DNA of 64,000 nucleotides from a virus. The stretch is taken from IMG/VR virus record IMGVR_UViG_3300043395_003277, positions 21,450-85,449 of that record; one strand, 5' to 3'. The translations under genes were made by a program, and so were the position numbers. The notes under the pieces were generated by a model that did not search any database, was not told where the DNA came from, and saw nothing but the letters and a program-made list of their open reading frames with translations. Below, piece by piece: positions 1 to 64,000 of this stretch (the first letter of the stretch is position 1; each line of letters starts with the position of its first letter).

Positions 1-342
1 TTAAACAACGCTGAATTGCTTTATAACTTTACACGTAAAGGTACTGGTATTACGTTGCGTGGTCGTCTTGTTACAGATAGCTGGACTGATCAGACCACAA
101 AAGAACGTAAGTCTCAAACCAAGATCCAACTGGTCAGCATGACGCTGGCACCTAAGACAACATCAGGTGATACCAAACAACCACAAGCTCAACCCGTAGC
201 AACCAATGCAGCGGAAGCGCCATCTCTTTGGAACAATCACAGTGCTCCTGTTGATCCTTGGAATGTGGCTTCTGGTGGTGGGCTTCCTGACCTCCCTGGT
301 CATTACGGCCCTACACCTGATCTTGAAGAGCAACCTTTCTGA
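1..342 (+). CDS. ssb: Single-stranded DNA-binding protein, C-terminal part (partial)
   Basis: The frame is open from base 1, so the 5' end lies outside the window. The visible part begins with the last strands of an OB fold: a GTGITLRGRLVTDSW stretch followed by KERKSQTKIQLVSMTL matches the typical SSB pattern of GxxVxVEGRLxTRSW then xxTExxVxxM. A low-complexity Pro/Gln/Ala/Gly linker follows, and the protein ends in the acidic tip DLEEQPF, the counterpart of the bacterial DDDIPF tail that recruits replication partners. The stop overlaps the next start by one base (TGATG), which suggests translational coupling. Role: coating ssDNA during phage replication. The family call is good; the amount missing is unknown. 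Confidence 0.82.
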   Translation, partial: LNNAELLYNFTRKGTGITLRGRLVTDSWTDQTTKERKSQTKIQLVSMTLAPKTTSGDTKQPQAQPVATNAAEAPSLWNNHSAPVDPWNVASGGGLPDLPGHYGPTPDLEEQPF

Positions 343-575
343 TGGAACTGCGATCCTTGAGCTTCCTCTGCAAAGAGGAAGACTTCACCATCTCATTTGA
401 GTCTCAAGGTGTTACTTCTGATGAGGTAATGCAACACTTTGTTCAGTTCATGGTTGGCATTGGTTACACACGCGCCAGTGTTCATGACGCCATGCGGGAG
501 ATTGTTGAGGAACACGAAGATTACCTCAAGAGTTATGACGGTGCAAAAGCAGACCTCCCATTTGCAATAGAGTGA
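342..575 (+). CDS. Small hypothetical protein (77 aa)
   Basis: It starts at the ATG sharing the A of the ssb stop. The protein is acidic, with a central helical stretch (VMQHFVQFMVGIGYTRASV) followed by a charged helix rich in Glu and Asp, and no membrane segment. It ends DLPFAIE, loosely like an SSB-type acidic tip. I do not recognise the family. Its position directly after ssb suggests an early replication-associated accessory gene. Confidence 0.65.
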   Translation: MELRSLSFLCKEEDFTISFESQGVTSDEVMQHFVQFMVGIGYTRASVHDAMREIVEEHEDYLKSYDGAKADLPFAIE

Positions 576-628
576 TGTTACGTCCTGGGATGACGTTAAA
601 CTCATCCACTGTTCACTCTGAACAAACC

Positions 629-1729
629 ATGACACAAACACCGATTGATCCGCTAACTGATGAATGGATGGATAACATCCAAGCTGAAGAAATCACTCCT
701 CCTTCTCTGAAAACTCTCAACAAAATGACTACGAAAAAAACCTCTGCTCTTGCTACACGCGGTCTGGAATCTTTCCAGATGTTCCAGTCCAAAGAATTTG
801 TTTCGGGTTACCAGAACCTGGTCACTATTCAACCACTGAATAAGTCCAAGACTCGTGGCTGGTTTGTCCGCAAGTCTGATCTAGATACTTGCAGTTGGTC
901 CGCAACTGAAGATCAGTTTGCAAAAGGTTCTGTAATCTGGAACTACAAACAAACTTTTGGGATGGCTCCCAACACTTCAACAGAAGAAGGTCTTAACTTT
1001 ACTGAGCCTCGTCTCCAAATTCTGTTGCGTTCTCCACTCATGGTGGAAGAAACTACCGGTATGCGCCAAGTCATTGGCTCGTTTGATCACCCACAAGTCA
1101 AAGAACTTTTTGAGGCTGACAAGATTGCTTCTGATCTTGCCAACAGCAAAGGTGAAATGTACAAGCGTAAGTACAGCGTACGTACAAAATACTTGGTTTA
1201 TATCCTGACCCAGGATAATAAACGTGCCCATAAGATCCCAATGGTGCTGACTCTGAAGGGATTAAACGGTACCGATGTATCGGATAAGATCCGTATCTAT
1301 GAAAAAGAGATGTCCAAGTGCTTGAGTAAAGCGCTGGATTCCGAGGTGCCTTTGGCATTCAACGAAAAGTTTTATGCCACTACAGTATTCTGCCCGGTAC
1401 TTGCAAATGAAATGCGTGGTGCCAACAACGTTGAAATCTGCGCTATCGAATCGTTTGACATCCCTGATTACAGCTCTCAAGAAGATGCAATTGAATCACT
1501 GAATCGTCTTTCTATTCCTGATGAAGATCGGGAATCCACATGGAAGATGCAAGAGATGTTCCAGGATTACATCAATATCCACGCAAAACAAGATGCTCAA
1601 AAGTTAAATGGTGCATATGGAATTAAAGAAGGAGTCGAAATCCTTCCTGCTTCACGCACTACAGAAACAGTAGATGTTAAATCTTTGCCCGCTCGGGATC
1701 CTCTTACTGGTGAAGATTCTGAACTTTGA
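629..1729 (+). CDS. Conserved early phage protein of unknown function, possibly DUF5895-like
   Basis: A soluble protein of about 366 residues with a Thr/Lys-rich N-terminus and an alpha/beta core (QNLVTIQPLNKSKTRGWF, PRLQILLRSPLMV, TVFCPVLANEM). Two starts are possible: GTG/ATG at 572-575, overlapping the previous stop, or ATG at 629 (MTQTPIDPLTDEW). I chose 629 because the intervening residues look non-coding. The arrangement resembles a protein family found on cyanobacterial plasmids and phages (DUF5895), but that name is from memory. Its position between ssb and an HNH gene suggests a DNA-metabolism role; this is inference only. Confidence 0.72.
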   Translation: MTQTPIDPLTDEWMDNIQAEEITPPSLKTLNKMTTKKTSALATRGLESFQMFQSKEFVSGYQNLVTIQPLNKSKTRGWFVRKSDLDTCSWSATEDQFAKGSVIWNYKQTFGMAPNTSTEEGLNFTEPRLQILLRSPLMVEETTGMRQVIGSFDHPQVKELFEADKIASDLANSKGEMYKRKYSVRTKYLVYILTQDNKRAHKIPMVLTLKGLNGTDVSDKIRIYEKEMSKCLSKALDSEVPLAFNEKFYATTVFCPVLANEMRGANNVEICAIESFDIPDYSSQEDAIESLNRLSIPDEDRESTWKMQEMFQDYINIHAKQDAQKLNGAYGIKEGVEILPASRTTETVDVKSLPARDPLTGEDSEL

Positions 1730-1735
1730 TTGGCA

Positions 1736-2158
1736 ATGCATCGATTTTTATCTTTAATTGATGCAGAAGGAGGGCCAGCATCTTGCTGGCCTTTTCTTGG
1801 TTCTGCAATGGGTGCAGGTTATGGGCAAATGCCTCCGAATCCAGTAACACGTTTAGCACATCGTTGGTCTTACAACTTTTTTATCGGTCCAATTCCAAAA
1901 GGTAAAGTGGTTATGCATATTTGCGATAACCGCAAATGCTGTAATCCACTGCATTTAAAAATTGGAACCCAACAAGAAAATTTGTTGGACATGAATAAAA
2001 AACAAAGGCATGGCACCCATCCTAAAAAATGCACACCAGAACTTTTAAAACAAATTATTACTATGAAACAACAAGGATTTACTGCAGTTCAAATTGGAAA
2101 CGCTGTTGGTTACAACAAGCGTACTATTTTTCGTTTGTTAAGTGAGGCTAAGGAATAG
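1736..2158 (+). CDS. HNH homing endonuclease with C-terminal helix-turn-helix
   Basis: The N-terminal two thirds match the HNH_3 type: AHRWSYNFFIGPIPKGKVV, then HICDNRKCCNPLHLKIGT with the zinc-binding CxxxxCxNPxHL signature, then QQENLLDM. The last about 40 residues (LKQIITMKQQGFTAVQIG...NKRTIFRLL) form a resolvase-like helix-turn-helix, probably for target recognition. The frame could begin at TTG 1730, but ATG 1736 is preferred. It sits between two early genes with no visible disruption, typical of a free-standing homing endonuclease. The stop overlaps the convergent minus-strand gene by 11 bases. Confidence 0.85.
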   Translation: MHRFLSLIDAEGGPASCWPFLGSAMGAGYGQMPPNPVTRLAHRWSYNFFIGPIPKGKVVMHICDNRKCCNPLHLKIGTQQENLLDMNKKQRHGTHPKKCTPELLKQIITMKQQGFTAVQIGNAVGYNKRTIFRLLSEAKE

Positions 2159-2402
2159 GGGGATTGGCAATATCTTCCTCGTTAACAGAAACATTATTGA
2201 AGATGAACATGTCTTGAACTAATCCCCGAATTACTCCTTGCCTATTTGTTGCAATTTGTGCAAGCAAGGTCGCCATCTCTTTTAAAGTACTTATCGAATC
2301 ACATTCATCAATGCTACGTTTAATTTTTTCTAACCAAAACTTATCCTCCATGCTTGGTTCAATCTGAAATTTAGTTAACGGTACGTACTTAATTTCTTCC
2401 AT
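2148..2402 (-). CDS. Small hypothetical protein (84 aa)
   Basis: This is the only open frame covering 2,160-2,400, on the opposite strand to its neighbours. It is a soluble, mostly helical acidic protein with the central helix LEKIKRSIDECDSISTLKEM. Its 3' end overlaps the HNH stop convergently and its 5' end faces an AT-rich divergent promoter region (2,403-2,481). No family is recognised. Confidence 0.6.
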   Translation of the reverse strand: MEEIKYVPLTKFQIEPSMEDKFWLEKIKRSIDECDSISTLKEMATLLAQIATNRQGVIRGLVQDMFIFNNVSVNEEDIANPPIP

Positions 2403-2481
2403 TTGTATTTAGTTGTTACAGTTATTTTACTCACACATTTAAACTGTAATCAAACCTTCTGATTGTGTTAACAATTACAAA

Positions 2482-2679
2482 ATGAAACCAGAAGAAAAAG
2501 CTGCACTCAAAGCGGGTGGTACCACAGCTCTTGTAGCTGGTGCCATTGCCGCAACCATTGCCAATCCTGTTGCGTGGGCTGCCGTTCTTTACGGTGCTTA
2601 TCGAATGGGTAAGACGGCTTACCGTGCTGCCAAGGAGCGCGATACACTGGAGAAGCAGAGGGAAAGTCATTACCTCTGA
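2482..2679 (+). CDS. Small membrane protein (65 aa)
   Basis: It begins MKPEEKAALKAGG and carries one Ala-rich hydrophobic segment (about residues 12-40, rich in Ala, Val, Ile) followed by a basic helical tail (YRMGKTAYRAAKERD). A single membrane span with a cytoplasmic basic tail is likely. Function is unknown; a holin-type role is conceivable, but the early location argues against it. Confidence 0.62.
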   Translation: MKPEEKAALKAGGTTALVAGAIAATIANPVAWAAVLYGAYRMGKTAYRAAKERDTLEKQRESHYL

Positions 2680-2711
2680 CTTCAATCAACTCAACTCAAT
2701 TCAACACAACA

Positions 2712-3650
2712 ATGGACATTACTCTTCAGCTGACATCTGATCAATCTCTGATCTATAACCGCACCAACATCAGACGTGCATATGAAGGATTTGATGACAC
2801 CGAAATCGCTGGGATTTTTGTGCGAGATGATGATTGTCTCGTGGTGCGTCGCGATGGTACTGAGCAAAGTTATGACAGGCAATTGATAAGAAATGCTTAT
2901 GTCTCTTATACACATCGCCTTAAAGACTTTTTTGCTTACCTAGGTCCAAACTATAGGGGTCCTAGTATTTGGCACAACAATGCCTATGTCCTTTTCAAAG
3001 GATGGAACTACACCCATGTCCTCGGACACACAACCCCTAACGCTAAGCTCCAAGCAAACTGGGCAGACAAATTTATCCACCTCTCAGACCCCAATAAACT
3101 TGTCACGTTACTACAGTCTGACCAAACGGACCTGGGCTATTTGGTGGCACCAGACGGGATGCGGCTTCCGGATCGGCCGCTTGATATGGACTCTTCACTG
3201 GATTACAGCCAAGAACAAAAGCCGATGTTTGGCGAACCTTACTGCTCGTGTGGGTCGTTTCAGCGTCAGCTCGGTGCTATACAAACTCTCCAAGAAGAAA
3301 TCCAGGGATATAAGCCGTGGTGTATCCACCTGACTTGGTTCAATAAATACCGTGAGCTTCTGTGCAAACGCACTGAAGTACGTAATGCTGCGCCCTCTGG
3401 AACACCAGATAAATGTGTAGCTTGGTTTTATGCACCTCCAGCAGATCATATCAGTGATGGTCGCTTTGTGCTTTTGCATACCAAACAAGGTGCTCAAGCC
3501 CCGCTCAGTCACTGGCGTACCTACAAATCTAAAGAAGTCCTGACGCAACATGATGCGTGGGATCTTTTCTTTAATATGCTTGAGGCCGGTTACGTTCCAT
3601 TCCCTGGTACCGCACTGCCTCAATTAAAACCAGCACTTAAGAAACAATGA
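2712..3650 (+). CDS. SWIM-type zinc-finger protein (312 aa), function unknown
   Basis: A soluble protein of 312 residues. Near residues 178-206 it shows CSC, 23 residues, then CIH: C178, C180, C204, H206. This is exactly the CxCx(n)CxH signature of SWIM zinc fingers, which bind nucleic acid or protein in recombination factors and transposases. The N-terminal half has an alternating beta pattern (IAGIFVRDDDCLVVRRDGT) and the C-terminal half is rich in aromatic residues. The stop overlaps the next short frame (ATGA). The motif is seen directly; the role in phage DNA transactions is inferred. Confidence 0.7.
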   Translation: MDITLQLTSDQSLIYNRTNIRRAYEGFDDTEIAGIFVRDDDCLVVRRDGTEQSYDRQLIRNAYVSYTHRLKDFFAYLGPNYRGPSIWHNNAYVLFKGWNYTHVLGHTTPNAKLQANWADKFIHLSDPNKLVTLLQSDQTDLGYLVAPDGMRLPDRPLDMDSSLDYSQEQKPMFGEPYCSCGSFQRQLGAIQTLQEEIQGYKPWCIHLTWFNKYRELLCKRTEVRNAAPSGTPDKCVAWFYAPPADHISDGRFVLLHTKQGAQAPLSHWRTYKSKEVLTQHDAWDLFFNMLEAGYVPFPGTALPQLKPALKKQ

Positions 3651-3709
3651 CAACAACTCAAGAAATGCTTGAGTATACAAAAACAAATGCTTGGTGCACC
3701 AATGAATAA
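3647..3709 (+). CDS. Candidate 20-codon coupling ORF
   Basis: An ATG overlaps the preceding stop (ATGA), and the 20-codon frame (MTTTQEMLEYTKTNAWCTNE) ends at TAA 3707-3709, just past the ATG at 3702 that begins the next gene. Such a mini-frame could carry ribosomes from the SWIM-protein gene to the next start. Nothing else supports it being a functional peptide. Confidence 0.25.
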   Translation: MTTTQEMLEYTKTNAWCTNE

Positions 3710-3944
3710 CACGCAAACCAAAACTAAAATGATTCGTTATGACTTAGAAGTTCCAGAAGAGTTCCATTGGAAACTTGTAGCATTAGGTGCTAAGCAAAAA
3801 CTTCATTACGAAGATTATGCTGAACGCGTACTTCAAGAGTTTGCCGTTAAAGCCACTCAAAAAATCAACGATGATTTCAAACAATCCATCATTAACCAGT
3901 TGGGTCAGCAAGTTAAAACTCCAAGTAATGGAGGACAATCCTGA
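3702..3944 (+). CDS. Putative ribbon-helix-helix DNA-binding protein
   Basis: From MIRYDLEVPEEFHWKLVALG the pattern is a short beta strand followed by two helices (KLVALGAKQ, HYEDYAERVLQEFA), as in ribbon-helix-helix regulators. A Gln/Lys-rich tail follows. Possible starts are ATG 3687, 3702 or 3729; 3702 is chosen because the upstream mini-frame stops just there. The 3' end overlaps the next gene by 17 bases. The fold is inferred from pattern only. Confidence 0.6.
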   Translation: MNNTQTKTKMIRYDLEVPEEFHWKLVALGAKQKLHYEDYAERVLQEFAVKATQKINDDFKQSIINQLGQQVKTPSNGGQS

Positions 3945-4092
3945 CGGCAGCTGTGACATCCACATCGAATGGGATGAAACAGATCCAGATCTTGCTCTGT
4001 GGAATTCATGGGGTGAAGAAGGACAGAAGCAATTTGTCCTTGATGCATTAAAAAACGCTTGCAACCACGCTCTTTCAACCGATGACAATTGA
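3928..4092 (+). CDS. Small acidic hypothetical protein (54 aa)
   Basis: It starts at ATG 3928 inside the end of the previous gene (17-base overlap) and overlaps the next start by 11 bases. The peptide has a beta-rich acidic N-terminus (CDIHIEWDETDPD) and a helix ending ALKNACNHALSTDDN. The frame is open further upstream to 3787, but those codons are antiparallel noise inside the previous gene. Function is unknown. Confidence 0.5.
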   Translation: MEDNPDGSCDIHIEWDETDPDLALWNSWGEEGQKQFVLDALKNACNHALSTDDN

Positions 4093-4465
4093 TGCTTACC
4101 AACTGCCAGAAGAGCAGTACACAAAGTTCTTTGAGAAGAACGCACGTCTTGCCTGTCAGCTTTATCTAAAGCTGCACAACATTGCAACAATTGAAGGTGT
4201 TGGCAACATTGATTTCCGCACCTTAATGGAGCTTTATAACGATTGCATCTATGCATCGAATGAAGATTGCCGTCAGTACCAAAAACAACATGATCCAGAA
4301 GTTGTTGCTAAACAACAAGAAGATCTGTTTATTTATGGATCGCCATCTAGGGAAGAGATGATGGAAGAAATTAAATCTATCAATGCCAAAGTTGAATCTA
4401 TAGTTGATTACATCACAGGACTAACAGATACATTAAAGACAGGATTTACTAAAATTCAATCCTGA
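4082..4465 (+). CDS. Hypothetical helical protein (127 aa)
   Basis: ATG 4082 overlaps the previous stop. The protein is acidic and mostly helical, with four Cys in the first 65 residues and a C-terminal coiled-coil-like stretch (EEIKSINAKVESIVDYITG). There is no membrane segment and no family is recognised. It is part of the plus-strand early operon. Confidence 0.62.
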   Translation: MTIDAYQLPEEQYTKFFEKNARLACQLYLKLHNIATIEGVGNIDFRTLMELYNDCIYASNEDCRQYQKQHDPEVVAKQQEDLFIYGSPSREEMMEEIKSINAKVESIVDYITGLTDTLKTGFTKIQS

Positions 4466-4520
4466 TTCATAGTCCTGGTCACGACTTTAAACTGACCAAT
4501 CTATATCTTCAACTCAACTC

Positions 4521-4640
4521 ATGTTTGAATCTATTCTTGGTGCTGTTGTTCCAGTGTTTAAAGATTTGCTTTGGGCAGCAGCAGGCATGCTGCTGACCTA
4601 TTGCATTAACAAATTTCAATCTCATTTCAACACCATCTGA
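4521..4640 (+). CDS. 39-aa single-span membrane peptide
   Basis: A 39-residue frame, MFESILGAVVPVFKDLLWAA..., consisting of an amphipathic start, a hydrophobic helix (LLWAAAGMLLTYCI) and a short polar tail. It lies in the only gap between two early genes, three bases before the next ATG, so it is likely translated with that gene. Small membrane peptides of this kind are common in phage early regions; the target is unknown. Confidence 0.5.
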   Translation: MFESILGAVVPVFKDLLWAAAGMLLTYCINKFQSHFNTI

Positions 4641-4643
4641 GCC

Positions 4644-5345
4644 ATGTCCCAGATCACTTCGACTAAACTTAACGAGCTAAACATCATTAAGTTATACGAG
4701 CACTACAATGCTCTTGAAAAATCACTGCCTTTACTTACTCCTGAGTCCCAGGACTTGGCAAAAGCAGAGCTTGAAAATTGCGCCAACTTACGGTCTGAAA
4801 AAATTGATCGTATTTATTACGCCATGGCGGCGCACGAAGACGCCTTGGAGCGCATCAAAAAAGAAGGTGAGCTCATTACGCAAGCCAAGCGTCACCACGA
4901 ATCCCAACTGCGGCAACTCAAAAACTTGTTAAACTGGTTGAAGCGGTCGCTACCTTTTAATACCAATAAGATTGTTGGCCGCAACTATCAGTTCACACTT
5001 GTTAAGAAAAAGGATTTAACAGTTGAAGTCTCGTCAGATCCGGAGCTTTGGAACCCTGAAGAAAGAGAGCGTTATTGCGTTGAAGAAGAAGTCACCACAA
5101 CCAAACGAACCGTGCTACGTTCTATCTCAGGAGAAGTTCTTTCAGACAGAACAGAACCTACAACCAAAACTAAAATCCTCCCAAACCTTGATGCCATACG
5201 TAATGCCTACCAAACAGGACAACACCTTCCGGCTGGAGTCAAAGTCACTCAAGAATATGGCATCCGATCAAAACGAATCTACATTGAACCAAAAGTGGAA
5301 ATACCTGCATCCGAGTATCCAGGAGAGCTTTTACCAGAAGATTGA
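4644..5345 (+). CDS. Gp157-like early protein (siphovirus Gp157 family)
   Basis: The 233 residues contain a long coiled coil (about residues 60-100, DALERIKKEGELITQAKRHH) followed by a basic beta-rich block with FTLVKKKDLTVEVSS. This coiled coil plus 'thin beta domain' arrangement is that of the siphovirus Gp157 family, found beside ssb, recombinase or nuclease genes. The biochemical role is not settled; an early homologue was linked to phage resistance in Streptococcus. The C-terminal 90 residues (TTTKRTVLRSISGEVLSD and the proline-rich end) are additional. The ATG follows the previous TGA by three bases. Confidence 0.66.
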   Translation: MSQITSTKLNELNIIKLYEHYNALEKSLPLLTPESQDLAKAELENCANLRSEKIDRIYYAMAAHEDALERIKKEGELITQAKRHHESQLRQLKNLLNWLKRSLPFNTNKIVGRNYQFTLVKKKDLTVEVSSDPELWNPEERERYCVEEEVTTTKRTVLRSISGEVLSDRTEPTTKTKILPNLDAIRNAYQTGQHLPAGVKVTQEYGIRSKRIYIEPKVEIPASEYPGELLPED

Positions 5346-5379
5346 TCCTCCTTTTTCCGTAGAGGATGCCAAGATCAAA

Positions 5380-5598
5380 ATGAACTGTCACCAACATGCA
5401 GTAAAAGATTTTGATCTACAAATTGAAATGAATGATCTTGAGCTTGAAATGCTTAAAGATCAAGGTGAGATTCTTCCATATAACGAATCACGTGCTGATG
5501 ATCTTGAGCAGAAAAAGCTCAAGCTTTTACTTGGTAAACGGTTTCACCAAAATGCCATGAATGCCTATTGGTATTACTTGGCCAAAATGGCTAAATAA
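5380..5598 (+). CDS. Small helical hypothetical protein (72 aa)
   Basis: It begins at ATG 5380 (MNCHQHAVKDFDLQIEM) after the Gp157-like gene. The frame is open further upstream, but that part lies inside the previous gene in another frame and looks spurious. The protein is a helical, Glu/Leu/Lys-rich probable coiled coil ending NAYWYYLAKMAK. Function unknown. Confidence 0.55.
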   Translation: MNCHQHAVKDFDLQIEMNDLELEMLKDQGEILPYNESRADDLEQKKLKLLLGKRFHQNAMNAYWYYLAKMAK

Positions 5599-5633
5599 AC
5601 TGTCATACAATTAAAGAACAGCTGAGGTGTCCC

Positions 5634-5897
5634 ATGGGTGGCGATTCAATTCTTAATAAATTGATTGCTGGCTTTACCCAAGACGGGACACCTCTTACTG
5701 CTTTGCTTGGTTCAAAGCAAGAACTAGGTGTTGTTATCTTGACTGCTGCAATGCTTTCAAATGAAAGTCTTGCTTCTCAAATGACAGCAGAAGAAATGGT
5801 TGATGGTGCTATTAACTATTACAACGTTATCCAAGAACGTCTTGGTTACTATCAACAACACCAAGCTCATTCGCTTGAACGTCTTCTGGGAAGCTAA
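5634..5897 (+). CDS. Hypothetical protein (87 aa)
   Basis: MGGDSILNKLIAGFTQDG starts directly after a GAGGTGTCCC element (5624-5633) whose GAGG is the likely ribosome binding site. The same ten bases are perfectly complementary to GGGACACCTC at 5685-5694 inside the gene, so the site could be masked by a hairpin. The protein is helical with a moderately hydrophobic middle. Function unknown. Confidence 0.6.
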   Translation: MGGDSILNKLIAGFTQDGTPLTALLGSKQELGVVILTAAMLSNESLASQMTAEEMVDGAINYYNVIQERLGYYQQHQAHSLERLLGS

Positions 5898-5902
5898 TAC
5901 TA

Positions 5903-6292
5903 ATGTCTTTAATTCAACGTTATCCTCAATTCTTTTCAAGTGACACTTATATCATTGGTAACTTGGCCAATGACTATAGTGCTGCACCAAGGCACAAGCA
6001 GAATTTTTTTGATATTGCAAGGGCTGGGTCTTCTATGCCAGCACAACCAGACTATTACTACCCAATGCGTTTTGCTGCGCCTTACACCAGCCAATCACGT
6101 TACCTGCCATTTGAAGCAGTACAACCAACCATGGGGTTTGCTGCGCCAAGAAGCACTGCTCCACAAAGACTTGCTTACCGTCTAAACACAAGTCCAAATC
6201 CATTTACTGCAGCTGAAACAATTGCAAACATTCCTGGTAAGATCCAGGCCAATGCACTGGCTGGTCGTTTTGTTGGCTCGTTATTTAACTGA
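5903..6292 (+). CDS. Hypothetical Pro/Ala/Tyr-rich protein (129 aa)
   Basis: MSLIQRYPQFFSSDTYI follows the previous stop by five bases. The middle is low-complexity (DYYYPMRFAAPYTSQSRYL, FAAPRSTAPQRLAYRL), and the C-terminus is a Gly/Ala helix (IPGKIQANALAGRFVGSLF). Composition resembles small virion or membrane-associated proteins. No family recognised. Confidence 0.58.
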   Translation: MSLIQRYPQFFSSDTYIIGNLANDYSAAPRHKQNFFDIARAGSSMPAQPDYYYPMRFAAPYTSQSRYLPFEAVQPTMGFAAPRSTAPQRLAYRLNTSPNPFTAAETIANIPGKIQANALAGRFVGSLFN

Positions 6293-6321
6293 TACACTAT
6301 TGAGGTAATTAACTGTTCCCG

Positions 6322-6519
6322 ATGGAATCGGTTGTAGTGCCCAAACTTGTCGTATCATTTGCAGTGGACATCGAAGTAAACTACGATTCCTTTGGTGGTA
6401 AAACACCTCAGGATATTGCAATTGCTTTGCAAGATGAGATCGATGATCTCCTTTACGAAGCAAGTCCCTCCGTTTCTTCTGTCTACACATCTATTACTGC
6501 ATTGGATTCCAATGACTGA
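6322..6519 (+). CDS. Small acidic hypothetical protein (65 aa)
   Basis: It starts MESVVVPKLVVSFAVDIEV, a beta-strand pattern, followed by an acidic helix (PQDIAIALQDEIDDLLYEA) and a beta end. The stop overlaps the next gene by eight bases. The beta-alpha-beta pattern is compatible with a small ferredoxin-like fold. Function unknown. Confidence 0.58.
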   Translation: MESVVVPKLVVSFAVDIEVNYDSFGGKTPQDIAIALQDEIDDLLYEASPSVSSVYTSITALDSND

Positions 6520-6838
6520 TGACCTCGTAAAGCGGCTTAATACTGCTGGGGGTTTTGATAGCCCCTGGTTGCGAGAGCAGCTGCTTGCCTGGAGCGCCCA
6601 GGAAGAACAGAAAAAAGCTGATTTCATGGAGCACATGTATAACTGCTCCGGACGGCAAGACAAATCCCATCCAATGCATGCTCTCTACACGGGTTTGTGG
6701 CAAGACTTCTGCATCAAAGAAGCTGGGCCTTACTGCCGCCAAGAGTGGTTTGACATGGTTGAAGCTGTTCGTCTCTTTGAACAAGGCAACCTCCAAACAG
6801 TTTCTACTGATACAAAACAAACTGTTGAACTTTCTTAA
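6512..6838 (+). CDS. Hypothetical soluble protein (108 aa)
   Basis: ATG 6512 overlaps the preceding stop by eight bases; the longer frame from 6392 is inside the previous gene. The protein is rich in Trp, Gln and Cys (MYNCSGRQDKSHPMHALY, EAGPYCRQEWFDMVEAV), helical and without a membrane span. No family recognised. Confidence 0.58.
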   Translation: MTDDLVKRLNTAGGFDSPWLREQLLAWSAQEEQKKADFMEHMYNCSGRQDKSHPMHALYTGLWQDFCIKEAGPYCRQEWFDMVEAVRLFEQGNLQTVSTDTKQTVELS

Positions 6839-6864
6839 GCTTTAGAATATTCCAAAGTTGGTTT

Positions 6865-6896
6865 GGCGCATCACACTGGGATGTGCCTTTTTATTT
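6865..6896 (+). terminator. Rho-independent terminator candidate
   Basis: The stem GGCGCATC / GATGTGCC (8 pairs, one G-T) with a 7-base loop is followed by TTTTTATTT. It closes the 5380-6838 gene run and lies directly before the next ATG at 6897. The stem is short for a terminator, so partial read-through is likely. Confidence 0.6.
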
Positions 6897-7268
6897 ATGG
6901 ACATTAACGAAAAGCCAATGGAAACCATCCAGCAATGGCAGGATTGGTACCGATCACACAGAGGTCTTCCTTTGGAAAATGAAGATGTAGTCTCAAAAGA
7001 CTCAGTAGAAAATCTTAATGAAACTTTTGCTGAAGCCAAACCTGAGACAGACTTAGAAGTCGTTTACTTAAAGCAAAGGGCAAAGGGATTCTTTGCGGAT
7101 ACCATTGCCGAATTTCAAAATGAACTAACTGCACAAGAACTATTCCAGTCCTTTAAAGAAGCTGTCATTGAACAACATGAACTCAACAAACAACAATTCG
7201 AAAGAACCCAAGAACTCCTTGGCTACCTTCACGGGAGCAGTTGTAAAAAAGCCTGTGAAAAAAAGTAA
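6897..7268 (+). CDS. Hypothetical protein (123 aa)
   Basis: ATG 6897 immediately follows a terminator-like hairpin and lacks a ribosome binding site; ATG 6918 (METIQQWQDWY) is an alternative start. The protein is acidic and helical, with LTAQELFQSFKEAVIEQH and a Cys-containing basic end (SSCKKACEKK). Function unknown. Confidence 0.58.
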   Translation: MDINEKPMETIQQWQDWYRSHRGLPLENEDVVSKDSVENLNETFAEAKPETDLEVVYLKQRAKGFFADTIAEFQNELTAQELFQSFKEAVIEQHELNKQQFERTQELLGYLHGSSCKKACEKK

Positions 7269-7482
7269 ACGTTCCTATGGCCCTTCTTGGGTTTGTTATT
7301 CTTGTGGTATTAAACACGGTGCTTGGTACCAGGATGATGGTACATACATTGGACCTACACCAAGTTGCGCTACTTGTCACCACGGTAAATGTGATGTTTG
7401 CGGAACAACAAACATTGCTGTAACTGAGCCAAGGGATTATGGTTACCTTACGCGTAACCTTGATGGCCTTTTGCTTAAGTAG
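7177..7482 (+). CDS. Zinc-ribbon protein
   Basis: The C-terminal part carries two Cys pairs of ribbon type: CYSCG, later CATCHHGKCDVCG, giving CxxC...CxxC-HxxxCxxC. This is a metal-binding ribbon, probably for nucleic acid or protein contact. The start is uncertain: ATG 7177 overlaps the previous gene by 92 bases, while GTG 7255 would begin just before the zinc domain. Basic residues (KKPVKKSKRSYG) precede the ribbon. It is the last plus-strand gene of the left early block. Confidence 0.62.
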   Translation: MNSTNNNSKEPKNSLATFTGAVVKKPVKKSKRSYGPSWVCYSCGIKHGAWYQDDGTYIGPTPSCATCHHGKCDVCGTTNIAVTEPRDYGYLTRNLDGLLLK

Positions 7483-7762
7483 CAAACACACGCACTGGTG
7501 TTACTGGCGTCACCTCATGCTGCGTCCACCCATCCGGCAGCTCACCGATGTAATTGACGTGCCAGCCCGGCAGCAGCGTGGGCGGGGTGATGACTTCGCC
7601 AGTGTCGGGGTCGTAGACGCCGCCTTCGTAAATGAGACCGATCACATCCAGCGCGTGCGTGTGACTGGCGACGATGGGGTTACCGTCAGCATCCAGCAGC
7701 CCAGCAGCATCCAGAGCAGCCGTGCCGGTTGGCTCGTCGGGGAAGCGTAGGTATCGGGTCAT
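7475..7762 (-). CDS. Tail-fibre-associated protein (95 aa)
   Basis: MTRYLRFPDEPTGTAALDAA begins at an ATG that overlaps the stop of the HNH gene (ATGA). The motifs DPDTGEVITPPTLLPGWHVN and ELPDGWTQHEVTPVTP, ending in RVFA, occur in small proteins encoded directly after fibre genes in cyanobacterial phages, as I recall. Codons are clearly GC-richer than the plus-strand neighbours. An assembly chaperone or a fibre tip protein are both possible. The overlap implies this gene originally followed the fibre gene directly. Confidence 0.62.
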   Translation of the reverse strand: MTRYLRFPDEPTGTAALDAAGLLDADGNPIVASHTHALDVIGLIYEGGVYDPDTGEVITPPTLLPGWHVNYIGELPDGWTQHEVTPVTPVRVFAT

Positions 7763-8421
7763 TGGGTCAGGGTCTGAAGCGTGCTGTTGCTGAGGCGCTG
7801 GGGCCGACCAAGAAGAACTTCTTCGTCGGACCAACCACGCCTGATCCGTTTGTAAACTTGGGCATCTGTAAGGCCAAGTTCTGTTATCCAGTCGGCAGCT
7901 ACCTGAGTCCTGCCGTTTAGCGTAAGCAGTTTGGTGTTTGACTTATTGCGGCTTTGCTCTGCGTAAGAAGCCCACCTGCAGTTGTCAGGGCTGTATCCCT
8001 TGCTGTTGTCAGCTCTTTCCAAAGTCAATCCATCTGGCGCCTCACCCATATCAGCCACAAAGCCCTCAAAGGTTTGCCATGTTTTACACACGTTGATTCC
8101 AGCGCCTCCGTAACGCGAGTACATGGGGCAAGTTGGATTGCTTGTTCTTTGGATCATGTTTTTCCAGATCCGCATAGTCCGTGTTGGCTTGCGGCCTACG
8201 TAGCCCCCGTGCTTGGTCGCTGTCTCTGCTGCGCGTTCGGCGCGCAAGCAGCCACAGGAGCGTGTTTTGCCATTTCTCAAGAGTTGGCCAATGACCACCG
8301 TTGACTGCCCGCATTCACATCGGCACAGCCATCGAGTCTTGCCATTAGAAAAGGAATCACGCTCCAAGACGGTCAACCGTCCAAAGACTTGGCCCTGCAT
8401 ATCGGCTAAAGGCTTTCCCAT
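7759..8421 (-). CDS. HNH/GIY-like homing endonuclease with a captured fibre C-terminus
   Basis: The N-terminal zinc motif (WLCRCECGQ... SCGCLRAE) and the central MIQRT... YGGAGINVCKTWQTFEGF, then LERADNSKGYSPDNCRWASY, are the signature of a widespread phage HNH homing endonuclease family. A regulator-like end (AADWITELGLTDAQVYKRI, RGWSDEEVL) follows. The last 13 residues, QRLSNSTLQTLTQ, do not belong to that family. They closely match the end of the adjacent fibre protein, QRLPNSVLQTITQ (10 of 13 identical). The gene starts two bases after the fibre stop. Confidence 0.88.
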   Translation of the reverse strand: MGKPLADMQGQVFGRLTVLERDSFSNGKTRWLCRCECGQSTVVIGQLLRNGKTRSCGCLRAERAAETATKHGGYVGRKPTRTMRIWKNMIQRTSNPTCPMYSRYGGAGINVCKTWQTFEGFVADMGEAPDGLTLERADNSKGYSPDNCRWASYAEQSRNKSNTKLLTLNGRTQVAADWITELGLTDAQVYKRIRRGWSDEEVLLGRPQRLSNSTLQTLTQ

Positions 8422-8423
8422 GA

Positions 8424-10346
8424 TTACTGCGTGATCGTCTGCAAAACGCTATTGGGCAAGCGCTGTCCCCAATATACTAGGCGGCGGATGGTGCCAGAAA
8501 GGAACTCAGTGCCCCCTGTCGCGCCGCCAATGTTTGCCTGGTTGATACCAATAGGCATCGCACCACTGGTGTCTGATCCAGCCGTAGACGCACCTGTAGC
8601 CCATGACGCAAAGTCGTCAAGCTTGACAGCAGCTGCATATTTCCTAGTTGTTGTCCCAACAGCGGACCCGTTGCTACCAAATTGAGCAGTTGTTGCAGCG
8701 CCAGACCTGATTGTTAATTGATCGGCAGTTGTCGCTGATGTTATTGCACGGATGTTAAAACGATTATTAGTTGAACCATCTGTTAGGTCAATTGTTGTCC
8801 GACTGCTGGTATTCGTGGCGCTACCCGCTGGCAGCTGCGTCTCAGCAAACACCGTCCCCTCATCCTGCCGATACCAACTAGAAAAGTTAGTTCCGGTGAT
8901 ACTTGCCACGTCCGCACTGCGGGTGACCGTGGCGGTGGTGGTGGGGATGTAGCTGGTGGGGAAGGCACCGGCTTCTAACTGGGCGCCCCAGATGTACATG
9001 CCGCTGGTGCCGTCGCCGGTGTAAGAAATCGTTGAACCTGCCGAAACAATGTTTAAGTCGCAAAAAATGGCAGTGTTGGTCCCGCCAAGCGTCAAAGCGT
9101 AAGAACACCTGTACCAGCCGTCTCCGACATTTTGTATTGAAGCGACACCGCCAGTGGCGCCATTCAGGCCGGTGCTTGCGCTAAATATAGTGCCATTTGA
9201 CAAATTAAAAACGGCATTGCCTTGCCTGGAAAAACCAGGAGAGTCAACAATTCCAACATAGAATCTAGTGCGCTCTTTTGCTTTTACATACACCGACAGT
9301 GTATAAGCGTTGGTATTTACAGTGCCAGACACCGTTTGGTAAACTCTGTGCTGCCCTGTTGAGGTGTCTTCGGTTAAAAGATCAGCGGTAATAGATCCAT
9401 TTGGAGCGGCTATTGCATTAGCAGTTGAGCCACTGCCAAATGCAATTAGACCTGCCTTTATCCAACTCGCATTATCAAACTCCTCACTCCGCAGCATCAG
9501 GTTCGTCCTCTGCTCCTCCACCAGCAGCCCTAGGCTTTCGCCGGTTGTGGGGTTGTGGTCGAAGCGCGGGGCTGAGTTAATCGTGCTGGTGGTGGGGATG
9601 TATTCACCGACCGTGCTGGACTGCTCTAGTTGGGCGCCCCAGAGGTAAAAGTCGGTAGTCAGTGAGACGGAGCCAAAAGTATTGAGCCAGATTTGTGGTT
9701 GAACTAACGAAAAGGGAAGACTTGAAAAACTGCAGGAAGCCACAACTCGATACCAGCCCCCGCCAACATTTGCGATTGAGCCAGTTTGTCCAGATGCCGT
9801 TGTACCTTCGTTTGTAACGCTGACAGTGCCGTTACTAAGATTGGCGGAAACCCTTAAGCCGTTTGCGCTACCTTCTGTGAGGCGAACAACGACTGAGCTT
9901 TCAGTGCCTGCCTTGAGATAAATGGAAAACGTATAAGCGCCAGTCTGCGTTGCCGAAATGTTTCTTGTTAAAAACTTGTTAGCGGAGCCAGCGCTACCAG
10001 TTACTTGGTCTGCAGTAACAGCTCCCGTTGGCGCTGCAATTTGATTAGCCGTGACGGTCGCTGTATTTGCCGTAAATGCCGCAGCAGCATCTTCGCTGTT
10101 GGTAGCAAGGTTCGTCGTTGCCGTCTTGATCAGCCCGTCGCTGCCCACAAACGTGCCGCTGCTAGCGCGGGTGAACGTCACCAGGCTCTGCCCCGTAGTG
10201 GCGTCAACTAAACTTTTGTTTTCTGCAAAACGTAAATCTAAACTTGGAACTGCTTGTGCACTACGCCACAAAGCATTTTTTACCCAAGAAGGAGCTAACG
10301 CGCCGCCAGGTGTTACTCCGGTTCGAAACGCTGCAATGCCACGCAT
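8424..10346 (-). CDS. Tail fibre with two carbohydrate-binding-like repeats and a LamG-like tip
   Basis: The 640 residues contain two related jelly-roll-like domains (about 80-255 and 290-470). Each shows VTADQVT/SITADLLTE, AYTFSIYLKAG/AYTLSVYVKAK, GWYRVVAS/GWYRCSYA and WGAQLEQSSTVGEYIPTT/WGAQLEAGAFPTSYIPTT. The C-terminus (EGTVFAETQLP..., KYAAAVKLDDFA, RLVYWGQRLPNSVLQT) resembles a concanavalin-like lectin domain. This layout is typical of phage spike or fibre proteins binding host polysaccharide. The start overlaps the previous stop (TGATG). An HNH gene sits at its 3' end. Confidence 0.82.
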   Translation of the reverse strand: MRGIAAFRTGVTPGGALAPSWVKNALWRSAQAVPSLDLRFAENKSLVDATTGQSLVTFTRASSGTFVGSDGLIKTATTNLATNSEDAAAAFTANTATVTANQIAAPTGAVTADQVTGSAGSANKFLTRNISATQTGAYTFSIYLKAGTESSVVVRLTEGSANGLRVSANLSNGTVSVTNEGTTASGQTGSIANVGGGWYRVVASCSFSSLPFSLVQPQIWLNTFGSVSLTTDFYLWGAQLEQSSTVGEYIPTTSTINSAPRFDHNPTTGESLGLLVEEQRTNLMLRSEEFDNASWIKAGLIAFGSGSTANAIAAPNGSITADLLTEDTSTGQHRVYQTVSGTVNTNAYTLSVYVKAKERTRFYVGIVDSPGFSRQGNAVFNLSNGTIFSASTGLNGATGGVASIQNVGDGWYRCSYALTLGGTNTAIFCDLNIVSAGSTISYTGDGTSGMYIWGAQLEAGAFPTSYIPTTTATVTRSADVASITGTNFSSWYRQDEGTVFAETQLPAGSATNTSSRTTIDLTDGSTNNRFNIRAITSATTADQLTIRSGAATTAQFGSNGSAVGTTTRKYAAAVKLDDFASWATGASTAGSDTSGAMPIGINQANIGGATGGTEFLSGTIRRLVYWGQRLPNSVLQTITQ

Positions 10347-10936
10347 CAGAGACCAGCCTCAAGTGTATTGATACGAAGAGTAACAGTACTTGCGCTAACA
10401 GGTGTATAAGCCCCACGGGTTTCAATCTCTACAAATAAACTGGTACTTGCAGTGTTTAATTTAATTAGGCGTCCTGGATAATCAACTTGTGTATATAAAC
10501 TACTGCCAAAATCTTGTGGGGTTGGTAAATCAACGTATCCCATGTAAGCACTGCGCTCACCGCTTGCTAAATCAAACGGTGCATTGTCTGCAATTGCAGT
10601 AGGACTAGCATTATAAAAGTGAATGCGAAATGCTGCCATACCAGCGGGAACAGTGCTGTCACTAAACACAAGAGACAAGCTTTGTAAGAGCACAAAACCA
10701 GCGGTTGGCCCTGCGTTTGTTAACGTAATAATTGCACTGCCGCCTGTATCACCAACAACATCGCCAGCGGTATAAGCAGTTGTATTGCTAGGACGTGTGA
10801 TAGTTGCTGTAGTTCTATATGCTTTACCATCTACAGTAAGACTGCTATTGTTATCGCTTACGGTAACAGGTTGGCCGCTAACAGTGCTTACTTTAATGAC
10901 TTCGAATAACTGTGAATTCTCTTTTACTAAAGGCAT
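10346..10936 (-). CDS. Virion structural protein (196 aa)
   Basis: A beta-rich protein without charged clusters (FVLLQSLSLVFSDSTVPAG, FRIHFYNASPTAIADNAPFD). It is co-transcribed with the following fibre gene (one-base overlap). Residues 16-26 (KVSTVSGQPVTV) recur as VVSTVSGQPIEV in the divergent virion gene at 11,010, which suggests the two share a docking segment or origin. A fibre connector or collar protein is a reasonable guess. Confidence 0.68.
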   Translation of the reverse strand: MPLVKENSQLFEVIKVSTVSGQPVTVSDNNSSLTVDGKAYRTTATITRPSNTTAYTAGDVVGDTGGSAIITLTNAGPTAGFVLLQSLSLVFSDSTVPAGMAAFRIHFYNASPTAIADNAPFDLASGERSAYMGYVDLPTPQDFGSSLYTQVDYPGRLIKLNTASTSLFVEIETRGAYTPVSASTVTLRINTLEAGL

Positions 10937-11009
10937 GGCCTATCTCTGTTTTTTAAAATTCTAACAAAGGTTGTCGCAATTAAAATAAAAGAAATAGCCT
11001 TCTCTGGTC

Positions 11010-12347
11010 ATGGTTCTTATTAGGTATATCAACGATTACGGAGATGGCACCTCTGGTTATTTAGACTACGGTTCAGGTATTGTTGTTTCCACAGTAAGTG
11101 GACAACCAATCGAGGTTGTAACTCCGGCAACTGGTGTTGTTGCTGTTCAAGCTGGCGGTGTTGGCGCAGATGCTTTTGGGAGATTACGTTCTTCTACTCC
11201 GCTAACACTATTTGACTCAAGCCATCGTTACCGTGACAACGGTCTATGGGCAACAACCAGTGGTACTGGTGGCACAACATCTTTTAATGCAAACGCTGGA
11301 CTTGTAGATCTCAACGTAACTACAACTTCTGGGTCGGAAATTGTAAGAGAAACAACAAAAGTTTTTGCTTATCAGCCAGGTAAGTCCTTGTTGATAATGT
11401 CTACTTTTGTGATGAACGCAGCAAAAGAAAACTTACGTCAACGTATTGGCTATTACGGCGCAAACAACGGCATCTATTTAGAAAAGAACGGGACCGCTGC
11501 TCCAGCTTTTGTTGAACGTAGCTACGTAACAGGAACCGTAACAGAAACTAGTGTTTCTCAGTCAAGCTGGAACATCGATAAACTAGATGGCACTGGTAGA
11601 TCTGGATTAACACTTGATCTAACTAAAGCTCAAATCTTATTTATTGATGTTGAATGGTTGGGATTAGGCACGGTACGTGCCGGTTTTGTAATTGATGGAA
11701 AACTTATTCATTGCCATTCATTCCATCACGCAAATCTAATTACGTCTACATATATAACAACAGCGTCTTTACCTTTGCGTTATGAAATTAAAAACACAGG
11801 TACTACGGCAAGTAGCAGCACACTAAAACAAATTTGTTCAACCGTAATTTCTGAAGGTGGTTACGAGTTGCGTGGTAAACCGCAAGGAATTGGAACATCA
11901 ATTACATCTCCTTACAGTTTGACAACTGCTGGTACGTTATATCCGGTAATTTCGTTACGTCTTAAAGCTGCTTCTCTTGATGCTATTGCCATTCTTAATG
12001 CTATATCAATCATGGCCGCAGGAGGTACTGCTAACTACACATGGCAACTACTGGGAAACCCAACAACATCTGGTGGATCCTGGGTTAGTGCAGGAACCGA
12101 GTCTGCAATAGAATACAACTTGACAGGTACTTCTACCTCTGGTGGTAGTGTTCTTGCGCAAGGATATTTTGCCGCAACAAACCAGGCAACAAACTCTGTT
12201 GATGTTTTAAAAGAAGCTTTGTTTACGTTCCAGCTTGAACGGAATGGCTTAACTGCAACACCGTATGAACTCTCTTTGGTTGCATCTGCAAGTGCAAACA
12301 CATCTACATTGCATGCATCAATAAACTGGCAAGAAATTAGCCTTTGA
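11010..12347 (+). CDS. Virion structural protein (445 aa)
   Basis: A beta-rich Thr/Ser/Gly protein with the shared VVSTVSGQPIEV segment near residue 30, then FGRLRSSTPLTLFDSSHRY, a pattern recalled from large virion proteins of cyanophages and other tailed phages. No catalytic motif or membrane span. It is divergent from the fibre operon; a TAAAAT element lies at 10,981-10,986, 24 bases before the ATG. A capsid-surface or baseplate component is likely, but the exact place in the particle cannot be said. Confidence 0.72.
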   Translation: MVLIRYINDYGDGTSGYLDYGSGIVVSTVSGQPIEVVTPATGVVAVQAGGVGADAFGRLRSSTPLTLFDSSHRYRDNGLWATTSGTGGTTSFNANAGLVDLNVTTTSGSEIVRETTKVFAYQPGKSLLIMSTFVMNAAKENLRQRIGYYGANNGIYLEKNGTAAPAFVERSYVTGTVTETSVSQSSWNIDKLDGTGRSGLTLDLTKAQILFIDVEWLGLGTVRAGFVIDGKLIHCHSFHHANLITSTYITTASLPLRYEIKNTGTTASSSTLKQICSTVISEGGYELRGKPQGIGTSITSPYSLTTAGTLYPVISLRLKAASLDAIAILNAISIMAAGGTANYTWQLLGNPTTSGGSWVSAGTESAIEYNLTGTSTSGGSVLAQGYFAATNQATNSVDVLKEALFTFQLERNGLTATPYELSLVASASANTSTLHASINWQEISL

Positions 12348-12383
12348 TATTTTTTGTTAAACTAGAATTACTGACAAAAACTT

Positions 12384-12926
12384 ATGTATAGCTCCGCACC
12401 TCAAGCCATTCAGCAACCTGTTCTTGAAGCTGTTCCAGAGCCTCAGGCAAAGCCCAAAGCACCAGGTAAATCAAAGAACGGTGATGTCGGGTCCTTCATC
12501 CAGCAGTGCATCTCCCTCTGTGCTTACATCAAGGAACTTGAGACACAATCCCATCTCATTCACCTGAACTACGAGGGGGCGAACTTCCTCGGGGTGCATG
12601 CCTTCCTTCGAGATCAATACGAAGCACATCTGGAACAGTTCGATACGTTAGCTGAGTTTGTTCGCTCGATGGATTATCTCATGCCTCAGTGTAGCTGTGG
12701 CCTCAAGGATGCTGCCCCTCCCATTCAAGTGGTAACTTCTTATAAAGGAATTGAGATGCTTGGTGTGTACTACAAAAACCTTGAAGAACTGGGCATGAAA
12801 GCCAAGAAGCTGGAACCTCTTGCGGCCAAAGTGGGTGCAATTGATATCCAAAACTACATGGCTGATCTTGTTGGTCAGGCGTTTAAAGCAGCTTGGTTTG
12901 TTAAAGCTACATTAAGGAATGGGTGA
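12384..12926 (+). CDS. Dps-like ferritin protein
   Basis: After a Pro/Lys-rich N-terminal tail (about 30 residues) comes a four-helix-bundle pattern. The segment HLNYEGANFLGVHAFL aligns with the Dps signature HWNxxGxNFxxVH. The ferroxidase ligands H60 and H72 (12 apart) and D87 and E91 (DTLAE) are present; the E. coli Asp67 equivalent is Arg76. Dps proteins are dodecameric ferritins that oxidise iron and shield DNA. A CSC pair near 103-105 is unusual. A TAGAAT element lies 16 bases upstream of the ATG. The family call is by eye; iron-storage function in the phage is inferred. Confidence 0.72.
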   Translation: MYSSAPQAIQQPVLEAVPEPQAKPKAPGKSKNGDVGSFIQQCISLCAYIKELETQSHLIHLNYEGANFLGVHAFLRDQYEAHLEQFDTLAEFVRSMDYLMPQCSCGLKDAAPPIQVVTSYKGIEMLGVYYKNLEELGMKAKKLEPLAAKVGAIDIQNYMADLVGQAFKAAWFVKATLRNG

Positions 12927-13032
12927 AAAAACAATTGTAAGCCCTACTCCGGTACCTCCCCGGATTCTCTGCGTTACAAAGGCAGCGCTTCAATTTAAAG
13001 CTTGCAGGGCGTATCGGAGCGCTCAGATTTGA
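12919..13032 (+). CDS. Possible truncated small gene (37 aa)
   Basis: ATG 12919 overlaps the Dps-like stop by eight bases and encodes MGEKTIVSPTPVPPRILCVT and a basic end, stopping at 13,030-13,032 inside the antisense strand of the tRNA-Pro gene. The first residues look like a real coupled gene, and the end is set by the tRNA sequence. It may be a gene cut off when the tRNA/HNH module arrived. Confidence 0.35.
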   Translation: MGEKTIVSPTPVPPRILCVTKAALQFKACRAYRSAQI

Positions 13033-13089
13033 ACTGAGATTATTCCTGTCCCCAAAACAGGTGCCATGACCAAGTTAGGCGACGCTCCG
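13014..13089 (-). tRNA. tRNA-Pro (anticodon UGG)
   Basis: On the minus strand: acceptor CGGAGCG/CGCTCCG (7 perfect pairs), U8, D-arm GCCT...TGGC with A14 and G18G19, anticodon stem CCTGT/ACAGG with loop TTTGGGG (anticodon TGG, G37), a 6-base variable loop, T-arm CTCAG TTCAAAT CTGAG, and discriminator A73. CCA is not encoded. The length is 76 nt. It reads CCA proline codons. The 3' end of the HNH ORF (13,023-13,550) passes through most of this gene on the same strand. Confidence 0.93.
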
Positions 13090-13550
13090 AAACTGTTTAC
13101 GTACTTTAACACCTTTTCTTCAATTAAAGCGCGATGTCTTGAGTGCCAAATCCGATGGTGGTTTGGACATAAAGGTATTAAATTCAAAGGACTGTTATCT
13201 TTATTGTTTCCGTTTAAATGGTGCACCTCAATAATTAAATTAAAACCGCAAAGGCAACATTCTTTTTTGTGATATGCAAAACAAATTGTTCTGTAATTAT
13301 TGCCTTGATAATTTGGATTGCATGTGCCTTTTCTAAAAAAACTGTTGTAACAACTTGTGCTACATGTTTTTTGTTCAGGATGTTTTAAAACGCCGCACTT
13401 CGGGCAAGGCGTCCCAAAAGCTGGGTTTTGCGTGCAAGTTTTTAAATGACGAATAATAAAAGGTTTTTTAAATTCTTTTTTGCAAAAAATACAGCACACT
13501 AAAGGATCTTTGCGCCCTCGCAAAAGATTGTTTAAAGAATTTTTATGCAC
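13023..13550 (-). CDS. HNH endonuclease running into a tRNA gene
   Basis: It starts at GTG 13550. Three Cys/His groups are visible: CCIFC...HLKTC, CPKCGVLKHPEQKTCSTSC, and the HNH core CCLCGFNLIIEVHHLNGNNKD followed by LCPNHHRIWH. The nuclease domain ends near KYVNS. The last 22 residues (GASPNLVMAPVLGTGIISVQ and I) are the in-frame translation of the tRNA-Pro gene, and the stop lies in its T-arm. A co-transcript could therefore give either mature tRNA or a full mRNA. HNH genes beside tRNAs are usually mobile. Confidence 0.85.
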   Translation of the reverse strand: MHKNSLNNLLRGRKDPLVCCIFCKKEFKKPFIIRHLKTCTQNPAFGTPCPKCGVLKHPEQKTCSTSCYNSFFRKGTCNPNYQGNNYRTICFAYHKKECCLCGFNLIIEVHHLNGNNKDNSPLNLIPLCPNHHRIWHSRHRALIEEKVLKYVNSFGASPNLVMAPVLGTGIISVQI

Positions 13551-13675
13551 TCATATTAAAGTCTTTTAAAAGCTTAGCAATAAATATAAACCGGGGCGAG
13601 GATATCCGCCGACGATAATCTACGATGCGGCCTAGGGGATCCTTCGTTTAATACAACATTCCTTGTTGTACCCCA

Positions 13676-13745
13676 GGGGTTGAGCTGGACTCGAACCAGC
13701 TACTGAATGTGTTATCCACGTGCCTTTCCCTTTGGCTTCCAACCC
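13676..13745 (-). other. tRNA-like element with a perfect T-arm
   Basis: The minus strand carries GCTGG TTCGAGT CCAGC, a textbook T-arm with the G53-C61 pair, at 13,684-13,700. It is flanked by GGGTTGG (13,739-13,745) and TCAACCC (13,677-13,683), which pair as a 7-bp acceptor with one wobble. A GCC...GGC hairpin takes the D-arm place, but the 20 bases where an anticodon arm should be do not pair. It is either a decayed tRNA, a tRNA-like domain of a larger RNA, or a host-tRNA-derived attachment site. Confidence 0.45.
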
Positions 13746-13867
13746 ATTGGGCCTCCTTCCAGGCTATCTGCCTGACGAGTAACCCCAGCCTTCGCGCTTG
13801 CCGAATGGGTCCCCGGCGCATCAGCGGCCAACTGAGCCCGATCAAAAGAGAGCGGGAACATAAACAT
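13712..13867 (-). CDS. Possible small GC-rich gene (51 aa)
   Basis: It begins at ATG 13867 (MFMFPLSFDRAQLAADAPG) just after the TATAAT-containing spacer behind the 13,875 terminator, and ends in a basic Gly-rich segment (GGPMGWKPKGKARG) like those of other tiny basic proteins here. GC content is well above its surroundings. It overlaps the tRNA-like element, so one of the two readings may be wrong. Confidence 0.35.
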   Translation of the reverse strand: MFMFPLSFDRAQLAADAPGTHSASAKAGVTRQADSLEGGPMGWKPKGKARG

Positions 13868-13874
13868 TATACAT

Positions 13875-13902
13875 AAAAAATCCCGGTTTCTCAGGCCGGG
13901 AT
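13875..13902 (-). terminator. Intrinsic terminator
   Basis: On the minus strand ATCCCGG, a 9-base loop, CCGGGAT, then TTTTTT. The stem is perfect. It stops leftward transcripts from the 14,000-15,700 gene cluster before they reach the tRNA/HNH module, which then has its own TATAAT directly downstream. Confidence 0.85.
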
Positions 13903-13917
13903 CTGTCTTCCTTACCG

Positions 13918-13979
13918 CTGACGCGAGCACTTCAATAAACGAAGTGTCAGGGAGTTCGACTATTTCCCTGGAGCGTTAG
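13918..13979 (-). ncRNA. Predicted three-way-junction RNA upstream of a terminator
   Basis: Three helices close on each other: CTGACGC/GCGTTAG (7 pairs, one wobble), GCACTTC/GAAGTGT with a 7-base loop AATAAAC, and CAGGGA/TCCCTG with an 11-base loop, written on the plus strand. Two-base GA linkers join the helices. On the minus strand it lies about 15 bases before the intrinsic terminator. An alternative pairing GAGCACT/AGTGCTC would break two of the helices. It may be a regulatory leader, attenuator or 3' end structure; it matches no RNA class I know. Confidence 0.4.
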
Positions 13980-13996
13980 TGCTCAGGAATACAATA

Positions 13997-14167
13997 TCAT
14001 TTTTTCTTTGCTTTTTTGGCAGTCCTTGCGGATTCTTTAAAAGCCTTGGCGGTTGGTGCACCTTTTTCACCAGGTTTACGCATTTTTTCTCCGCTGCCAG
14101 CGGCAATGCGCTCACGTTTGGCATTGATATTAGCGTATAAACCAGGCTTAGATTCCTTCTTTGCCAT
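13997..14167 (-). CDS. Small basic protein (56 aa)
   Basis: MAKKESKPGLYANINAKRER, then GSGEKMRKPGEKGAPTAKAF and a Lys-rich tail. I recall close relatives of this short basic protein in many cyanophages and other tailed phages, mostly near structural genes; no function is known. It overlaps the upstream gene by 20 bases. Its high Lys content suggests nucleic-acid contact. Confidence 0.72.
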   Translation of the reverse strand: MAKKESKPGLYANINAKRERIAAGSGEKMRKPGEKGAPTAKAFKESARTAKKAKKK

Positions 14168-14354
14168 TGTTTTGTTTGCGTTCTTCTAATAGTTTAAGAT
14201 ACTTACATGGTTTTGCAGACTTAGCCCAATCTCTGGGAGGGTTTGGCATGATCCTTTCCAGCTCCCAGAAATAACGCTCTAGTCTTTCGGCTTCGCTGGG
14301 AAGTTTAAACTTCTTTTCCTTGCGTTGCTTTGCCAAACTTTTGCATAATCTCAT
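14148..14354 (-). CDS. Small basic hypothetical protein (68 aa)
   Basis: A highly charged helical protein (LAKQRKEKKFKLPSEAERLE, RYFWELERIMPNPPRDWAKS). It overlaps the end of the upstream gene by 50 bases in another frame and the downstream gene by 20 bases. The start could be internal. Function unknown. Confidence 0.5.
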   Translation of the reverse strand: MRLCKSLAKQRKEKKFKLPSEAERLERYFWELERIMPNPPRDWAKSAKPCKYLKLLEERKQNNGKEGI

Positions 14355-14550
14355 CCATGCACTCTAGAGACTCCAGGCGCATCAAGATGTCTGTGATGGT
14401 GGAGATCGTGATTGGATGTTCAGCCCGCGCTGCAAACGCCAGGGCATCACGCAAATTAGCACTTGCTTGATCAATGGCATCTTTGACTTGATTAGATAAA
14501 GACATCTGGGATTGTTTGGGTGCTTTAAGTATAAAAGAAAGTGTTTCCAT
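14305..14550 (-). CDS. Helical hypothetical protein (81 aa)
   Basis: From ATG 14550 (METLSFILKAPKQSQM) or ATG 14505 (MSLSNQVKDAIDQ). The body is helical (DAIDQASANLRDALAFAARA, ITISTITDILMRLESLECMD). A 12-bp perfect inverted repeat (14,561-14,605) lies immediately upstream, which may regulate it. No family recognised. Confidence 0.55.
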   Translation of the reverse strand: METLSFILKAPKQSQMSLSNQVKDAIDQASANLRDALAFAARAEHPITISTITDILMRLESLECMDEIMQKFGKATQGKEV

Positions 14551-14560
14551 GGCGACTATC

Positions 14561-14605
14561 CCGTACGTATTAATTATCAATCAAAGATAAAAATAATACG
14601 TACGG
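14561..14605. promoter_or_regulatory. 12-bp perfect inverted repeat upstream of a gene
   Basis: CCGTACGTATTA at 14,561-14,572 and TAATACGTACGG at 14,594-14,605 are exact reverse complements separated by 21 AT-rich bases. Neither side has a T-run, so it is not a terminator. The spacing of two turns between arm centres suits a dimeric repressor operator or a cruciform. Confidence 0.6.
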
Positions 14606-14629
14606 AATATACAACCTAGGGTGTACGGT

Positions 14630-15202
14630 TTACAGCTCGTACCACACCCAGCCAACTTGATATTCGTCCAGGAAGGGTTCAATACCAATCGCATCCATTA
14701 ACTCATAAATCAATCGGCCTTTCCCCATTCGAACTCCATTTCTCTTGATGTTGTCATCGACAACAATCAAGGTTCCATCTTTTACCAGGTCTTTGGCAGC
14801 AAACAATTCTTTTAGATGGTGGGCCGCTGGTGCCCAATCATTTGCCCAGTTGTCAATGTTGTACGAATCCAGGTACAACAAATCGGCTTTCCCTTTGAGA
14901 GTGCTAAGAAGTTCGACAGAATCTGATTGAATAACTTCTGCATGTACAGTCGATACCCTCGCTAGCTCACAAGCTTTCTCATCAATATCAACAGAAATCA
15001 ATGTGCCGCCACGGTAATGAACATAATTGTCAAAAAGAAGGGTTGAGCAACCATCGCCACGATAGTTGTTTTCTTCTCGGTATGTGCCGGTTTCAATGAT
15101 TGTGGGATTAGGGCGTTGGTCTAAATGCGCAAAGATCCTCTCGAAGCCGTGTGCGCGGGCTCCAAGATTGGACTTAACCTCAGCAAAGTACTCTTCCCAC
15201 AT
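14630..15202 (-). CDS. Class I SAM-dependent methyltransferase
   Basis: The sequence TIIETGTYREENN with GDGCSTLLFDNYV is motif I (E/DxGxxxGxST), GGTLISVDIDEKACELA is motif II with the acidic ribose-binding Asp, VIQSDSVELLSTLKGKADLLYLDSYN gives the following strands, and GTLIVVDDNI the metal-type end. This is the FkbM/Methyltransf_24-like arrangement seen in O-methyltransferases acting on sugars or small molecules. The length (190 aa) is near the family minimum. It lies near a second sugar-modifying cluster, so surface glycan methylation is plausible. The substrate is unknown. Confidence 0.75.
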   Translation of the reverse strand: MWEEYFAEVKSNLGARAHGFERIFAHLDQRPNPTIIETGTYREENNYRGDGCSTLLFDNYVHYRGGTLISVDIDEKACELARVSTVHAEVIQSDSVELLSTLKGKADLLYLDSYNIDNWANDWAPAAHHLKELFAAKDLVKDGTLIVVDDNIKRNGVRMGKGRLIYELMDAIGIEPFLDEYQVGWVWYEL

Positions 15203-15212
15203 GTTCGCCTAG

Positions 15213-15350
15213 TTATAAATCAACTCGAGTATAAGTGATATCCTGTTCGTCAAGCTTTTCTTCGTATTCGTCGGCTTCGATTGTTTCAATGTCTTCTACA
15301 ACGGGCCAACCATCGATGTCGTAATAAAACCTGGTGAGATTACAGGACAT
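15213..15350 (-). CDS. Small acidic protein (45 aa)
   Basis: MSCNLTRFYYDIDGWPVVED followed by an acidic end with EADEYEEKLDEQ. It overlaps the 3' end of the hli gene by 11 bases and has the same direction. No family recognised; it is probably cotranslated with hli. Confidence 0.55.
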   Translation of the reverse strand: MSCNLTRFYYDIDGWPVVEDIETIEADEYEEKLDEQDITYTRVDL

Positions 15351-15588
15351 GAACCAATTCCAAAATAGAAGTTTTTGTTAAGAATTCACAAAGAAAAATA
15401 ATGAGGACTGCAATCATCGCGGTCCTACCATTAACGCGTTCTGCGTACCAAATAAAATCATTTGGATGGTTTGGTGGATTCCAAAACGCCAGGTCCGGTA
15501 ACCATTCCTTAATAATTGCTTGAGGTATCCAGGCCAAACAGGAGATCCAGCCCATGCACCAGTAACGTACTTTGCTAAGACCGTCCAT
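15340..15588 (-). CDS. hli: High-light-inducible protein (Hli/HLIP)
   Basis: Residues 49-72 (AERVNGRTAMIAVLIIFLCE) contain the chlorophyll a/b-binding motif ExxNGR (E50, N53, R55) followed by AMI and a single membrane helix with a second conserved Glu (E68), then the short exit TKTSILELV. This is the HLIP/SCP family of cyanobacterial thylakoid proteins that bind chlorophyll and protect photosystem II. Cyanophages often carry hli to sustain photosynthesis during infection. At 82 residues it is longer than a minimal HLIP; the N-terminal 45 residues include a second hydrophobic stretch (WCMGWISCLAWIPQAII). It starts one base into the previous stop (TAATG). Confidence 0.85.
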   Translation of the reverse strand: MDGLSKVRYWCMGWISCLAWIPQAIIKEWLPDLAFWNPPNHPNDFIWYAERVNGRTAMIAVLIIFLCEFLTKTSILELVHVL

Positions 15589-15686
15589 TATTTGGCAGCA
15601 AAATTAAACACAAGATACACGTCGAGGAGTGTCACTGTCAACATTGCCATCAGAATGCTAGCAATCAAATACGTAAACTCCTTCAT
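15588..15686 (-). CDS. 32-aa single-span membrane peptide
   Basis: MKEFTYLIASILMAMLTVTL and LDVYLVFNFAAK form one hydrophobic helix. The stop TAA overlaps the hli ATG, so the two are translationally coupled. It may be a partner of the HLIP in the thylakoid membrane, by analogy with other small photosystem subunits; this is inference only. Confidence 0.55.
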   Translation of the reverse strand: MKEFTYLIASILMAMLTVTLLDVYLVFNFAAK

Positions 15687-15712
15687 TCGCACCAAAACAA
15701 AAATTGTGATAC

Positions 15713-15740
15713 CTTGAGGATAATATATAAAAACCTCAAG
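15713..15740. promoter_or_regulatory. Inverted repeat in a divergent promoter region
   Basis: CTTGAGG (15,713-15,719) and CCTCAAG (15,734-15,740) flank a 14-base A/T spacer containing TAATATATAA. It sits exactly between the leftward hli operon and the rightward replication operon, overlapping the exonuclease start. A shared operator controlling both directions is a natural reading. Confidence 0.55.
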
Positions 15741-16594
15741 TGGTTGCTAAAATAGATTTATCAAATCCTTGGATTAAGATCCAGGACAAGCAACCAGCTT
15801 TGATGCGGGACCTCAACAGGGCCGCAACCAGAATTACACTTAACGGCAAAAGGCATTACACCACTCCGTTACCATCTGGACCGGCGCCGTCCGTAACTAC
15901 TATCATCTCAGAGACAGCTTCCGAAGCAAACAAACGGAAGCTCGAAATGTGGTCCAAAGCAAATCCAGGCGTTAAAGAAGCTGCTGCTGAACGGGGAACT
16001 GCCATCCACTACGGCATGGAACAGTACCTCAAAGGTAATAAACGGCCGGAGATTGCAGATGATTATAAAGAATTTTGGCAAGGCATGCCATCAATTCTGG
16101 ATCAATTTGAAGAAGTACTCTGGGCTGAAACCCCAGTACTTGATAAGTTTCAATTTACTGTTGGGGCTGATGACGTTGCTCGCGTTTGGGGTTGCGATCC
16201 TGATGGGCGTGCCTGGGCTGGTGCTCCCGACATTATCGGCGTGGTTAATAATAAGCTTACTTTGGCTGATTTAAAAACCAGCGTTAAACCTTACAGTCGC
16301 AAATGGCCAAAAGACCTGGAAAAAGGTTCGCCTGAATGGCGAGATCTGCTGGGTGGTCACATGAAATTTAAAAAAACCTGCAAACAACTTGCAGCTTATG
16401 ATTTAGCGATTACTCAAACGTTAGGCCTTAAGGTACAACAAGCTGCTATTCTGGTATCAACTCCAGTACGCACGCAAGTCTTTAAGATCTCCAGGAACTT
16501 CCTTAATGCTTTGCACGAAGATTGGTACAAAATTGTTGAGGAATACTATAGGCAGATCGAAGAATATGGTAGTGCTGATCCTGATTTGATTTGA
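15740..16594 (+). CDS. PD-(D/E)XK (RecB/Cas4-like) exonuclease
   Basis: The catalytic series is visible: RGTAIHYGMEQYL (motif with His, about residue 95), then WAGAPDIIGVVNNKLTLADLKTS (the GxxD...DxK core, about 155-177) and QLAAYDLAI (QxxxY, about 218). This is the RecB-type nuclease family used by phages for end resection and host DNA degradation. It begins at GTG 15740 at the edge of a regulatory inverted repeat. The gene heads the replication operon (exonuclease, primase-helicase), which supports a recombination or replication role. Confidence 0.82.
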   Translation: MVAKIDLSNPWIKIQDKQPALMRDLNRAATRITLNGKRHYTTPLPSGPAPSVTTIISETASEANKRKLEMWSKANPGVKEAAAERGTAIHYGMEQYLKGNKRPEIADDYKEFWQGMPSILDQFEEVLWAETPVLDKFQFTVGADDVARVWGCDPDGRAWAGAPDIIGVVNNKLTLADLKTSVKPYSRKWPKDLEKGSPEWRDLLGGHMKFKKTCKQLAAYDLAITQTLGLKVQQAAILVSTPVRTQVFKISRNFLNALHEDWYKIVEEYYRQIEEYGSADPDLI

Positions 16595-16595
16595 G

Positions 16596-16763
16596 ATGGT
16601 TTGGAATCCCGAAGATCCAATCGAAAAACAAAAGCGTATTGCATGGTCTGTAGCCACTTCGACTGCTATTCAAACAAAAGAAGATCCTGTCCTTATTTAC
16701 GAAAGGTTAATGAAACAACCTGTTCTCATGAATGTCTCATTGTGCGACACAAATGATACCTAA
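16596..16763 (+). CDS. Small hypothetical protein (55 aa)
   Basis: It starts at ATG 16596 (TGAGATGG junction), MVWNPEDPIEKQKRIAWSVA, and ends in LMNVSLCDTNDT. Soluble and helical in the first half, with no family recognised. It is in the replication operon between the nuclease and the primase. Confidence 0.5.
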   Translation: MVWNPEDPIEKQKRIAWSVATSTAIQTKEDPVLIYERLMKQPVLMNVSLCDTNDT

Positions 16764-16836
16764 AAATTTCAGGTTGCTCTAACGGCTTGTTGGTTTTCTG
16801 GCCGTAGGATAAAGAGACAATCAATACCACGCCCTC

Positions 16837-17025
16837 ATGGACATTCACGTCAACGTGGGTGAGTGGATAAATACTCTCCAAAGTCGCATGAGCAATGCGT
16901 CTGATGGGGATTGTTTTTATCTGCCCACCAGTATGCATCTCCATGCGTTTTCACTCTTAAAAGAGGGCTATTTCCCAGAGCGAGACTTTAAAGTAAAGCT
17001 TGACGATTCGACTTTTGTGAAATGA
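16837..17025 (+). CDS. Small hypothetical protein (62 aa)
   Basis: MDIHVNVGEWINTLQSRMSN followed by DGDCFYLPTSMHLHAFSLLK and FKVKLDDSTFVK. The alternating pattern fits a small beta-alpha-beta fold. The stop overlaps the primase ATG (ATGA). An antisense frame of similar length exists, but strand continuity and the coupled junction favour this one. Confidence 0.58.
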   Translation: MDIHVNVGEWINTLQSRMSNASDGDCFYLPTSMHLHAFSLLKEGYFPERDFKVKLDDSTFVK

Positions 17026-19670
17026 ATACAAATCAATATTCCCTTAAGCCCGGCGAAATCCGTCTCGATTTCATCCCCGTTGATTGGCCTCTTACTCCAC
17101 TTGGGGCCAATAAAGATCCTTACGTTATCGGCTGGCAGGCCAAGCCGTTTAGCGTTAAAGAAATAGAAGAGGAGCTGACAACTGGTAACTGTAAAGCAAT
17201 CGGTGTGTTAGGTGGTCCGGTATACAATCACCCGTATGGACTTATTTGGGTTGATGTGGATGGTCCCAGTGTTTATGCACTGATTGAACAACTCTCCAAC
17301 ACAACTTTTGCTGAAGCACTTCCTGCCACTCTTACAGTATTCAGTGGTAAAGAGGGGCGTGAACGTCGCCTTTACAAACTTGATCGCGATTCACATAAAC
17401 ACCTCATCCGAAACAAATACACTTGGCATGCAGAAGAAAATAAAGAGAAGCTTGAAATCTTGTGGAAACGCCATCAAGGCGTGCTAATGGGACTGCATCC
17501 GGAAACGGATGGTTACTACACAATTGAAAAGCAAGGTTTTGAGTGGGCTCACCAGTTGCCTGAATTTCCGGCCTGGCTACTTAACGCCATCATCAATAAA
17601 AACGTTAAACAGGGGAAACCGGCAAAAGAAACAACCAGGATGATCGGTGCCAACTTTGCCATGCAGGCAGAGATTGGTCTTGACCGTGACATTCAGGTTG
17701 CAAAAGAAGCAATGTGGGGCATGCCTCCAGATGCCGCTGATGATTACGACATCTGGATCACGGTTGGACAATCGCTCCATTCGTTAGACGAATCCCTGCT
17801 TGATGAATGGGATAACTGGTCTAAACAATCAAAAAAGTACCGAGATGGTGAATGCCATCGTCGTTGGCTTTCTTTTAGTCGTGGTGGTGGCAGGACTGTT
17901 GGTTCTCTCCTTCATGTAGCTCAAGAGAATGGCTGGCAGCCGTCCCAGGAGCACCGGGTACTGAACGTTGATGATGCGACACTTGAGCATGTGTCTGCAT
18001 TAGTTGAAAAAATTGAAGCTGATCTAGGACTGTCTGCGATGGAAACTGTTGAAAAGACTCGCAATTCTCACACAACTGGTAGCTGGAACGCATCACGGCG
18101 CTTGAAGGCAAGCAGCAGCCAAGAGCAAGGAAAGCAAGAAGACAACCGTTCGCGTAACCCTTCATCTGATCGCGTTGCTGATACGGTGCTCACCATGTAT
18201 ACAGGTGATCTCAGGTACAGTCAACCCCATGGTCAGTTCTTCTTATACAACAAACGCAAAGGGTTGTGGGAACCTTTAACAAAAATTGAGATGCTCGGTG
18301 ATATCAGGGGCAAACTTAAAACTCTTGTGGAATCTGAATTCTTGCCTAAAGGATTTAGTACAAACTTGATGAATGACGTATACACCCAACTTCAATCAGA
18401 AGTACCTTTTGATGATTGGTATGACGGTGCAGACTATCTGCTGTTTACCAATGGTGTGCTGGATGTTACGGCAAAAGAACTAATGCCGTTCGATCGAAAT
18501 CTATATTTAATTCAACAAATGCCATATGAATATGACCCAGGGGCAACCTGTGAAGATATTGTTAAATGGCTGAAGCATACGCAGCACAACAACTGGAATC
18601 GCACCCAGGTGCTTAGGGCATGGCTGCGTGCAACACTGCTTGGTCGCTATGAAATTCAAAAGTTTGTTGAGATCGTAGGGCCAGGTAAATCAGGTAAATC
18701 AACTTATGCAAACCTGGCTGTTGCATTGGTTGGTAAACAAAATACATACTCAACTGATTTTGAGAACCTGGAGAAAAACAGGTTTGAAGCTGCTAGTTAC
18801 ATGGGTAAAAAGCTTCTGCTGTTCCAGGATGCTGATCGTTGGGGTGGTTCAGTTTCAAAACTGAAGGCAATCACGGGTAATGACTGGATTCGTTCTGAAC
18901 GTAAATATCAGACTGAAAGTCAAGATCCATTTCAGTATCACGGGGTGGTCATGATTACGGCAAATGAAGCCATCCAGTCCACTGATTACACTTCTGGTTT
19001 GGCACGTCGTCGACTTACTATTCCTTTTGATCGCCCCTTCGAGGGCGGTCAAGCAGAACAAAAAGAATTAATTAAATTTGATAACAAGGGTAATCCGCAA
19101 GGTGTATTTGCGCCACTGCTATCGGGATTGGTCAACTGGCTTCTGGACATGACGGAAGAAGACATGCGTTCTTACCTCATGGAGACTGGTAAAAATGTCT
19201 TGTTCTTCCAGAAGTATGAGAAGACGCAGAGTCTCCGTTCTAATCCGTTGCTTGATTGGATGGATCACAAGATCGTATTTGATCCAGGTGTATCATCTCC
19301 TGTTGGTTTCTGCAAGGCTCAACCTAGCGGTGGCTCTGGTTACTACATGAACTGGAGCGAATGGCTGTATGCAAGCTATGCAGAATTCTGCCGTAGCTGT
19401 AATGTTGGCATCATGTCGCGTGGTCGTTTTGAACCACTATTCCTGGACATCTGTAAGCACCAGCTGAAACTCAATGTCTATGGCATTAAGAGCAACCGGG
19501 GTATGCGCATCATCAATGCCGCAGTACGGGAATCAAACAAAACTAAATATGAGAATTATCCATCCATTGTTGAAGTGGCTGCCAAGCCTGATGAGTACCA
19601 ACAGCTGTATGGTGCTGTGCTCACTGCGCCTACTGATGCCATAATGGATGAAAATGCTGTCGATATGTGA
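17022..19670 (+). CDS. PrimPol-type primase fused to SF3 (D5-like) helicase
   Basis: 882 residues. The N-terminal archaeo-eukaryotic primase/polymerase domain shows the metal motif LIWVDVDGPS (Asp78, Asp80) and further strand HQGVLMGLHPETDGYY. The middle (about 225-310) resembles PriCT-2: WGMPPDAADDYDIWITVGQS, then DECHRRW-like CHRRWLSFSRGGGRTVGSL. The C-terminal half is a D5-type SF3 helicase: Walker A GPGKSGKST (about 552-560), FENLEKNRFEAAS, LLLFQDADRW (Walker B), and VVMITANEAIQSTDYTSGLA with the arginine finger RRR. This protein primes and unwinds DNA for phage replication. It is coupled to the preceding and following genes. Confidence 0.9.
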   Translation: MNTNQYSLKPGEIRLDFIPVDWPLTPLGANKDPYVIGWQAKPFSVKEIEEELTTGNCKAIGVLGGPVYNHPYGLIWVDVDGPSVYALIEQLSNTTFAEALPATLTVFSGKEGRERRLYKLDRDSHKHLIRNKYTWHAEENKEKLEILWKRHQGVLMGLHPETDGYYTIEKQGFEWAHQLPEFPAWLLNAIINKNVKQGKPAKETTRMIGANFAMQAEIGLDRDIQVAKEAMWGMPPDAADDYDIWITVGQSLHSLDESLLDEWDNWSKQSKKYRDGECHRRWLSFSRGGGRTVGSLLHVAQENGWQPSQEHRVLNVDDATLEHVSALVEKIEADLGLSAMETVEKTRNSHTTGSWNASRRLKASSSQEQGKQEDNRSRNPSSDRVADTVLTMYTGDLRYSQPHGQFFLYNKRKGLWEPLTKIEMLGDIRGKLKTLVESEFLPKGFSTNLMNDVYTQLQSEVPFDDWYDGADYLLFTNGVLDVTAKELMPFDRNLYLIQQMPYEYDPGATCEDIVKWLKHTQHNNWNRTQVLRAWLRATLLGRYEIQKFVEIVGPGKSGKSTYANLAVALVGKQNTYSTDFENLEKNRFEAASYMGKKLLLFQDADRWGGSVSKLKAITGNDWIRSERKYQTESQDPFQYHGVVMITANEAIQSTDYTSGLARRRLTIPFDRPFEGGQAEQKELIKFDNKGNPQGVFAPLLSGLVNWLLDMTEEDMRSYLMETGKNVLFFQKYEKTQSLRSNPLLDWMDHKIVFDPGVSSPVGFCKAQPSGGSGYYMNWSEWLYASYAEFCRSCNVGIMSRGRFEPLFLDICKHQLKLNVYGIKSNRGMRIINAAVRESNKTKYENYPSIVEVAAKPDEYQQLYGAVLTAPTDAIMDENAVDM

Positions 19671-20020
19671 GCAATGGTCGCCACTTAATCCTTGATCTTT
19701 ACGATTGCGATCGGGAAATCCTGGATGATTACGCAGAACTACAGCGGTTGCTGGAAGCTTCTCTTGTTATGGCTAAAGCAACAATTCTCCGCATCTTTGG
19801 AGAAAAGTTCCAGCCACAAGGGGTTACGCTTCTGGCACTGCTGGCTGAATCCCACGCATCTCTGCATTCATGGCCTGAGTTGGGATATTGCGCAATCGAT
19901 CTCTACACATGTGGCGAAACTACGGAAACACATCGTGCTGCTGAGTTCTTAAAGAAAAAACTGCACGCAAAAACAGTAGAACAAAAAGAACTTGTACGGT
20001 CTGTAACGCCACAGAATTAG
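19667..20020 (+). CDS. speD: S-adenosylmethionine decarboxylase proenzyme
   Basis: It starts at GTG 19667, overlapping the primase stop (GTGA). The segment LAESHASLHSWPELGYCAID gives the self-cleavage site E61-S62 (pyruvoyl Ser), H67, and C82 (LYTCGE), all key residues of the short bacterial SpeD type. The length (117 aa) fits that group. The enzyme makes decarboxylated SAM, the aminopropyl donor for spermidine. speD occurs as an auxiliary metabolic gene in several cyanophages; polyamines may help DNA packing or host translation. No spermidine synthase is seen in the window. Confidence 0.9.
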   Translation: MSNGRHLILDLYDCDREILDDYAELQRLLEASLVMAKATILRIFGEKFQPQGVTLLALLAESHASLHSWPELGYCAIDLYTCGETTETHRAAEFLKKKLHAKTVEQKELVRSVTPQN

Positions 20021-20049
20021 ATATACTAAGGCGAGCAATCACTTAATAA

Positions 20050-21330
20050 ATGACTAAAAAACCTAAGCTCCTTTGGTGTGGTGACATTGTTGCCATGACG
20101 GGTTTTGCGCGGGTAACCGAAAACGTACTGAGCCGCATCAAGGATGATTTCGATATTGTTGTCCTTGGTCATAACTGGTGGGGTGATCCAAGCCCGCTGC
20201 AGGCTGAGTATTTAATGTACCCTTCGTCCAATCGATTCCAGCAGGCGCCGTTTGGTGAAGAACGCATTCGAGAAATTATTGAAAAAGAAAAGCCGGACGT
20301 TGTTTTTACCATTAATGATATGTGGATCATTAATGAGCAATACCGTCGTATTGAAGACCTTCACAAAGAAGGTCGGTTTAAATTTGTGGGTTATGCGCCC
20401 ATGGATTCTTATGCATGGACCGGCTGCCTTGCCGAAACAGCCAACAATTGGGATGCGGTCATCTCTTATACGGAATTTGGCGCTCACGAATTTATTCGTG
20501 GTGGTATCAATAAACCAATCGCTGTCGTGCCCCATGGTGTGACTTCTGGTCAGTTCCAACCCATGGATAAGCTGGAGGCTCGTAAGCGTCTTGGGTTGGA
20601 TCCAGATACTTTTATTGTGTTTAACGGTAATCGCAATCAATTCCGTAAACGGATTGATATCACCATTGATGCTTTTGCCAAGTTTGCTGTCGATAAACCT
20701 GACACTCGCCTTTACCTACACATGGGTATGAAGGACCAGGGCTGGGACATTATGGCGGTGTTTGCTCGTGCCATGCATCGTGTGGGACTTGATCCCAACA
20801 ATCGCATCATCCTTTCAACGAATACAGCGCAGCCGCCAAACGTATCTGTTGAAATGCTGAATGGCATTTATAACGCTGTTGATGTTGGCGTCAACACCTG
20901 CAAAGGAGAAGGCTGGGGTCTGGTTAACTTTGAACACGCTGCCTGTCGTGTAGCCCAGGTGGTGCCTGACCATACTTCCTGTAAGGAAATCTTTGATGGG
21001 TATGGTGAATTGATTCGTTGTGACCACGTTGATGTGGATACCAACTACTCCAGGGAGATGCCCTGTCCATCTATCGACCACCTGGCGGAGATCCTTACAG
21101 ACCTCTACAACGATCGGGAACGCCTCGACCAGGTCGCTCAGAAGTGCTACGACCGTGTGACCAGCCCGCAATACGACTGGAGTACGGTTGCTTCCCAGTT
21201 CGCTGGAATCTTTGAAGAAGTCCTGAAGGAACCTTCTCTGGTTGATACGCAAGTTGAGACTCAGGAGAAAAAGAAGAACAAGAAGAAAAAAGAACGTAAG
21301 GAGCGTCGGCTGGTAGGTGCCGTAAGCTAA
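20050..21330 (+). CDS. GT-B glycosyltransferase (GT4-like)
   Basis: The N-terminal Rossmann half (KLLWCGDIVAMTGFARVTEN, DIVVLGHNWWGDP, DVVFTINDMW) and the C-terminal half (VPHGVTSGQFQPMDKLEARK, FNGNRNQFRKRIDITIDAFA, CKGEGWGLVNFEHAACRVAQ) form a GT-B fold of the group 1 type with the donor-binding KGEGWGLVNFE. The C-terminus has a Lys/Arg-rich tail (KKKNKKKKERKERR) not usual for this family. It probably transfers a sugar to host surface glycan, DNA or a virion protein; the acceptor is unknown. A terminator follows. Confidence 0.82.
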   Translation: MTKKPKLLWCGDIVAMTGFARVTENVLSRIKDDFDIVVLGHNWWGDPSPLQAEYLMYPSSNRFQQAPFGEERIREIIEKEKPDVVFTINDMWIINEQYRRIEDLHKEGRFKFVGYAPMDSYAWTGCLAETANNWDAVISYTEFGAHEFIRGGINKPIAVVPHGVTSGQFQPMDKLEARKRLGLDPDTFIVFNGNRNQFRKRIDITIDAFAKFAVDKPDTRLYLHMGMKDQGWDIMAVFARAMHRVGLDPNNRIILSTNTAQPPNVSVEMLNGIYNAVDVGVNTCKGEGWGLVNFEHAACRVAQVVPDHTSCKEIFDGYGELIRCDHVDVDTNYSREMPCPSIDHLAEILTDLYNDRERLDQVAQKCYDRVTSPQYDWSTVASQFAGIFEEVLKEPSLVDTQVETQEKKKNKKKKERKERRLVGAVS

Positions 21331-21354
21331 GGCGCGATGATCGCATGGGGAATA

Positions 21355-21379
21355 GCCTCCGCTCTGCGGGGGCTTTTTT
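21355..21379 (+). terminator. Intrinsic terminator of the replication operon
   Basis: GCCTCCGC, loop TCT, GCGGGGGC (8 pairs, one wobble) then TTTTTT. It ends the plus-strand run 15,740-21,330. Confidence 0.85.
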
Positions 21380-21391
21380 CGTGCCCTTTTA

Positions 21392-21636
21392 GTCTCACCA
21401 GCACCACCTGAGACGCGTAATGGCTGCGGCATGCAGGTATCATCAGAAACTGACGCATGAAAAGTGATGATACGTCGTCTCTAAACCCCTATATGACGCA
21501 AATTACACTTTGAATGTAAAGTGTATGAAATTGCTTCACGTCGATAGAATGAGTCTCAAGTTGAGATACGTATTCTCAGGTTGATCTCATTTGAGAATCT
21601 CTGACAAATCAATACACTTTACATACAAAGTGTAAT
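21392..21636. repeat. Cluster of palindromes in a gene-free stretch (possible origin or operator array)
   Basis: No supported gene lies in 21,331-21,691. The stretch holds: GTCTCA/TGAGAC (21,392-21,414); GTATCATC/GATGATAC (21,437-21,473); a 25-mer palindrome-like unit beginning ATTACACTTTG at 21,502-21,526; TCTCAA-G-TTGAGA (21,554-21,566); ATTCTCA/TGAGAAT (21,572-21,598); and a second 25-mer at 21,612-21,636 that is the reverse complement of the first at 24 of 25 positions. The nested symmetry is far above the surrounding sequence. It may be a replication origin, a partition-like site or a multi-operator control region next to the replication genes. Confidence 0.65.
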
Positions 21637-21691
21637 TAGGCTCTAGTAAAAGAATAAACCATACGTATGATCAGTTTTTGGCGTTCCAGGG

Positions 21692-22057
21692 ATGCCTCGC
21701 ACCTATGAGCCACTACCACCCCTCTGGTACGTGGAGGAGCATCTTGCGTTATCTGATCGGTACCCAACGGGCTTGGAGTGGCGTCAAACCACAGGCAGGC
21801 ATGGTGTTGGCGAAATGGCTGGGAAACGCATGACAGGGAAGTCTTTTTATTTGGTCTCACTTTTCTCGCGTCGATACCAAGCGCATCGCCTGGTGTACTA
21901 CCTGCGTTCCGGAACTGATCCCGGTAGTGCAGATGTACTTCATGGTGATGACAACCCGGAGAAGGACAACCGCAAGGAACTGGTCTTATTCCACAGGAAA
22001 GATCAGTCTCATACAAGACGATCTAAATACCGATCGGATTACTGTTCTTTATTTTGA
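21692..22057 (+). CDS. Degenerate HNH-type endonuclease
   Basis: The pattern GLEWRQTTGRHGVGEMAGKR, then SFYLVSLFSRRYQAHRLVYY, then ADVLHGDDNPEKDNRKELVL corresponds to the HNH_3 order (WxxxxxG...AHRLxW...xxDHxxxNxxDNRxxNL). The first catalytic His is present in LHGDDN only approximately and the final Asn-Leu pair is altered, so activity is doubtful. The C-terminus is basic (RKDQSHTRRSKYR). It follows the palindrome cluster. Confidence 0.62.
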   Translation: MPRTYEPLPPLWYVEEHLALSDRYPTGLEWRQTTGRHGVGEMAGKRMTGKSFYLVSLFSRRYQAHRLVYYLRSGTDPGSADVLHGDDNPEKDNRKELVLFHRKDQSHTRRSKYRSDYCSLF

Positions 22058-22078
22058 CTTCAACTGACACTTTGTTAC

Positions 22079-22795
22079 ATGGCAAACCTTCCACAAAAAA
22101 CAATCAAACTTGCCCAGACCATTCCTTCTTTTTCTCATATTCCAAATATCGATTCTTTCTCCGATGAAGTTCTTGAACGACATGGTTACTACAAAGGATT
22201 TCCCTGCGCACATGACCATGTCATCCGTAACGCAACAGACCACTGGTGCTATCACTGCGCTGCAAAAATACGTGACAATATCTGTGGCTTTGATGTGAAC
22301 TATATGAATGCAAACTACAAACACAAATATGCTGACCTCTGGAGCAAAATACCTGTTGGCTATCTTGAAGACTGCTGGGAGGCCCCAAAACTCACAAAGA
22401 AACGTTTGTGCATGCCTTCGTATCGTTCTGCATATGCAACGCAAAATTCAGCAAACGTCACTGTTCACAAGATTGTTTATCAATGCGCATGGGGCGATAT
22501 TGGCGCTATGTTCGTAACACGCGTTTGTGGCAACAAAGATTGTTTAAATCCCCTACACTTAATCTCAAGCTGGAATAGGACGTTTCCTCCGGGTGTTATC
22601 AGTCCTTTTGACTATGAATTTAAACCAGAAAAACTGATGCAGTTTGCCAAGATTAAAAAATCAAAAGAGTTAAAAATTCTTCGAGAACGCAGTTATAAAC
22701 AGACGATTCAACATCCATTGGTGCATCGGAATTGTCCCGATTATGATGAGGAGTACAGGCAGTATTACAAAATAGAATGTCAAGACCAACCGTAG
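22079..22795 (+). CDS. Zinc-binding HNH_3-like protein
   Basis: The C-terminal half has VTVHKIVYQCAWGDIG and RVCGNKDCLNPLHLISSWN, which follows the HNH_3 plan (HRxxYxxxxG...HxCxNxxCxNPxHL) with CxNxxCLNPLHL intact. The N-terminal half has a Cys/His set (FPCAHDH...DHWCYHCAAKI) that could bind another zinc. It is either a homing endonuclease or a domesticated derivative. The 3' end overlaps the virion gene by 19 bases. Confidence 0.6.
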   Translation: MANLPQKTIKLAQTIPSFSHIPNIDSFSDEVLERHGYYKGFPCAHDHVIRNATDHWCYHCAAKIRDNICGFDVNYMNANYKHKYADLWSKIPVGYLEDCWEAPKLTKKRLCMPSYRSAYATQNSANVTVHKIVYQCAWGDIGAMFVTRVCGNKDCLNPLHLISSWNRTFPPGVISPFDYEFKPEKLMQFAKIKKSKELKILRERSYKQTIQHPLVHRNCPDYDEEYRQYYKIECQDQP

Positions 22796-23523
22796 TTCAA
22801 TCTCAACGTACTCAAAAGAACCCATTAATGCTGGGATCTTTTAGTGCTACAGCGATTCGTTATCTACGTGGCTCTTTAGGTCCCAAGAATCAATTGGTTG
22901 GTTCTGCAGATACATGGGATCAATCTCGCGGTGGTTACGGTGGAGGTACATATAATCATTGGTTTAAAGTTAATATCACAACACCTGGTTGGATCATTGT
23001 TGCAAACGATTCACCCAGGCCTAACTATATCCAATTGTCTGCATATGACTTAAACCTGAAGCCGATTGAAAGCAGGGCAATTATTGATGAAGATTCAATC
23101 AAGGTGCAAAATGGAACCAGTGTCTATTATCCATATTTAAACGATATTTCTGCATCGCAAGCAAATCTGTACAACATATTTTCTTCCTTCCGATTGGACC
23201 GGGGAGATTCTCGCTATTACCCTTTGCCTGCAGGCAATTACTTGATCTGTGTTTCTAGCACCAGGAATGAACCGATTGATTACGCATTTGCTCTTGTTAT
23301 TGAGTTTCCAGCAAATGAAGGCTATTTCCAGGTTGAAGACTTTGAAGGCGGTTTGTTTTTAGCAGAAGACGGAACTAGGATTCTTTTGGATCCTGCCGAT
23401 CCCTTTTACTTTGATTCCAATCACGATCATTCTCTGTCAGAATGGAAGGAAGTGTGGAGCGCCTCTCACCAGGATACCGATAAATTCCCCAGTGTTTTAG
23501 TTCCTTTAGCTAACCGAGCATGA
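22777..23523 (+). CDS. Virion structural protein (248 aa)
   Basis: A beta-rich protein: YNHWFKVNITTPGWIIVAND, LSAYDLNLKPIESRA, and YYPLPAGNYLICVSST, EPIDYAFALVIEFP. This strand pattern resembles PPC-like beta sandwiches found in secreted or virion proteins. The end is acidic (DPADPFYFDSNHDH). It is probably a head decoration or tail component. It is coupled to the following 38-codon frame (ATGA). Confidence 0.62.
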   Translation: MSRPTVVQSQRTQKNPLMLGSFSATAIRYLRGSLGPKNQLVGSADTWDQSRGGYGGGTYNHWFKVNITTPGWIIVANDSPRPNYIQLSAYDLNLKPIESRAIIDEDSIKVQNGTSVYYPYLNDISASQANLYNIFSSFRLDRGDSRYYPLPAGNYLICVSSTRNEPIDYAFALVIEFPANEGYFQVEDFEGGLFLAEDGTRILLDPADPFYFDSNHDHSLSEWKEVWSASHQDTDKFPSVLVPLANRA

Positions 23524-23636
23524 TCAAATTTATCTTAAGACTGTTCTCTCGTACGTCTTCTCATAAAAAGTTTAACTGGAACGAGTATTGCTCCAAGCAT
23601 CCGCACGAATGCGGTTGTCGTATTTACGATCTTTAA
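23520..23636 (+). CDS. 38-aa Cys/His-containing peptide
   Basis: MIKFILRLFSRTSSHKKFNW, then EYCSKHPHECGCRIYDL. ATG overlaps the previous stop (ATGA). The C/H cluster (CxxHxxxCxC) could bind a metal. Function unknown. Confidence 0.5.
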   Translation: MIKFILRLFSRTSSHKKFNWNEYCSKHPHECGCRIYDL

Positions 23637-23686
23637 AGGTTTAAATATTACGTTTAACCCTAGAATATAAGAAAAGGATAAATCCA

Positions 23687-23851
23687 ATGGCCCACTTAAA
23701 TCAGTATTTTGAAGTTGCGCTTGCAATTCATGCAGCCTGCTCTGCTATTTGCGCACTTACTCCCACGCCTAAAGATGACTTGTTTGCTCGCAAACTCTAC
23801 CGTCTGATTGAGATTGGCGGCTTGGTGATTGGTCGTGCCAAAGAGCGCTGA
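23687..23851 (+). CDS. 54-aa protein, possible holin-like
   Basis: MAHLNQYFEVALAIHAACSA then ICALTPTPKDDLFARKLYRL and a short hydrophobic end. AAGGA precedes the ATG and TAGAAT lies at 23,661-23,666, 21 bases upstream. I recall similar short proteins with the phrase ALTPTPKDD in many tailed phages. One hydrophobic segment and closeness to the endolysin operon make a lysis role possible, but it is unproven. A strong plus-strand terminator follows at 23,915. Confidence 0.62.
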   Translation: MAHLNQYFEVALAIHAACSAICALTPTPKDDLFARKLYRLIEIGGLVIGRAKER

Positions 23852-24013
23852 TTAATTAGGTAACGCTTGGAACCAAAATACGGTTCCATCATTTTTTTCT
23901 ACCCATTCCCTTGTTGCGTAAGCCTGTTCTTTTGACAGGGTTACGCATTTTTTTTCGTCGCCTACTTCCCAGCAAATATTGACGCGTATATAAGGTTCTT
24001 TATACTTTTTCAT
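23852..24013 (-). CDS. Small hypothetical protein (53 aa)
   Basis: MKKYKEPYIRVNICWEVGDE, KKCVTLSKEQAYATREWVEK and an end VFWFQALPN. The pattern is a small beta-alpha protein seen in other cyanophages, by recollection. It follows the endolysin stop by one base. Its codons also form, on the other strand, the strong terminator at 23,915-23,955, so the sequence is doubly constrained. Confidence 0.6.
   Translation of the reverse strand: MKKYKEPYIRVNICWEVGDEKKCVTLSKEQAYATREWVEKNDGTVFWFQALPN
23915..23955 (+). terminator. Strong intrinsic terminator (plus strand) inside a minus-strand gene
   Basis: TGCGTAA-G-CCTGT, loop TCTTTTG, ACAGG-G-TTACGCA, followed by eight or more T. Twelve pairs plus one internal G-G mismatch. 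It terminates the 21,692-23,851 operon where it meets the leftward endolysin operon. Confidence 0.88.
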
Positions 24014-24014
24014 C

Positions 24015-25040
24015 TTAATAATCCCATCTGACTTTTGGCCTTCCTGCTCTCATGCCAATATGAACAAATCCTTTTGGAGCGCCATAACCAAGAGAGTATG
24101 GCCAATTTTTGTCACACCATTCTTGCAATGTCCAGATATTGACACCTTCAATATAAAAATCAACTGCCCCCACATTTGGCGCTGAGTATAAATGCTCAGA
24201 ATTTGTTGCGCCCCCAACGGATGCATTAATCTTTGGAGGACGGTGTGCACTTGTAATAATTACAGGTTTATTGCCAAAATATGCACGTGCTTTTTCAATA
24301 AAACCACAAAGCTCTAATGCTGCATCACATTGGTACTGTTTGTTAAAGCGACGACCTTCTTGGTTGAGAGTTAATTCTCCATAGGAAATATGAGGAGTAA
24401 TTTTATAGAAAAATGGGCTCCAGGGATTGAATTTACTGACGGGTGCTGGTGTTGGTTGTGGTACTGGTGGCTTGTTTAGCACAAGCTCTCGATCCATGAT
24501 CTGCATTAGTTTTGATGCATAATCTGGATCAGTGGCATATCCTTCTACAACAAGAAGACGTGCGCATTCATTGCGATCTTTTGCACGATTCACACCCTTG
24601 AATTGACCAAAGTCTTTATACCAACGCTCAACCAGGTAACAAACACAGGTATAAAGATCAGGAAAATCAATAAATCCTGCTTTGATTGTGATCCACTTTC
24701 CGTTTAGAAATTCTTGTGTATTGACATTGGATCCATTTCCTTTTAATCCAAAATAGTTGTGTGTACCAGAAGTTGCCTTGCCCCAGCCTGATTCAAGCGC
24801 CCACTGTGCAGCAACAACTTCTGGAAATTTAGCTCCTGCTGCTTTGCCAGCTGATAGGACTCCGTTCCATGTATTGGTAAAAGTCTGTGTTTGAGGAGGT
24901 GTTTTTTCTTGATTACGATACTTTTTAGCAAAAAGATCCAGGTCTTCTTTTGTTATCTTTGACTGCAGCCAATTGAACGCATCGATTTGATGTGGTAATC
25001 CCTTGTAGTACTCAGCCGCCTCTACAAGCCTTATTGCCAT
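24015..25040 (-). CDS. Bifunctional endolysin: glucosaminidase plus M15 peptidase
   Basis: Residues about 55-190 form a glucosaminidase (FlgJ/GH73-like) domain: EVVAAQWALESGWGKATSG with catalytic Glu, then HNYFGLKG. After a proline-rich linker (PPVPQPTPAPVSK) comes a peptidase M15_3 domain (about 215-341): IITSAHRPPKINASVGGATN, SEHLYS...GAVDF, GFVHIGMR, giving the Zn ligands His, Asp and His. It would cut both the glycan strand and the peptide stem of cyanobacterial peptidoglycan. No signal peptide is seen, so a holin is needed for release. Confidence 0.88.
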   Translation of the reverse strand: MAIRLVEAAEYYKGLPHQIDAFNWLQSKITKEDLDLFAKKYRNQEKTPPQTQTFTNTWNGVLSAGKAAGAKFPEVVAAQWALESGWGKATSGTHNYFGLKGNGSNVNTQEFLNGKWITIKAGFIDFPDLYTCVCYLVERWYKDFGQFKGVNRAKDRNECARLLVVEGYATDPDYASKLMQIMDRELVLNKPPVPQPTPAPVSKFNPWSPFFYKITPHISYGELTLNQEGRRFNKQYQCDAALELCGFIEKARAYFGNKPVIITSAHRPPKINASVGGATNSEHLYSAPNVGAVDFYIEGVNIWTLQEWCDKNWPYSLGYGAPKGFVHIGMRAGRPKVRWDY

Positions 25041-25086
25041 TACTTTAGAGCTGTTGTACTAACTCTAAATCAGGTCTATTAAATGT

Positions 25087-25572
25087 TTATTGGACGGTTA
25101 ATTTGTAAACTTTGTCAAGACTGCCGGCTGCCATTACGGATTCAAGTTCGGACGTTTCTTCTGTTGTTAGTGTTAACGCAATCATTAAAAGTGTAATACA
25201 CGCTTGGATTGCATTTTTGTTTGCCCTACCAGCTTTTGCATCTGATATGGCGGCAATAAATTCTGTACAACAAGTGTTCACGTTTAAGCTTTGAATTGCT
25301 TGTGCACGAATTGTTTGGTATACATTACTGATCAGAAGCGCGTCCCAAAAAGCGTAGTAATTGCATTGTGCCAACAGTTCTTCTTCTGTTGGAGTATGTT
25401 CAATTACAACTTCAATCCATTTATTTAGTTGATTGTCATATTGATAGGTTTTGCCGACTGCAAGTGCCTGCGGAACTGCAATGCAATTAGCTGGTGGTTG
25501 CCATTCTGACTGCCCATCCCACTTCGTAATGTTAATACAAACGTTGCTGCTATCAAGGATCGAATAAATCAT
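25087..25572 (-). CDS. Fibre-associated protein (161 aa), possible assembly chaperone
   Basis: The frame begins near 25,584, but ATG 25572 (MIYSILDSSNVCINITKWDG) overlaps the fibre stop and is preferred. N-terminal beta pattern with WDGQSEWQPPANCIAVPQ, then a Thr/Glu-rich helical half (ISDAKAGRANKNAIQACITL). Small proteins directly after long fibres are often assembly chaperones or distal fibre caps. The family is not recognised. Confidence 0.6.
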   Translation of the reverse strand: MIYSILDSSNVCINITKWDGQSEWQPPANCIAVPQALAVGKTYQYDNQLNKWIEVVIEHTPTEEELLAQCNYYAFWDALLISNVYQTIRAQAIQSLNVNTCCTEFIAAISDAKAGRANKNAIQACITLLMIALTLTTEETSELESVMAAGSLDKVYKLTVQ

Positions 25573-25577
25573 TTTAA

Positions 25578-27911
25578 TTACCAAGAAGTAACACGAACAA
25601 AGCCATCGGTACCGTTACCGCCAGCACCAGAGTTAAAACCGTTTGGAGAAGCTCCGCCGCCACCACCACCAGCTCCAATGCCGGAACCATTAGCGCCTGC
25701 TTCTCCGCTTGAAGCGTAAGCTGTCCATGTTAGTGCACCAGACCAAGTAAGACCGTCTGTAGAGCCGTTGCCGATTGACGTAATGCCAGAGGATGGCGAT
25801 CCTGTTACTGTTGCTGAAGCAAAGAAATCAGTACCGTTATAAACCACCCCATCCCATCCTTGTGTTGTACCTGTAATACGTGCAGTCCATGTAATGCCAT
25901 CTGTACTACTTGAAATATATCCAGAGCCAACATGGATAAACTTAGATTCAGCGTAGATAATCTGTCCACCCTTAGTAGTTGAAATAGTGCCACTTACGGT
26001 AACACCTGTAGAACTCCAAGTTGTTCCTGTGTCTGTGCTATAACGAATGGAATTGTTATATGCCGCAACAATAGTACCTGCATTGTTTGATGCAATTCTG
26101 TAAAAAAGAAAACCAGTAGCATTGCCTCCTGATGTCCAAGTTGATGCATTAGTAGACGTATAGACTACTCCTGCGGATCCCCCTGTAGTAGTTCCGCCAG
26201 CAATCCAACGGGAACCATCGTAGATGATATCGTTAAAATTCCCTGCTGCTGTTCTTGCAGTCCAATTAACCAAGTCTGTTGATGTAACAATATAACTATT
26301 GTTCCCAACAACAACGTACGTTCCTCCGTTATAGGCTAATCTAATTGGCCCGCTAGCACCTAAATTTGTTTGTAATGTCCAATCAGAAAGATTGGTAGAA
26401 GTCCAAATTCCGTTACTAACAACATCATCTTCACTGTCGTAACCCTGAGCTAATGCAACCCACTTGGTGCCATCAAAAAGAATTGTTTTAAACTCAATGA
26501 TTGACCTGGTTGCATATACTGTCCAGGTGCTTAAATTTGTGCTAGCAATCAAATAACCAGCTGAACCTTGCATGACATACGTACTATTTCCATACGCCAA
26601 TGCTCTATAACCACCGTTAGCGCTTACACCACCATAAGATAAAACATTTAACTCTCGACAAAGACCACCGCGACCTCCTGTTGCAAATAAAGACTTACCT
26701 CCGCTACGCGTATAACCAAATACAGCACTACTGGTGCCAGTAGTTGTACTTCCTCCCCCCGCGCCACCTGGTCCTCCATACAAACTAAAGCCACCTGTAA
26801 CGCCAGCAAGGTTAGAATTAATATTAATCTCCGAGCCTCCTCCGGCGCCGCCGTTGTAATCGTATTGGCCGGCTGCAGAAAAAAGAGCCCACGCAAGGCC
26901 GCCTGTGGCTTGGGATGCGCCACCTCCACTAGCTCCGGCGTTCCCTCCTCCACCTCCATTCCCTGTGATATACGTACCAAAAAGACTAGTACCGCCGGAT
27001 GTTCCTGTATTACCACTGGTATCATTGACAGTTATTGCAGTTCCGCCTGCTCCGCCGGCGCCAACAGTAACGCTTACTGTTGAAGTTAATCCGGTTGCCA
27101 TAAATGTTTGTTGTAAATATCCACCACCACCGCCGCCGCCGCCTGCACTACGAGCAGTGTTGGTAGCACCTCGCCTGCCGCTTCCGCCACCACCGCCACC
27201 ACCCCAAATTTCGACTAAAACATACGTAACACCAGTAGGTTTATTCCATGTTCCATTAGATGTGAACTGCTGAACATTTACCGCTGTAGTACCATTTTGC
27301 CAACTTGGAGCACCGTTTGGACCATTGCTAGTAAACACTTGGCCGCTAGTACCATAATTTGCACCAGAAATACCAACAGCACCACTGGAATTAATACGTA
27401 GTTTTTCTGTGCCGCTTGTACTAATTGCTAACTCATTGGCAGCAGAACTATATAAACCTGTATCAACATCATTGCCTGCAATAATTGCTGGAGCACCGGC
27501 GGATCCTGCTCCGAGAACACGAACTTGACCAACTGAATCAACGACAACACGACTACTACCGCCAGTACTAATACCTAATTCATCAGTACCAGCCCCATAT
27601 AAACCAGGCGAAACACTTGCGCCTGTTCCAACTTGAAGCGAAGGAATTCCTGCTGTGCCAGCTGGTGATTTAACAATGGCACCAGAAACTTGAGTACTGA
27701 AATTTCCAGATGTAAAGTTTGCCGTTGTACCTGTTACTGTTACACCGGAAATAGTTGTACCGCCACGAATAACGTCACCAGAAATTGTGCCAGTAGCAGT
27801 GACGTTTCCAGTGAAGGTAGGATTTTTAACAAGACCAGAAATCGAAATATCTTTATCCGCTCCACCGTCTGTAAAGCTGATATTGTCAACTTTGATCCTA
27901 CCGTATGGCAT
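25578..27911 (-). CDS. Tail fibre: Gly-rich tip domain with an inserted Asp-box propeller
   Basis: 777 residues. N-terminal about 230 residues are repeats of the type VTGTTANFTSGNFST and a trimeric-fibre head. Then a Gly-rich domain starts at WGGGGGGGSG (about 235-330). From about 400 to 720 there are seven Ser-Thr-Asp/Asn...Trp repeats (STNLSTWT, STNLSDWT, STDLVNWT, STNASTWT, STDTGTTW, STDGITWT, STDGLTWS), the pattern of Asp-box beta-propellers. The Gly-rich fold resumes at the end (GAGGGGGGAS...GFVRV). A receptor-binding role is likely. A TAAAAT element is 25 bases upstream of the ATG. Confidence 0.82.
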   Translation of the reverse strand: MPYGRIKVDNISFTDGGADKDISISGLVKNPTFTGNVTATGTISGDVIRGGTTISGVTVTGTTANFTSGNFSTQVSGAIVKSPAGTAGIPSLQVGTGASVSPGLYGAGTDELGISTGGSSRVVVDSVGQVRVLGAGSAGAPAIIAGNDVDTGLYSSAANELAISTSGTEKLRINSSGAVGISGANYGTSGQVFTSNGPNGAPSWQNGTTAVNVQQFTSNGTWNKPTGVTYVLVEIWGGGGGGGSGRRGATNTARSAGGGGGGGGYLQQTFMATGLTSTVSVTVGAGGAGGTAITVNDTSGNTGTSGGTSLFGTYITGNGGGGGNAGASGGGASQATGGLAWALFSAAGQYDYNGGAGGGSEININSNLAGVTGGFSLYGGPGGAGGGSTTTGTSSAVFGYTRSGGKSLFATGGRGGLCRELNVLSYGGVSANGGYRALAYGNSTYVMQGSAGYLIASTNLSTWTVYATRSIIEFKTILFDGTKWVALAQGYDSEDDVVSNGIWTSTNLSDWTLQTNLGASGPIRLAYNGGTYVVVGNNSYIVTSTDLVNWTARTAAGNFNDIIYDGSRWIAGGTTTGGSAGVVYTSTNASTWTSGGNATGFLFYRIASNNAGTIVAAYNNSIRYSTDTGTTWSSTGVTVSGTISTTKGGQIIYAESKFIHVGSGYISSSTDGITWTARITGTTQGWDGVVYNGTDFFASATVTGSPSSGITSIGNGSTDGLTWSGALTWTAYASSGEAGANGSGIGAGGGGGGASPNGFNSGAGGNGTDGFVRVTSW

Positions 27912-27951
27912 TGCTGTTACTCTTTGTCTTTGTTAATTTTAACTCAAAAAA

Positions 27952-29745
27952 TTAAGCCAAAATGATCAATGGCCCCTGGATCACAAAACCAGAGGTTCCA
28001 CCAGAGACCACACCAGAACAAACAATGGCAGGTGTTGCTCCAGATGGAGTTGTTACTGCAAGCGTACTTCCAGTAACACTTGTAAAAGCACCTGTTGCAC
28101 CGGTGACAGTTACGCCAGAAACAACAGTGCTGAAATTACCTGTTACAAAGTTGGCAGTAGTGCCTGTAACAGTAATTCCCGTTAAAGAAGTAAAGGCGCC
28201 CGATGCACCTGTTACCGTAACAAACTGAGCAGTTGTACCGGTAACCGTTGCGCCGGACAACAGTGTTGTATAAACACCTGTAACAAAGTTGGCGGTAGTA
28301 CCTGTTGTTGTTGTACCGGTTAATGATGTAAACGTACCGGTTGTAGCACTGACGGTAATAAAACGACCGTTCGTACCTGTGATCGTGGTACCACTAAGTG
28401 TCCCAGTAACCGTAACACCAGATTGGAATTGAGCATTGCCAATGGTGTTAGTATCACCAGAGAAGGTCAGTCCTCCACCGAATACCTGGTTAACAGCGGT
28501 GAGGTTGTCGAAAACACCACTGATCGCTCGAATAATATTGCCTGTAATTGTGGCGCCAGAAAGCTGAGTCGTGTAAACGCCTGATGCAAAATTAGCCGTT
28601 GTACCAGTGACGGTGACACCTGTAATGACGGTAAAGCTGCCACTAATGCCTGTATATGTTGTGAATTGGGCTGTGGTGCCGGTTACGGTTGCACCCGTAA
28701 TAACGGTAAAGCCGCCGCTGATTCCGGTATAGGTAGTAAATTGAGCCGTCGTTCCTGTTACGGTTGCACCAGAAACTCGGGTTGTAAATACACCAGAAAC
28801 ACCTGTTACGTTACTGAATCTTCCGGCATCTCCGGTAATAATTGCGCCAGAGACCTGGGCTGTGAAGACTCCGGTTACACCTGTTAAAGATGTAAAAACA
28901 CCCGTAGCACCTGTAACTGTAGTGCCACTGATTGTTCCAGTTACCGTTAAACCGGAGCTAATAGTACCTGAACCACCAACAACTAAGTTCCCACTGGAAT
29001 TAAGCGTACCCGTTGCTGTGATATTTCCACCAGCAATGATTGCGCCAGTAACAGTGAGATTGTTTTGTACTGACTGAGAAGTTGCCGTTAATGTGCTAAA
29101 AACACCAGTTGCACCGCTAACTGTTTGTCCTGTTACTGACGTAAAACGACCAATGTCTCCGGTGATGGTTGCACCAGACAAAGCAGTGGTAAAAACGCCA
29201 GACACACCGCTGATGTTTGCGCCTGAAATGCTCTGTCCTGTGATTGTTGTAAACCGTGCTGTTGTACCAGTGACGGTTGCACCAGATAACAACGTTGTGA
29301 AAACACCTGTTACACCGGTAACTGATTGAAAATTACCTGTTGTTGCATTGACTGTATTGCCTGTAACCGTTGCACCAGATACAACAGAACTAAAAGTACC
29401 CGTTGCAAATTGCGCAATACCTCCGCTTGCAGTACCGGTGACCGTCAGATTGTTTTGAACAGTGACACCACTGAAGGTAGCGCTGCCACTGGCAATGATT
29501 GCATTAAATGAGCTGGTACCGGAAGCAGTTAAGTTGCCTTGGACAGTGACATTGCCACTGAACGTAGCGTTCCCGCTGGGACTGACGTAGTAAAGATCTA
29601 AATAGTTTTTGAATTCTGTAAACGTAATTTTTTTGTTACGTAACGCTGGGTCAGCCTCAAAGACGTGAACCAGCGTCAGTACATCCGCTTCGTCAATAGA
29701 AGCGCCGTCAATTGACGGAAATTCAGTAATCTTTCTATTCGACAC
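27952..29745 (-). CDS. Long repetitive tail fibre (597 aa)
   Basis: The N-terminus, MSNRKITEFPSIDGASIDEA then VFEADPALRNKKITFTEFK, looks like a baseplate or tail attachment domain. The rest is made of about twenty imperfect repeats of GATVTGTTAxFxTxTG, SGxFTTxLSG, typical of triple-beta-helix fibre shafts. Repetition at DNA level is extensive, so length changes by recombination are likely. It is followed by the Gly-rich fibre, and both share VTGTTANF units. Confidence 0.82.
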   Translation of the reverse strand: MSNRKITEFPSIDGASIDEADVLTLVHVFEADPALRNKKITFTEFKNYLDLYYVSPSGNATFSGNVTVQGNLTASGTSSFNAIIASGSATFSGVTVQNNLTVTGTASGGIAQFATGTFSSVVSGATVTGNTVNATTGNFQSVTGVTGVFTTLLSGATVTGTTARFTTITGQSISGANISGVSGVFTTALSGATITGDIGRFTSVTGQTVSGATGVFSTLTATSQSVQNNLTVTGAIIAGGNITATGTLNSSGNLVVGGSGTISSGLTVTGTISGTTVTGATGVFTSLTGVTGVFTAQVSGAIITGDAGRFSNVTGVSGVFTTRVSGATVTGTTAQFTTYTGISGGFTVITGATVTGTTAQFTTYTGISGSFTVITGVTVTGTTANFASGVYTTQLSGATITGNIIRAISGVFDNLTAVNQVFGGGLTFSGDTNTIGNAQFQSGVTVTGTLSGTTITGTNGRFITVSATTGTFTSLTGTTTTGTTANFVTGVYTTLLSGATVTGTTAQFVTVTGASGAFTSLTGITVTGTTANFVTGNFSTVVSGVTVTGATGAFTSVTGSTLAVTTPSGATPAIVCSGVVSGGTSGFVIQGPLIILA

Positions 29746-29767
29746 CTATGCTAACAGCGCATTCTAT

Positions 29768-29784
29768 CCCTTTATTATAAAGGG
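29768..29784. promoter_or_regulatory. Palindrome containing TATAAT upstream of the fibre genes
   Basis: CCCTTTA-TTA-TAAAGGG, a perfect 7-bp inverted repeat. On the minus strand its core reads TTTATAAT, a -10-like element about 29 bases before the fibre ATG. It may be a promoter with a built-in operator or a small processing hairpin. Confidence 0.4.
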
Positions 29785-29789
29785 CTTAC

Positions 29790-30101
29790 TCACCGGAATT
29801 TTACTTCAACTTTTGGTAATGCGTTAGAAATAAAACTCCAAGACCATTGAATTCCTGTTACAATTCCGCAAGAGAGTAAAAGGACTAACAGTAATTCTGC
29901 AACCGTCAGGTTTCTCCGCACATAAACAACTTGTGGAGGCTGGATTGCAGGGGGAGCAAAAGCGGCTGTCTGTTGCGCCAGGGCTTGTTGCATCGCAATC
30001 TCCTTTGCCCTTGCCTTTAGTTCTGCCAGTTGCTCAGGAGTGATCTGATTCACCGGATACGGCGCAACCGGCTGACTGGGCGGCACTTGTTGTTCTTCCA
30101 T
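29790..30101 (-). CDS. Single-span membrane protein with proline-rich N-terminus
   Basis: From ATG 30101 (MEEQQVPPSQPVAPYPVNQI) through a Gln/Ala-rich helix (LAELKARAKEIAMQQALAQQ) to a C-terminal membrane helix (AELLLVLLLSCGIVTGIQWS) and a short basic tail. A spanin- or holin-like role is possible, since fibre and lysis genes are close. No family recognised. Confidence 0.6.
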   Translation of the reverse strand: MEEQQVPPSQPVAPYPVNQITPEQLAELKARAKEIAMQQALAQQTAAFAPPAIQPPQVVYVRRNLTVAELLLVLLLSCGIVTGIQWSWSFISNALPKVEVKFR

Positions 30102-30150
30102 GTTCTTGAACTGTTTTCTCACACATTAGCACTTCGAAAACGTTGTTGGC

Positions 30151-30576
30151 ATGCAGTACGGAATTCGAAAAGGATTTGAAGATGTTGCCTATGAACTAAA
30201 GGGCATTAAAAATGTCCTTTCGTCTCTATGGCATAGCCGGTACGCCGATGGCGAAACGGATGCACTCAACCCCGAGGCATATGCTGATGAATACATCTCC
30301 ACGGAAGAATGTGGTCGGCGCCTGGGGGTATCAGATCAAACCATCCGAAACTGGATTGCAATTGGACGAAAAGCTCCGGAAAAAGGCTGGGTTGAAGGCA
30401 TTCATTATGTCAACATCTCACCTGATCACAAACGTAAGGCTTTGATTCGCATTCCTTGGACCGCATTGATTCAGTCGTTTGCCAAAAACCGTGAGATTGA
30501 ATTTAAAGATATGTCAGGAAAAGAAAACATAAATACCGAGCTTTACCAAACAAGGACATTTGGGCGGCTGGAGTGA
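30151..30576 (+). CDS. Helix-turn-helix DNA-binding protein (excisionase/MerR-like)
   Basis: The segment ISTEECGRRLGVSDQTIRNW, then IAIGRKAPEKGWVEGIHYVN, is a winged helix of the excisionase or terminase-small type: two helices with a turn at GVSDQT, then a wing ending in a tyrosine. It heads the plus-strand cluster 30,151-32,615, opposite the fibre operon, so it probably regulates this divergent region. It is not adjacent to an integrase. Confidence 0.7.
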   Translation: MQYGIRKGFEDVAYELKGIKNVLSSLWHSRYADGETDALNPEAYADEYISTEECGRRLGVSDQTIRNWIAIGRKAPEKGWVEGIHYVNISPDHKRKALIRIPWTALIQSFAKNREIEFKDMSGKENINTELYQTRTFGRLE

Positions 30577-31034
30577 TGGCACATCGCTTTCAAGGTATTG
30601 ATATTTCGCAAGTTACTATTGATAACCATTGTGATTTGCTGCCAAAATCACTGGTCAATCAAGTAGAAACCTTTCTTCCTCCAGGGGGTTCATTTGATGA
30701 CGGCTGCTTGCAGCGGTATCTAGAGAACCTAAAAGCTTTTGAGGAAGAAGACGAGAATTCCGGTATGACGTTGGCAAATCGTTTACGACTGGCCTTCAAG
30801 GACATGCAACCAGATACAATCTGCGGGAAATTTCCGCAAGCTGAGCTGCCTTTAAAGCGTAGGTTGCGTTGCGTAGCTGAGTATTTGATCAGATCTGGCG
30901 AATTTAATAAGATGAGAGATGATCAAGGCAAGCTTTTAAAAAAACGTGGGGCACTTGGCAAGCTTGTTGTCATGTACCAGCCAACGTTTAAACTACTTGA
31001 AGCATTACAAAAACAAGGATTAGTTGAACGATGA
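30576..31034 (+). CDS. Hypothetical protein (152 aa)
   Basis: ATG 30576 overlaps the HTH stop (TGATG). It has a Gly/Pro-rich turn (LPPGGSFDDGCLQRYL) then helices with basic faces (KRRLRCVAEYLIRSG, LGKLVVMYQPTFKLLEALQK). The C-terminal half resembles a winged-helix outline but lacks a clear signature. It is coupled to the next gene (ATGA). Unknown function. Confidence 0.6.
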   Translation: MAHRFQGIDISQVTIDNHCDLLPKSLVNQVETFLPPGGSFDDGCLQRYLENLKAFEEEDENSGMTLANRLRLAFKDMQPDTICGKFPQAELPLKRRLRCVAEYLIRSGEFNKMRDDQGKLLKKRGALGKLVVMYQPTFKLLEALQKQGLVER

Positions 31035-31420
31035 GCAGGCGCGAAAAATTGATTGCATCCATCATTGGTCCCAAGATGGATAAAACAAAAGCAAAGATGC
31101 TTGATGCCACAGTCAAGCTTGTGCTTGGCGACATGGGCCAGCAATACTGTAGATTCTGGGAGGCTGAGGGTCCAGGCGTCATGGTGTTTCAGCCTGAAGC
31201 TGGGGAACGCTCCATGTTTTTCCTAACACTCAAAGAATTGCATGCTGCGCAAGAACAGTGCGAAAGAAATAATGACGGTGATATGGCAGAAAGCTTTAGG
31301 CGTATTTTGGGCGCAGCCCAAAAGATTGATCCAGAGGAAAAAGCTGGATATGTTATTAACGATTCTGACGGCATCCGTTATTTTGAGGTTGACTATAACA
31401 AGGTAGATGACAGTATTTAG
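31031..31420 (+). CDS. Hypothetical protein (129 aa)
   Basis: MSRREKLIASIIGPKMDKTK then an alpha/beta body (RFWEAEGPGVMVFQPEAGER, FFLTLKELHAAQEQCER). Overlaps both neighbours (ATGA before, 14 bases after). No catalytic motif recognised; it is in the operon with the HTH and Dam-like genes. Confidence 0.6.
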   Translation: MSRREKLIASIIGPKMDKTKAKMLDATVKLVLGDMGQQYCRFWEAEGPGVMVFQPEAGERSMFFLTLKELHAAQEQCERNNDGDMAESFRRILGAAQKIDPEEKAGYVINDSDGIRYFEVDYNKVDDSI

Positions 31421-31994
31421 CCCTGGACTTCGCAAAGAAGATTCCGAATTAATCACAAGCCAAGATCTTGTGACATCTGCCCATGCCCTGCTGGAAGGTA
31501 TTGATTTGGATGTTGCCAGCTCTACTCTTGCCAATCAATACGTTGATGCAAAACATTTCTATACACCATTGGATGATGGCTTAAACAGCCAACAGTGGTA
31601 CGGTAAGGTTTATTTATTTCCTCCCAGCGGTTGTTATTTTTGGGAGGAAAAAAACCAACGCTGGAAGATGACCAGGGCTTCTTCCAAGACGCTTACCTCA
31701 TCGCACGCGGTGTGGTTTAGGAGAATGTACCGCGCGTGGATGGCCAATGAAATTGAGCAGGGTCTTTATTTTTCCAACTGTCCTGACATGATTCGTTATG
31801 AACAAAAAATTTTTGACCTGCCCATGTGCATCCTTCGGACTGCTCCAATTTTGATGCGACGTGTCGAAAACCAAGTAAAAACACATAAAACCTGCACGTC
31901 TTTTTTGGTATACTTGCCGCCAACAAACAATACGGCAAACGCCATTGATCGATTTGTAGACATTTACTCAGCAAAGGGTCGTGTTCTTTGCTGA
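31407..31994 (+). CDS. Phage Dam-like (adenine methyltransferase superfamily) protein, motif altered
   Basis: The order ITSQDLVTSAHALLEGIDLD, VASSTLANQYVDAKHFYTPL, DDGLNSQQWYGKVYLFPPSG matches phage Dam proteins, which read (T)PxxLxxxLxxxxxFxLDxCAS...N...FTxxxDGLxxxWxGxVxxNPPY. The catalytic N/D-PP-Y is replaced by FPPSG. The remainder (SSHAVWFRRMYRAWMANEIE, GLYFSNC, LPMCILRTAPILM) follows the family shape. Either the methyltransferase accepts a different residue, or this is an inactive DNA- or nucleotide-binding relative. Confidence 0.55.
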   Translation: MTVFSPGLRKEDSELITSQDLVTSAHALLEGIDLDVASSTLANQYVDAKHFYTPLDDGLNSQQWYGKVYLFPPSGCYFWEEKNQRWKMTRASSKTLTSSHAVWFRRMYRAWMANEIEQGLYFSNCPDMIRYEQKIFDLPMCILRTAPILMRRVENQVKTHKTCTSFLVYLPPTNNTANAIDRFVDIYSAKGRVLC

Positions 31995-32027
31995 TTTCTG
32001 TATACTGAAGGACGATTACAAGGGCTT

Positions 32028-32615
32028 ATGAGCGTCCTGGCAGATTGGGAAATTCGTCAACTGGCTGAACAGGAGCAGATGATTGCTCCATTCGTTGATC
32101 ATCTTGTCAACGAAGATCAGGGACGCAAGATGCTGAGCTACGGACTTAGCTCGTACGGTTACGACATCCGCCTTTCTCCTAAGCAATGCTTAATTTTTGG
32201 TCGCATTTCAGAGGGTGAGTGCGATCCCAAGGAATTTAAGCCTGAGATTCTTAAACCTGCTGATTTACTTTTCGATGAAAAAGGAGAATATTTTCTTCTG
32301 CCTCCTTATGGTTATTGTTTAGGCGTAGCCCAAGAACGTTTAAAGCTTCCGCGTGACGTAACTGTTGTTGCTGTTGGCAAATCAACTTATGCACGCTCTG
32401 GGATCTTGGTCAATATCACTCCAGCAGAGTCCGGCTGGGAAGGATATTTGACCCTGGAAATCAGTAATTGTACGGGGTTATTTAACCGCATTTACGCCAA
32501 TGAAGGCATTACACAATTACTGTTTTACCGTGGTAATCCTTGCGAAGTAACGTACCAAGATCGTAAGGGCAAGTACCAGGGCCAGCCTAATAGTGTGGTG
32601 TTTTCCCAGGTTTAA
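32028..32615 (+). CDS. dcd: dCTP deaminase
   Basis: 195 residues, the usual length. GKSTYARSGILVNITPAESG, then WEGYLTLEISN, is the Dcd active-site signature, with the catalytic Glu in the TPAESGWEG segment and the substrate-binding Ser/Arg in GKSTYARSG. SYGLSSYGYDIRLSP near the N-terminus is also typical. The enzyme converts dCTP to dUTP, feeding dTMP synthesis; phages use it to adjust pools to their base composition. A TATACT-like -10 precedes it. Confidence 0.88.
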   Translation: MSVLADWEIRQLAEQEQMIAPFVDHLVNEDQGRKMLSYGLSSYGYDIRLSPKQCLIFGRISEGECDPKEFKPEILKPADLLFDEKGEYFLLPPYGYCLGVAQERLKLPRDVTVVAVGKSTYARSGILVNITPAESGWEGYLTLEISNCTGLFNRIYANEGITQLLFYRGNPCEVTYQDRKGKYQGQPNSVVFSQV

Positions 32616-32986
32616 ACGAACTGCTTACCAAACTGGGACTTAGGAGTACGGGCGTAACCGACACTGCCGGTGCGCCCACCTGAATCCCCTGTGGTTGGCA
32701 GCTCAACACCATTGATGTTGGCACCAGCGCGTGGAGTACGGCCACGAATCATGGGTTCAGCAATGCTGGCACGCTGCCTGTAGGCACCTGCTGTCCGTGC
32801 TGCACGCATAAAACGTCCTACACGCTCCTGGTTCTGGTTCAGTGAGGCAGCAGCGGGACGTTCTTCTGGTTCGACACGACGTAAATCAGTGTCATACGCC
32901 TGCTCTGGGCGCAAATCTGATATCTCAGCGCCGGAGGTACCAGCGTTGATACGTGGGTCGTAATTGGAACTATATATGTTTGCCAT
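32612..32986 (-). CDS. Hypothetical Arg/Gly-rich protein (124 aa)
   Basis: From ATG 32986 (MANIYSSNYDPRINAGTSGA). Disordered in appearance, Arg/Ala/Gly-rich (RFMRAARTAGAYRQRASIAE, IRGRTPRAGANINGVELPTT). A TACAAT lies only seven bases before the ATG, so the transcript may be nearly leaderless. Composition suggests a small virion protein. Confidence 0.58.
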   Translation of the reverse strand: MANIYSSNYDPRINAGTSGAEISDLRPEQAYDTDLRRVEPEERPAAASLNQNQERVGRFMRAARTAGAYRQRASIAEPMIRGRTPRAGANINGVELPTTGDSGGRTGSVGYARTPKSQFGKQFV

Positions 32987-33025
32987 CTTATTATTGTAGA
33001 AGCAATAAATCATGCGCTAACTGTG

Positions 33026-33373
33026 ATGCATTCCGCTGCTGGATTTTTAGATAGCTTTGTACAAGACGAAATTGATTGTCGTTGTCTGACAGAAGAGGAC
33101 TTTGGTGCACCTCTTGATAACGCAGAAAATGACGTACCCTTGTACGATATGTATAACCGTGGGTTAGCTGCATGCGAACAAGGCTTGAATCGGAATCCGT
33201 TGCATCTAGAGGGGCAACGGCCCGGAATGACGGGTTACATTCCTTCGATGGAAGAAGCGCTGGAGAAGTACCCAGCTTCCTCGCCACGACCGAAGAGCTT
33301 AGTGCTGGAACTGGAGGGGCCATCGGAGAAGGAGAGACTTCTGTCGGCAAAACGTCGTGGTTTGCTCCAGTAG
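33026..33373 (+). CDS. Hypothetical protein (115 aa)
   Basis: MHSAAGFLDSFVQDEIDCRC then LTEEDFGAPLDNAENDVPLY and a charged C-terminus (EGPSEKERLLSAKRRGLLQ). It is the only good frame in 33,026-33,172. A second frame from 33,172 overlaps its 3' half and leads into the DUF3310 gene. No family recognised. Confidence 0.52.
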   Translation: MHSAAGFLDSFVQDEIDCRCLTEEDFGAPLDNAENDVPLYDMYNRGLAACEQGLNRNPLHLEGQRPGMTGYIPSMEEALEKYPASSPRPKSLVLELEGPSEKERLLSAKRRGLLQ

Positions 33374-33378
33374 AAGCA

Positions 33379-33678
33379 GTGGATGAGATCCATGATTGCC
33401 CTGGAGGCGTCTGCCCTGTACCCTGGGCAGTGAAAGAGGAGCCTGTCATTTTGTCCCAGGACACGGTTAATCATCCATCGCATTACACCGATGGTGAAAT
33501 CGAGTGCATTGAAGCAATTGAAGCTTCTTTAACTGCAGACGAATATCGTGGTTACCTGAAAGGCAACATACAAAAGTATGTCTGGCGCGAACGCCTTAAA
33601 GGAGGTACTGAATCACTGCGCAAAGCACAGTGGTATATTGAGCGCCTAATTCGATTAGACGAAGCTCAAAAAGGCTGA
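33379..33678 (+). CDS. DUF3310 family protein
   Basis: The core VNHPSHYTDGEIECIEAIEA, KGNIQKYVWRERLKGGTESL and RKAQWYIERLI is the DUF3310 signature, common in tailed phages and often annotated as nucleotide-kinase-like without experimental proof. The frame is open from ATG 33172, which would give 168 residues with a 202-base overlap; GTG 33379, six bases after the previous stop, fits better and gives 99 residues. Confidence 0.8.
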   Translation: MDEIHDCPGGVCPVPWAVKEEPVILSQDTVNHPSHYTDGEIECIEAIEASLTADEYRGYLKGNIQKYVWRERLKGGTESLRKAQWYIERLIRLDEAQKG

Positions 33679-33974
33679 AGGTCGTCTTCTTCATCATCGT
33701 ACTCGTCGTCGTCATAAACACATGCGGCGGCGAGTTCTGCTAGTTCAATATCTGTTGGAATATCAAATTCAATCGAAACGTTTTCGTCTTCCATCAAAGA
33801 CTTGAGTGCATACCACTCCATCAATCTTTGGTGATATAAATTAAGAAGAGCGTAATACAGCTCTTCCCACGTCATCTCCTTGGCGGCAAGCTCTGCTTTG
33901 CGCATGGAAAATTGCAGCTCCAAGGGAAGCTCAAATTCCTTGGGTTCAACTGAACGTTCCATTCCGCTCTGCAT
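33666..33974 (-). CDS. NblA-like protein (phycobilisome degradation family)
   Basis: Residues about 16-61 (LPLELQFSMRKAELAAKEMT, WEELYYALLNLYHQRLMEWY) follow the NblA pattern LxLExxFxLRxxExxxxxMxxExxxxxLxxLYxQxM. NblA links phycobiliproteins to ClpC protease and triggers antenna breakdown; it is known in Microcystis phage Ma-LMM01. This protein is longer (102 aa) with an acidic tail (DDDEYDDEEDD). A TAGAAT element lies 16 bases before the ATG. The similarity is clear in pattern but not decisive, so an unrelated helical hairpin remains possible. Confidence 0.45.
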   Translation of the reverse strand: MQSGMERSVEPKEFELPLELQFSMRKAELAAKEMTWEELYYALLNLYHQRLMEWYALKSLMEDENVSIEFDIPTDIELAELAAACVYDDDEYDDEEDDLQPF

Positions 33975-33998
33975 ATTCTCAATGCAATTATTCTAAGC

Positions 33999-34658
33999 CT
34001 AGCCGCCAAATACAAGATCTGTGTCTTCGTGGCTGTACTCGCACCAGATATTGTCATCAATCTGGAAGTCGTTAGCAAATTGCGACAGGATGTAAGGACT
34101 GATGTTTTCTTCCAGGCGCCTGATTGCACGCACCTCATGTGGCGCAGCAGTGTAATTCCTAAAAGCTTTCAAAAGGATTTCTGTTGACGACCAAGGATTG
34201 GCATCTATTTCTGTTAAAAATAAATTGATTTCTTCTCTGCGTCGATCCAGCAAACCTCCTACAACCTTGTGGTACACATCAAAGATCCAGTGCCCCATTT
34301 CCTCTGTTGCACTGCAGAAATCTTCCCTTTCAATTGCGTCAACAATACCGCTGTAAAGAAAAGGTTCCCATCCTACCGAATGGATAAATGAAATCAAGGC
34401 CTGGCGCATGTGATCATCCAGTCCAAGATTAAGCTTTAACAGTTGAGTGTCGATTACACCCACCTCGTGGAAGAGGTATTCCAGGGCTTTTTCTCGACTA
34501 CAACGTTGCCCTTGTTTGACTGGTGAGCCATCTGGGTAATATTGGGTGCCGAAACCAATAGTGTAGGGTTCGACACCCGTGGCGGGATCTGCGTACGCCT
34601 TTTCGCTAAACCCTTCGTATTTACGAATTAGGTTAATGGCATGCGTAAAATCCGCCAT
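33999..34658 (-). CDS. T4-type lysozyme (GH24)
   Basis: RKYEGFSEKAYADPATGV then PYTIGFGTQYYPDG gives the GH24 triad E15, D24 and T33, with the same spacing from Glu to Asp as in T4 lysozyme. The next helices (CSREKALEYLFHEVGV, RQALISFIHSVGWEPFLYSG) fit the fold. The C-terminal about 70 residues are extra. With the two-domain endolysin at 24,015 the phage has at least two muralytic enzymes; this one could be virion-associated or a second endolysin. Confidence 0.8.
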   Translation of the reverse strand: MADFTHAINLIRKYEGFSEKAYADPATGVEPYTIGFGTQYYPDGSPVKQGQRCSREKALEYLFHEVGVIDTQLLKLNLGLDDHMRQALISFIHSVGWEPFLYSGIVDAIEREDFCSATEEMGHWIFDVYHKVVGGLLDRRREEINLFLTEIDANPWSSTEILLKAFRNYTAAPHEVRAIRRLEENISPYILSQFANDFQIDDNIWCEYSHEDTDLVFGG

Positions 34659-34730
34659 GGTAATAATAAATAGTTATCACCAATATACACAATTTTAAAA
34701 GCGACGGCCGCATTGCGATGCTACCCTGGC

Positions 34731-34744
34731 ATTGACATGTCAAT
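34731..34744. promoter_or_regulatory. Perfect 14-bp palindrome before the HNH gene
   Basis: ATTGACATGTCAAT is fully self-complementary and contains TTGACA, 10 bases before the HNH ATG. It may be an operator for the endonuclease or part of its recognition site. Confidence 0.4.
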
Positions 34745-34753
34745 AAGCTTACA

Positions 34754-35305
34754 ATGAAAGTCAAATCACTTCCGTCTTTTGAGGTATTATCGGAACATTT
34801 TGAACTTGCTGGTAACGATGTTGTATGGAAAAAGAACTATTTTAAAGCACGTGTCGGGAAGCGTGCAGGGTACAAACGGTCCGATGGATATGTTGAAATT
34901 AAATTTCAACATCAAAAAATGCTAGCCCATCGAGTTGCGTATGTTTTACATAACAAAAAAGATCCTGGCGACTTTTTTATTGACCATATAGACAACAATC
35001 CGTCAAACAACAATCCAGATAATTTAAGGATTGCAACGCACTGTCAAAATCTTGTTAATTCAAGAAGACTAAGACGCAATAATACATCGGGCAAGCACGG
35101 TGTCAATAAAGCTATTGTTAATGGAATTGAATATTGGAAAGCGACAATCAGCATTGAAAACAAAAACTATTTTATTGGAGCATATGCAACAAAAGAGGCG
35201 GCAATTGCCGCCCGTGAAGTTGCCGAAAAATTCGCTTATGGAGAATTTTCACCACTAACGGCCTTGCCCGCGCCACGGCTTTTTCCCCTTGCGCCTGGGT
35301 CTTGA
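34754..35305 (+). CDS. HNH homing endonuclease with AP2 domain
   Basis: HRVAYVLHNKKDPGDFFIDH then IDNNPSNNNPDN and LRIATHCQNLVNSRRLRRNN give the HNH_3 catalytic set. SGKHGVNKAIVNGIEYWKAT, then NKNYFIGAYATKEAAIAARE, is an AP2 DNA-binding domain. The nuclease appears intact. Its last 17 codons (after FAYGEFSPL) are antisense to the end of a minus-strand structural-type gene (35,255-35,380), so its C-terminus was set by the insertion site. Confidence 0.9.
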   Translation: MKVKSLPSFEVLSEHFELAGNDVVWKKNYFKARVGKRAGYKRSDGYVEIKFQHQKMLAHRVAYVLHNKKDPGDFFIDHIDNNPSNNNPDNLRIATHCQNLVNSRRLRRNNTSGKHGVNKAIVNGIEYWKATISIENKNYFIGAYATKEAAIAAREVAEKFAYGEFSPLTALPAPRLFPLAPGS

Positions 35306-35380
35306 ATTTGCTCCTTGTCCAATTGATGTTGTCTTGGGCTTGCCTTCGACATGAGCAGTGTTGGATTTGGGTTTTGCCAT
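35255..35380 (-). CDS. Small basic protein (41 aa)
   Basis: MAKPKSNTAHVEGKPKTTSI then SRPRRKGKKPWRGQGR. Short proteins with this Thr-Ser-Ile-Gly...KKxxRGQGR pattern are common in tailed phages, as I recall. It follows the DUF5754-like gene on the same strand (stop and start five bases apart). Its 3' end is antisense to the HNH gene end. Confidence 0.7.
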   Translation of the reverse strand: MAKPKSNTAHVEGKPKTTSIGQGANSRPRRKGKKPWRGQGR

Positions 35381-35385
35381 AAAAG

Positions 35386-35673
35386 TTACCAGTTGTAATT
35401 ACAGGCCCACCACCCAGGAGTCAGTTTGTTTTTCTTCTCCGAGCAGTTGTGCCTGGCCTTGAAGTTAGCACGTCTATCCTCGTCTTGATGCTGAAGATAA
35501 TCTTGATATCCCCTGGCACCAAAACGTACTATTGCTTCCTTGCCATCTTGACAAGCCTTGACAACATACTTGTGCTTATCCCCCTTTGGAGCACGCTGCG
35601 GCTTATTACATTCCATCTTATCCTTCTGATATCTCTTAGCAGCTTTAGCTGCTTTTTTCCTTTGTTCAGACAT
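35386..35673 (-). CDS. DUF5754-like protein
   Basis: The phrases KYVVKACQDGKEAIVRFGAR, GYQDYLQHQDEDRRANFKAR and HNC...TPGWWACNYNW match the DUF5754 plan (beta hairpin with FG, YxDYxxHxDxxRRxxFxxRHxC, TxGxWxxxxLW) of small phage and virus proteins. The N-terminus is Lys/Arg-rich. Function unknown; it overlaps the upstream virion gene by one base. Confidence 0.75.
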   Translation of the reverse strand: MSEQRKKAAKAAKRYQKDKMECNKPQRAPKGDKHKYVVKACQDGKEAIVRFGARGYQDYLQHQDEDRRANFKARHNCSEKKNKLTPGWWACNYNW

Positions 35674-38495
35674 TAACTAAATCCTTTAAATAAAGATGTG
35701 AATTCGCCAAGGATTTTCTTTCCTGTAGTGGATTTGTAGTCCTCGTCTGTTTTATCTTCTTCAAATAGTTTAAAATAGCTAGGCGCACTTTCTTCCTCTT
35801 CTGTTGGTGCGGCTTCTTGATCAGAGAATAAATTCTCAACAGATGCCAGACTTTCAAAGGGATCTTTACTAGTAAGACCAGCGTAGCTGCCACCAAGGGT
35901 CAGCCCGCCCGGCTTGGTGCCTTGCGTCACAAGTTCCATTTCACCTCGATCAATATCCGTCATAAAACTTCCGTAAAATTCATCTTCCGATCCTTGATAA
36001 CCAGCATTTTTAAAGATCTGGTAAAGTTGCGTTTCTTCTCCTGTTCCTGTTGTAATAGGTTTTGCATCTTCTGGGCGTTCAATATATTCAACACCTAAAC
36101 GTTCTTGTGTTGGCGTTAACCGTTTTTCGTTTAAGTATTGTATGGATTGACGAATCTGCTGAGCAGCATTCGTGCGGAAAGAATTAATAATATAATTTCG
36201 TACTTCATCGACGCCAGCGTCAGTACCAGAGAGTCCTTGAGATTCAAGCAATTTATCCCACTCAGCTTTGTCTGTTGTTGGATCAATCCCTTGCAGCATG
36301 GTATCTGCAAAGGTTTCTGGGGTAATGAAATTCATAAATGTCATGTCCCCCAGATCATTCTTCTCTGTTGCAATAGCAGGTATTAAGTTGTTGTCAATAT
36401 AGTCATTTGCATCTTTAAACGTCAGAACATCTTCTGCAGCATCGAAACCATAAGTGGTACCGCCAAGCACCTCGTAGTGTAGTTTTGCAAACTGCTGGGG
36501 GTCGTTAATATCCAATCCGTAATAATATGACCAATAAGCCCAGGTTTTTCCTGTGTCACCTACCAAGGAATTTGGATCGCTTTTGGCTGCTGCATAATCA
36601 GCGGCAATAGTTTCCTTTTGAGTTTGATATTTAGCAATCTTTGGATCATCCGGAGTGAAATTGCCAGTTGGATTAAGATAAAACTCTGGATCAAAAGCTT
36701 TGGCACTTGTGCTGTAAATCTGATTTAGATAACTGCGTGCCCTCAAATCTGCAATATCTTTCAATGCATCAAGTGCGCTTTGTGTTTGGAAAATATTCTG
36801 CTCTGCTTTTTCAACATCCATATAACTGGCAAACTCTGACATTGATTTTGAACTATCAAAGCGTGGTACCAAGTAATCCTTAATGTATTTTTCCGCAAAT
36901 TTAGCATCAAGAGTATATGTTTTTGTGGGATCTTCAATGTCCTGAAATGTTGCTCCTTCTTTATAACGTTGCGTGAGCTGCTCGTCAAACCATTTCTGCC
37001 AGTTGTAGACCGCTGTACTCCTAGAGGGCACTCCGGTAACTTTCTCTAGTGCGGATTTAAATTTATCTGCAGCACCTTCTTGTCCTCCCATCCAGCCCAT
37101 CATGCCACCGGCGCTAAAATCGCCCATGATGGAATTAGTTAAATCACTGCTAAGCGAAAAAACTTCCTTAAAACCTTCTAACTGAGAGTACGTTTCAAAT
37201 TGTTGTTCTTCTTGTTTTGCATTTTGCAATGCTTTAAGAGATTCCCGAAGCGTATCTAGGGTCATTGCCCCAAACATTCGTTCTTTTTCTCTTTCTGCTT
37301 CGCTGGCAAGCTGTGAAACCTTCTCGCCAAGAATGGCGCCTTCGCCTACGCCTAAAACTCTATCTCGATAAAGCTGATAATCAGCATCTGTCAGGTACTC
37401 TGTGTATTTTTGAACAAGTGCTGCGTTCTGTTCTTGATTGCCACGTGCCCCTTGGTCTTTACCAATGGTGGTGTAGTGGTAATGAGAATAAAGATTCCTA
37501 TCAAAACGACCAAGGATATCAAGATCGTCTGTTTCAACAGCATTGTTAAAACGCTGATCAGCTTGACTTCCTAAAGCGCCTGTCTGCGTGCGGTAATAAA
37601 GCGAGTCAAAGGGGCCAATCGGTGGTTGAGCACCTTCTGAGTCGTCCCAGGGCTGGAGGCGGTCTTTTAAATAGTATCCTTTGTAAGAACTTTTAGCTGC
37701 GTCAATAAAATAATCTTTTTCTTCTTCTGTTATATAACCACTATCGACGGCATCTTCTAGTTCTTGTCGTGGAAGTCCATCGCGATTACTTAAATACTTG
37801 GGATCTTCCGGTGTTCCTGTTGCCGTCTTCTGATAATAATCTGCAACCTTATTACTCCAATCATTTAATATTGAGTTTCTTGTATTTGTCCATTGATTAT
37901 CTTTGTTATCAGCAACATATTGCTCCCTAAGTGCATCTTGCTCTTTGTTATATTCAACAGAAAGTTCTTCGCGTAAGCGATCTTGTTCTTGATTGTATTG
38001 AACAGCACGTTGCTCTCTAAGGGCATCTTGCTGTTGGTTATAAGCAGTTACCTCTGCTTGAGCAGTTGTATTGTTTGTATTTAACTCAGTAATTTTTGTC
38101 CTAAGGCTGTCTTTTTGTTGTGTAGACAGTGAATCTAGGAAACCGCTATTAAATTGTTCAGATAGTTTTTTGTCGTAAGTTAATGCTTTTTCGTTCCAGC
38201 CGGATCCAGTGGGTTGCGTCCAGCTGATCTTTTTGCTTCCGTCTGCTAACGTTTTAACCCAAAACGTTGTGGTTGTTGGGTACTGTGTTGCGTAATCTGC
38301 TTGTGTTTTATATGGAAATTGATCTACAAAATCAACAGCAGTTGAATAAGGTAGTTGATCAATAAAGTCTTGAGCTGTTTTGTAAGGATAAATAACCTCT
38401 GGCTTTATAGTGCTATAAAATTCTGTATGATGCACCCCGTAATCAGTTGGCAGCGCAAAAGATTGCCAACCTGTTTTTTCATTCCATACAGCCAT
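35673..38495 (-). CDS. Large virion protein (940 aa), possibly internal or ejection protein
   Basis: A soluble, Gln/Asp/Tyr-rich protein. Residues about 37-75 hold three short repeats of the type PYKTAQDFIDQLPY. Residues 152-196 hold three tandem 15-mers YNQQQDALREQRAVQ / YNQEQDRLREELSVE / YNKEQDALREQYVAD, which should form a coiled coil. The rest is helical with no enzyme motif. Size, position and composition suggest an internal virion, ejection or tape-like protein. The start overlaps the HNH stop by one base. Confidence 0.7.
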   Translation of the reverse strand: MAVWNEKTGWQSFALPTDYGVHHTEFYSTIKPEVIYPYKTAQDFIDQLPYSTAVDFVDQFPYKTQADYATQYPTTTTFWVKTLADGSKKISWTQPTGSGWNEKALTYDKKLSEQFNSGFLDSLSTQQKDSLRTKITELNTNNTTAQAEVTAYNQQQDALREQRAVQYNQEQDRLREELSVEYNKEQDALREQYVADNKDNQWTNTRNSILNDWSNKVADYYQKTATGTPEDPKYLSNRDGLPRQELEDAVDSGYITEEEKDYFIDAAKSSYKGYYLKDRLQPWDDSEGAQPPIGPFDSLYYRTQTGALGSQADQRFNNAVETDDLDILGRFDRNLYSHYHYTTIGKDQGARGNQEQNAALVQKYTEYLTDADYQLYRDRVLGVGEGAILGEKVSQLASEAEREKERMFGAMTLDTLRESLKALQNAKQEEQQFETYSQLEGFKEVFSLSSDLTNSIMGDFSAGGMMGWMGGQEGAADKFKSALEKVTGVPSRSTAVYNWQKWFDEQLTQRYKEGATFQDIEDPTKTYTLDAKFAEKYIKDYLVPRFDSSKSMSEFASYMDVEKAEQNIFQTQSALDALKDIADLRARSYLNQIYSTSAKAFDPEFYLNPTGNFTPDDPKIAKYQTQKETIAADYAAAKSDPNSLVGDTGKTWAYWSYYYGLDINDPQQFAKLHYEVLGGTTYGFDAAEDVLTFKDANDYIDNNLIPAIATEKNDLGDMTFMNFITPETFADTMLQGIDPTTDKAEWDKLLESQGLSGTDAGVDEVRNYIINSFRTNAAQQIRQSIQYLNEKRLTPTQERLGVEYIERPEDAKPITTGTGEETQLYQIFKNAGYQGSEDEFYGSFMTDIDRGEMELVTQGTKPGGLTLGGSYAGLTSKDPFESLASVENLFSDQEAAPTEEEESAPSYFKLFEEDKTDEDYKSTTGKKILGEFTSLFKGFS

Positions 38496-38833
38496 TAAAA
38501 ATCACCAAAGATAAAAACAGATTTTTGATTAGTCCAGGCTTCAATCCTATCAAGGTTTTCAAGTGAAAAAAACTCTTGTTTCTGGAACCAGGTCTTCATG
38601 TCTTCCGATCCCTTGTTGGCATTGCAACGCCGACAGCAAGGAAGTAAATTATGGCGATTAGAAGATCCAGATTTAAACCGTGGGACAATATGATCCAAGC
38701 TTGTTGCTTTATCTAAGCAATATCCGCATTTATGATTCCAGGCTTCGTATATACTTTCGCGAAATTTCTTTTTTGCCAATTTAGGAGTTAATTCAACTAG
38801 CAGGGCGAGGGGCTCATGCTCGTTGCAGTACAT
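38495..38833 (-). CDS. HNH nuclease (classical)
   Basis: CGYCLDKATSLDHIVPRFKS then GSSNRHNLLPCCRRCNANKG gives CxxC...DHxxPxxxGG/S...NxxxxCxxCNxxKG, a complete HNH (McrA-like) motif. It is 112 residues, near minimal. TAGAAT lies 23 bases before the start, and the stop is coupled to the 940-residue virion gene. It could act in packaging, as phage HNH proteins beside terminases do, or be a homing enzyme. Confidence 0.85.
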   Translation of the reverse strand: MYCNEHEPLALLVELTPKLAKKKFRESIYEAWNHKCGYCLDKATSLDHIVPRFKSGSSNRHNLLPCCRRCNANKGSEDMKTWFQKQEFFSLENLDRIEAWTNQKSVFIFGDF

Positions 38834-38917
38834 ACTCTTTGATTGCCGTTAATTTATTCTAATTTCCACACACGTATAAAGAACTGCTACTGACACATGA
38901 AGTTTAGATTAAGACTC

Positions 38918-38945
38918 TTGACGCAACACATGAGATGGGTATGCT
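38918..38945 (+). promoter_or_regulatory. Sigma-70-like promoter of the small HTH gene
   Basis: TTGACG, 16 bases, TATGCT. The likely transcription start would fall at about 38,952, so either the ATG at 38,949 is not used and ATG 38,970 is the start, or the transcript is effectively leaderless. Confidence 0.55.
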
Positions 38946-38948
38946 GCG

Positions 38949-39191
38949 ATGGCAAGCGTTACACGCGCCATGTCACAGAGCACCGGATGGGTGTCCGTCC
39001 AAAAAGCAGAAGAGATGCTTGGGCTGGACCGCAAAACTCTCTTCAAGTACCGCGATGACGGCACCCTGAAGCTTGGTCCTCATTACGCAGCTTTTCCTGA
39101 GACCCGCTCCAGGGATGGTTACCGCTGGAACGTAAACGCAGTCAGGAAACAGCTGCGAAAGCTCGAGCGTGTTGCTGAGGTTGCTGCTTAG
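38949..39191 (+). CDS. Helix-turn-helix protein (excisionase-like, 80 aa)
   Basis: WVSVQKAEEMLGLDRKTLFK then YRDDGTLKLGPHYAAFPETR is a winged helix-turn-helix of excisionase type; RDGYRWNVNAVRKQLRKL is the basic C-terminal helix. The start may be ATG 38970 (MSQSTGWVSVQ), given the promoter position. A terminator lies at 39,302-39,337. It stands alone on the plus strand next to a degenerate integrase-like frame, so it may be a relic of a lysogeny module or a regulator. Confidence 0.72.
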   Translation: MASVTRAMSQSTGWVSVQKAEEMLGLDRKTLFKYRDDGTLKLGPHYAAFPETRSRDGYRWNVNAVRKQLRKLERVAEVAA

Positions 39192-39570
39192 GCTTATGGT
39201 AAAAGCTTTTGCGTAAACGATGCGCCAAGATTAAGTCAGTCACATTTAATGTGACCTCTTGATATGCCATCGTTCGATACAAGGACGAACAAAGGGGACC
39301 TAAGCAGCTCTGAATGTTTCGGGGCTGCTTTTCTTTTAGTTGAAACAGTGCAACCCACTGTGGGTGTAGTGGTCGAATCGATCTTTTCTTGTCGTCAAAA
39401 AGAATACAGTCTTCTTGCCAGGTCCACTGTTTATCACGAAACTGATCTGGGGTAATTCCAAATGTGGCAACCATTCCATAAAGCCAGGCCACGGATTTGG
39501 TTGCACGTTTCGCATCGAGGTTGAAGTAGTCATCCACGATGCGCTGATCAAGCGGTGGAGCGTGTCTCAT
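39142..39570 (-). CDS. Degenerate tyrosine-recombinase-like protein
   Basis: From ATG 39570 (MRHAPPLDQRIVDDYFNLDA) the sequence has AKRATKSVAWLYGMVATFGI and later RSIRPLHPQWVALFQL. This is the layout of the catalytic domain of cyanobacterial integrases (WxYGMxATYGLRxxE...KTGxRxVxPLxPEWxxLF). The expected motif I Arg is missing (FGITPDQF), and no HxxR box or Tyr is evident. The frame runs convergently into the HTH gene. It may be a decayed integrase or a repurposed DNA-binding domain. Confidence 0.42.
   Translation of the reverse strand: MRHAPPLDQRIVDDYFNLDAKRATKSVAWLYGMVATFGITPDQFRDKQWTWQEDCILFDDKKRSIRPLHPQWVALFQLKEKQPRNIQSCLGPLCSSLYRTMAYQEVTLNVTDLILAHRLRKSFYHKPKQQPQQHARAFAAVS
39302..39337 (+). 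terminator. Intrinsic terminator of the HTH transcript
   Basis: AAGCAGC, a 15-base loop, GCTGCTT, then TTCTTTT. It lies 110 bases downstream of the HTH stop and inside the antisense integrase-like frame. Confidence 0.65.
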
Positions 39571-39645
39571 GATTGTAATGAATTGAAGTACACCCAACCT
39601 ATCACCACAGGCGCACTGGCAGCAGGATTGAAAGGAAACCTTAAC

Positions 39646-39667
39646 GAGTCTATTTAGACTCACTATA
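39646..39667 (+). promoter_or_regulatory. Palindrome overlapping a T7-promoter-like sequence
   Basis: GAGTCTA-TT-TAGACTC (39,646-39,661) is a perfect 7-bp inverted repeat. Its right half runs into TATTTAGACTCACTATA (39,651-39,667), which matches the T7 RNA polymerase promoter -17 to -1 at 14 of 17 positions. No RNA polymerase gene of that type is in the window, and the direction is antisense to the late genes. Confidence 0.3.
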
Positions 39668-39691
39668 AGTTTACCTTATGGGTGTTTTTAC

Positions 39692-39922
39692 TTAGTCGGT
39701 GGGTCCTACCCCGCTGGCGAAAGCGGCCCAAGCCAATCCAATCGCTTCAATAGTCGAGGTTTCGTTGTTTTCATACGGAAGATAAACAACATCTCCGGCG
39801 TGATACGTCACTGGTGTGCCCTCGTAACTAATCGGACTAAAGCCTCGCTTTCGTACTTCTTGTTGCTCTGGGGATGGAAGTGTAGTTGTGTCTACAACAT
39901 CACCAAATTTAGGCTCAGACAT
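39692..39922 (-). CDS. Hypothetical protein (76 aa)
   Basis: From ATG 39922 (MSEPKFGDVVDTTTLPSPEQ), eight bases inside the upstream gene's end. A beta-rich middle (VTYHAGDVVYLPYENNETST) and a hydrophobic end (AIGLAWAAFASGVGP). Possibly a small virion or tail component. No family recognised. Confidence 0.58.
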   Translation of the reverse strand: MSEPKFGDVVDTTTLPSPEQQEVRKRGFSPISYEGTPVTYHAGDVVYLPYENNETSTIEAIGLAWAAFASGVGPTD

Positions 39923-41525
39923 TTTTGAATACCAAAAGATTTTGAACAAACCAACCCATGTGATAACCCTGCATCATTTCATTGCGAAGGTCTTCGGCCA
40001 AACGCGTGTCTTCACTCAAACCTTTTGAAACAAACAGAGAACGCCAATACTCTTTTTCTTGGCAGTTGATGTGTCCAACACCGCCTTGTCCAGGTTTTGC
40101 TGCTGTCCAAATTAAAGTACCACCTGGCTCAATTAAATTATAAACAGCATCTACAATTTCATAGTTTCTGATTGATTCAATGTGTTCTGCAACTTCCAGG
40201 CAGATTACTGTATCAGCGGAATCTGTAACGCTGAATAAGTCCTGGCAATATAAGTGTAATTTATTTTTTACACGCTCATCTATGTCATATCCAATTGCTT
40301 CAACGCCCCGCTCTCGCAAGGAGTGGACATACATTCCTGGCCCACACCCAACATCAATAACTTTTTGTGGTTTAAGTTCAGTATGTATCCAGTGCGCAAG
40401 TCGGTCAGCAAACGGTTTTTCTTCCTCCTCTAATTCTGCGTAATCAATATTCCTTAATTGATACCAGCCCTTATCATTTAAGTTCGCAATATCTTTAAAG
40501 ATCTTGTCGTATTTTTTGCCACAAGATTCCAGGCCATATCGGCTTCTTGTCATATCTGCAACGGCATGACGATCAAGTATATCAACTTGTTCTACGGCAT
40601 CCATCCAATCTTGAAGAGTGTGACAACGAAATCCCGTGACCCCATCAATGATGGTTTCTGTAAATGCGCCATAATCTACAGCAATTAATGGCGTACCACA
40701 CAACATTGCTTCTACACCACTACCTCCGAATGGCTCCGTGAAATTCGTTGGCATTAATGCAGCTTTTGCATGACGCAAGAAATGAGAACGTTCTTTACCA
40801 ACTAGTGGACCTCTGTAAATAATGTTTGGATGTTCCCAGGGGGATGGGTCTCCTTGTCCTGCAATTACAACCGGGATTGAACTGCGTGCGGCAATTTCTT
40901 TAACGGTGTCCATTCCTTTGACCGAACAAATGCGCCCAAGGAAAGCAAGGTAGCCACCCTTCTCGTACCGTGGATCCCACTCATCAAGATCAAAGTAATT
41001 AGGCACCACCCATTCATAGTTTTTGCCCTGTCTGTCTTCTTTGCCCTGGTGGTAATGCATCCAGGCATATGACTCAAAGATCCGAAAACTATTCGGCATC
41101 AAAGTCGGATATCCAATCCCAGTTTCGACATGGTGATGCGTGGGGAACTTCTCCATGAGGATTTGGTGAGCATGGCCAAAGGGATGACAAATAATGTCCC
41201 CTGGCTCCAGGCGTTTACGCATCTCAACGATCAAACGTTCTTCAAATGCTTGATGCCCTTCACTACCAACAGTTGCGTCATCCCCATGAAAATCGGTTTT
41301 CTTTCGATCTCCATAGAATTTTTTGAATTCTTGCCTGGTCAAGATCGGTACGTGTTCTGTTGCACCTGCTTCGCTACCTTCGTTACTGTATTCAATCACG
41401 TCATAACCATATGCCTGCATCATTTTAGGAAAGCGTAAAGCTTTGCCGGTAAAAGCACAGTGGGAATATTCACTGGTTGCTTGTGTATGAAAAATACCGA
41501 CCAGGTGCAAGCGAGGTTTTGCCAT
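39915..41525 (-). CDS. Fusion of GT4 glycosyltransferase and SAM-dependent methyltransferase
   Basis: Residues 1-345 form a GT-B glycosyltransferase: YLAFLGRICSVKGMDTVKEI, VVIAGQGDP, IIYRGPLVGKERSHFLRHAK, then EPFGGSGVEAMLCGTPLIAV with the EX7E pair E264 and E272. Residues about 370-536 form a class I methyltransferase: VIDVGCGPGMYVHSLRERGV (motif I 389-397), AIGYDID (acidic motif II), DTVICLEVAEHI and GGTLIWTAAKPGQGG. A single chain could add a sugar and methylate it. A surface-glycan, teichoic-like or virion-glycan role is possible; the target is unknown. Confidence 0.86.
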   Translation of the reverse strand: MAKPRLHLVGIFHTQATSEYSHCAFTGKALRFPKMMQAYGYDVIEYSNEGSEAGATEHVPILTRQEFKKFYGDRKKTDFHGDDATVGSEGHQAFEERLIVEMRKRLEPGDIICHPFGHAHQILMEKFPTHHHVETGIGYPTLMPNSFRIFESYAWMHYHQGKEDRQGKNYEWVVPNYFDLDEWDPRYEKGGYLAFLGRICSVKGMDTVKEIAARSSIPVVIAGQGDPSPWEHPNIIYRGPLVGKERSHFLRHAKAALMPTNFTEPFGGSGVEAMLCGTPLIAVDYGAFTETIIDGVTGFRCHTLQDWMDAVEQVDILDRHAVADMTRSRYGLESCGKKYDKIFKDIANLNDKGWYQLRNIDYAELEEEEKPFADRLAHWIHTELKPQKVIDVGCGPGMYVHSLRERGVEAIGYDIDERVKNKLHLYCQDLFSVTDSADTVICLEVAEHIESIRNYEIVDAVYNLIEPGGTLIWTAAKPGQGGVGHINCQEKEYWRSLFVSKGLSEDTRLAEDLRNEMMQGYHMGWFVQNLLVFKNV

Positions 41526-41588
41526 GGTTGATAAACGTTTTGACAGTATCTATCAAGGATAGATCAAAACCAAACTAAAATACAGTCT

Positions 41589-44500
41589 TTATGCAAGTCT
41601 TGTAAGTTGCATGGTAGAACCAATTTGAAGAGTTATCGCCGAAGCGTTTATTTCACTGGCAAATCGAATTTGGAAGTTACCCGCATTAGCGCCATTCTTA
41701 ATGATGCCGCTAATGCGTGCAGTGTGGTTACTGTTGATAAGCGACACACCAGTGCCAAGAACGTTGCCTGTTGTGGTTGATCCAGCACTCGGAAACGTCG
41801 TGCGAAGCGCTGAAGCGACAGCAGTAGACGCAATTGGTACCACAACCTCAACCATTGGAATGCAGTTAGTAGGCGATGTAAATCCTAAGTTCAAACCAGT
41901 TGTAGTTGCAGCGCTTTGGAATGTGACAAAACAATCCACTTGATACGTAGCGTTCGCAGCCAAAGAAACAACTAATTGAGTTACGTCAGCAAGTGCTGTA
42001 GAAGTGCTTTGCTGAGTTGAAGTTAAGCTGACTATCTGTGCAGAGGCGGCAGTTGGAGCAGCCCACGTTCCATCTGCTCGCAGGAAGTTTGAAGTGCCGC
42101 CACCTGATAATGGAGCCAATCCATTTAAAGTGGCGGTAAAAGTATTAAGTAATGCAGTTGCCTCTGTTGCCGTTAAATCTTCAGGCGCTCCAGTGCCTGC
42201 TGTTTTTCTTCCTTTGAAAGTTGCAGTAGCAACTTGAGATAACATCGTATTAGTAACTGTTGCGGAATCTCCTGTAGTTACAACAGTGCCGGTTGTATCT
42301 GGAATTGTTAACGTCCTGTCAGCACTTAAGATGCCAGGCTTCAAGGTTGCCTCAAAAGAACTTGTGCCACCAGCACGGCCGGCAAGAACAATACCATCTT
42401 GCGTGGCAGTATTAGATACACGCACGGATCCAATAATATCCAGTGCATACGTTGTTGATGGGCTTGCGCCAATACCAACTTGACCAGTAGATAAAACCCA
42501 GAGCCTGTTGGTATTGTTGGTGCCAATACGAAAATCGTCAGCGCCGAGTGTACCAACAGCCAATGTTCCACCGGCGCCGTAAAGGTATGTACCGTCGGTA
42601 TCACCAAAGGCACCACCACCTGTAAAACCTGTGGAGTTAATACCAAAGTCGCCGTAAATTGCTGTACCACCAACCCTGTCATTATTGACGACAAAGTCAG
42701 AGGATGCGCTTACTCCAGAACTTTTGTTCTGCAGAATGATCTGCCCATAGCTATTAACGGTGGTTGCAAATGTTGCAACTTTATCTGTATCGTTAAACGT
42801 CAGAGAAGGGCCAACAGAAACAAAACCTACGTTGTTATTGGTCGAAGGAGGTGTTGATGAAAGGTTTAATGTTTGGGTTGCAGTTCCAGAAAGTGCAAGT
42901 GTTGTGACGGAAGGATCAGATGTCCAAGCTGTGTCGTAATTTGTTGCCGAAGCTTTATTGAGAAGTTGGTTAGTTGTGCCGCCAACGGGAACACCTTGTC
43001 CTGCAATACCAGTGGCACCGGTGGGGCCTGTGGGACCAGAAGGACCTGTTGGACCATCAACACCTGTAGCACCTGTAGGACCAGTAACACCTTGAACACC
43101 TGTAGCACCCTGTACGCCAGTAGCTCCAGTGGCACCAGTGGCACCCGTAGCCCCCTGTACGCCAGTAGCTCCAGTAACACCTGTTGGGCCTGTGGTACCC
43201 TGAAGGCCCGTAGCACCTTGTACGCCAGTAGCGCCGGTGGGGCCAGCGGCACCTGTGGCACCTGTAATACCTACGCCAGTTGCACCTGTAGGACCAGTGG
43301 CACCTTCTGGTCCGCTAACCAGGGCTAAGAATACAGCCAGGTTATTTGCAAAGTTTGTCGAGCCGGTACCACCAGATGAAACAAGTGTTACAGGGTACGT
43401 CCAGTAACTGTTTGCTGTTCCAGGATTTGTATTTGTTGGTGTACCATTAACTTTCCATGTCTGATAATTGGAACTAGACGCTTGGTCTTGAATTGTAATG
43501 CTTTCTGTATTAAGAACTTGTGCAAGGAAAATGTCAATATCAATCGAATCACTTGTTGTGTGATTGATACTGATTGACGTTGCGCTTGTTTGTGTTGCGT
43601 TGTTCCAAATTAAAAATCCTAAGCCTGGATCCCCGGTCGTGATTGTTGTTTTGGCGTTGTACTTAAAGAGACTGGACGAATAACCCGCTGGGCCAGTAGC
43701 ACCTGTGGGGCCTGCAATGCCAGTGGCTCCTGTTGGGCCTGTCGTACCTTGAATGCCTGTAGCACCTGTGATGCCTACACCTGTAGCTCCAGTAGGACCA
43801 GTGGTTCCTTGTACGCCAGTGGCACCAGTGGCACCTGCAACACCCGTAGCACCCTGTACGCCAGTGGCACCATTGGCACCAGTGGCTCCCTGTACCCCAG
43901 TAGCACCTGTGGGGCCTGCAATGCCAGTGGCTCCTGTTGGGCCTGTCGTACCTTGAATGCCTGTAGCACCTTGTACACCTGTGACACCAGTAGCACCTGT
44001 GTCACCTTGGATGCCTGTGGCACCTTGCACGCCTGTAGCCCCCTGTGGCCCTGATGCACCAGTAGGGCCCGTAGTTCCTTGAATACCGGTAGCACCTTGA
44101 ATGCCTGTGACACCAGTAGCACCTGTTGCACCTTGAATGCCTGTGACGCCAGTAGGGCCCGTAGTTCCTTGAATACCGGTAGCACCTTGAATGCCTGTAG
44201 CACCCTGGACACCGGTGGCGCCTGTGGTACCTGTTGTGCCCTGCGTACCGGTGGCACCTGTGGGACCTGTTGTGCCCTGCGTGCCGGTGGCGCCTGTAAC
44301 ACCAGTGAGTCCTTGTGCACCGGAAGGGCCCGTGGGCCCTGTTGGGCCAGACGGACCACCCGAGGGACCTGTGGGGCCAGTAGCCCCAATCATGTTGTAT
44401 ACCTTTTCTAAGCCAGAGGCATCATATAAACGCCATGTGCCATCTTGTGTTAATACAAGTTCTTCTTCTGCGTTTAATGTGCCTTGCCAAATGGTCGAAA

Positions 44501-44765
44501 CAATGGTGCCATTGGTGTGATTAACTGTAATTGTGTTGGATCCAGCATCTTCGTTTTTGATGAAAAGTGTTCGAACATTACGCTGAACCGTTGCTGCTGG
44601 TGCCTCAACAATCACAGTTGTTGTTGAAGTTGTAATTAAAGTATTTAAACGACCAGGGGTAACTGTACCACTAGCGTTATCAACATATGACGCGTGCACT
44701 TCAATAGAACCAGCGCTGCCGGTTACCAGTTGAACTTGATCAGATGTTGACGTTAAAAGAAGCAT
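41589..44765 (-). CDS. Collagen-like tail fibre (1058 aa)
   Basis: The N-terminal about 130 residues are a beta-rich attachment domain ([20 protein letters not shown]). Two long blocks of Gly-X-Y triplets follow (about 132-353 and 466-565), dominated by [20 protein letters not shown] globular beta domain separates them. The C-terminal half contains [20 protein letters not shown] (a typical phage fibre segment) and ends in a TNF/C1q-like beta tail ([20 protein letters not shown]). The triplets would form a collagen-like triple helix. DNA repeats make length variation likely. Confidence 0.86.
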
Positions 44766-44810
44766 GGAGTATTGCCTTGGTCCTTATTGTTGTATTTTAA
44801 ACGAAAAAAA

Positions 44811-46448
44811 TTATGTTCCCGGCTTTTCGCCAAGTGATGGCACATAAGGCGCACCATTCTTGTCGTACATTGTAAACCCTTGCATGCGCACAAAGGTAGA
44901 CGGCACGTTAAATAGTTTCTGCATCATTGGCATCATCATGGGAGCCTGACAGTTGTAAGGAGGAACATCCATGTAAGCCAATGCGTTATAGGCAAGTTCT
45001 CTATTGATTTTCTCTTGCTTCTCTTCTGTATCTGTTACAAGTTTTTGTTCCCATGCCACCATGCTGCCAATATCCACAGGAAAATCAGAAGGCTCAGGGG
45101 GAAAGACACCCTCCTTAAACTTCAAGGCATAAATATGCTTACAGTATCGCACTTCATCAAGAAGGGGCGTCCAGGTATCCGTAAGTGATGTGATGACATT
45201 TCCAACGGCAGAATAATCTTCGTAGGTCGGCATTCCATCTGCCCTGGATCCAGGGAGAGAAGGGTTGTTATTTCTTAAGTAAACAGAACCAAAATCACGG
45301 AACACGCCTGGATTGTCACGATTTGCGCCTGGCTCTGTTGAGGAGTTCGGGCTAATAGATGGAGGAATGTTGTATTCAGCACTTGGGGAAACAACAGTCA
45401 TATTCCTGTTTTCGGTTGCGGATGTCATTGCTCTATTGTCAACGCGTCCGCTACGGTCTTTCATGATTTCATAGCGACCAGGCTTCAGTGCGGCAAGATT
45501 GGTTCTTGGGAAGTAACGCTGAGCGCGATTATTCAAATTCGTCATATATGCATAATCACGACGCGTGAAGTCCTGGCAAGAACAGCAATAGCGCGTACCT
45601 GTCATTAAGAACCGACCAACGGTGGGCGGTCTTGTCGCCGGTGTTATAAGCAAACGATCTGGCGTGGCTTCAACGGATCCTTGTTTTCTAAGTTTTAGAA
45701 TACCCGTAAAAGGATCAGTGTCAGCAAGGACAGCTTGAGTGTATCCGTATCGTTTTTGAGTTAGAGGATCAATCGTATCTCGTGTAATCGGCACGCCACC
45801 TTGAGTAATAATGCGGTCTTCCAGTATCTCGCCGTTGATGGCCTTAATGCCACCTGGTACGCCTGGTACAGGAACGTAAAGCGGAGGAGGTAATGGATTA
45901 GCAGTACTCCAGTTACCCGCTAGTTTTACGTACCAATAATCTGCATCTTCCGTTACCGATTCAATGTAAGCCAACTGAGAAGAAACACGTGTATCATCAT
46001 CGAAAAGAAGGCCTTCATTTTCGTAATCTTCAAATTGAATATTTGGCCAATAGTCGGAACTAAGAAGTCTTGAGCTTCGGATATTATCAAGCCGCAGGCT
46101 ACCGGCAACACGGGTGCCTGCCCAGTGCATGCCAAATTCTTTGTTAACTGTTGGAAATCCTTGAAATACCCCAGGAATTGTCGGTGGGTTCGTACCGGTT
46201 TGTGTTGTACCAGGGGGCAGTGGAATTTGATAGTTAAAAGAATATTCGTAATTATTGTTGATGCTAAGAGCAGTTGCTAATTCAAACCCTCTGCGCCAGC
46301 GGGTCCAGGCTGATTCTCTATTGATAGTGGCAATAGAACCTTGAACACTACCTTTAGAAAACTCAGTCGTGATCGGCTTTACACCATTCGGCTTAAAGTC
46401 CTTTGTCTTGCCGAATGAACCAAAAGCAGTTCCCCGTGAGGGAGACAT
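44811..46448 (-). CDS. Virion structural protein (545 aa)
   Basis: Beta/loop-rich, with Pro-rich loops (YQIPLPPGTTQTGTNPPTIP) and a Cys pair in TRYCCSCQDFTRRDYAYMTN. The C-terminus has a Met-rich stretch (QAPMMMPMMQKLFNVPSTFV). No enzyme motif or membrane span. It lies between the collagen-like fibre and a 261-residue virion gene in the minus-strand late run, so a tail or baseplate protein is likely. Confidence 0.68.
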   Translation of the reverse strand: MSPSRGTAFGSFGKTKDFKPNGVKPITTEFSKGSVQGSIATINRESAWTRWRRGFELATALSINNNYEYSFNYQIPLPPGTTQTGTNPPTIPGVFQGFPTVNKEFGMHWAGTRVAGSLRLDNIRSSRLLSSDYWPNIQFEDYENEGLLFDDDTRVSSQLAYIESVTEDADYWYVKLAGNWSTANPLPPPLYVPVPGVPGGIKAINGEILEDRIITQGGVPITRDTIDPLTQKRYGYTQAVLADTDPFTGILKLRKQGSVEATPDRLLITPATRPPTVGRFLMTGTRYCCSCQDFTRRDYAYMTNLNNRAQRYFPRTNLAALKPGRYEIMKDRSGRVDNRAMTSATENRNMTVVSPSAEYNIPPSISPNSSTEPGANRDNPGVFRDFGSVYLRNNNPSLPGSRADGMPTYEDYSAVGNVITSLTDTWTPLLDEVRYCKHIYALKFKEGVFPPEPSDFPVDIGSMVAWEQKLVTDTEEKQEKINRELAYNALAYMDVPPYNCQAPMMMPMMQKLFNVPSTFVRMQGFTMYDKNGAPYVPSLGEKPGT

Positions 46449-46451
46449 GGC

Positions 46452-47237
46452 TTAGAAGAATCCGCCTTGAGCAATAACGTGAGCGCCTGGTGCATAACCA
46501 GCTGCATTTGCACCATCAGGGAAAACACCAACGTAAATGCGATCACCGCGCTCCAGGTAAATGCCCTTATTGCGCAGGGGAGCAGTGGTGCCTAAACCAT
46601 TGGTGTTACCTGCGTGCATCACAGGTGCAGCCAGTTGTGGCATTAAGTCTGAACAGTCAACCACACCGCTGTCTGCTGGGACTGTTTTGGCAAATAAGAT
46701 TCGATAATCGCCAGAAGCAGGGATTGGAGTAGTCGTACCACGGGTGTGGTAAAACACAAAGGTCACCGGTTGTTGATAACCGTAAGATACACCTTTGTAA
46801 TCAAAGCCAGAAGCAATACCGCCCGAATAATTAAGGGCTGTATTGATACCGGTTAATGTCGTGGAGCCTGTGTATTGGTAGTAACCATAACCACTGAAAG
46901 GCGCACCACCACCAGTCAAAGAACCTGTGGCAGAAATAAAAACAATCTGGCCGCTCACCAGGGAAATGGGCGTGCCAGAAGTTGTTGTATTTACGGTGTA
47001 ATCAGGTTCGCGATAAAAATCATTACGAGAAATCGTAATTGAATCAATTACACCACCGCTATTATTGTCTTCTTCCAGGGCGGCATCCATATCCACAAGG
47101 ATGGAAGGAGCCTGACCACCCTGAACAAACAGTGTGTTGGTAGAAGCACTACCAACTGTTTGCGTTGTAACCCGTACCGAATCAAACAACGGACGGTCAA
47201 CCAGCATTGGTTGTTTATTTGTAGATGTAGAAGCCAA
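46452..47237 (-). CDS. Virion structural protein (261 aa)
   Basis: MASTSTNKQPMLVDRPLFDS, then Thr/Ser/Gly-rich beta strands (GVIDSITISRNDFYREPDYT) and an end VIAQGGFF. A TATAAT element lies at 47,261-47,266, 24 bases before the ATG, with a weak TTGGAT upstream. The beta composition fits a tail tube, collar or decoration protein. Confidence 0.66.
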   Translation of the reverse strand: MASTSTNKQPMLVDRPLFDSVRVTTQTVGSASTNTLFVQGGQAPSILVDMDAALEEDNNSGGVIDSITISRNDFYREPDYTVNTTTSGTPISLVSGQIVFISATGSLTGGGAPFSGYGYYQYTGSTTLTGINTALNYSGGIASGFDYKGVSYGYQQPVTFVFYHTRGTTTPIPASGDYRILFAKTVPADSGVVDCSDLMPQLAAPVMHAGNTNGLGTTAPLRNKGIYLERGDRIYVGVFPDGANAAGYAPGAHVIAQGGFF

Positions 47238-47270
47238 AGCTATACGTCCTGTTTTTACTTATTATAGACG

Positions 47271-47951
47271 TTATCGAATCAGGGATCCAAACATATTCAA
47301 GAAATTCCCAAAAGAAGAAGAAGTGGGAGTAGATCTTGGAGCCAATAAAGGTGTCAACAGTGGTTGAACAATCTGTTGAGCCATTTGCATTAATACCGGA
47401 TCACGTTGTCCTGCCAAATCGGTAGGTGCTGCTGGTGCCGGAGTTTGGGGCTGTGATTTTAGTGGTTTCGGTGCAGCAGGTGCACCAGGGCCGCCTACTG
47501 GGATATCACCTAAAACACGCCTTGCATTTTCATACAAGTCACCGCCTTTCCTGAATCGTGGCAGAGCGCCTGCAACAGATGTACCAAAGGAATCCTTTGC
47601 GTTTAATGAAACGTTTGGATTGCCTCCAAGGACTGTCGCATAGGCTCGTGCAATGCCCATGCCAGGTTTGTAGCCACGGTCTTCAAAAAACTGAAGAACT
47701 TTAGGCATCTGCCCAGCTCTTGTTTGCTGGCCAGAAATACCATAAATGTTCTGTTCATTGGGACCGAATTGAATCATCCCCTTGTAGCGGCCACCAGCGC
47801 CGCCAACAATGTTGGGATCCATATTTGGACCAGACTCTAAAGAGAGAAAAGCACCAAACTCATATGGATCCAGGCCTAATCGTTTGGCGCCTTGAATAAT
47901 TGCCATCCGATCTGCCTGTGGCAGGATTCCGACTCGTGCTGCACCTGACAT
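47271..47951 (-). CDS. Lysozyme-like virion protein (transglycosylase fold candidate)
   Basis: From ATG 47951 (MSGAARVGILPQADRMAIIQ). The N-terminal half has RLGLDPYEFGAFLSLESGPN with a Glu at the position of the catalytic Glu of lysozyme-like transglycosylases, then GRYKGMIQFGPNEQNIYGIS, like the GxxQF/GL continuation of such domains. The C-terminal half is proline-rich (PAAPKPLKSQPQTPAPAAPT). A particle-borne muralytic enzyme for DNA entry is likely. Confidence 0.62.
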   Translation of the reverse strand: MSGAARVGILPQADRMAIIQGAKRLGLDPYEFGAFLSLESGPNMDPNIVGGAGGRYKGMIQFGPNEQNIYGISGQQTRAGQMPKVLQFFEDRGYKPGMGIARAYATVLGGNPNVSLNAKDSFGTSVAGALPRFRKGGDLYENARRVLGDIPVGGPGAPAAPKPLKSQPQTPAPAAPTDLAGQRDPVLMQMAQQIVQPLLTPLLAPRSTPTSSSFGNFLNMFGSLIR

Positions 47952-47956
47952 TGGTT

Positions 47957-49273
47957 TTACTGGGTCTTCTGGAGTTTCATCAGTTCTCGGTACGCAAGAC
48001 CAGGGTTCGCTCTCACCCAAGCCTTCAGTGCTTCCTGCTCCATGTTCGGAGCAGCTCCAAGGTCCGTCAGACGGCGCTGAAGCTCTCCCGTTTGGGCCAT
48101 GCTCCTACCCAATTGCTGCTGGCCCGCATAGTAGGCAGGAAGAGGGACATTTGTAGGAGCAGGATACTGCTGAGCAGCATTAAGTACTTCTTGAGAGAGT
48201 GCGCGTTGTTGAACATTTTGGCGTTGTGCGGGAACACCGGCCCCATTGGACAACACCACTTGACCAAACGGCGAGGTTGGTGGAGGTGGCAGTGTCACTT
48301 GTCCGGCTTGTGCTCCAGGTGCTGCTGCTTCCTGTAAAGGAGGGGCAGCGGGAGCAGGTGGTGGAGAATAACCTCCACTTAAATCTGGCGGCGAAATACC
48401 ACCAACCGGACCTTGTCCCATATCTCGATATTGCGCAAAGCGTTGCTCACGATCTGAAGCTCCGCTGTAATCTGGGGCTAATTCACCAGGATTAACAACA
48501 GGGCGATTTTGGATTGGTGTAATGCGAGAATCTTTACTTGGATCGTAGGCTAAGCCTTTACCTTGCAAGAAATCCAATACATTTCCACCAGCTTCAATCA
48601 TTGGGACTGGATCAGCAAGGCCCCATGCCATGCCACCCATGCCACCAAGAACCGCAGTGCCTTTTAACCCTGTGATACCACCGGGAGAAAGACTGCGAAC
48701 TAAACTTCCTACTTGGCCAAATCCTGTCTGACCGGCTAGGGCACGCGCTGCTTTTTCTGTTGTTCCACCAAATTGACGCAAGAACTCACGGCGTAAACCG
48801 GGGTCTCTTGCAAACTGACCCCCAGTTTGGATAGCAGTTTGCAGTGGATTTGTAATTACAGCTTGACCTGTACGCAAAGCATCGCCAATAATAGGAGCAC
48901 GAAGCGCACCTTCTGCTGTTTGCGTTACACCCCGTGACAATGCTGGAGCAAAACCAGCAGCTTCTTGGATGGCACGATTAACCATACCTGTTTGTACAGC
49001 CTGACCGACACCAGCTGGCATATTGGTCAGATCGGTAATCATCCCAGTGAAACGAGTTGGGATGTTGCCGAAATTAGGGCCAGCAAACTGTTTTGGCAGT
49101 GGCCGCTGTAAAACACGTTCAGCTTGTCCGGCTAAAGCACGATAGGTCTGAGGATTAGTGACAGTATCGGCCACAGCTCGAACAGCAGGAGCTGCTTTGG
49201 CGCCAAAGCCTTGTACAGCGCTCATCACCTGAGGTGCGCCTTGAATAAATAAGCGAACGAAGGGATTCATCAT
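47957..49273 (-). CDS. Virion protein (438 aa), internal or membrane-interacting
   Basis: Possible starts are GTG 49279 and ATG 49273 (overlapping the previous stop as ATGA). Ala/Gly/Pro/Gln-rich: a helical N-terminal half with Gly-rich segments (GTAVLGGMGGMAWGLADPVP) and a disordered Pro-rich middle (PPPAPAAPPLQEAAAPGAQA). This composition is typical of ejection or internal core proteins. It is coupled to the lysozyme-like gene downstream. Confidence 0.65.
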   Translation of the reverse strand: MMNPFVRLFIQGAPQVMSAVQGFGAKAAPAVRAVADTVTNPQTYRALAGQAERVLQRPLPKQFAGPNFGNIPTRFTGMITDLTNMPAGVGQAVQTGMVNRAIQEAAGFAPALSRGVTQTAEGALRAPIIGDALRTGQAVITNPLQTAIQTGGQFARDPGLRREFLRQFGGTTEKAARALAGQTGFGQVGSLVRSLSPGGITGLKGTAVLGGMGGMAWGLADPVPMIEAGGNVLDFLQGKGLAYDPSKDSRITPIQNRPVVNPGELAPDYSGASDREQRFAQYRDMGQGPVGGISPPDLSGGYSPPPAPAAPPLQEAAAPGAQAGQVTLPPPPTSPFGQVVLSNGAGVPAQRQNVQQRALSQEVLNAAQQYPAPTNVPLPAYYAGQQQLGRSMAQTGELQRRLTDLGAAPNMEQEALKAWVRANPGLAYRELMKLQKTQ

Positions 49274-49731
49274 CGCCACATCTCATGTAAGTACAAACGA
49301 GAACCGATTGCAGTATCTGCAGGTCCAGGTAAGGCCTGAATAAATTCAGCACCTGAACGTTCGTAACGATACCGTGCTTGCAATGGATCTTTATAGTTGG
49401 GTACGTAAAGAATTCCAGCTAAACGATTGGTTTCGTAAAGGTAGATCTCATCCCATACCTTTAAAGCTTCTTTTGCATTGCTGGAGCGAATCGTACGATC
49501 GACATCACCAGCAATACTTTCCAGACGAGTGGAGGGGGAAGTTGCAACCTCAGTTTTCTTCTCGGCCGTGTCGCAACGCCCAAGTTGAATAACAATCTTA
49601 TCGTAAAAATAAGAATCAGGCACAGTATTAAGCGCTTCTTCTAGACGCGCATAATCACCCGCTGGCACGGAGACCGTGAAGTAGCCCAGATGATACCGGA
49701 CCCTACTTTTGTCAAAATCTGACAGCTGCAC
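49270..49731 (-). CDS. Neck or head-tail connector candidate (153 aa)
   Basis: It starts at GTG 49731 (MQLSDFDKSRVRYHLGYFTV), with TATAAT 23 bases upstream. SVPAGDYARLEEALNTVPDS then IVIQLGRCDTAEKKTEVATS and a C-terminal helix pair. The size and pattern of a short helical bundle with an N-terminal LSxFDKxRVRYHLGY fit head-tail adaptors of cyanobacterial phages as I recall. No direct motif proves this. Confidence 0.58.
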   Translation of the reverse strand: MQLSDFDKSRVRYHLGYFTVSVPAGDYARLEEALNTVPDSYFYDKIVIQLGRCDTAEKKTEVATSPSTRLESIAGDVDRTIRSSNAKEALKVWDEIYLYETNRLAGILYVPNYKDPLQARYRYERSGAEFIQALPGPADTAIGSRLYLHEMWR

Positions 49732-49770
49732 AGTTTACTTCCGTATGTTTTTAATTATAGATGAACTGAA

Positions 49771-50529
49771 TTAAAGCAAAGGATTACCAAGTCCTTGTGC
49801 GTTAAGACCTCCATAAGCCTGCATCATTTCTTGGAATTCAGCAAATGGGTCTTTGCGTTTTTGGAACATTTGAGAAAGAAGATTTGATTTGATTTGATCC
49901 TCTACATATTGACGCAAAAACTCTTCTTCTGTTTGTGCCTTGGCGGGAGGCTGCGAAGGTGCCTGTGTTGTTTCTGGTGCTGGAAGCTGTGGTGCGGCTG
50001 GTGTTGGACCTAAAACATTTAACTCATTACCTTGCTCTGGCCGATCAATGTTTCCGTGGCCAACACGAAAAACAACTTGACCGGCGGGATTTAAAGATTC
50101 GGAATAGTATCCGTAACCACCGCCTGATGCGCGACGAACTTTGCCTCCTGCTATACCAGGCAAAAAGATAGAAGCATCTTCTACAGCCCCTTTGTCAAAA
50201 CGGCTTTTACCTTTAAAAGGAACGTAAAAATCTAAAGATTGCCAACCAGGATGCTTGCTGTGTGCATGTGCAGCAGCAGCTTGGTTTAGTAATGCAACAC
50301 GATCACTTAAGTCGGCTTCTGGATTCCAGCGTTTACCCGAAACCGCAGGATTTGAGAACTCAATCTCACGTCCAAGGCCCCTGTATTGTTTTGCCAAGGT
50401 ATCCAATGCCTTGACACGTTCAGCAATTGGCAGGGATTCCAACATCTTTAAATCGATGTGGTAATCAGTAGAGCCGCCAATTTTTGCGCTTGGTCCTGTA
50501 AATCCAGATCGAATTGGAACGTATGCCAT
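49771..50529 (-). CDS. Virion protein with M23-peptidase-like middle (252 aa)
   Basis: Residues about 90-165 (HSKHPGWQSLDFYVP..., GGKVRRASGGGYGYYSESLN, VVFRVGHGNID) follow the order of M23 endopeptidases (HxGxDxxxP, GxV...GYGxxV, xxxxGH), but the second HxH is reduced to GHG, so activity is uncertain. The C-terminus is Pro/Gln-rich then helical. TACAAT lies 18 bases upstream. It could be a structural cell-wall-binding protein. Confidence 0.5.
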   Translation of the reverse strand: MAYVPIRSGFTGPSAKIGGSTDYHIDLKMLESLPIAERVKALDTLAKQYRGLGREIEFSNPAVSGKRWNPEADLSDRVALLNQAAAAHAHSKHPGWQSLDFYVPFKGKSRFDKGAVEDASIFLPGIAGGKVRRASGGGYGYYSESLNPAGQVVFRVGHGNIDRPEQGNELNVLGPTPAAPQLPAPETTQAPSQPPAKAQTEEEFLRQYVEDQIKSNLLSQMFQKRKDPFAEFQEMMQAYGGLNAQGLGNPLL

Positions 50530-50557
50530 TATAGGTTTTATTTTTAATTGTAGAACG

Positions 50558-50581
50558 AAAAAACCCCTGGTTTCCCAGGGG
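50558..50581 (-). terminator. Intrinsic terminator behind the HhH gene
   Basis: CCCCTGG-GAAA-CCAGGGG followed by TTTTTT on the minus strand. A perfect 7-bp stem with a GNRA tetraloop. It ends the capsid-gene transcript before the 50,529 gene. Confidence 0.9.
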
Positions 50582-50608
50582 CCTCAATAGTTTTATCTAC
50601 AGAAGGAA

Positions 50609-51040
50609 TCACACACGAATGAGGTCTGCAGCCAGTACCGCCTCCCAATCAACTCGTTTAATTTGTTTAAGCTGTTCAAGATTGTTAAATCTTTCACCCG
50701 ATAAGGACATCTGAAGATCTTTAATCTCGCGTGCCGTTTTTAACCCAATACCTTTAATATGATCAGCGATCATTTGTGCGGTAGCTGAATTAATGTTTAA
50801 ACGGTGATCGGGTGGGAAAGTACGAGGCTCTTCTTTCGCTGCTTTATCTTTAATCTGAAGAGTTTTAACTTTTTTGGTTGCCTCTTCATCAGGGGCAAGT
50901 TCAGTTTTGTAAGCAGTGAAGAGGCGACCGTCTTGATCTTCGACCATGTACCAGTCGCCATCATCCCATTCACTTACAACCTTTACGCGTGCACCTGTTT
51001 TTTTATGCTGATAAAGCATTGATGCTGGAAGAGTTGACAT
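50609..51040 (-). CDS. Helix-hairpin-helix (ComEA-like) protein
   Basis: The C-terminal half has RLNINSATAQMIADHIKGIG then LKTAREIKDLQMSLSGERFN and NLEQLKQIKRVDWEAV, the ComEA-type helix-hairpin-helix that binds DNA backbones. The N-terminal 50 residues have an SH3-like beta pattern (ARVKVVSEWDDGDWYMVED). The start codon abuts a strong hairpin (51,041-51,063). Location between capsid genes and a terminator suggests abundant expression; a packaged DNA-binding protein is possible. Confidence 0.78.
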   Translation of the reverse strand: MSTLPASMLYQHKKTGARVKVVSEWDDGDWYMVEDQDGRLFTAYKTELAPDEEATKKVKTLQIKDKAAKEEPRTFPPDHRLNINSATAQMIADHIKGIGLKTAREIKDLQMSLSGERFNNLEQLKQIKRVDWEAVLAADLIRV

Positions 51041-51063
51041 AGGACCAGATGTTGTCTGGTCCT
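51041..51063 (-). promoter_or_regulatory. Strong hairpin immediately upstream of a start codon
   Basis: AGGACCAGA, loop of five, TCTGGTCCT: nine perfect pairs. The last base of the stem touches the ATG of the HhH gene, leaving no room for a ribosome binding site. It may act as an mRNA processing or protecting hairpin behind the 267-residue gene, or as a translational control. Confidence 0.6.
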
Positions 51064-51075
51064 AGTTTAACTTAT

Positions 51076-51879
51076 TCAGCTAACAGTGCGGCCCAGGAGG
51101 TAACCATCAATATCTTCGTAGCCAGGAGCAACATCCGGCTGGATGTAGCACACTTCAACCACAAAGTAACCAGTGCGGCCAGCAGTTGCATCGCCACTGG
51201 AGATATAGAAGCCACCAGACGTTGCGGTACTGTTAGCAGTCTCCTTGGCAAACACCTTGAGAATGGTGGAAGCAGTCGCGGAGTAGTAGACGTTACCAGC
51301 CGTCACACCAGCGGCACCGCTAGCGATCAGGAACGGGTTGGCGCTGTAGCCAGCCGAACCACCAGCGAAGAAGATCTCACCGACCTGCGAACCGGAAGTA
51401 GTGGAAGTCAGGTTGGCCTGAATCACGGCTTCACCGATACCAGAAGCAGCGACAGGGCTACCACCGTTGCTACGACCGAAGGAGAGAACGTTACCGGTAG
51501 CAGCGTAGATACCGGAAGCAACGCGACCATCACCCCAGCCAGAAGCAACGGAGATGGTGGCGCGATACACGTAAGCAGGGAGGGTGCTGCTACCAGAGAT
51601 CACCATGCCGGTGATGTCGGGGCGAGTGTCGTCCTGGCGATAAGGCGAAGGCACGATCACATCTGCGCTTGCAACGGCGCCAGCGCCCGAGGTGGCTGTC
51701 ACGGGGACATAACCACGCTGCTGGAAATAACGGTAACCAGGAACGGCCAGAACCGAAGTAGGGCCACCTTTGGAACCATCAGTGCTGCCGCTGTCGTCGG
51801 TATCAATGTTTTTGTACCAGCCGTTCAGAGGCTCAGCCCAGTTGCCTGGGTAGATTTTTTTAGCGGACAAATAGGTCAT
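51076..51879 (-). CDS. Abundant virion protein candidate (267 aa)
   Basis: MTYLSAKKIYPGNWAEPLNG, then Gly/Ser/Thr/Ala-rich beta strands (ATGNVLSFGRSNGGSPVAAS) and an end IQPDVAPGYEDIDGYLL. It lies directly after the capsid gene and has the same GC-rich, strongly biased codons, which suggests high expression. A head decoration or major tail protein is the natural guess. No family recognised. Confidence 0.66.
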   Translation of the reverse strand: MTYLSAKKIYPGNWAEPLNGWYKNIDTDDSGSTDGSKGGPTSVLAVPGYRYFQQRGYVPVTATSGAGAVASADVIVPSPYRQDDTRPDITGMVISGSSTLPAYVYRATISVASGWGDGRVASGIYAATGNVLSFGRSNGGSPVAASGIGEAVIQANLTSTTSGSQVGEIFFAGGSAGYSANPFLIASGAAGVTAGNVYYSATASTILKVFAKETANSTATSGGFYISSGDATAGRTGYFVVEVCYIQPDVAPGYEDIDGYLLGRTVS

Positions 51880-51914
51880 TTATCTTTTCCTATGTTTTGT
51901 TTGTGTACTAATTA

Positions 51915-53405
51915 TCAGACAGTACCGTCATCTTGGACGTAGCTGTAAGCAGTGGTAACAAAGTCCTTATTGAGGATTTCAAAACCAGCGTACAGTTGCC
52001 AAATCAGAATGATAAAGCGGCTGAAGTCATCGTTGTTGTTGATGAGCACCTGAGCGTTCGGGCCGCCGATGCCAACGCCAACAGACTGAGGACCGAAGAA
52101 GAAGCCTTGGGCAACTTCCTTGGAAGCATAAGTCGAACCACCATCGAAAGAAGTGGTGATGTTCTTGGTCGGGAAGTTGGTCGACTCGAAGAACTTAACG
52201 CCTTCAAACTGAACGCCGGTAGGCATCACAGGTTCGCCAGCCAGGAAGTAACCTTGACCAGCCTGAGGACCCATGTAGAAGCTGGCATTGTTCGGCATCA
52301 TGGGGTTGCCCATGTACATGCCTTGGCCAGGGTTACCAGCGTAACGGGCGATCTCACGGAAGTCTGGGTCACGACGCAGGTGCATCATGAAGGTGGGATC
52401 GCAAATGCAGCGATACAGGCCATCAGCGAACGTAGGGGTGTTGCGCTTACGCAGATCCTTAACAACGTTCAGAAGGTCGGTACGCACCGAGAACTGCTGC
52501 AGGTCGGCAGTGTACTCAGTACCGGTGTAGGAGATACGACCGGAAGAATCCTTGGTTTTGCCACCGGGGAAGAAGTAGCCACCTTGGGTGGTAGAAGCAG
52601 CACCATTGGCTTCTGCTTTGGCGAGTTCATCAATGAACACGCGGTCACGCCAACGGCGGTAGTCGTCAAGCAGCGTCAGGCTACCAATCGACTGGTGGAA
52701 CATATTCAGGTTGCCCGAATCCAGCAGCAGACGCTGAGCTGTGATCAGAGTTTCGCGAGCAATCTTGAAGGTGCTGGGCTGGGTCGGATCGCCCGGATCT
52801 GCAGGACCGGTGTATTCCTTAAGCACCACCAGGACCTTTTCCTTGGTGATGTTACGGCTGTTAGCGGTACCAATCGTTTGATCGGCAATACGCTCACGGC
52901 TGTCCTTAGTACCAGGGGTACCCCAGAACTTATAGCGATCTAACTGAACGGTTTGACCGGGCTGACGGGTGAAGTCGTGGACAACCACAGGCTCCACAGC
53001 CATTTCGGCAATGTAAGCAGGATGGGGACGATAGAGTTCCGCACCCAAGATTTTTGGAAAATCGTTCTCCTGGTCTCTAGTTTCTTAGAGGGGTGGACTA
53101 TCTCTTCATCCCTGTGGGATGCCGGACGCTAAATCTGGTATTACGTAACAAGATCGTGTTACCCCCAGTAGTCTCTGCACCTTCCAATCACGACTTGATT
53201 GGCTTGGCTCAGGATTACCCTCGTCTTTACGTTAGGGCTTCCCTGAATTCATCCGGTTTGCACCCATCAATTACTCGATGGGGTGACAACGTTGAGCGTT
53301 CAGTTGAAGCAATTTATTGCTTACCAGGACCTGAACCAGCTATCAATAAACACCTTGGTTTATCCTCCAGTGTCAGTGTTTTTATCGGGTGAAAGATAAA
53401 GACAC
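51915..53405 (-). CDS. Major capsid protein, split by a group I intron (join 53405-53394, 53066-51915)
   Basis: Exon 1 is GTG TCT TTA TCT (53,405-53,394), preceded by AAGG five bases before the GTG. Exon 2 begins at 53,066 (AAC GAT TTT) and runs to 51,915. The spliced protein is 387 residues and begins MSLSNDFPKILGAELYRPHP. Without splicing, exon 2 has no ATG before an in-frame stop, only a TTG at 53,048. Features such as VVHDFTRQPGQTVQLDRYKF and FADGLYRCICDPTFMMHLRR, the position after portal and scaffold, and biased codons all point to the capsid protein with an HK97-type fold. The capsid function is inferred, as no signature is decisive. Confidence 0.82.
53067..53393 (-). ncRNA. Group I self-splicing intron (no internal ORF)
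   Basis: The core elements on the minus strand are: P AATTCAGGGAAG (53,238-53,249), Q AATCCTGAGCCAAGC (53,202-53,216), R GTGCAGAGACTA (53,169-53,180) and S AAGAGATAGTCC (53,095-53,106). P4 (CAGG/CCTG), P5 (CCCT/AGGG), P6a (AATCA/TGATT), P7 (GACTA/TAGTC) and P9 (CTCTA/TAGAG) can form. P1 pairs exon 1 TTTATCT with the guide GGATAAA (53,359-53,365), ending in the required U-G at the 5' site. The intron ends in G at 53,067. Length 327 nt with no endonuclease ORF. Confidence 0.93.
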
Positions 53406-53425
53406 GTGTGCCTTATCTAACACAA

Positions 53426-53431
53426 ATTTTA
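53426..53431 (-). promoter_or_regulatory. TAAAAT -10-like element of the capsid gene
   Basis: TAAAAT on the minus strand, 21 bases before the capsid GTG. It belongs to the recurrent TAnAAT set found upstream of many genes in this window. Confidence 0.5.
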
Positions 53432-53450
53432 GCAGGTAGTAAACTTAAAG

Positions 53451-54011
53451 TTACATGTACTGCATGGTTGGTGCTTTGTAACGAGCACCTTCTGAATTGC
53501 TGGAACCATAAGATTCTGGATCAATGGCACCACCTTGAACGAAACCAGGCACACCGAGAGCGCCAGGAATCGCACCAAGGGCAACACCACCTAAACCAGC
53601 TGCGCCAGCGGCAGCAGGTGCGCCGAGGCCAGCAGTGAGCCTAGATACCAATTGCTGACCTTTCGGACCAACAGTGGCACCCTCAGCTGCCGCAATAATA
53701 TCGGCAGCTTTACCAACAATTTGACTGCGCTTATTCGCGCCTTCTGGCAGATTGCGGCCAATGTCGCCAACAATGTTGCCGAGTGGAATAACAGCTTTTT
53801 CTTGCACTGCATTCAGTAATTCTGGGGCATATTTACCAGCCAGACGACCAGCACCTAATGCACCTCGTGCACCAAGAGCAGCACCTAAGCCGCCAAGGAT
53901 TGCACTACCTGGATCTTCACCCTGTGCAGAAAGAGCCCCGCCAACTGCCAGACCGGCAGCGGCGGGAACTCCGTATGCAATCAGAGGACGAGTTTGTCCT
54001 AATGGTCGCAT
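53451..54011 (-). CDS. Ala/Gly-rich virion protein (186 aa)
   Basis: MRPLGQTRPLIAYGVPAAAG then Gly/Ala segments (GAALGARGALGAGRLAGKYA, GAPAAAGAAGLGGVALGAIP). Several weakly hydrophobic stretches could insert in membranes. It lies between scaffold and capsid genes. It could be a head minor protein or an ejection protein. Confidence 0.62.
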   Translation of the reverse strand: MRPLGQTRPLIAYGVPAAAGLAVGGALSAQGEDPGSAILGGLGAALGARGALGAGRLAGKYAPELLNAVQEKAVIPLGNIVGDIGRNLPEGANKRSQIVGKAADIIAAAEGATVGPKGQQLVSRLTAGLGAPAAAGAAGLGGVALGAIPGALGVPGFVQGGAIDPESYGSSNSEGARYKAPTMQYM

Positions 54012-54014
54012 GGA

Positions 54015-54992
54015 TCACTCCATCACAAAGAGTTTATTTGCAACAACTTGAGGTTGAGCATGGTTCAGAAGGCGCCAAGCTTGGCTGGGGTCCATATCCA
54101 TTTGTTGCTTAAAGCTGCCCCAGAAATTTTCAGGTTGCTGAGGAGCAGAAGCAGCGGGAGGAGCAGGGAACTGAGCGTTGGTCATGGGGTTAACAGCCTG
54201 AGTGGGATACCCCTGAGTCTCAAGTTCAGTCTCATTCTCATACACAGGGTATGGACCTTCCGGACCAAAGAACTTGAGAGTGTAATCACTCAGTACGTCA
54301 GGATTGGTCAGGATCTCGTTATATGCCAGGTTCTCTTGGTGCTCATTTACAGCGAACTTGGCATAGTTCTCGATCATGTCCTTGGCTTGACCGCCCCAAG
54401 CAACAGCGCTATCCAGCATGTTCTCCAGTTGGAGAGCATAGTTATTTAGGATTGCGGGCGCTTCCAGGCCGTACGCGTTGATTACGAACTGGCTTTCCGG
54501 GCTGAGGTTTTGCACCACTGCTTGCGCCGCCTGCTCCAAGGAGAGATTGGAGGAAGTTGGGGAAGAGTTGGGCGAGAATGTCTGGTTGGGAGACCAGGTC
54601 TGCGGAGCCGATTGTTGCGTAGCTGGGCTGCTGTACTGCTGCCCGTAGTTGGCCTGACCGTACTGGGTCGTCGGAGCTGACGGTTGAGTCTGGAACGGGG
54701 ATTGAACTGGTGCGCTCAGCAGGTTCACCACTTTGTTGAACGCCGATTCCCATGGGTTGCTGCTCGGAGCTTCCGGTTGGGACTGGGGGGCGTACTGAGT
54801 AGGGGCGGATTGGTAACTGGGGGCCGCCTGAGGAACCGCCTGCGGGTAGCTGGTACCCACCTGGTACGGAGCTGGAGCCTGTTGGACCGGGGCTGCTTGG
54901 TAGCTGGGGCTCGGAACCACGTAACTGCTTGGAGCCACCGCTGCCGGAGTTTGGCTCGTCTGTGGGATCGATTGGACGGTAGCGTCCTGCAT
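54015..54992 (-). CDS. Putative scaffolding protein (325 aa)
   Basis: Residues 1-150 are low-complexity Pro/Gln/Ser/Ala/Tyr (VVPSPSYQAAPVQQAPAPYQ). Residues about 155-325 are helical and acidic (LSPESQFVINAYGLEAPAIL, ENMLDSAVAWGGQAKDMIEN). A disordered first part with a helical end, placed between portal and capsid, is typical of scaffolds. The first 551 bases overlap the portal gene in another frame. Confidence 0.66.
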   Translation of the reverse strand: MQDATVQSIPQTSQTPAAVAPSSYVVPSPSYQAAPVQQAPAPYQVGTSYPQAVPQAAPSYQSAPTQYAPQSQPEAPSSNPWESAFNKVVNLLSAPVQSPFQTQPSAPTTQYGQANYGQQYSSPATQQSAPQTWSPNQTFSPNSSPTSSNLSLEQAAQAVVQNLSPESQFVINAYGLEAPAILNNYALQLENMLDSAVAWGGQAKDMIENYAKFAVNEHQENLAYNEILTNPDVLSDYTLKFFGPEGPYPVYENETELETQGYPTQAVNPMTNAQFPAPPAASAPQQPENFWGSFKQQMDMDPSQAWRLLNHAQPQVVANKLFVME

Positions 54993-56739
54993 AACTCATC
55001 TCCTTTTGTAGAGCTTCTAATGTTCGATACAGATATGGCGTTAAATCCAATCTTGGATCCGCAGCCATCGGTAAATCCGGGGCTTGCGGGTGAGGAGTCT
55101 GCATCATTCCCCCCACTAGTTTTGAGAATGCAGCGTAAGCACCCTGCAACTCATTCACCATCCTGAACGGGAACCCAGATAGCATCTCGGCCCGTTCCTC
55201 ATCCGTCTTAGACGGGAAGAGGTATTTCAGTGCTTCAATGCTATCAACACCTAATTCCTGAAGATTTCGCACGACAATGGAGTTGTTCAGGATGTCTTGA
55301 GTTGATTCCTCATAGACAGGACCCAACCAACGCCAAAGAACCGTGACATCACCATCAGGTATAAGACCCATTACTCCAGGTGGAATTACCTGGGTCTCAA
55401 TACAAGCAAGCATAAGCCTTTTTAAGATGTCATTGTATTGTTTCATTGCTTCTTTATATGCCTGCTCTTCTTCCGGGGTGGCACCAGTAGCAAGATCAAC
55501 TGGTTTCTCGATACCTGCTGCAGCTGCAAGCGTCGACTTGAAAAGCTGTTCTTCTTGATAAATAATCAGTTCAAGACAACGGCAAATACCATGAGTGTAA
55601 ATAGCATTTGCTTTTTTCTTTGATGTTGCAGCAACACGACCGAACAGAGACTTGTACTCTGTTGCGGTAACGCCAGCAGAAATTGATAACTCATCAACAC
55701 CGCCTAATGCGGTACGAATTTCTTCTCGGTACTGACGAGCGAATGCATTCTGGTCTCCAGTAATTGCATCTGGGACGATGTAACCAACACGATCGTTAGG
55801 CTCCAGGTTTGCAATGATGCGTGGCACACGGATAGCACCATCAACGCCACGACTGACTGGATCAGCCTTAAACATGGAACGGCTTAAGGGTGACGGACTC
55901 GTGAAGCCCGAGTTTGCTGCAATAGAAGGACGCTGAACTGTTGCACTATCACCTGACTCCATCAGGTCTGTCTTTGGCCTGGAAGAAAGAAGAGTTGGAT
56001 TACCAAAGAAAGTAATATTCTTTCGAATAGTACGCATTAATTCATCATGGGTGCAAATGTGATTCGCCATGGAATCAAATTCGCCAACGCCTTCGGTTGA
56101 GAACCCCTTGGGATTATTAAAAATTTCAACGCAAGGAATAAAACCAAGACTGTTTTTAAATGTTTTTGTTGTACCCGTTAATGCATAGGTGGGAACATCA
56201 AAAGAAAGCTCGGCTTCAGAGTGCGTTTCTTCAATCTCCCTTTGTTTAATTGCAAGCCTGATATAGCGTTTTGCTCCGGGATTCCAAGTTGATTGAGTGC
56301 CTGAAATATTGTTAACAGCAATATCATTGCCAAAGCCGTTACCACGACGCACCTTGTAGCTGTAAATGATTACAACTTCATCCAGCTCACCATCAACGTT
56401 GTAATACGCTCGATATTCGTGTTGACGGAAATAGTAAAGTCGGTAGCTCTGTTCAGTAGGACGAATATAAAACAACCCTTTTCCATCGCACAGGAAATAC
56501 TCCCAGATTGAATCCAGGCGTGTATCCATTTTGTTGTATTTCAGCACACGATCAAGAAAATCTTTGCGTTGTGCACCGAAATTGTCTTGAGAAGGAAAAA
56601 ATTCAACACCCTGTCGGATGCCAAATAACTTCATCTGAGCAATATGAGACGCTACAACGCCAGTGTCGACAACAATGTCACTATCTTTTTCAAGATAAGA
56701 ATTAATGATTTCTTGAAGACGAGCCTTGGCGTCAGCCAT
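54442..56739 (-). CDS. Portal protein (765 aa) with Pro/Ser/Gly-rich C-terminal extension
   Basis: The sequence has a portal-like order: N-terminal helical wing (LQEIINSYLEKDSDIVVDTG, FFPSQDNFGAQRKDFLDRVL), a stem with YYNVDGELDEVVIIYSYKVR, clip and helices (FARQYREEIRTALGGVDELS, SAGVTATEYKSLFGRVAATS, KKANAIYTHGICRCLELIIY) and a crown to about residue 585. The last 180 residues are Pro/Ser/Gly-rich and overlap the scaffold gene in another frame. The portal forms the dodecameric DNA gate at one capsid vertex. Confidence 0.83.
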   Translation of the reverse strand: MADAKARLQEIINSYLEKDSDIVVDTGVVASHIAQMKLFGIRQGVEFFPSQDNFGAQRKDFLDRVLKYNKMDTRLDSIWEYFLCDGKGLFYIRPTEQSYRLYYFRQHEYRAYYNVDGELDEVVIIYSYKVRRGNGFGNDIAVNNISGTQSTWNPGAKRYIRLAIKQREIEETHSEAELSFDVPTYALTGTTKTFKNSLGFIPCVEIFNNPKGFSTEGVGEFDSMANHICTHDELMRTIRKNITFFGNPTLLSSRPKTDLMESGDSATVQRPSIAANSGFTSPSPLSRSMFKADPVSRGVDGAIRVPRIIANLEPNDRVGYIVPDAITGDQNAFARQYREEIRTALGGVDELSISAGVTATEYKSLFGRVAATSKKKANAIYTHGICRCLELIIYQEEQLFKSTLAAAAGIEKPVDLATGATPEEEQAYKEAMKQYNDILKRLMLACIETQVIPPGVMGLIPDGDVTVLWRWLGPVYEESTQDILNNSIVVRNLQELGVDSIEALKYLFPSKTDEERAEMLSGFPFRMVNELQGAYAAFSKLVGGMMQTPHPQAPDLPMAADPRLDLTPYLYRTLEALQKEMSYAGRYRPIDPTDEPNSGSGGSKQLRGSEPQLPSSPGPTGSSSVPGGYQLPAGGSSGGPQLPIRPYSVRPPVPTGSSEQQPMGIGVQQSGEPAERTSSIPVPDSTVSSDDPVRSGQLRAAVQQPSYATIGSADLVSQPDILAQLFPNFLQSLLGAGGASSGAKPQPGKPVRNQRVRPGSARNPK

Positions 56740-56887
56740 TAATATTTTCCCTGTTATTTAATTTCATCTTAGCAGCTTTTTTGTGCTGCTTTCGCAGGTA
56801 TAACCAGCGTTTAAAATACTCAAGCTCAGCCGGAGTGTATAGACCCGGCTGTTTAAGAGCTCTTTTTACAAGTTTTTTCTTTTTCAT
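56732..56887 (-). CDS. Small basic protein (51 aa)
   Basis: MKKKKLVKRALKQPGLYTPA then ELEYFKRWLYLRKQHKKAAK. Start overlaps the previous stop (TGATG) and the stop TGA lies within the portal start (ATGGCTGA). The LYTPAELEYFxRW phrase suggests a conserved helix. A small late DNA- or portal-associated protein; function unknown. Confidence 0.62.
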   Translation of the reverse strand: MKKKKLVKRALKQPGLYTPAELEYFKRWLYLRKQHKKAAKMKLNNRENING

Positions 56888-57219
56888 CAAGAAACAAATT
56901 TATTTTGGAATCCAGCGGGAACTTGGCCCATCTGTGGACCAGCAAAGAAACCAGCGTTGCCCATTGGAATGGGGCCCTGCATGGAATTATATGCAAGCGG
57001 CAGCTGAGGACCCATGCCAGGAAGAATACCTCTCCTGCGCAGTTCATCATTTAACTGCTGGTTTTGTTGAGTGCCGCCTTCGTACAGTCTCTTTAGCTGC
57101 TCACCGGAACGACCCCCAAGTGACCCAGGGGTACGATTGCTGTCAAAACTAGGGCCACCAGCAAATAAATTACCGGGTGCCCCAGGTACGTTTGATTCAC
57201 CGCCGTAAAACATGTACAT
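56887..57219 (-). CDS. Small virion-type protein (110 aa)
   Basis: MYMFYGGESNVPGAPGNLFA then GRSGEQLKRLYEGGTQQNQQ and a Gly/Pro/Met-rich C-terminus (LPLAYNSMQGPIPMGNAGFF). TAGAAT lies 20 bases upstream of the ATG. Composition suggests a structural minor protein near the portal. Confidence 0.58.
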   Translation of the reverse strand: MYMFYGGESNVPGAPGNLFAGGPSFDSNRTPGSLGGRSGEQLKRLYEGGTQQNQQLNDELRRRGILPGMGPQLPLAYNSMQGPIPMGNAGFFAGPQMGQVPAGFQNKFVS

Positions 57220-57241
57220 GTGACTACTCGTTTTTCTTATT

Positions 57242-57427
57242 CTAGTCTTCTACAACTTCATAGCTAGAGGGATCATTAACTTTTGAAAGAATGATACCTT
57301 CTGATTTAATATCCCAATTCAAAAGATCACCTTCTTGCCAGCCAAGATGATCAATGATGTCGTCAGGTAAAGCAATAAAAAGTTCCCCGCTATCGTCTTC
57401 TTGAACTTCAAGGATGTAGCTTGTCAT
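57242..57427 (-). CDS. AbrB/SpoVT-like DNA-binding domain protein (61 aa)
   Basis: LEVQEDDSGELFIALPDDII then DHLGWQEGDLLNWDIKSEGI is the swapped-hairpin AbrB pattern (G-x-xxxLPxxxxxxLGxxxGDxLxxxxxxxGI). Such proteins dimerise and bind promoters. The start overlaps the upstream membrane gene (ATGA). Possibly a late regulator. Confidence 0.78.
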   Translation of the reverse strand: MTSYILEVQEDDSGELFIALPDDIIDHLGWQEGDLLNWDIKSEGIILSKVNDPSSYEVVED

Positions 57428-57717
57428 TTGCTCAGAAGCTTTTCCATCAGTTTATCAAGTTTATTATTGATCTCACGAAAATTATCGTGCATTTCTTGAA
57501 TTTCTCTTAAGAAGTCGACCTTAAGTACATAGTCAAGTGGCATGCGGTTGATTTGGTCTTCCAAGAGATCAATTCGACGTTTCTGTGAACTGGTATAACT
57601 CATTGCCTGTTGTATCTTGTCTTGATGATTATGCAAGATCCTGGTTGCCACCCAGGAGCCACCGGTCACCGCTGATATAACAGCGGTCAAACCAATGGCC
57701 AAATATTCGGGTCCCAC
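57424..57717 (-). CDS. Membrane protein with coiled coil (XhlA/holin-like candidate)
   Basis: It starts at GTG 57717 (MGPEYLAIGLTAVISAVTGG), a single membrane helix, followed by a long amphipathic coiled coil (RRIDLLEDQINRMPLDYVLK, QEMHDNFREINNKLDKLMEK). The order of one membrane span and a coiled coil resembles XhlA-type lysis proteins in reverse or i-spanin-like anchors. TAGAAT is 21 bases upstream. It lies next to TerL. Confidence 0.58.
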   Translation of the reverse strand: MGPEYLAIGLTAVISAVTGGSWVATRILHNHQDKIQQAMSYTSSQKRRIDLLEDQINRMPLDYVLKVDFLREIQEMHDNFREINNKLDKLMEKLLSK

Positions 57718-57746
57718 TGAAATTAAGCTTTTTATTCATTCTAAAT

Positions 57747-59273
57747 TCAGTAATCAACCTGAAGGTTGCCCTTACGCATAAGACCGTTGATTAAAAATAC
57801 CAACGCATCAACACAGTCATCATGACTACTAACACCAAAGTTCGTAAGTTCTTCAAACATTGCCGTGAAGTTGCGATAACGATTAAAGATGATCTTGCGT
57901 TCTTCAAAAAGACCCATGCAACCTCGGAAGCGAGCAAGCTTGTCAGAACGGAAACCTTTAACTGGATGCCAAAGCAGGTTCCAAAGGCCCTCGCCATTTA
58001 AACAAACACGTTTAAAATCTGACTCCAAGGAAGCTTGGTACGCAACTGCTTCCGAATAAATGTCACAGGTTGAATGTGTAGGAAAATACAAACCATTCAC
58101 ATCAGCACCAAGTACTGACCAGTCGTGAAGCAATTCTTTCATTGCATCAAGTTTTTCTAGATTACCCATGACACGAATGCGTCTGTAATCAATCACGTGA
58201 ATCTGATCACCAATGCGTCCGCCAAGGACCATAACGGTGTAGTCATTCTTTTCTTTAGTGCCAGCAGAAAGGTCCACACCCAAGCCAAGCGTGTCAAACT
58301 CCGTTGCAATTTCTGCTTTAACAATTAGTTCAGGTGCAAGCGACAGCTCATTCTGCCTGATGACCTGGTTCATGTACTGGAAAGAGAAAGCAATTGGAGC
58401 TTGCCGTTTCTTTTCTTTCAAGTAATCAAGTGACCACATCTCTGGCCAATAAGAAAGCTCTTCTCCTGTCTTGGGATCATTCAAGATGGCAGATAGAACA
58501 ATCTGACGCCAGTTGTTTTGTTCATTAAATGTCGTTGCATGAATATCATCATGGCGGAAGCGTGTTCCAAGGCAAATGGCCCTGGCGCCTTCAAACATGG
58601 TCGGCGCAATCACCGCATTCCAGTTCTCTTGCATTTGTTTGCGGATGTCTGGGTTTGCAATATCAGCTGCAGATTTAATAGCGTCATCAATCATGACAAG
58701 GTGAGATCGTTTTGATGTCACCGAGCCTTTCAAGCCTGCAGCGCAAAGAGTGAATTGTTCTTCACCTGTGGTACTGATACCAGCAAACTTGTGATCAATA
58801 GACCAATACTCGTTACTGGTCGCGCTCTTCAGTAAACGGACTTTAGGAAAAACTTCTTGATATCGTTTGCTCTCAATGATACGTTTGATGGTTGCCGATT
58901 TAGACCGTGCAATATCAACGGTATAGGAAAGGTATAAAATTTGCAGCGGCATTTTGGCATGCGTGTGGATACCAATAGCCCATGCGGTTAAAAGGCCAAG
59001 GACTGTAGATTTTGCCGATCCCCGTGGTGCAAGTAAATCAATATTGGGACCAGCAATCTTGATCAGACAACTACTATCTTGCTCTGTGACAAAGTGTCGG
59101 TGCCAATGCTTGTGGTGCTCGGCGGGAGGTTTATTTGCAACGTATTCACAAAAGAAGCCAAAATCCTCACGCGCACGTTGAAGAGCAGCTGCGTTTTTGG
59201 GTGGCCTAATTTGCTGTTGCTGTGCCGCAGCTCTGGCATTACGACGGTAAGCAAGATGTTGGTATGCGGGCAC
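57747..59273 (-). CDS. terL: Terminase large subunit
   Basis: 508 residues. The ATPase domain has Walker A LLAPRGSAKST (81-90), LYLSYTVDIARSKS, Walker B HLVMIDDAIKSA, and a coupling motif (CLGTRFRHDD). The nuclease domain has GLGVDLSAGTKEKNDYTVMV with the first metal-binding Asp, and SSHDDCVDALVFLI with the last acidic pair. This motor packages DNA into the prohead. It starts at GTG 59273 with a 9-bp hairpin six bases upstream and no clear ribosome binding site. Confidence 0.93.
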   Translation of the reverse strand: MPAYQHLAYRRNARAAAQQQQIRPPKNAAALQRAREDFGFFCEYVANKPPAEHHKHWHRHFVTEQDSSCLIKIAGPNIDLLAPRGSAKSTVLGLLTAWAIGIHTHAKMPLQILYLSYTVDIARSKSATIKRIIESKRYQEVFPKVRLLKSATSNEYWSIDHKFAGISTTGEEQFTLCAAGLKGSVTSKRSHLVMIDDAIKSAADIANPDIRKQMQENWNAVIAPTMFEGARAICLGTRFRHDDIHATTFNEQNNWRQIVLSAILNDPKTGEELSYWPEMWSLDYLKEKKRQAPIAFSFQYMNQVIRQNELSLAPELIVKAEIATEFDTLGLGVDLSAGTKEKNDYTVMVLGGRIGDQIHVIDYRRIRVMGNLEKLDAMKELLHDWSVLGADVNGLYFPTHSTCDIYSEAVAYQASLESDFKRVCLNGEGLWNLLWHPVKGFRSDKLARFRGCMGLFEERKIIFNRYRNFTAMFEELTNFGVSSHDDCVDALVFLINGLMRKGNLQVDY

Positions 59274-59279
59274 AGCTTA

Positions 59280-59304
59280 AGTATTCAGAATATTACTGAA
59301 TACT
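59280..59304 (-). promoter_or_regulatory. Hairpin just upstream of terL
   Basis: AGTATTCAG, seven bases, CTGAATACT: nine perfect pairs, six bases before the terL GTG. No T-run follows. It probably controls translation or processing of the terL message. Confidence 0.5.
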
Positions 59305-59307
59305 AAC

Positions 59308-59478
59308 TTACTTTTCGGTTTCTTTGTCTTCTTTGCCTTTTTGACTTTTATACTTGCGGGCCTTGTCCAAAGCGGCCTTGCGCTTCTCGTTGTCCGACAT
59401 CTCGCTGCCGTCCTTGTTCTTGGCTTCCTTTTTCTTGAAGTGCTCCAGGAGCTGGGGCGGCATTTTGTTCTTGGTCAT
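59308..59478 (-). CDS. Small basic protein (56 aa)
   Basis: MTKNKMPPQLLEHFKKKEAK then KDGSEMSDNEKRKAALDKAR. Short Lys-rich proteins beginning with MPPxLLxxFKKK are known to me from several phages. It overlaps the previous gene by 131 bases in another frame and precedes terL. Confidence 0.66.
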   Translation of the reverse strand: MTKNKMPPQLLEHFKKKEAKNKDGSEMSDNEKRKAALDKARKYKSQKGKEDKETEK

Positions 59479-59662
59479 TTTGTTGTTTGTTTTTACTTAA
59501 AGCATTTAAAACAGCAGATCCTTTTGTTTCTCCGCCAATTGGGGAGCCCTGGAGTTCACGAACCCCACCAAAGCGATTCTTCTGTAGTTGTAAAACGACA
59601 GACATCAGCCCGCCTGCAAGACGGGCATCAGAAGTCGCTGGTGATGGGGTACTGGGATCCAT
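59348..59662 (-). CDS. Hypothetical protein (104 aa) with long out-of-frame overlap
   Basis: MDPSTPSPATSDARLAGGLM then SVVLQLQKNRFGGVRELQGS is the part not overlapped by the next gene and looks real. The C-terminal 43 codons are Gln/Gly-rich and overlap the 56-aa gene. Function unknown. Confidence 0.52.
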   Translation of the reverse strand: MDPSTPSPATSDARLAGGLMSVVLQLQKNRFGGVRELQGSPIGGETKGSAVLNALSKNKQQNDQEQNAAPAPGALQEKGSQEQGRQRDVGQREAQGRFGQGPQV

Positions 59663-59676
59663 TTATCTACTTTAAG

Positions 59677-60297
59677 TTAACCTTCATCAAATTGTATTTT
59701 AGCCCATACGCTCATTGAAGCTTCTTCCAAAGGAATTTCAATTGGATCATCCTTGAAGACAGAAAGCAACTCTCGAATGGCGCGATCAGCGCCAGCCATT
59801 AACAAACCTTTGCGATCTCTGTTGTTAACAAACTGCTCAATCTGAGCAATTGTGCCACGTAGTTCTTTTTGCATAGAAGCAATGCGGGCGACACCGGCAT
59901 CACGTTTTACCAGACCGTCATCCACATCGCCACGAAGCTTGCGGATGTCTTCTTGCATTTCAGAGATTTCGTAAAGCAAGGTCTTACGGTGATCCGGTTT
60001 TGGATACCGATCGTTTACCCACGCTTCGCAACAAACAATGCTTCCGTTATACCCAAGGAAACGAGCATAAAGGAAGCTTTCAATTACAGAGTAATTACTA
60101 GCGGCAAAGGCGGTAAAGGCTTCTTGTTCAGAACACGTTAAGTTATCGACCCATTGATCAAATAACTCAATATCGATAAGCTCGTTGGGCCTGGTTGTAG
60201 TCCCTTGCTTCGTCCGATTGCCTGAACTGCTGGCCTTGTTCAGCGGAGGTGCGCTGTTCTTCTGCGCCTTTGCCAATGGTTTCACGTTCTTGTTCAC
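59677..60297 (-). CDS. Putative terminase small subunit (206 aa)
   Basis: The N-terminal 35 residues are basic and disordered (KPLAKAQKNSAPPLNKASSS). Then IDIELFDQWVDNLTCSEQEA, FTAFAASNYSVIESFLYARF and a helix pair with a coiled coil (LLYEISEMQEDIRKLRGDVD). An N-terminal DNA-binding part followed by a coiled coil, directly before terL, fits TerS. The sequence signature is not decisive. Its 5' end overlaps the 82-aa gene by 131 bases. Confidence 0.52.
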   Translation of the reverse strand: MNKNVKPLAKAQKNSAPPLNKASSSGNRTKQGTTTRPNELIDIELFDQWVDNLTCSEQEAFTAFAASNYSVIESFLYARFLGYNGSIVCCEAWVNDRYPKPDHRKTLLYEISEMQEDIRKLRGDVDDGLVKRDAGVARIASMQKELRGTIAQIEQFVNNRDRKGLLMAGADRAIRELLSVFKDDPIEIPLEEASMSVWAKIQFDEG

Positions 60298-60415
60298 CAG
60301 CGGTCTCCATTTTTTTCTTAGAGAAACTATAAGCTACTTCAGCAGCTTGCTTATATTTATCTAAATCAAACCAGTCGTCTAAGTCCGACTGACCTGCGGG
60401 AACGCTGGATGTCAT
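60167..60415 (-). CDS. Small paralogous protein A (82 aa)
   Basis: MTSSVPAGQSDLDDWFDLDK then a Gln/Glu-rich helix (QERETIGKGAEEQRTSAEQG). The first 25 residues match the neighbouring gene at 60,436 (MTSSVPTGQTEADDYFNIDR). It overlaps the putative TerS gene by 131 bases. The tandem pair points to a duplication. Confidence 0.6.
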   Translation of the reverse strand: MTSSVPAGQSDLDDWFDLDKYKQAAEVAYSFSKKKMETAGEQERETIGKGAEEQRTSAEQGQQFRQSDEARDYNQAQRAYRY

Positions 60416-60435
60416 TGTAGTTAATTATTTGTTTA

Positions 60436-60615
60436 TCAGAAGTTGCTCATCATGCTTGCCAGGCCTTGGGCAAACACGTCGCGACGGCCTTCAACAGATT
60501 TTTGACGCTGTTGGCGACCTTTGGAGGCTTCCAGCTTGTCAAGCAGCTGCTGAAAACGATCAATGTTGAAATAATCGTCGGCTTCAGTCTGGCCAGTGGG
60601 AACAGAGCTTGTCAT
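60436..60615 (-). CDS. Small paralogous protein B (59 aa)
   Basis: From ATG 60615 (MTSSVPTGQTEADDYFNIDR), with a Lys/Arg-rich helix (LEASKGRQQRQKSVEGRRDV) and an end ASMMSNF. It is homologous at its N-terminus to the 82-aa gene just downstream. The AT-rich TACTATAAAAT stretch precedes it. Confidence 0.6.
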   Translation of the reverse strand: MTSSVPTGQTEADDYFNIDRFQQLLDKLEASKGRQQRQKSVEGRRDVFAQGLASMMSNF

Positions 60616-60651
60616 GATCAATCAGTTGTTCTGTTTATATTTTATAGTATA

Positions 60652-61380
60652 TCAACCAAAAGCTGCGTTAATAAGATTGTACATGTTGCCAGCAAGCTGA
60701 ATTTTACCAAGTGATTTATCCGCTTCAGCACGTGTTTTTGTCGATTCCAGGCCGTACCGCCCTGTGGTTTCCGCAACATCGCGTGCTGCGTCGCCTTCAA
60801 TTTCTGCGACACGAGCTAAGCCTGCGTTAATGATTGGTTGCAGTTGTAAACGCCCCTCAATCTCAAGCCCAGCAACAGCTCTACGCCATTCAGCTTCTTT
60901 ATCCGCACTGTACTTGGTGCCCTCCAGACCAAGCTCACCTAAATAACGTTGAGCACCAGCTTGAACTTCGGTGCCACGAAGACCAAGCTCTGCTGCATAG
61001 CGCTGGGCTTCTGTTTGTAAACGAGTACCCTGAAGACCAATATCTGCTACGTAACGATCTGTATCTGCGCGGGAACGCTGGATTTCTTTATCGGCTTCCG
61101 CACGAATAGTTGTTGAGTTGACAAGACCGCTATAGCTGATCTGTGCCAGCTGTACATCGTAATCACCACGCTGTTTGCCAAGAGCAAGTTCACCTCCATA
61201 AATATTTTCCCAGTAAGTGCCATAACCAGATGGGACTACTGTGCCAGAAGGAACAAACCCACCGCCTGAATAAGTAGGACTTACAGAACTTCTCGGCAAA
61301 GGGCCAACAAAACCAGAAGAATATGTTGTTGGTCCCAAAGAGATGGGGGTTATGTTAGATGATCGGTTTCTTCTTGGCAT
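60652..61380 (-). CDS. Virion protein with helical tandem repeats (242 aa)
   Basis: The N-terminus is Ser/Gly/Pro-rich. Residues about 105-175 hold three 18-residue repeats: DRYVADIGLQGTRLQTEA, QRYAAELGLRGTEVQAGA, QRYLGELGLEGTKYSADK. They should form a long amphipathic helix. A further helix follows. The repeats suggest a tape or core protein. No family recognised. Confidence 0.64.
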   Translation of the reverse strand: MPRRNRSSNITPISLGPTTYSSGFVGPLPRSSVSPTYSGGGFVPSGTVVPSGYGTYWENIYGGELALGKQRGDYDVQLAQISYSGLVNSTTIRAEADKEIQRSRADTDRYVADIGLQGTRLQTEAQRYAAELGLRGTEVQAGAQRYLGELGLEGTKYSADKEAEWRRAVAGLEIEGRLQLQPIINAGLARVAEIEGDAARDVAETTGRYGLESTKTRAEADKSLGKIQLAGNMYNLINAAFG

Positions 61381-61403
61381 TGTATTTATTGTTTTCTTTT
61401 AGT

Positions 61404-62111
61404 TTAAGCGCGGTTGGTTGAAACTGTAGCAGTTCCGGTATTGGGTCCATATTTTGCCAGCATGCCAGCGAAGTCTGGTGTTCGATAATAATTGGTATAA
61501 CGCCCCGTTTCGTCGCGATAAGGATCACCAAACATCATGCTGAGTTGTTCTTGTTGCGGCGTCATGACCTGACCGCGAGCAACCATCTGTTGTTTGAGCA
61601 TGTCGCCAAAAGCTTGGGGGCTGCGGATATTTAAGCTTTTTGCACGATCAACAAAAGCACCAAAATCTTCAGGGCTAAAGCTTAAATTCTGCTGTTTATA
61701 CAACTCATCCGCTGCACGCCAATAGCCAGTTTGAGAATAGTCAGGATCTACTTGATAGCTTTTTGTTAACTCTTTTTCAAACTTTTTATTATTTACATAC
61801 CGATTAATATATTGCTGTAAAAGATTTTCTGCAGCACCGGGGTTGCCGGCACGCTGATACATCTGCGCTTCAGATAAAATGCGATTTTTGGTGGCTTTAG
61901 TCGCACGTACTTGTCTTTCGCCATATTTGATTAAATCTTCCTGCAGTGGTGTTGGCTGATAAACAGGAGGTTGAATAGCAGCGCCGCCACCAAAGCCGCC
62001 AAACAAGCCACCGGCAATGCCACCGATTGCCGTGCCGATAGGACCGAATGTTGAACCAGTGGCAGCACCAGAGCCAATGCCCCCAAGTAACCCACCAAGA
62101 CTAAAAGACAT
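61404..62111 (-). CDS. Virion protein with Gly-rich N-terminus (235 aa)
   Basis: MSFSLGGLLGGIGSGAATGS then IGTAIGGIAGGLFGGFGGGA is a glycine-zipper-like segment able to insert into membranes. The rest is helical and Gln-rich (ERQVRATKATKNRILSEAQM, DMLKQQMVARGQVMTPQQEQ). This fits an ejection protein that crosses the cell envelope. TAAAAT lies 23 bases upstream. Confidence 0.64.
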   Translation of the reverse strand: MSFSLGGLLGGIGSGAATGSTFGPIGTAIGGIAGGLFGGFGGGAAIQPPVYQPTPLQEDLIKYGERQVRATKATKNRILSEAQMYQRAGNPGAAENLLQQYINRYVNNKKFEKELTKSYQVDPDYSQTGYWRAADELYKQQNLSFSPEDFGAFVDRAKSLNIRSPQAFGDMLKQQMVARGQVMTPQQEQLSMMFGDPYRDETGRYTNYYRTPDFAGMLAKYGPNTGTATVSTNRA

Positions 62112-62151
62112 ATCTAATACTTACAGTATTTACATTTTAAACGAACAGGAC

Positions 62152-62565
62152 TTAAGAGACAAAAGCACCAAAGCGTCCGTAGCGGCCAGCAAGTTCTGGA
62201 AGTGCGGCACGTGCTTGATTTTGACGATAGAACGGATTATTGGCGCGATACTGATCAAAGAAACGGGGCATGTCTCTTTGTTCAAAAATATCTTTATTTG
62301 TTGCAAAAAGATCTCCACCGAAATCAATATCACGCAGCGTAGCCATCGTATCAAGTGCTGCTTGACCAGAAGCGCCTGCTGCTTCTTGTCCCATCATACT
62401 GGCACCAAAGTTGCCAACGCCAAGCATACCAGCCATCTGCATGGGATTCAAGGATCCCAGGAGGCCGCCAAGACCGCCCCCGCCGCTAAAGCCACTGGAA
62501 GCCATATTAAAGGCACCTGGTGCCAGGTTTAGACCGGAACCAAAAGCAGTACCTGTATAGTTCAT
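62152..62565 (-). CDS. Gly/Met-rich virion protein (137 aa)
   Basis: MNYTGTAFGSGLNLAPGAFN, then GGGGLGGLLGSLNPMQMAGM and a helical end (RANNPFYRQNQARAALPELA). Another glycine-rich, potentially membrane-active protein. TACAAT lies 22 bases upstream. No family recognised. Confidence 0.6.
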   Translation of the reverse strand: MNYTGTAFGSGLNLAPGAFNMASSGFSGGGGLGGLLGSLNPMQMAGMLGVGNFGASMMGQEAAGASGQAALDTMATLRDIDFGGDLFATNKDIFEQRDMPRFFDQYRANNPFYRQNQARAALPELAGRYGRFGAFVS

Positions 62566-62603
62566 GTGTTAAAAGTATTATTTACTATTGTAACCAACAA
62601 GTA

Positions 62604-63149
62604 TTAAACAGCCGTTGCGTATTGCCGTGTCACAAAGCGGGAGACTTGGGGCGGCTGAGCAGCTTGCATTTGATACGGAAGGTACTCCATGCGTCGCTCT
62701 GCAGCAGCGGAGAATTGTTTGGGAAGATTAAGAAGACCAGCAAAAAGATGGCCCTGCATAGCGCGGGCATTTGCCTTATCGGCCATCTCGTTCATAATAT
62801 TGCCATAAATTTCACCGCGCTGTTTAATGATCTCAGGATCATTTTCGTACATATCGCGGAAAACAGACCACCGCATGTATTTGGCCATGGGATCTTTGTC
62901 GTCACCAAACAACTCTGGTGGGAGTTGAGACATCACCCGTTGATAAACATTACCAGCTTGGGTTTGACCAGCGATGGGAGGTGTCTGCATGCCGCCTGGA
63001 GCCGGGGCAATCGGCGTACCTTGCTGGATGGTCCCAGGGGGAGCAAAGTCAGCCATTGTGGGTTGTACACCAGCTCCTGGAGCTTGGTTGCCGTAATAGC
63101 TAACCCACTTCAGCGCATTTGGCGAATCAAAAAAGTTTCTTGTTGCCAT
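62604..63149 (-). CDS. Virion protein (181 aa)
   Basis: From ATG 63149 (MATRNFFDSPNALKWVSYYG), a Pro/Gly-rich region (PPGTIQQGTPIAPAPGGMQT) and a helical half (MNEMADKANARAMQGHLFAG). It overlaps neither neighbour's coding region significantly. Function unknown; part of the late run. Confidence 0.62.
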   Translation of the reverse strand: MATRNFFDSPNALKWVSYYGNQAPGAGVQPTMADFAPPGTIQQGTPIAPAPGGMQTPPIAGQTQAGNVYQRVMSQLPPELFGDDKDPMAKYMRWSVFRDMYENDPEIIKQRGEIYGNIMNEMADKANARAMQGHLFAGLLNLPKQFSAAAERRMEYLPYQMQAAQPPQVSRFVTRQYATAV

Positions 63150-63151
63150 GA

Positions 63152-64000
63152 TCAACCAAAGCGAATTTGCGGGGCTTGCAGAACAGAACCTGCGTATGGG
63201 GCAGAAGTCAGTGCTGTACGTAGGGTTGCACCAGATTCAGCTTGTGCACCTTGAGCAAGAGCACCACCTGTGGCGAGAGTACCAAGCATGGCCTGCTGTT
63301 GTGCCATATGAGCATTTAAAGCTTGCTGGCGAACAAGCTCTGAATTCTTCATACGCTCAATCAATGGCATATTGCGCTGCAGATCGTAATATTGTTGATC
63401 GGAATAATGCTTGGAAAGATCTTTAAGGGCACTGGTATATACACCCATTTGATCACGGTATTGCGTAATACCAAGCTCATTTACTTGCTCAGCAATTGCT
63501 TTTTGAGTACTAAACTCACCCTCTTTACCCTTGGTAGGCTCACCTGTTACTTTCTGGCGAATAGACTCAGCAGCAGAAGCACCGGTTGGAGCGCCAAGAA
63601 GGCCGCCAACAGCAGGAAGAATGGCGCCGGCAATCTTGCCGTAAGGACCGGGAAGCATGCGAGCGGCAGCAGCACCTAATCCAACGCCTGCTGCGCCACC
63701 ACCAATAGCACCTAATGCGCCCACAGGGCGACCAGCTTGCGCTTCACCAACTGCTTCCATCACCGGAGCGATCATCCCAGCAGCAGCACCAAGACGACCA
63801 ACGGGCAGCGCACCAGCACCCTGCATGAATGTATTAAGAAACTGCTGACCCATACCCGCTGCTCCCTGTAGACCTTCCCGAATGCGTTGTGCAGCACCGG
63901 GTTCCGGAGGCTTTGGGGCGCCTACAGGTGTTGCACCAGCAGCAGCCGTTTGTTCACCATAATAGGCACGAGGATCCATGCCAGCTTGCATTAATTGTTG
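63152..64000 (-). CDS. Ala/Gly-rich virion protein, possibly cut at the window edge
   Basis: The first visible Met is at 63,991 (MQAGMDPRAYYGEQTAAAGA), but the frame stays open to base 64,000, so the true start may lie outside. Residues about 60-150 are a long Gly/Ala membrane-like region (GGGAAGVGLGAAAARMLPGP). The C-terminal half is helical (NSELVRQQALNAHMAQQQAM). It fits an internal or ejection protein. Confidence 0.6.
   Translation of the reverse strand, partial: QQLMQAGMDPRAYYGEQTAAAGATPVGAPKPPEPGAAQRIREGLQGAAGMGQQFLNTFMQGAGALPVGRLGAAAGMIAPVMEAVGEAQAGRPVGALGAIGGGAAGVGLGAAAARMLPGPYGKIAGAILPAVGGLLGAPTGASAAESIRQKVTGEPTKGKEGEFSTQKAIAEQVNELGITQYRDQMGVYTSALKDLSKHYSDQQYYDLQRNMPLIERMKNSELVRQQALNAHMAQQQAMLGTLATGGALAQGAQAESGATLRTALTSAPYAGSVLQAPQIRFG

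Follow-up and report, generated by a model that had tools for sequence, protein, structure and literature searches.

Long out-of-frame gene overlaps are usually put down to pressure on tiny genomes. In the Microviridae, protein B of phiX174 is the internal scaffolding protein and, in phage lambda, synthesis of the scaffold Nu3 begins at an internal start within the upstream gene for the head protease C. Scaffold synthesis in phage P22 is autoregulated post-transcriptionally, and we know of no long portal-scaffold overlap in this phage. Concerning phiX174, B is read out of frame in A, whose C-terminal region is a predicted overprinted extension (PMC8227390). More than 80% of prokaryotic overlaps share less than 30 bp, and the RNA-unfolding model of translational coupling involves an RNA structure around the downstream start, the presence of a Shine-Dalgarno (SD) sequence and an upstream gene that is translated through the structure (PMC12548453). 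A literature search, with subscription papers mostly outside its range, returned no paper on portal and scaffold genes of a tailed phage that overlap over a long stretch in different frames.

The locus analysed here lies in a window of 64,000 nucleotides (positions 21,450 to 85,449 of IMG/VR record IMGVR_UViG_3300043395_003277); the full record has 85,449 bases and belongs to a virus of the S-EIV1 cyanophage lineage. Its nearest parallel is the phiX174 A/B pair, where a scaffold-type gene also starts inside the upstream gene, in another frame and with its own start. However, phiX174 is a 5.4-kb ssDNA phage under size pressure, in which A is a replication protein and B lies wholly inside A, whereas the S-EIV1 lineage has a terminal overlap in a tailed-phage-type genome of ~80 kb, with a portal as the upstream gene and a predicted RNA domain at the scaffold start. 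In lambda, Nu3 is in frame with C and shares its sequence, whereas the frames differ in the S-EIV1 lineage. As for P22, the order of gene 1 (portal), gene 8 (scaffold) and gene 5 (coat) is as found here, with no detectable sequence relation. Finally, the portal/scaffold pair has in common with the coupled pairs of the RNA-unfolding model a predicted structure at the downstream start, an SD sequence and an upstream gene expected to be read through the structure, but prokaryotic overlaps are mostly short, whereas here 551 nt are read on past the downstream start and the structure spans ~290 nt.

Synechococcus phage S-EIV1 (KJ410740) is the only isolate phage record matching the portal and capsid genes of the window, with identities of 73% for the portal, 82% for the terminase and 85% for the capsid, and with the same gene order. 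On the minus strand, this order is terminase, small genes, portal, scaffold-like gene, a 186-aa gene and major capsid, and the main features are the following:

57747-59273, minus strand: terminase
54442-56739, minus strand: portal ORF of 765 aa (core, residues 1-582; overprinted tail, residues 583-765), assigned from PHROG matches and gene order
54015-54992, minus strand: scaffold-like ORF of 325 aa (residues 1-183 within the overlap, the remainder outside), assigned from its position between portal and capsid
54442-54992, minus strand: dual-coding overlap of 551 nt, the scaffold being in the +1 frame relative to the portal (ORF coordinates, conservation and selection)
51915-53065, minus strand: major capsid

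The 186-aa gene (53451-54011, minus strand), located between the scaffold-like and capsid genes, codes for a Gly/Ala-rich protein of unknown family that is kept in the relatives. The sole tRNA gene of the window is a tRNA-Pro(TGG) at 13013-13090 on the minus strand.

As for the identity of the two overlapping products, the portal ORF matches PHROG 20475 (virion structural) with an E-value of 1.7e-277 and, weakly, the portal family phrog_64 (E = 2.6e-4 here and 3.5e-5 at best, with nine of the 16 members matching), while a PDB profile search gave no match. Since its gene also sits between the terminase and the scaffold/capsid genes, the product of 54442-56739 is called here a putative portal protein, on this weak PHROG match together with gene order. 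For the scaffold-like ORF, which is found between the portal and the major capsid, no family match and no homologue was found, and the PDB profile search gave nothing useful; going by gene position and composition only, this second head protein is most likely a scaffold. AlphaFold2 predicted helices at its residues 152-241 and 287-323 and coil in the N-terminal half, with a pLDDT of just 43, and both this model and that of the portal (pLDDT 36) were too poor for a fold search.

At the start of the major capsid gene (region 53066-53359, minus strand), codon 5 is split by a group I intron (RF00028, 92.5 bits). When the splice sites are deduced from relatives that lack the intron, exon 1 (GTG TTT ATT GAT A) falls at about 53353-53341 and exon 2 starts from about 53065. 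Among 113 relatives, the insert is absent in 84, measures ~270 nt in three (including the window) and ~815-940 nt in 26, and a homing endonuclease may be encoded in the longer inserts. RF00028 was found in six of the seven further loci scanned besides S-EIV1, the two without it being S-EIV1 and L075. In the S-EIV1 record, the region 60784-62010, which holds the major capsid gene (tblastn 60907-62007), is covered by one CDS on the minus strand and a short one on the plus strand.

The original prediction, made from the letters of the window, was that of a 551-nt out-of-frame overlap between the portal C-terminus and the scaffold N-terminus, and the ORF coordinates give exactly these bounds (54442-54992). 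Both shared stretches are, as it had described, low-complexity and proline-rich, the portal frame being G/S/P/Q-rich and the scaffold frame A/S/Q/P-rich. Two features stand immediately upstream of the scaffold ATG:

55000-55007, minus strand: scaffold SD sequence AAAAGGAG, 7 nt before the ATG (54992-54990)
54996-54998, minus strand: in-frame TGA barring upstream scaffold starts, which ends three bases before the ATG

Because this TGA lies in the scaffold frame just before the ATG, the full scaffold ORF has one usable start. Portal-to-scaffold frameshifting was considered as well, internal initiation being the simpler reading given the TGA and the strong SD sequence.

Relatives were gathered from five IMG/VR scans and one bacterial-genome scan, to which S-EIV1 was added. 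Complete data were obtained for 341 loci, corresponding to 191 distinct sequences, since one and the same contig was often reached more than once. The overlap is kept in all 341 loci, always in the +1 frame and over 509-668 nt (191 distinct sequences, down to about 70% amino-acid identity), and its length varies mainly through shifts of the portal stop and small in-frame indels. A portal ending near residue 585, which had been named beforehand as the observation that would speak against the overlap, was found in none of the 341 loci (191 distinct sequences). The start motif AAAGGAGATGAG(T/C)TATG is present in 191 of the 191 distinct sequences, and the conserved signal goes past the predicted interval, up to about 55254. 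The bacterial-genome scan gave one 11.4-kb contig filed under a bacterial MAG (L241, RFNU01000069.1), which carries a phage of the S-EIV1 lineage, with the overlap intact. Concerning the outgroups Pelagibacter phage HTVC023P and Myoviridae ctsTn925, only a distant terminase similarity was found, and hhalign detected no relation for their portal or scaffold candidates.

The reading that we favour, with a probability of roughly 0.6, is true dual coding plus a cis-acting RNA that would control the internal initiation of the scaffold. Scaffold translation would begin at its own internal ribosome-binding site within the portal gene, where a folded RNA domain would partly hide the scaffold SD and AUG; ribosomes travelling on the portal gene would open this fold and so tie scaffold synthesis to portal translation, as in RNA-unfolding coupling, and a head protein binding the RNA could possibly give feedback. 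Scaffolds are normally required in far more copies than portals, so that strict coupling on its own would be surprising, and additional, efficient initiation would have to take place. As for the portal tail, its Gly/Ser/Pro-rich sequence would act as a flexible linker, and the short conserved motif at its end, AQLFPN, may, more speculatively, dock the scaffold or another head protein. The original proposal that the overlap fixes the stoichiometry or timing of the two partners is plausible, and translational control would be the likeliest route because the predicted folded RNA surrounds the scaffold start.

The RNA part of this reading starts from the observation that portal synonymous sites are frozen for about 87-90 codons upstream of the scaffold start. 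Up to codon 493, the observed/expected ratio of synonymous heterozygosity is 0.86-0.90; it falls to 0.20 at codons 494-503, ranges from 0.19 to 0.54 onward to the scaffold start and reaches 0.03-0.04 at codons 579-593. An additional ORF hidden in this stretch was rejected, as stops occur in all other frames. The elements of the predicted structure are as follows:

54964-55251, minus strand: structured RNA domain that spans portal codons ~496-592 and has the scaffold SD and AUG within it (synonymous constraint, folding z-scores and consensus structure)
55243-55251, minus strand: 5' strand of the predicted closing helix, GGUGUUGAU (pair probability 0.88-0.98 in the 56-sequence consensus)
54964-54972, minus strand: 3' strand of the predicted closing helix, AUCGAUCCC, in scaffold codons 7-10 (56-sequence consensus)
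54974-54987, minus strand: predicted hairpin GGACG-CUAC-CGUCC just past the scaffold AUG, its stem being invariant in 56 of 56 sequences
55125-55153, minus strand: predicted hairpin with compensatory changes (columns 119-126: GC 39, AU 13, GU 4; columns 112-132: UA 30, CG 9)

The strands of the closing helix stand at both edges of the frozen block, and the SD and AUG are therefore inside. When the 100-codon element was subjected to synonymous codon shuffling in five diverse members, the folding z-scores were -4.6, -3.0, -4.9, -5.4 and -3.9, and in these five members the z of the element is below that of every non-overlapping window of the portal gene. At the alignment level, the folding energy has a z of -4.1 with columns shuffled and of -4.6 with identical-residue codon columns shuffled, vs. 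-2.0 to +0.8 for control stretches. In the consensus structure, which was derived from this same alignment, standard pairs make up 98.6% of the pair cells, against 36-50% after sliding, and both-sided changes occur in 25 cells, led by the hairpin at 55125-55153, vs. a shuffle average of 8.4, with none of 500 shuffles reaching 25; covariation is confined to a few pairs because most predicted pairs never vary. Third positions are more variable where they are unpaired in the consensus (p 0.006-0.008) and, at paired four-fold sites, the per-option use of pair-keeping alternatives is about seven times that of pair-breaking ones. The unpaired probability calculated from a single sequence does not predict synonymous variability (rho 0.09), and the average probability of the closing helix in single sequences is 0.46. 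Rfam 15 contains no family matching the element, the single hit being a chance one on the other strand (E 0.087, 11 bits vs. a gathering score of 70). As a whole, the constraint and folding analyses, along with some covariation, support a conserved RNA domain of ~290 nt, predicted to consist of the last ~87 portal-core codons and the first ~10 scaffold codons.

What this domain does can also be read differently. A tentative alternative, clearly behind the reading above, retains dual coding and takes the frozen upstream stretch for a leader belonging to a distinct scaffold-capsid transcript, for an element acting in RNA processing or stability, or for the landing site of a regulatory protein or small RNA. 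The constraint does start sharply at codon ~495, like a transcript 5' end, and the fold hides the SD and AUG by half only (mean unpaired probabilities of 0.47 and 0.38, respectively); yet no promoter-like match was found on the minus strand near 55260, promoter matches are at chance level, and the 5' block of the element has no second copy within the window, unlike a shared late promoter, unknown phage promoters being beyond the reach of both observations.

It is improbable that the upstream freeze results from a recent sweep or recombination of the segment through the lineage, or from codon-level effects, instead of RNA structure. Codons 567 and 573 carry all four bases at high frequency beside frozen sites, which is not what a sweep gives, and the fold stands out as exceptional under two types of shuffling, one of which preserves local codons; the preference for pair-keeping alternatives at paired four-fold sites goes in the same direction, although the amino acids of the frozen stretch are also very conserved, as this explanation would have it.

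Selection on the two frames was analysed in two ways. In a codon-position comparison of 52 relatives with less than 97% nucleotide identity, the mean differences at positions 1, 2 and 3 were.127,.058 and.441 in the portal-only part and.147,.093 and.392 in the scaffold-only part. In the overlap, they were.273,.145 and.208 for the portal frame and.144,.176 and.293 for the scaffold frame, so that neither frame alone fits. In addition, single-base differences in 21 phylogenetically disjoint pairs were classed by their effect in both frames (portal first; S, silent; N, non-silent), which gave.0753 for SS,.0179 for NS,.0071 for SN and.0014 for NN. The corresponding omega values are 0.20-0.24 for the portal tail (p below 1e-8) and 0.08-0.09 for the scaffold, the two estimates per frame being in agreement. 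Changes creating a portal stop while remaining silent in the scaffold were never seen, vs. 15.8 expected, whereas 47 were seen in the scaffold-only control region. Tight conservation of portal residues 691-735 (omega 0.06-0.18) coincides with a relaxed scaffold frame (omega up to 0.22), these values coming from pooled, non-independent pairs, and the last ~30 portal residues are weakly constrained. Three motifs within the overlap are conserved:

54778-54822, minus strand: portal-tail motif PQLPIxPYSVRPPxP, residues 640-654
54556-54627, minus strand: portal-tail motif PSYATIGSADLxSQPxxLAQLFPN, residues 705-728, conserved where the scaffold frame relaxes
54690-54758, minus strand: scaffold motif NPWESAFNKVVNLLSAPVQSPFQ, residues 79-101

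The check that had been proposed, synonymous-site constraint across the overlap, thus revealed a strong signal in both the codon-position differences and the substitution classes. On the evidence of sequence evolution, the overlap codes for two proteins, both frames being under purifying selection throughout the lineage, in agreement with the overprinting of portal C-terminus and scaffold N-terminus that had been suggested. The other suggestion, that one tail may be an accidental extension, is rejected by stop avoidance and selection, and finds an echo only in the weak constraint on the end of the portal.

In its full form, this last idea holds that the scaffold frame alone is functional in the overlap and that the portal functionally ends near residue 585-600, the tail being a tolerated accident. 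It would account for a scaffold omega below that of the portal tail, for a codon usage that fits the scaffold frame and for those loosely kept last ~30 residues, but we consider it very unlikely in view of the avoided portal stops (0 vs. 15.8), a portal omega of about 0.2, the motifs kept at 705-728 while the scaffold varies there, and the presence of the tail in each of the 191 distinct sequences. A scaffold start farther downstream, giving a short product, was also tried and rejected, because the scaffold frame is selected inside the overlap and the SD/ATG of the full start is invariant. That the second protein begins after the portal stop, with the N-terminal half of the scaffold ORF untranslated, deserves next to no credence: the deposited S-EIV1 record annotates only a scaffold-like gene cut to 133 aa (CDS 59863-60264), and the methionine of MLDSAV is found in 98 of 103 relatives, but the scaffold frame is under strong purifying selection inside the overlap, the full-length start is invariant in its SD and ATG, and the MLDSAV methionine precedes the portal stop in more than one third of the relatives, with no SD preserved upstream of it.

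Concerning the age of the two frames, the relative synonymous codon usage (RSCU) of the scaffold frame in the overlap correlates with that of the rest of the scaffold gene (r = 0.60), vs. r = 0.16 for the portal frame and the rest of the portal gene. A codon-usage argument for the overprinted, younger frame has been applied to phiX174 (PMC8227390). As the portal frame of the overlap is unlike the rest of the portal in codon usage, the portal tail is probably the younger of the two, a newcomer overprinted onto an older scaffold frame.

Going beyond true dual coding with an RNA-controlled internal start, a bolder and rather unlikely possibility is that of a new class of phage riboregulator, in which the ~290-nt portal-coding RNA would sense head assembly, e.g. 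by binding free scaffold or portal protein, and would set the scaffold:portal ratio via the internal start, while the portal tail, born by overprinting the scaffold gene, would bind the product of the same DNA.

At the level of the lineage, roughly 190 codons are lacking from the beginning of the second gene in the S-EIV1 reference annotation, and catalogues of the lineage consequently carry a truncated head protein. Throughout this widespread cyanophage lineage, the overlap is retained with no exception, and it joins two proteins expected to meet in head assembly. With genomes of about 80 kb and assembly partners as the two products, compression explains the overlap poorly, and regulation or co-adaptation would do so better. 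The predicted RNA element would offer a concrete handle on how the ratio of assembly partners may be set post-transcriptionally.
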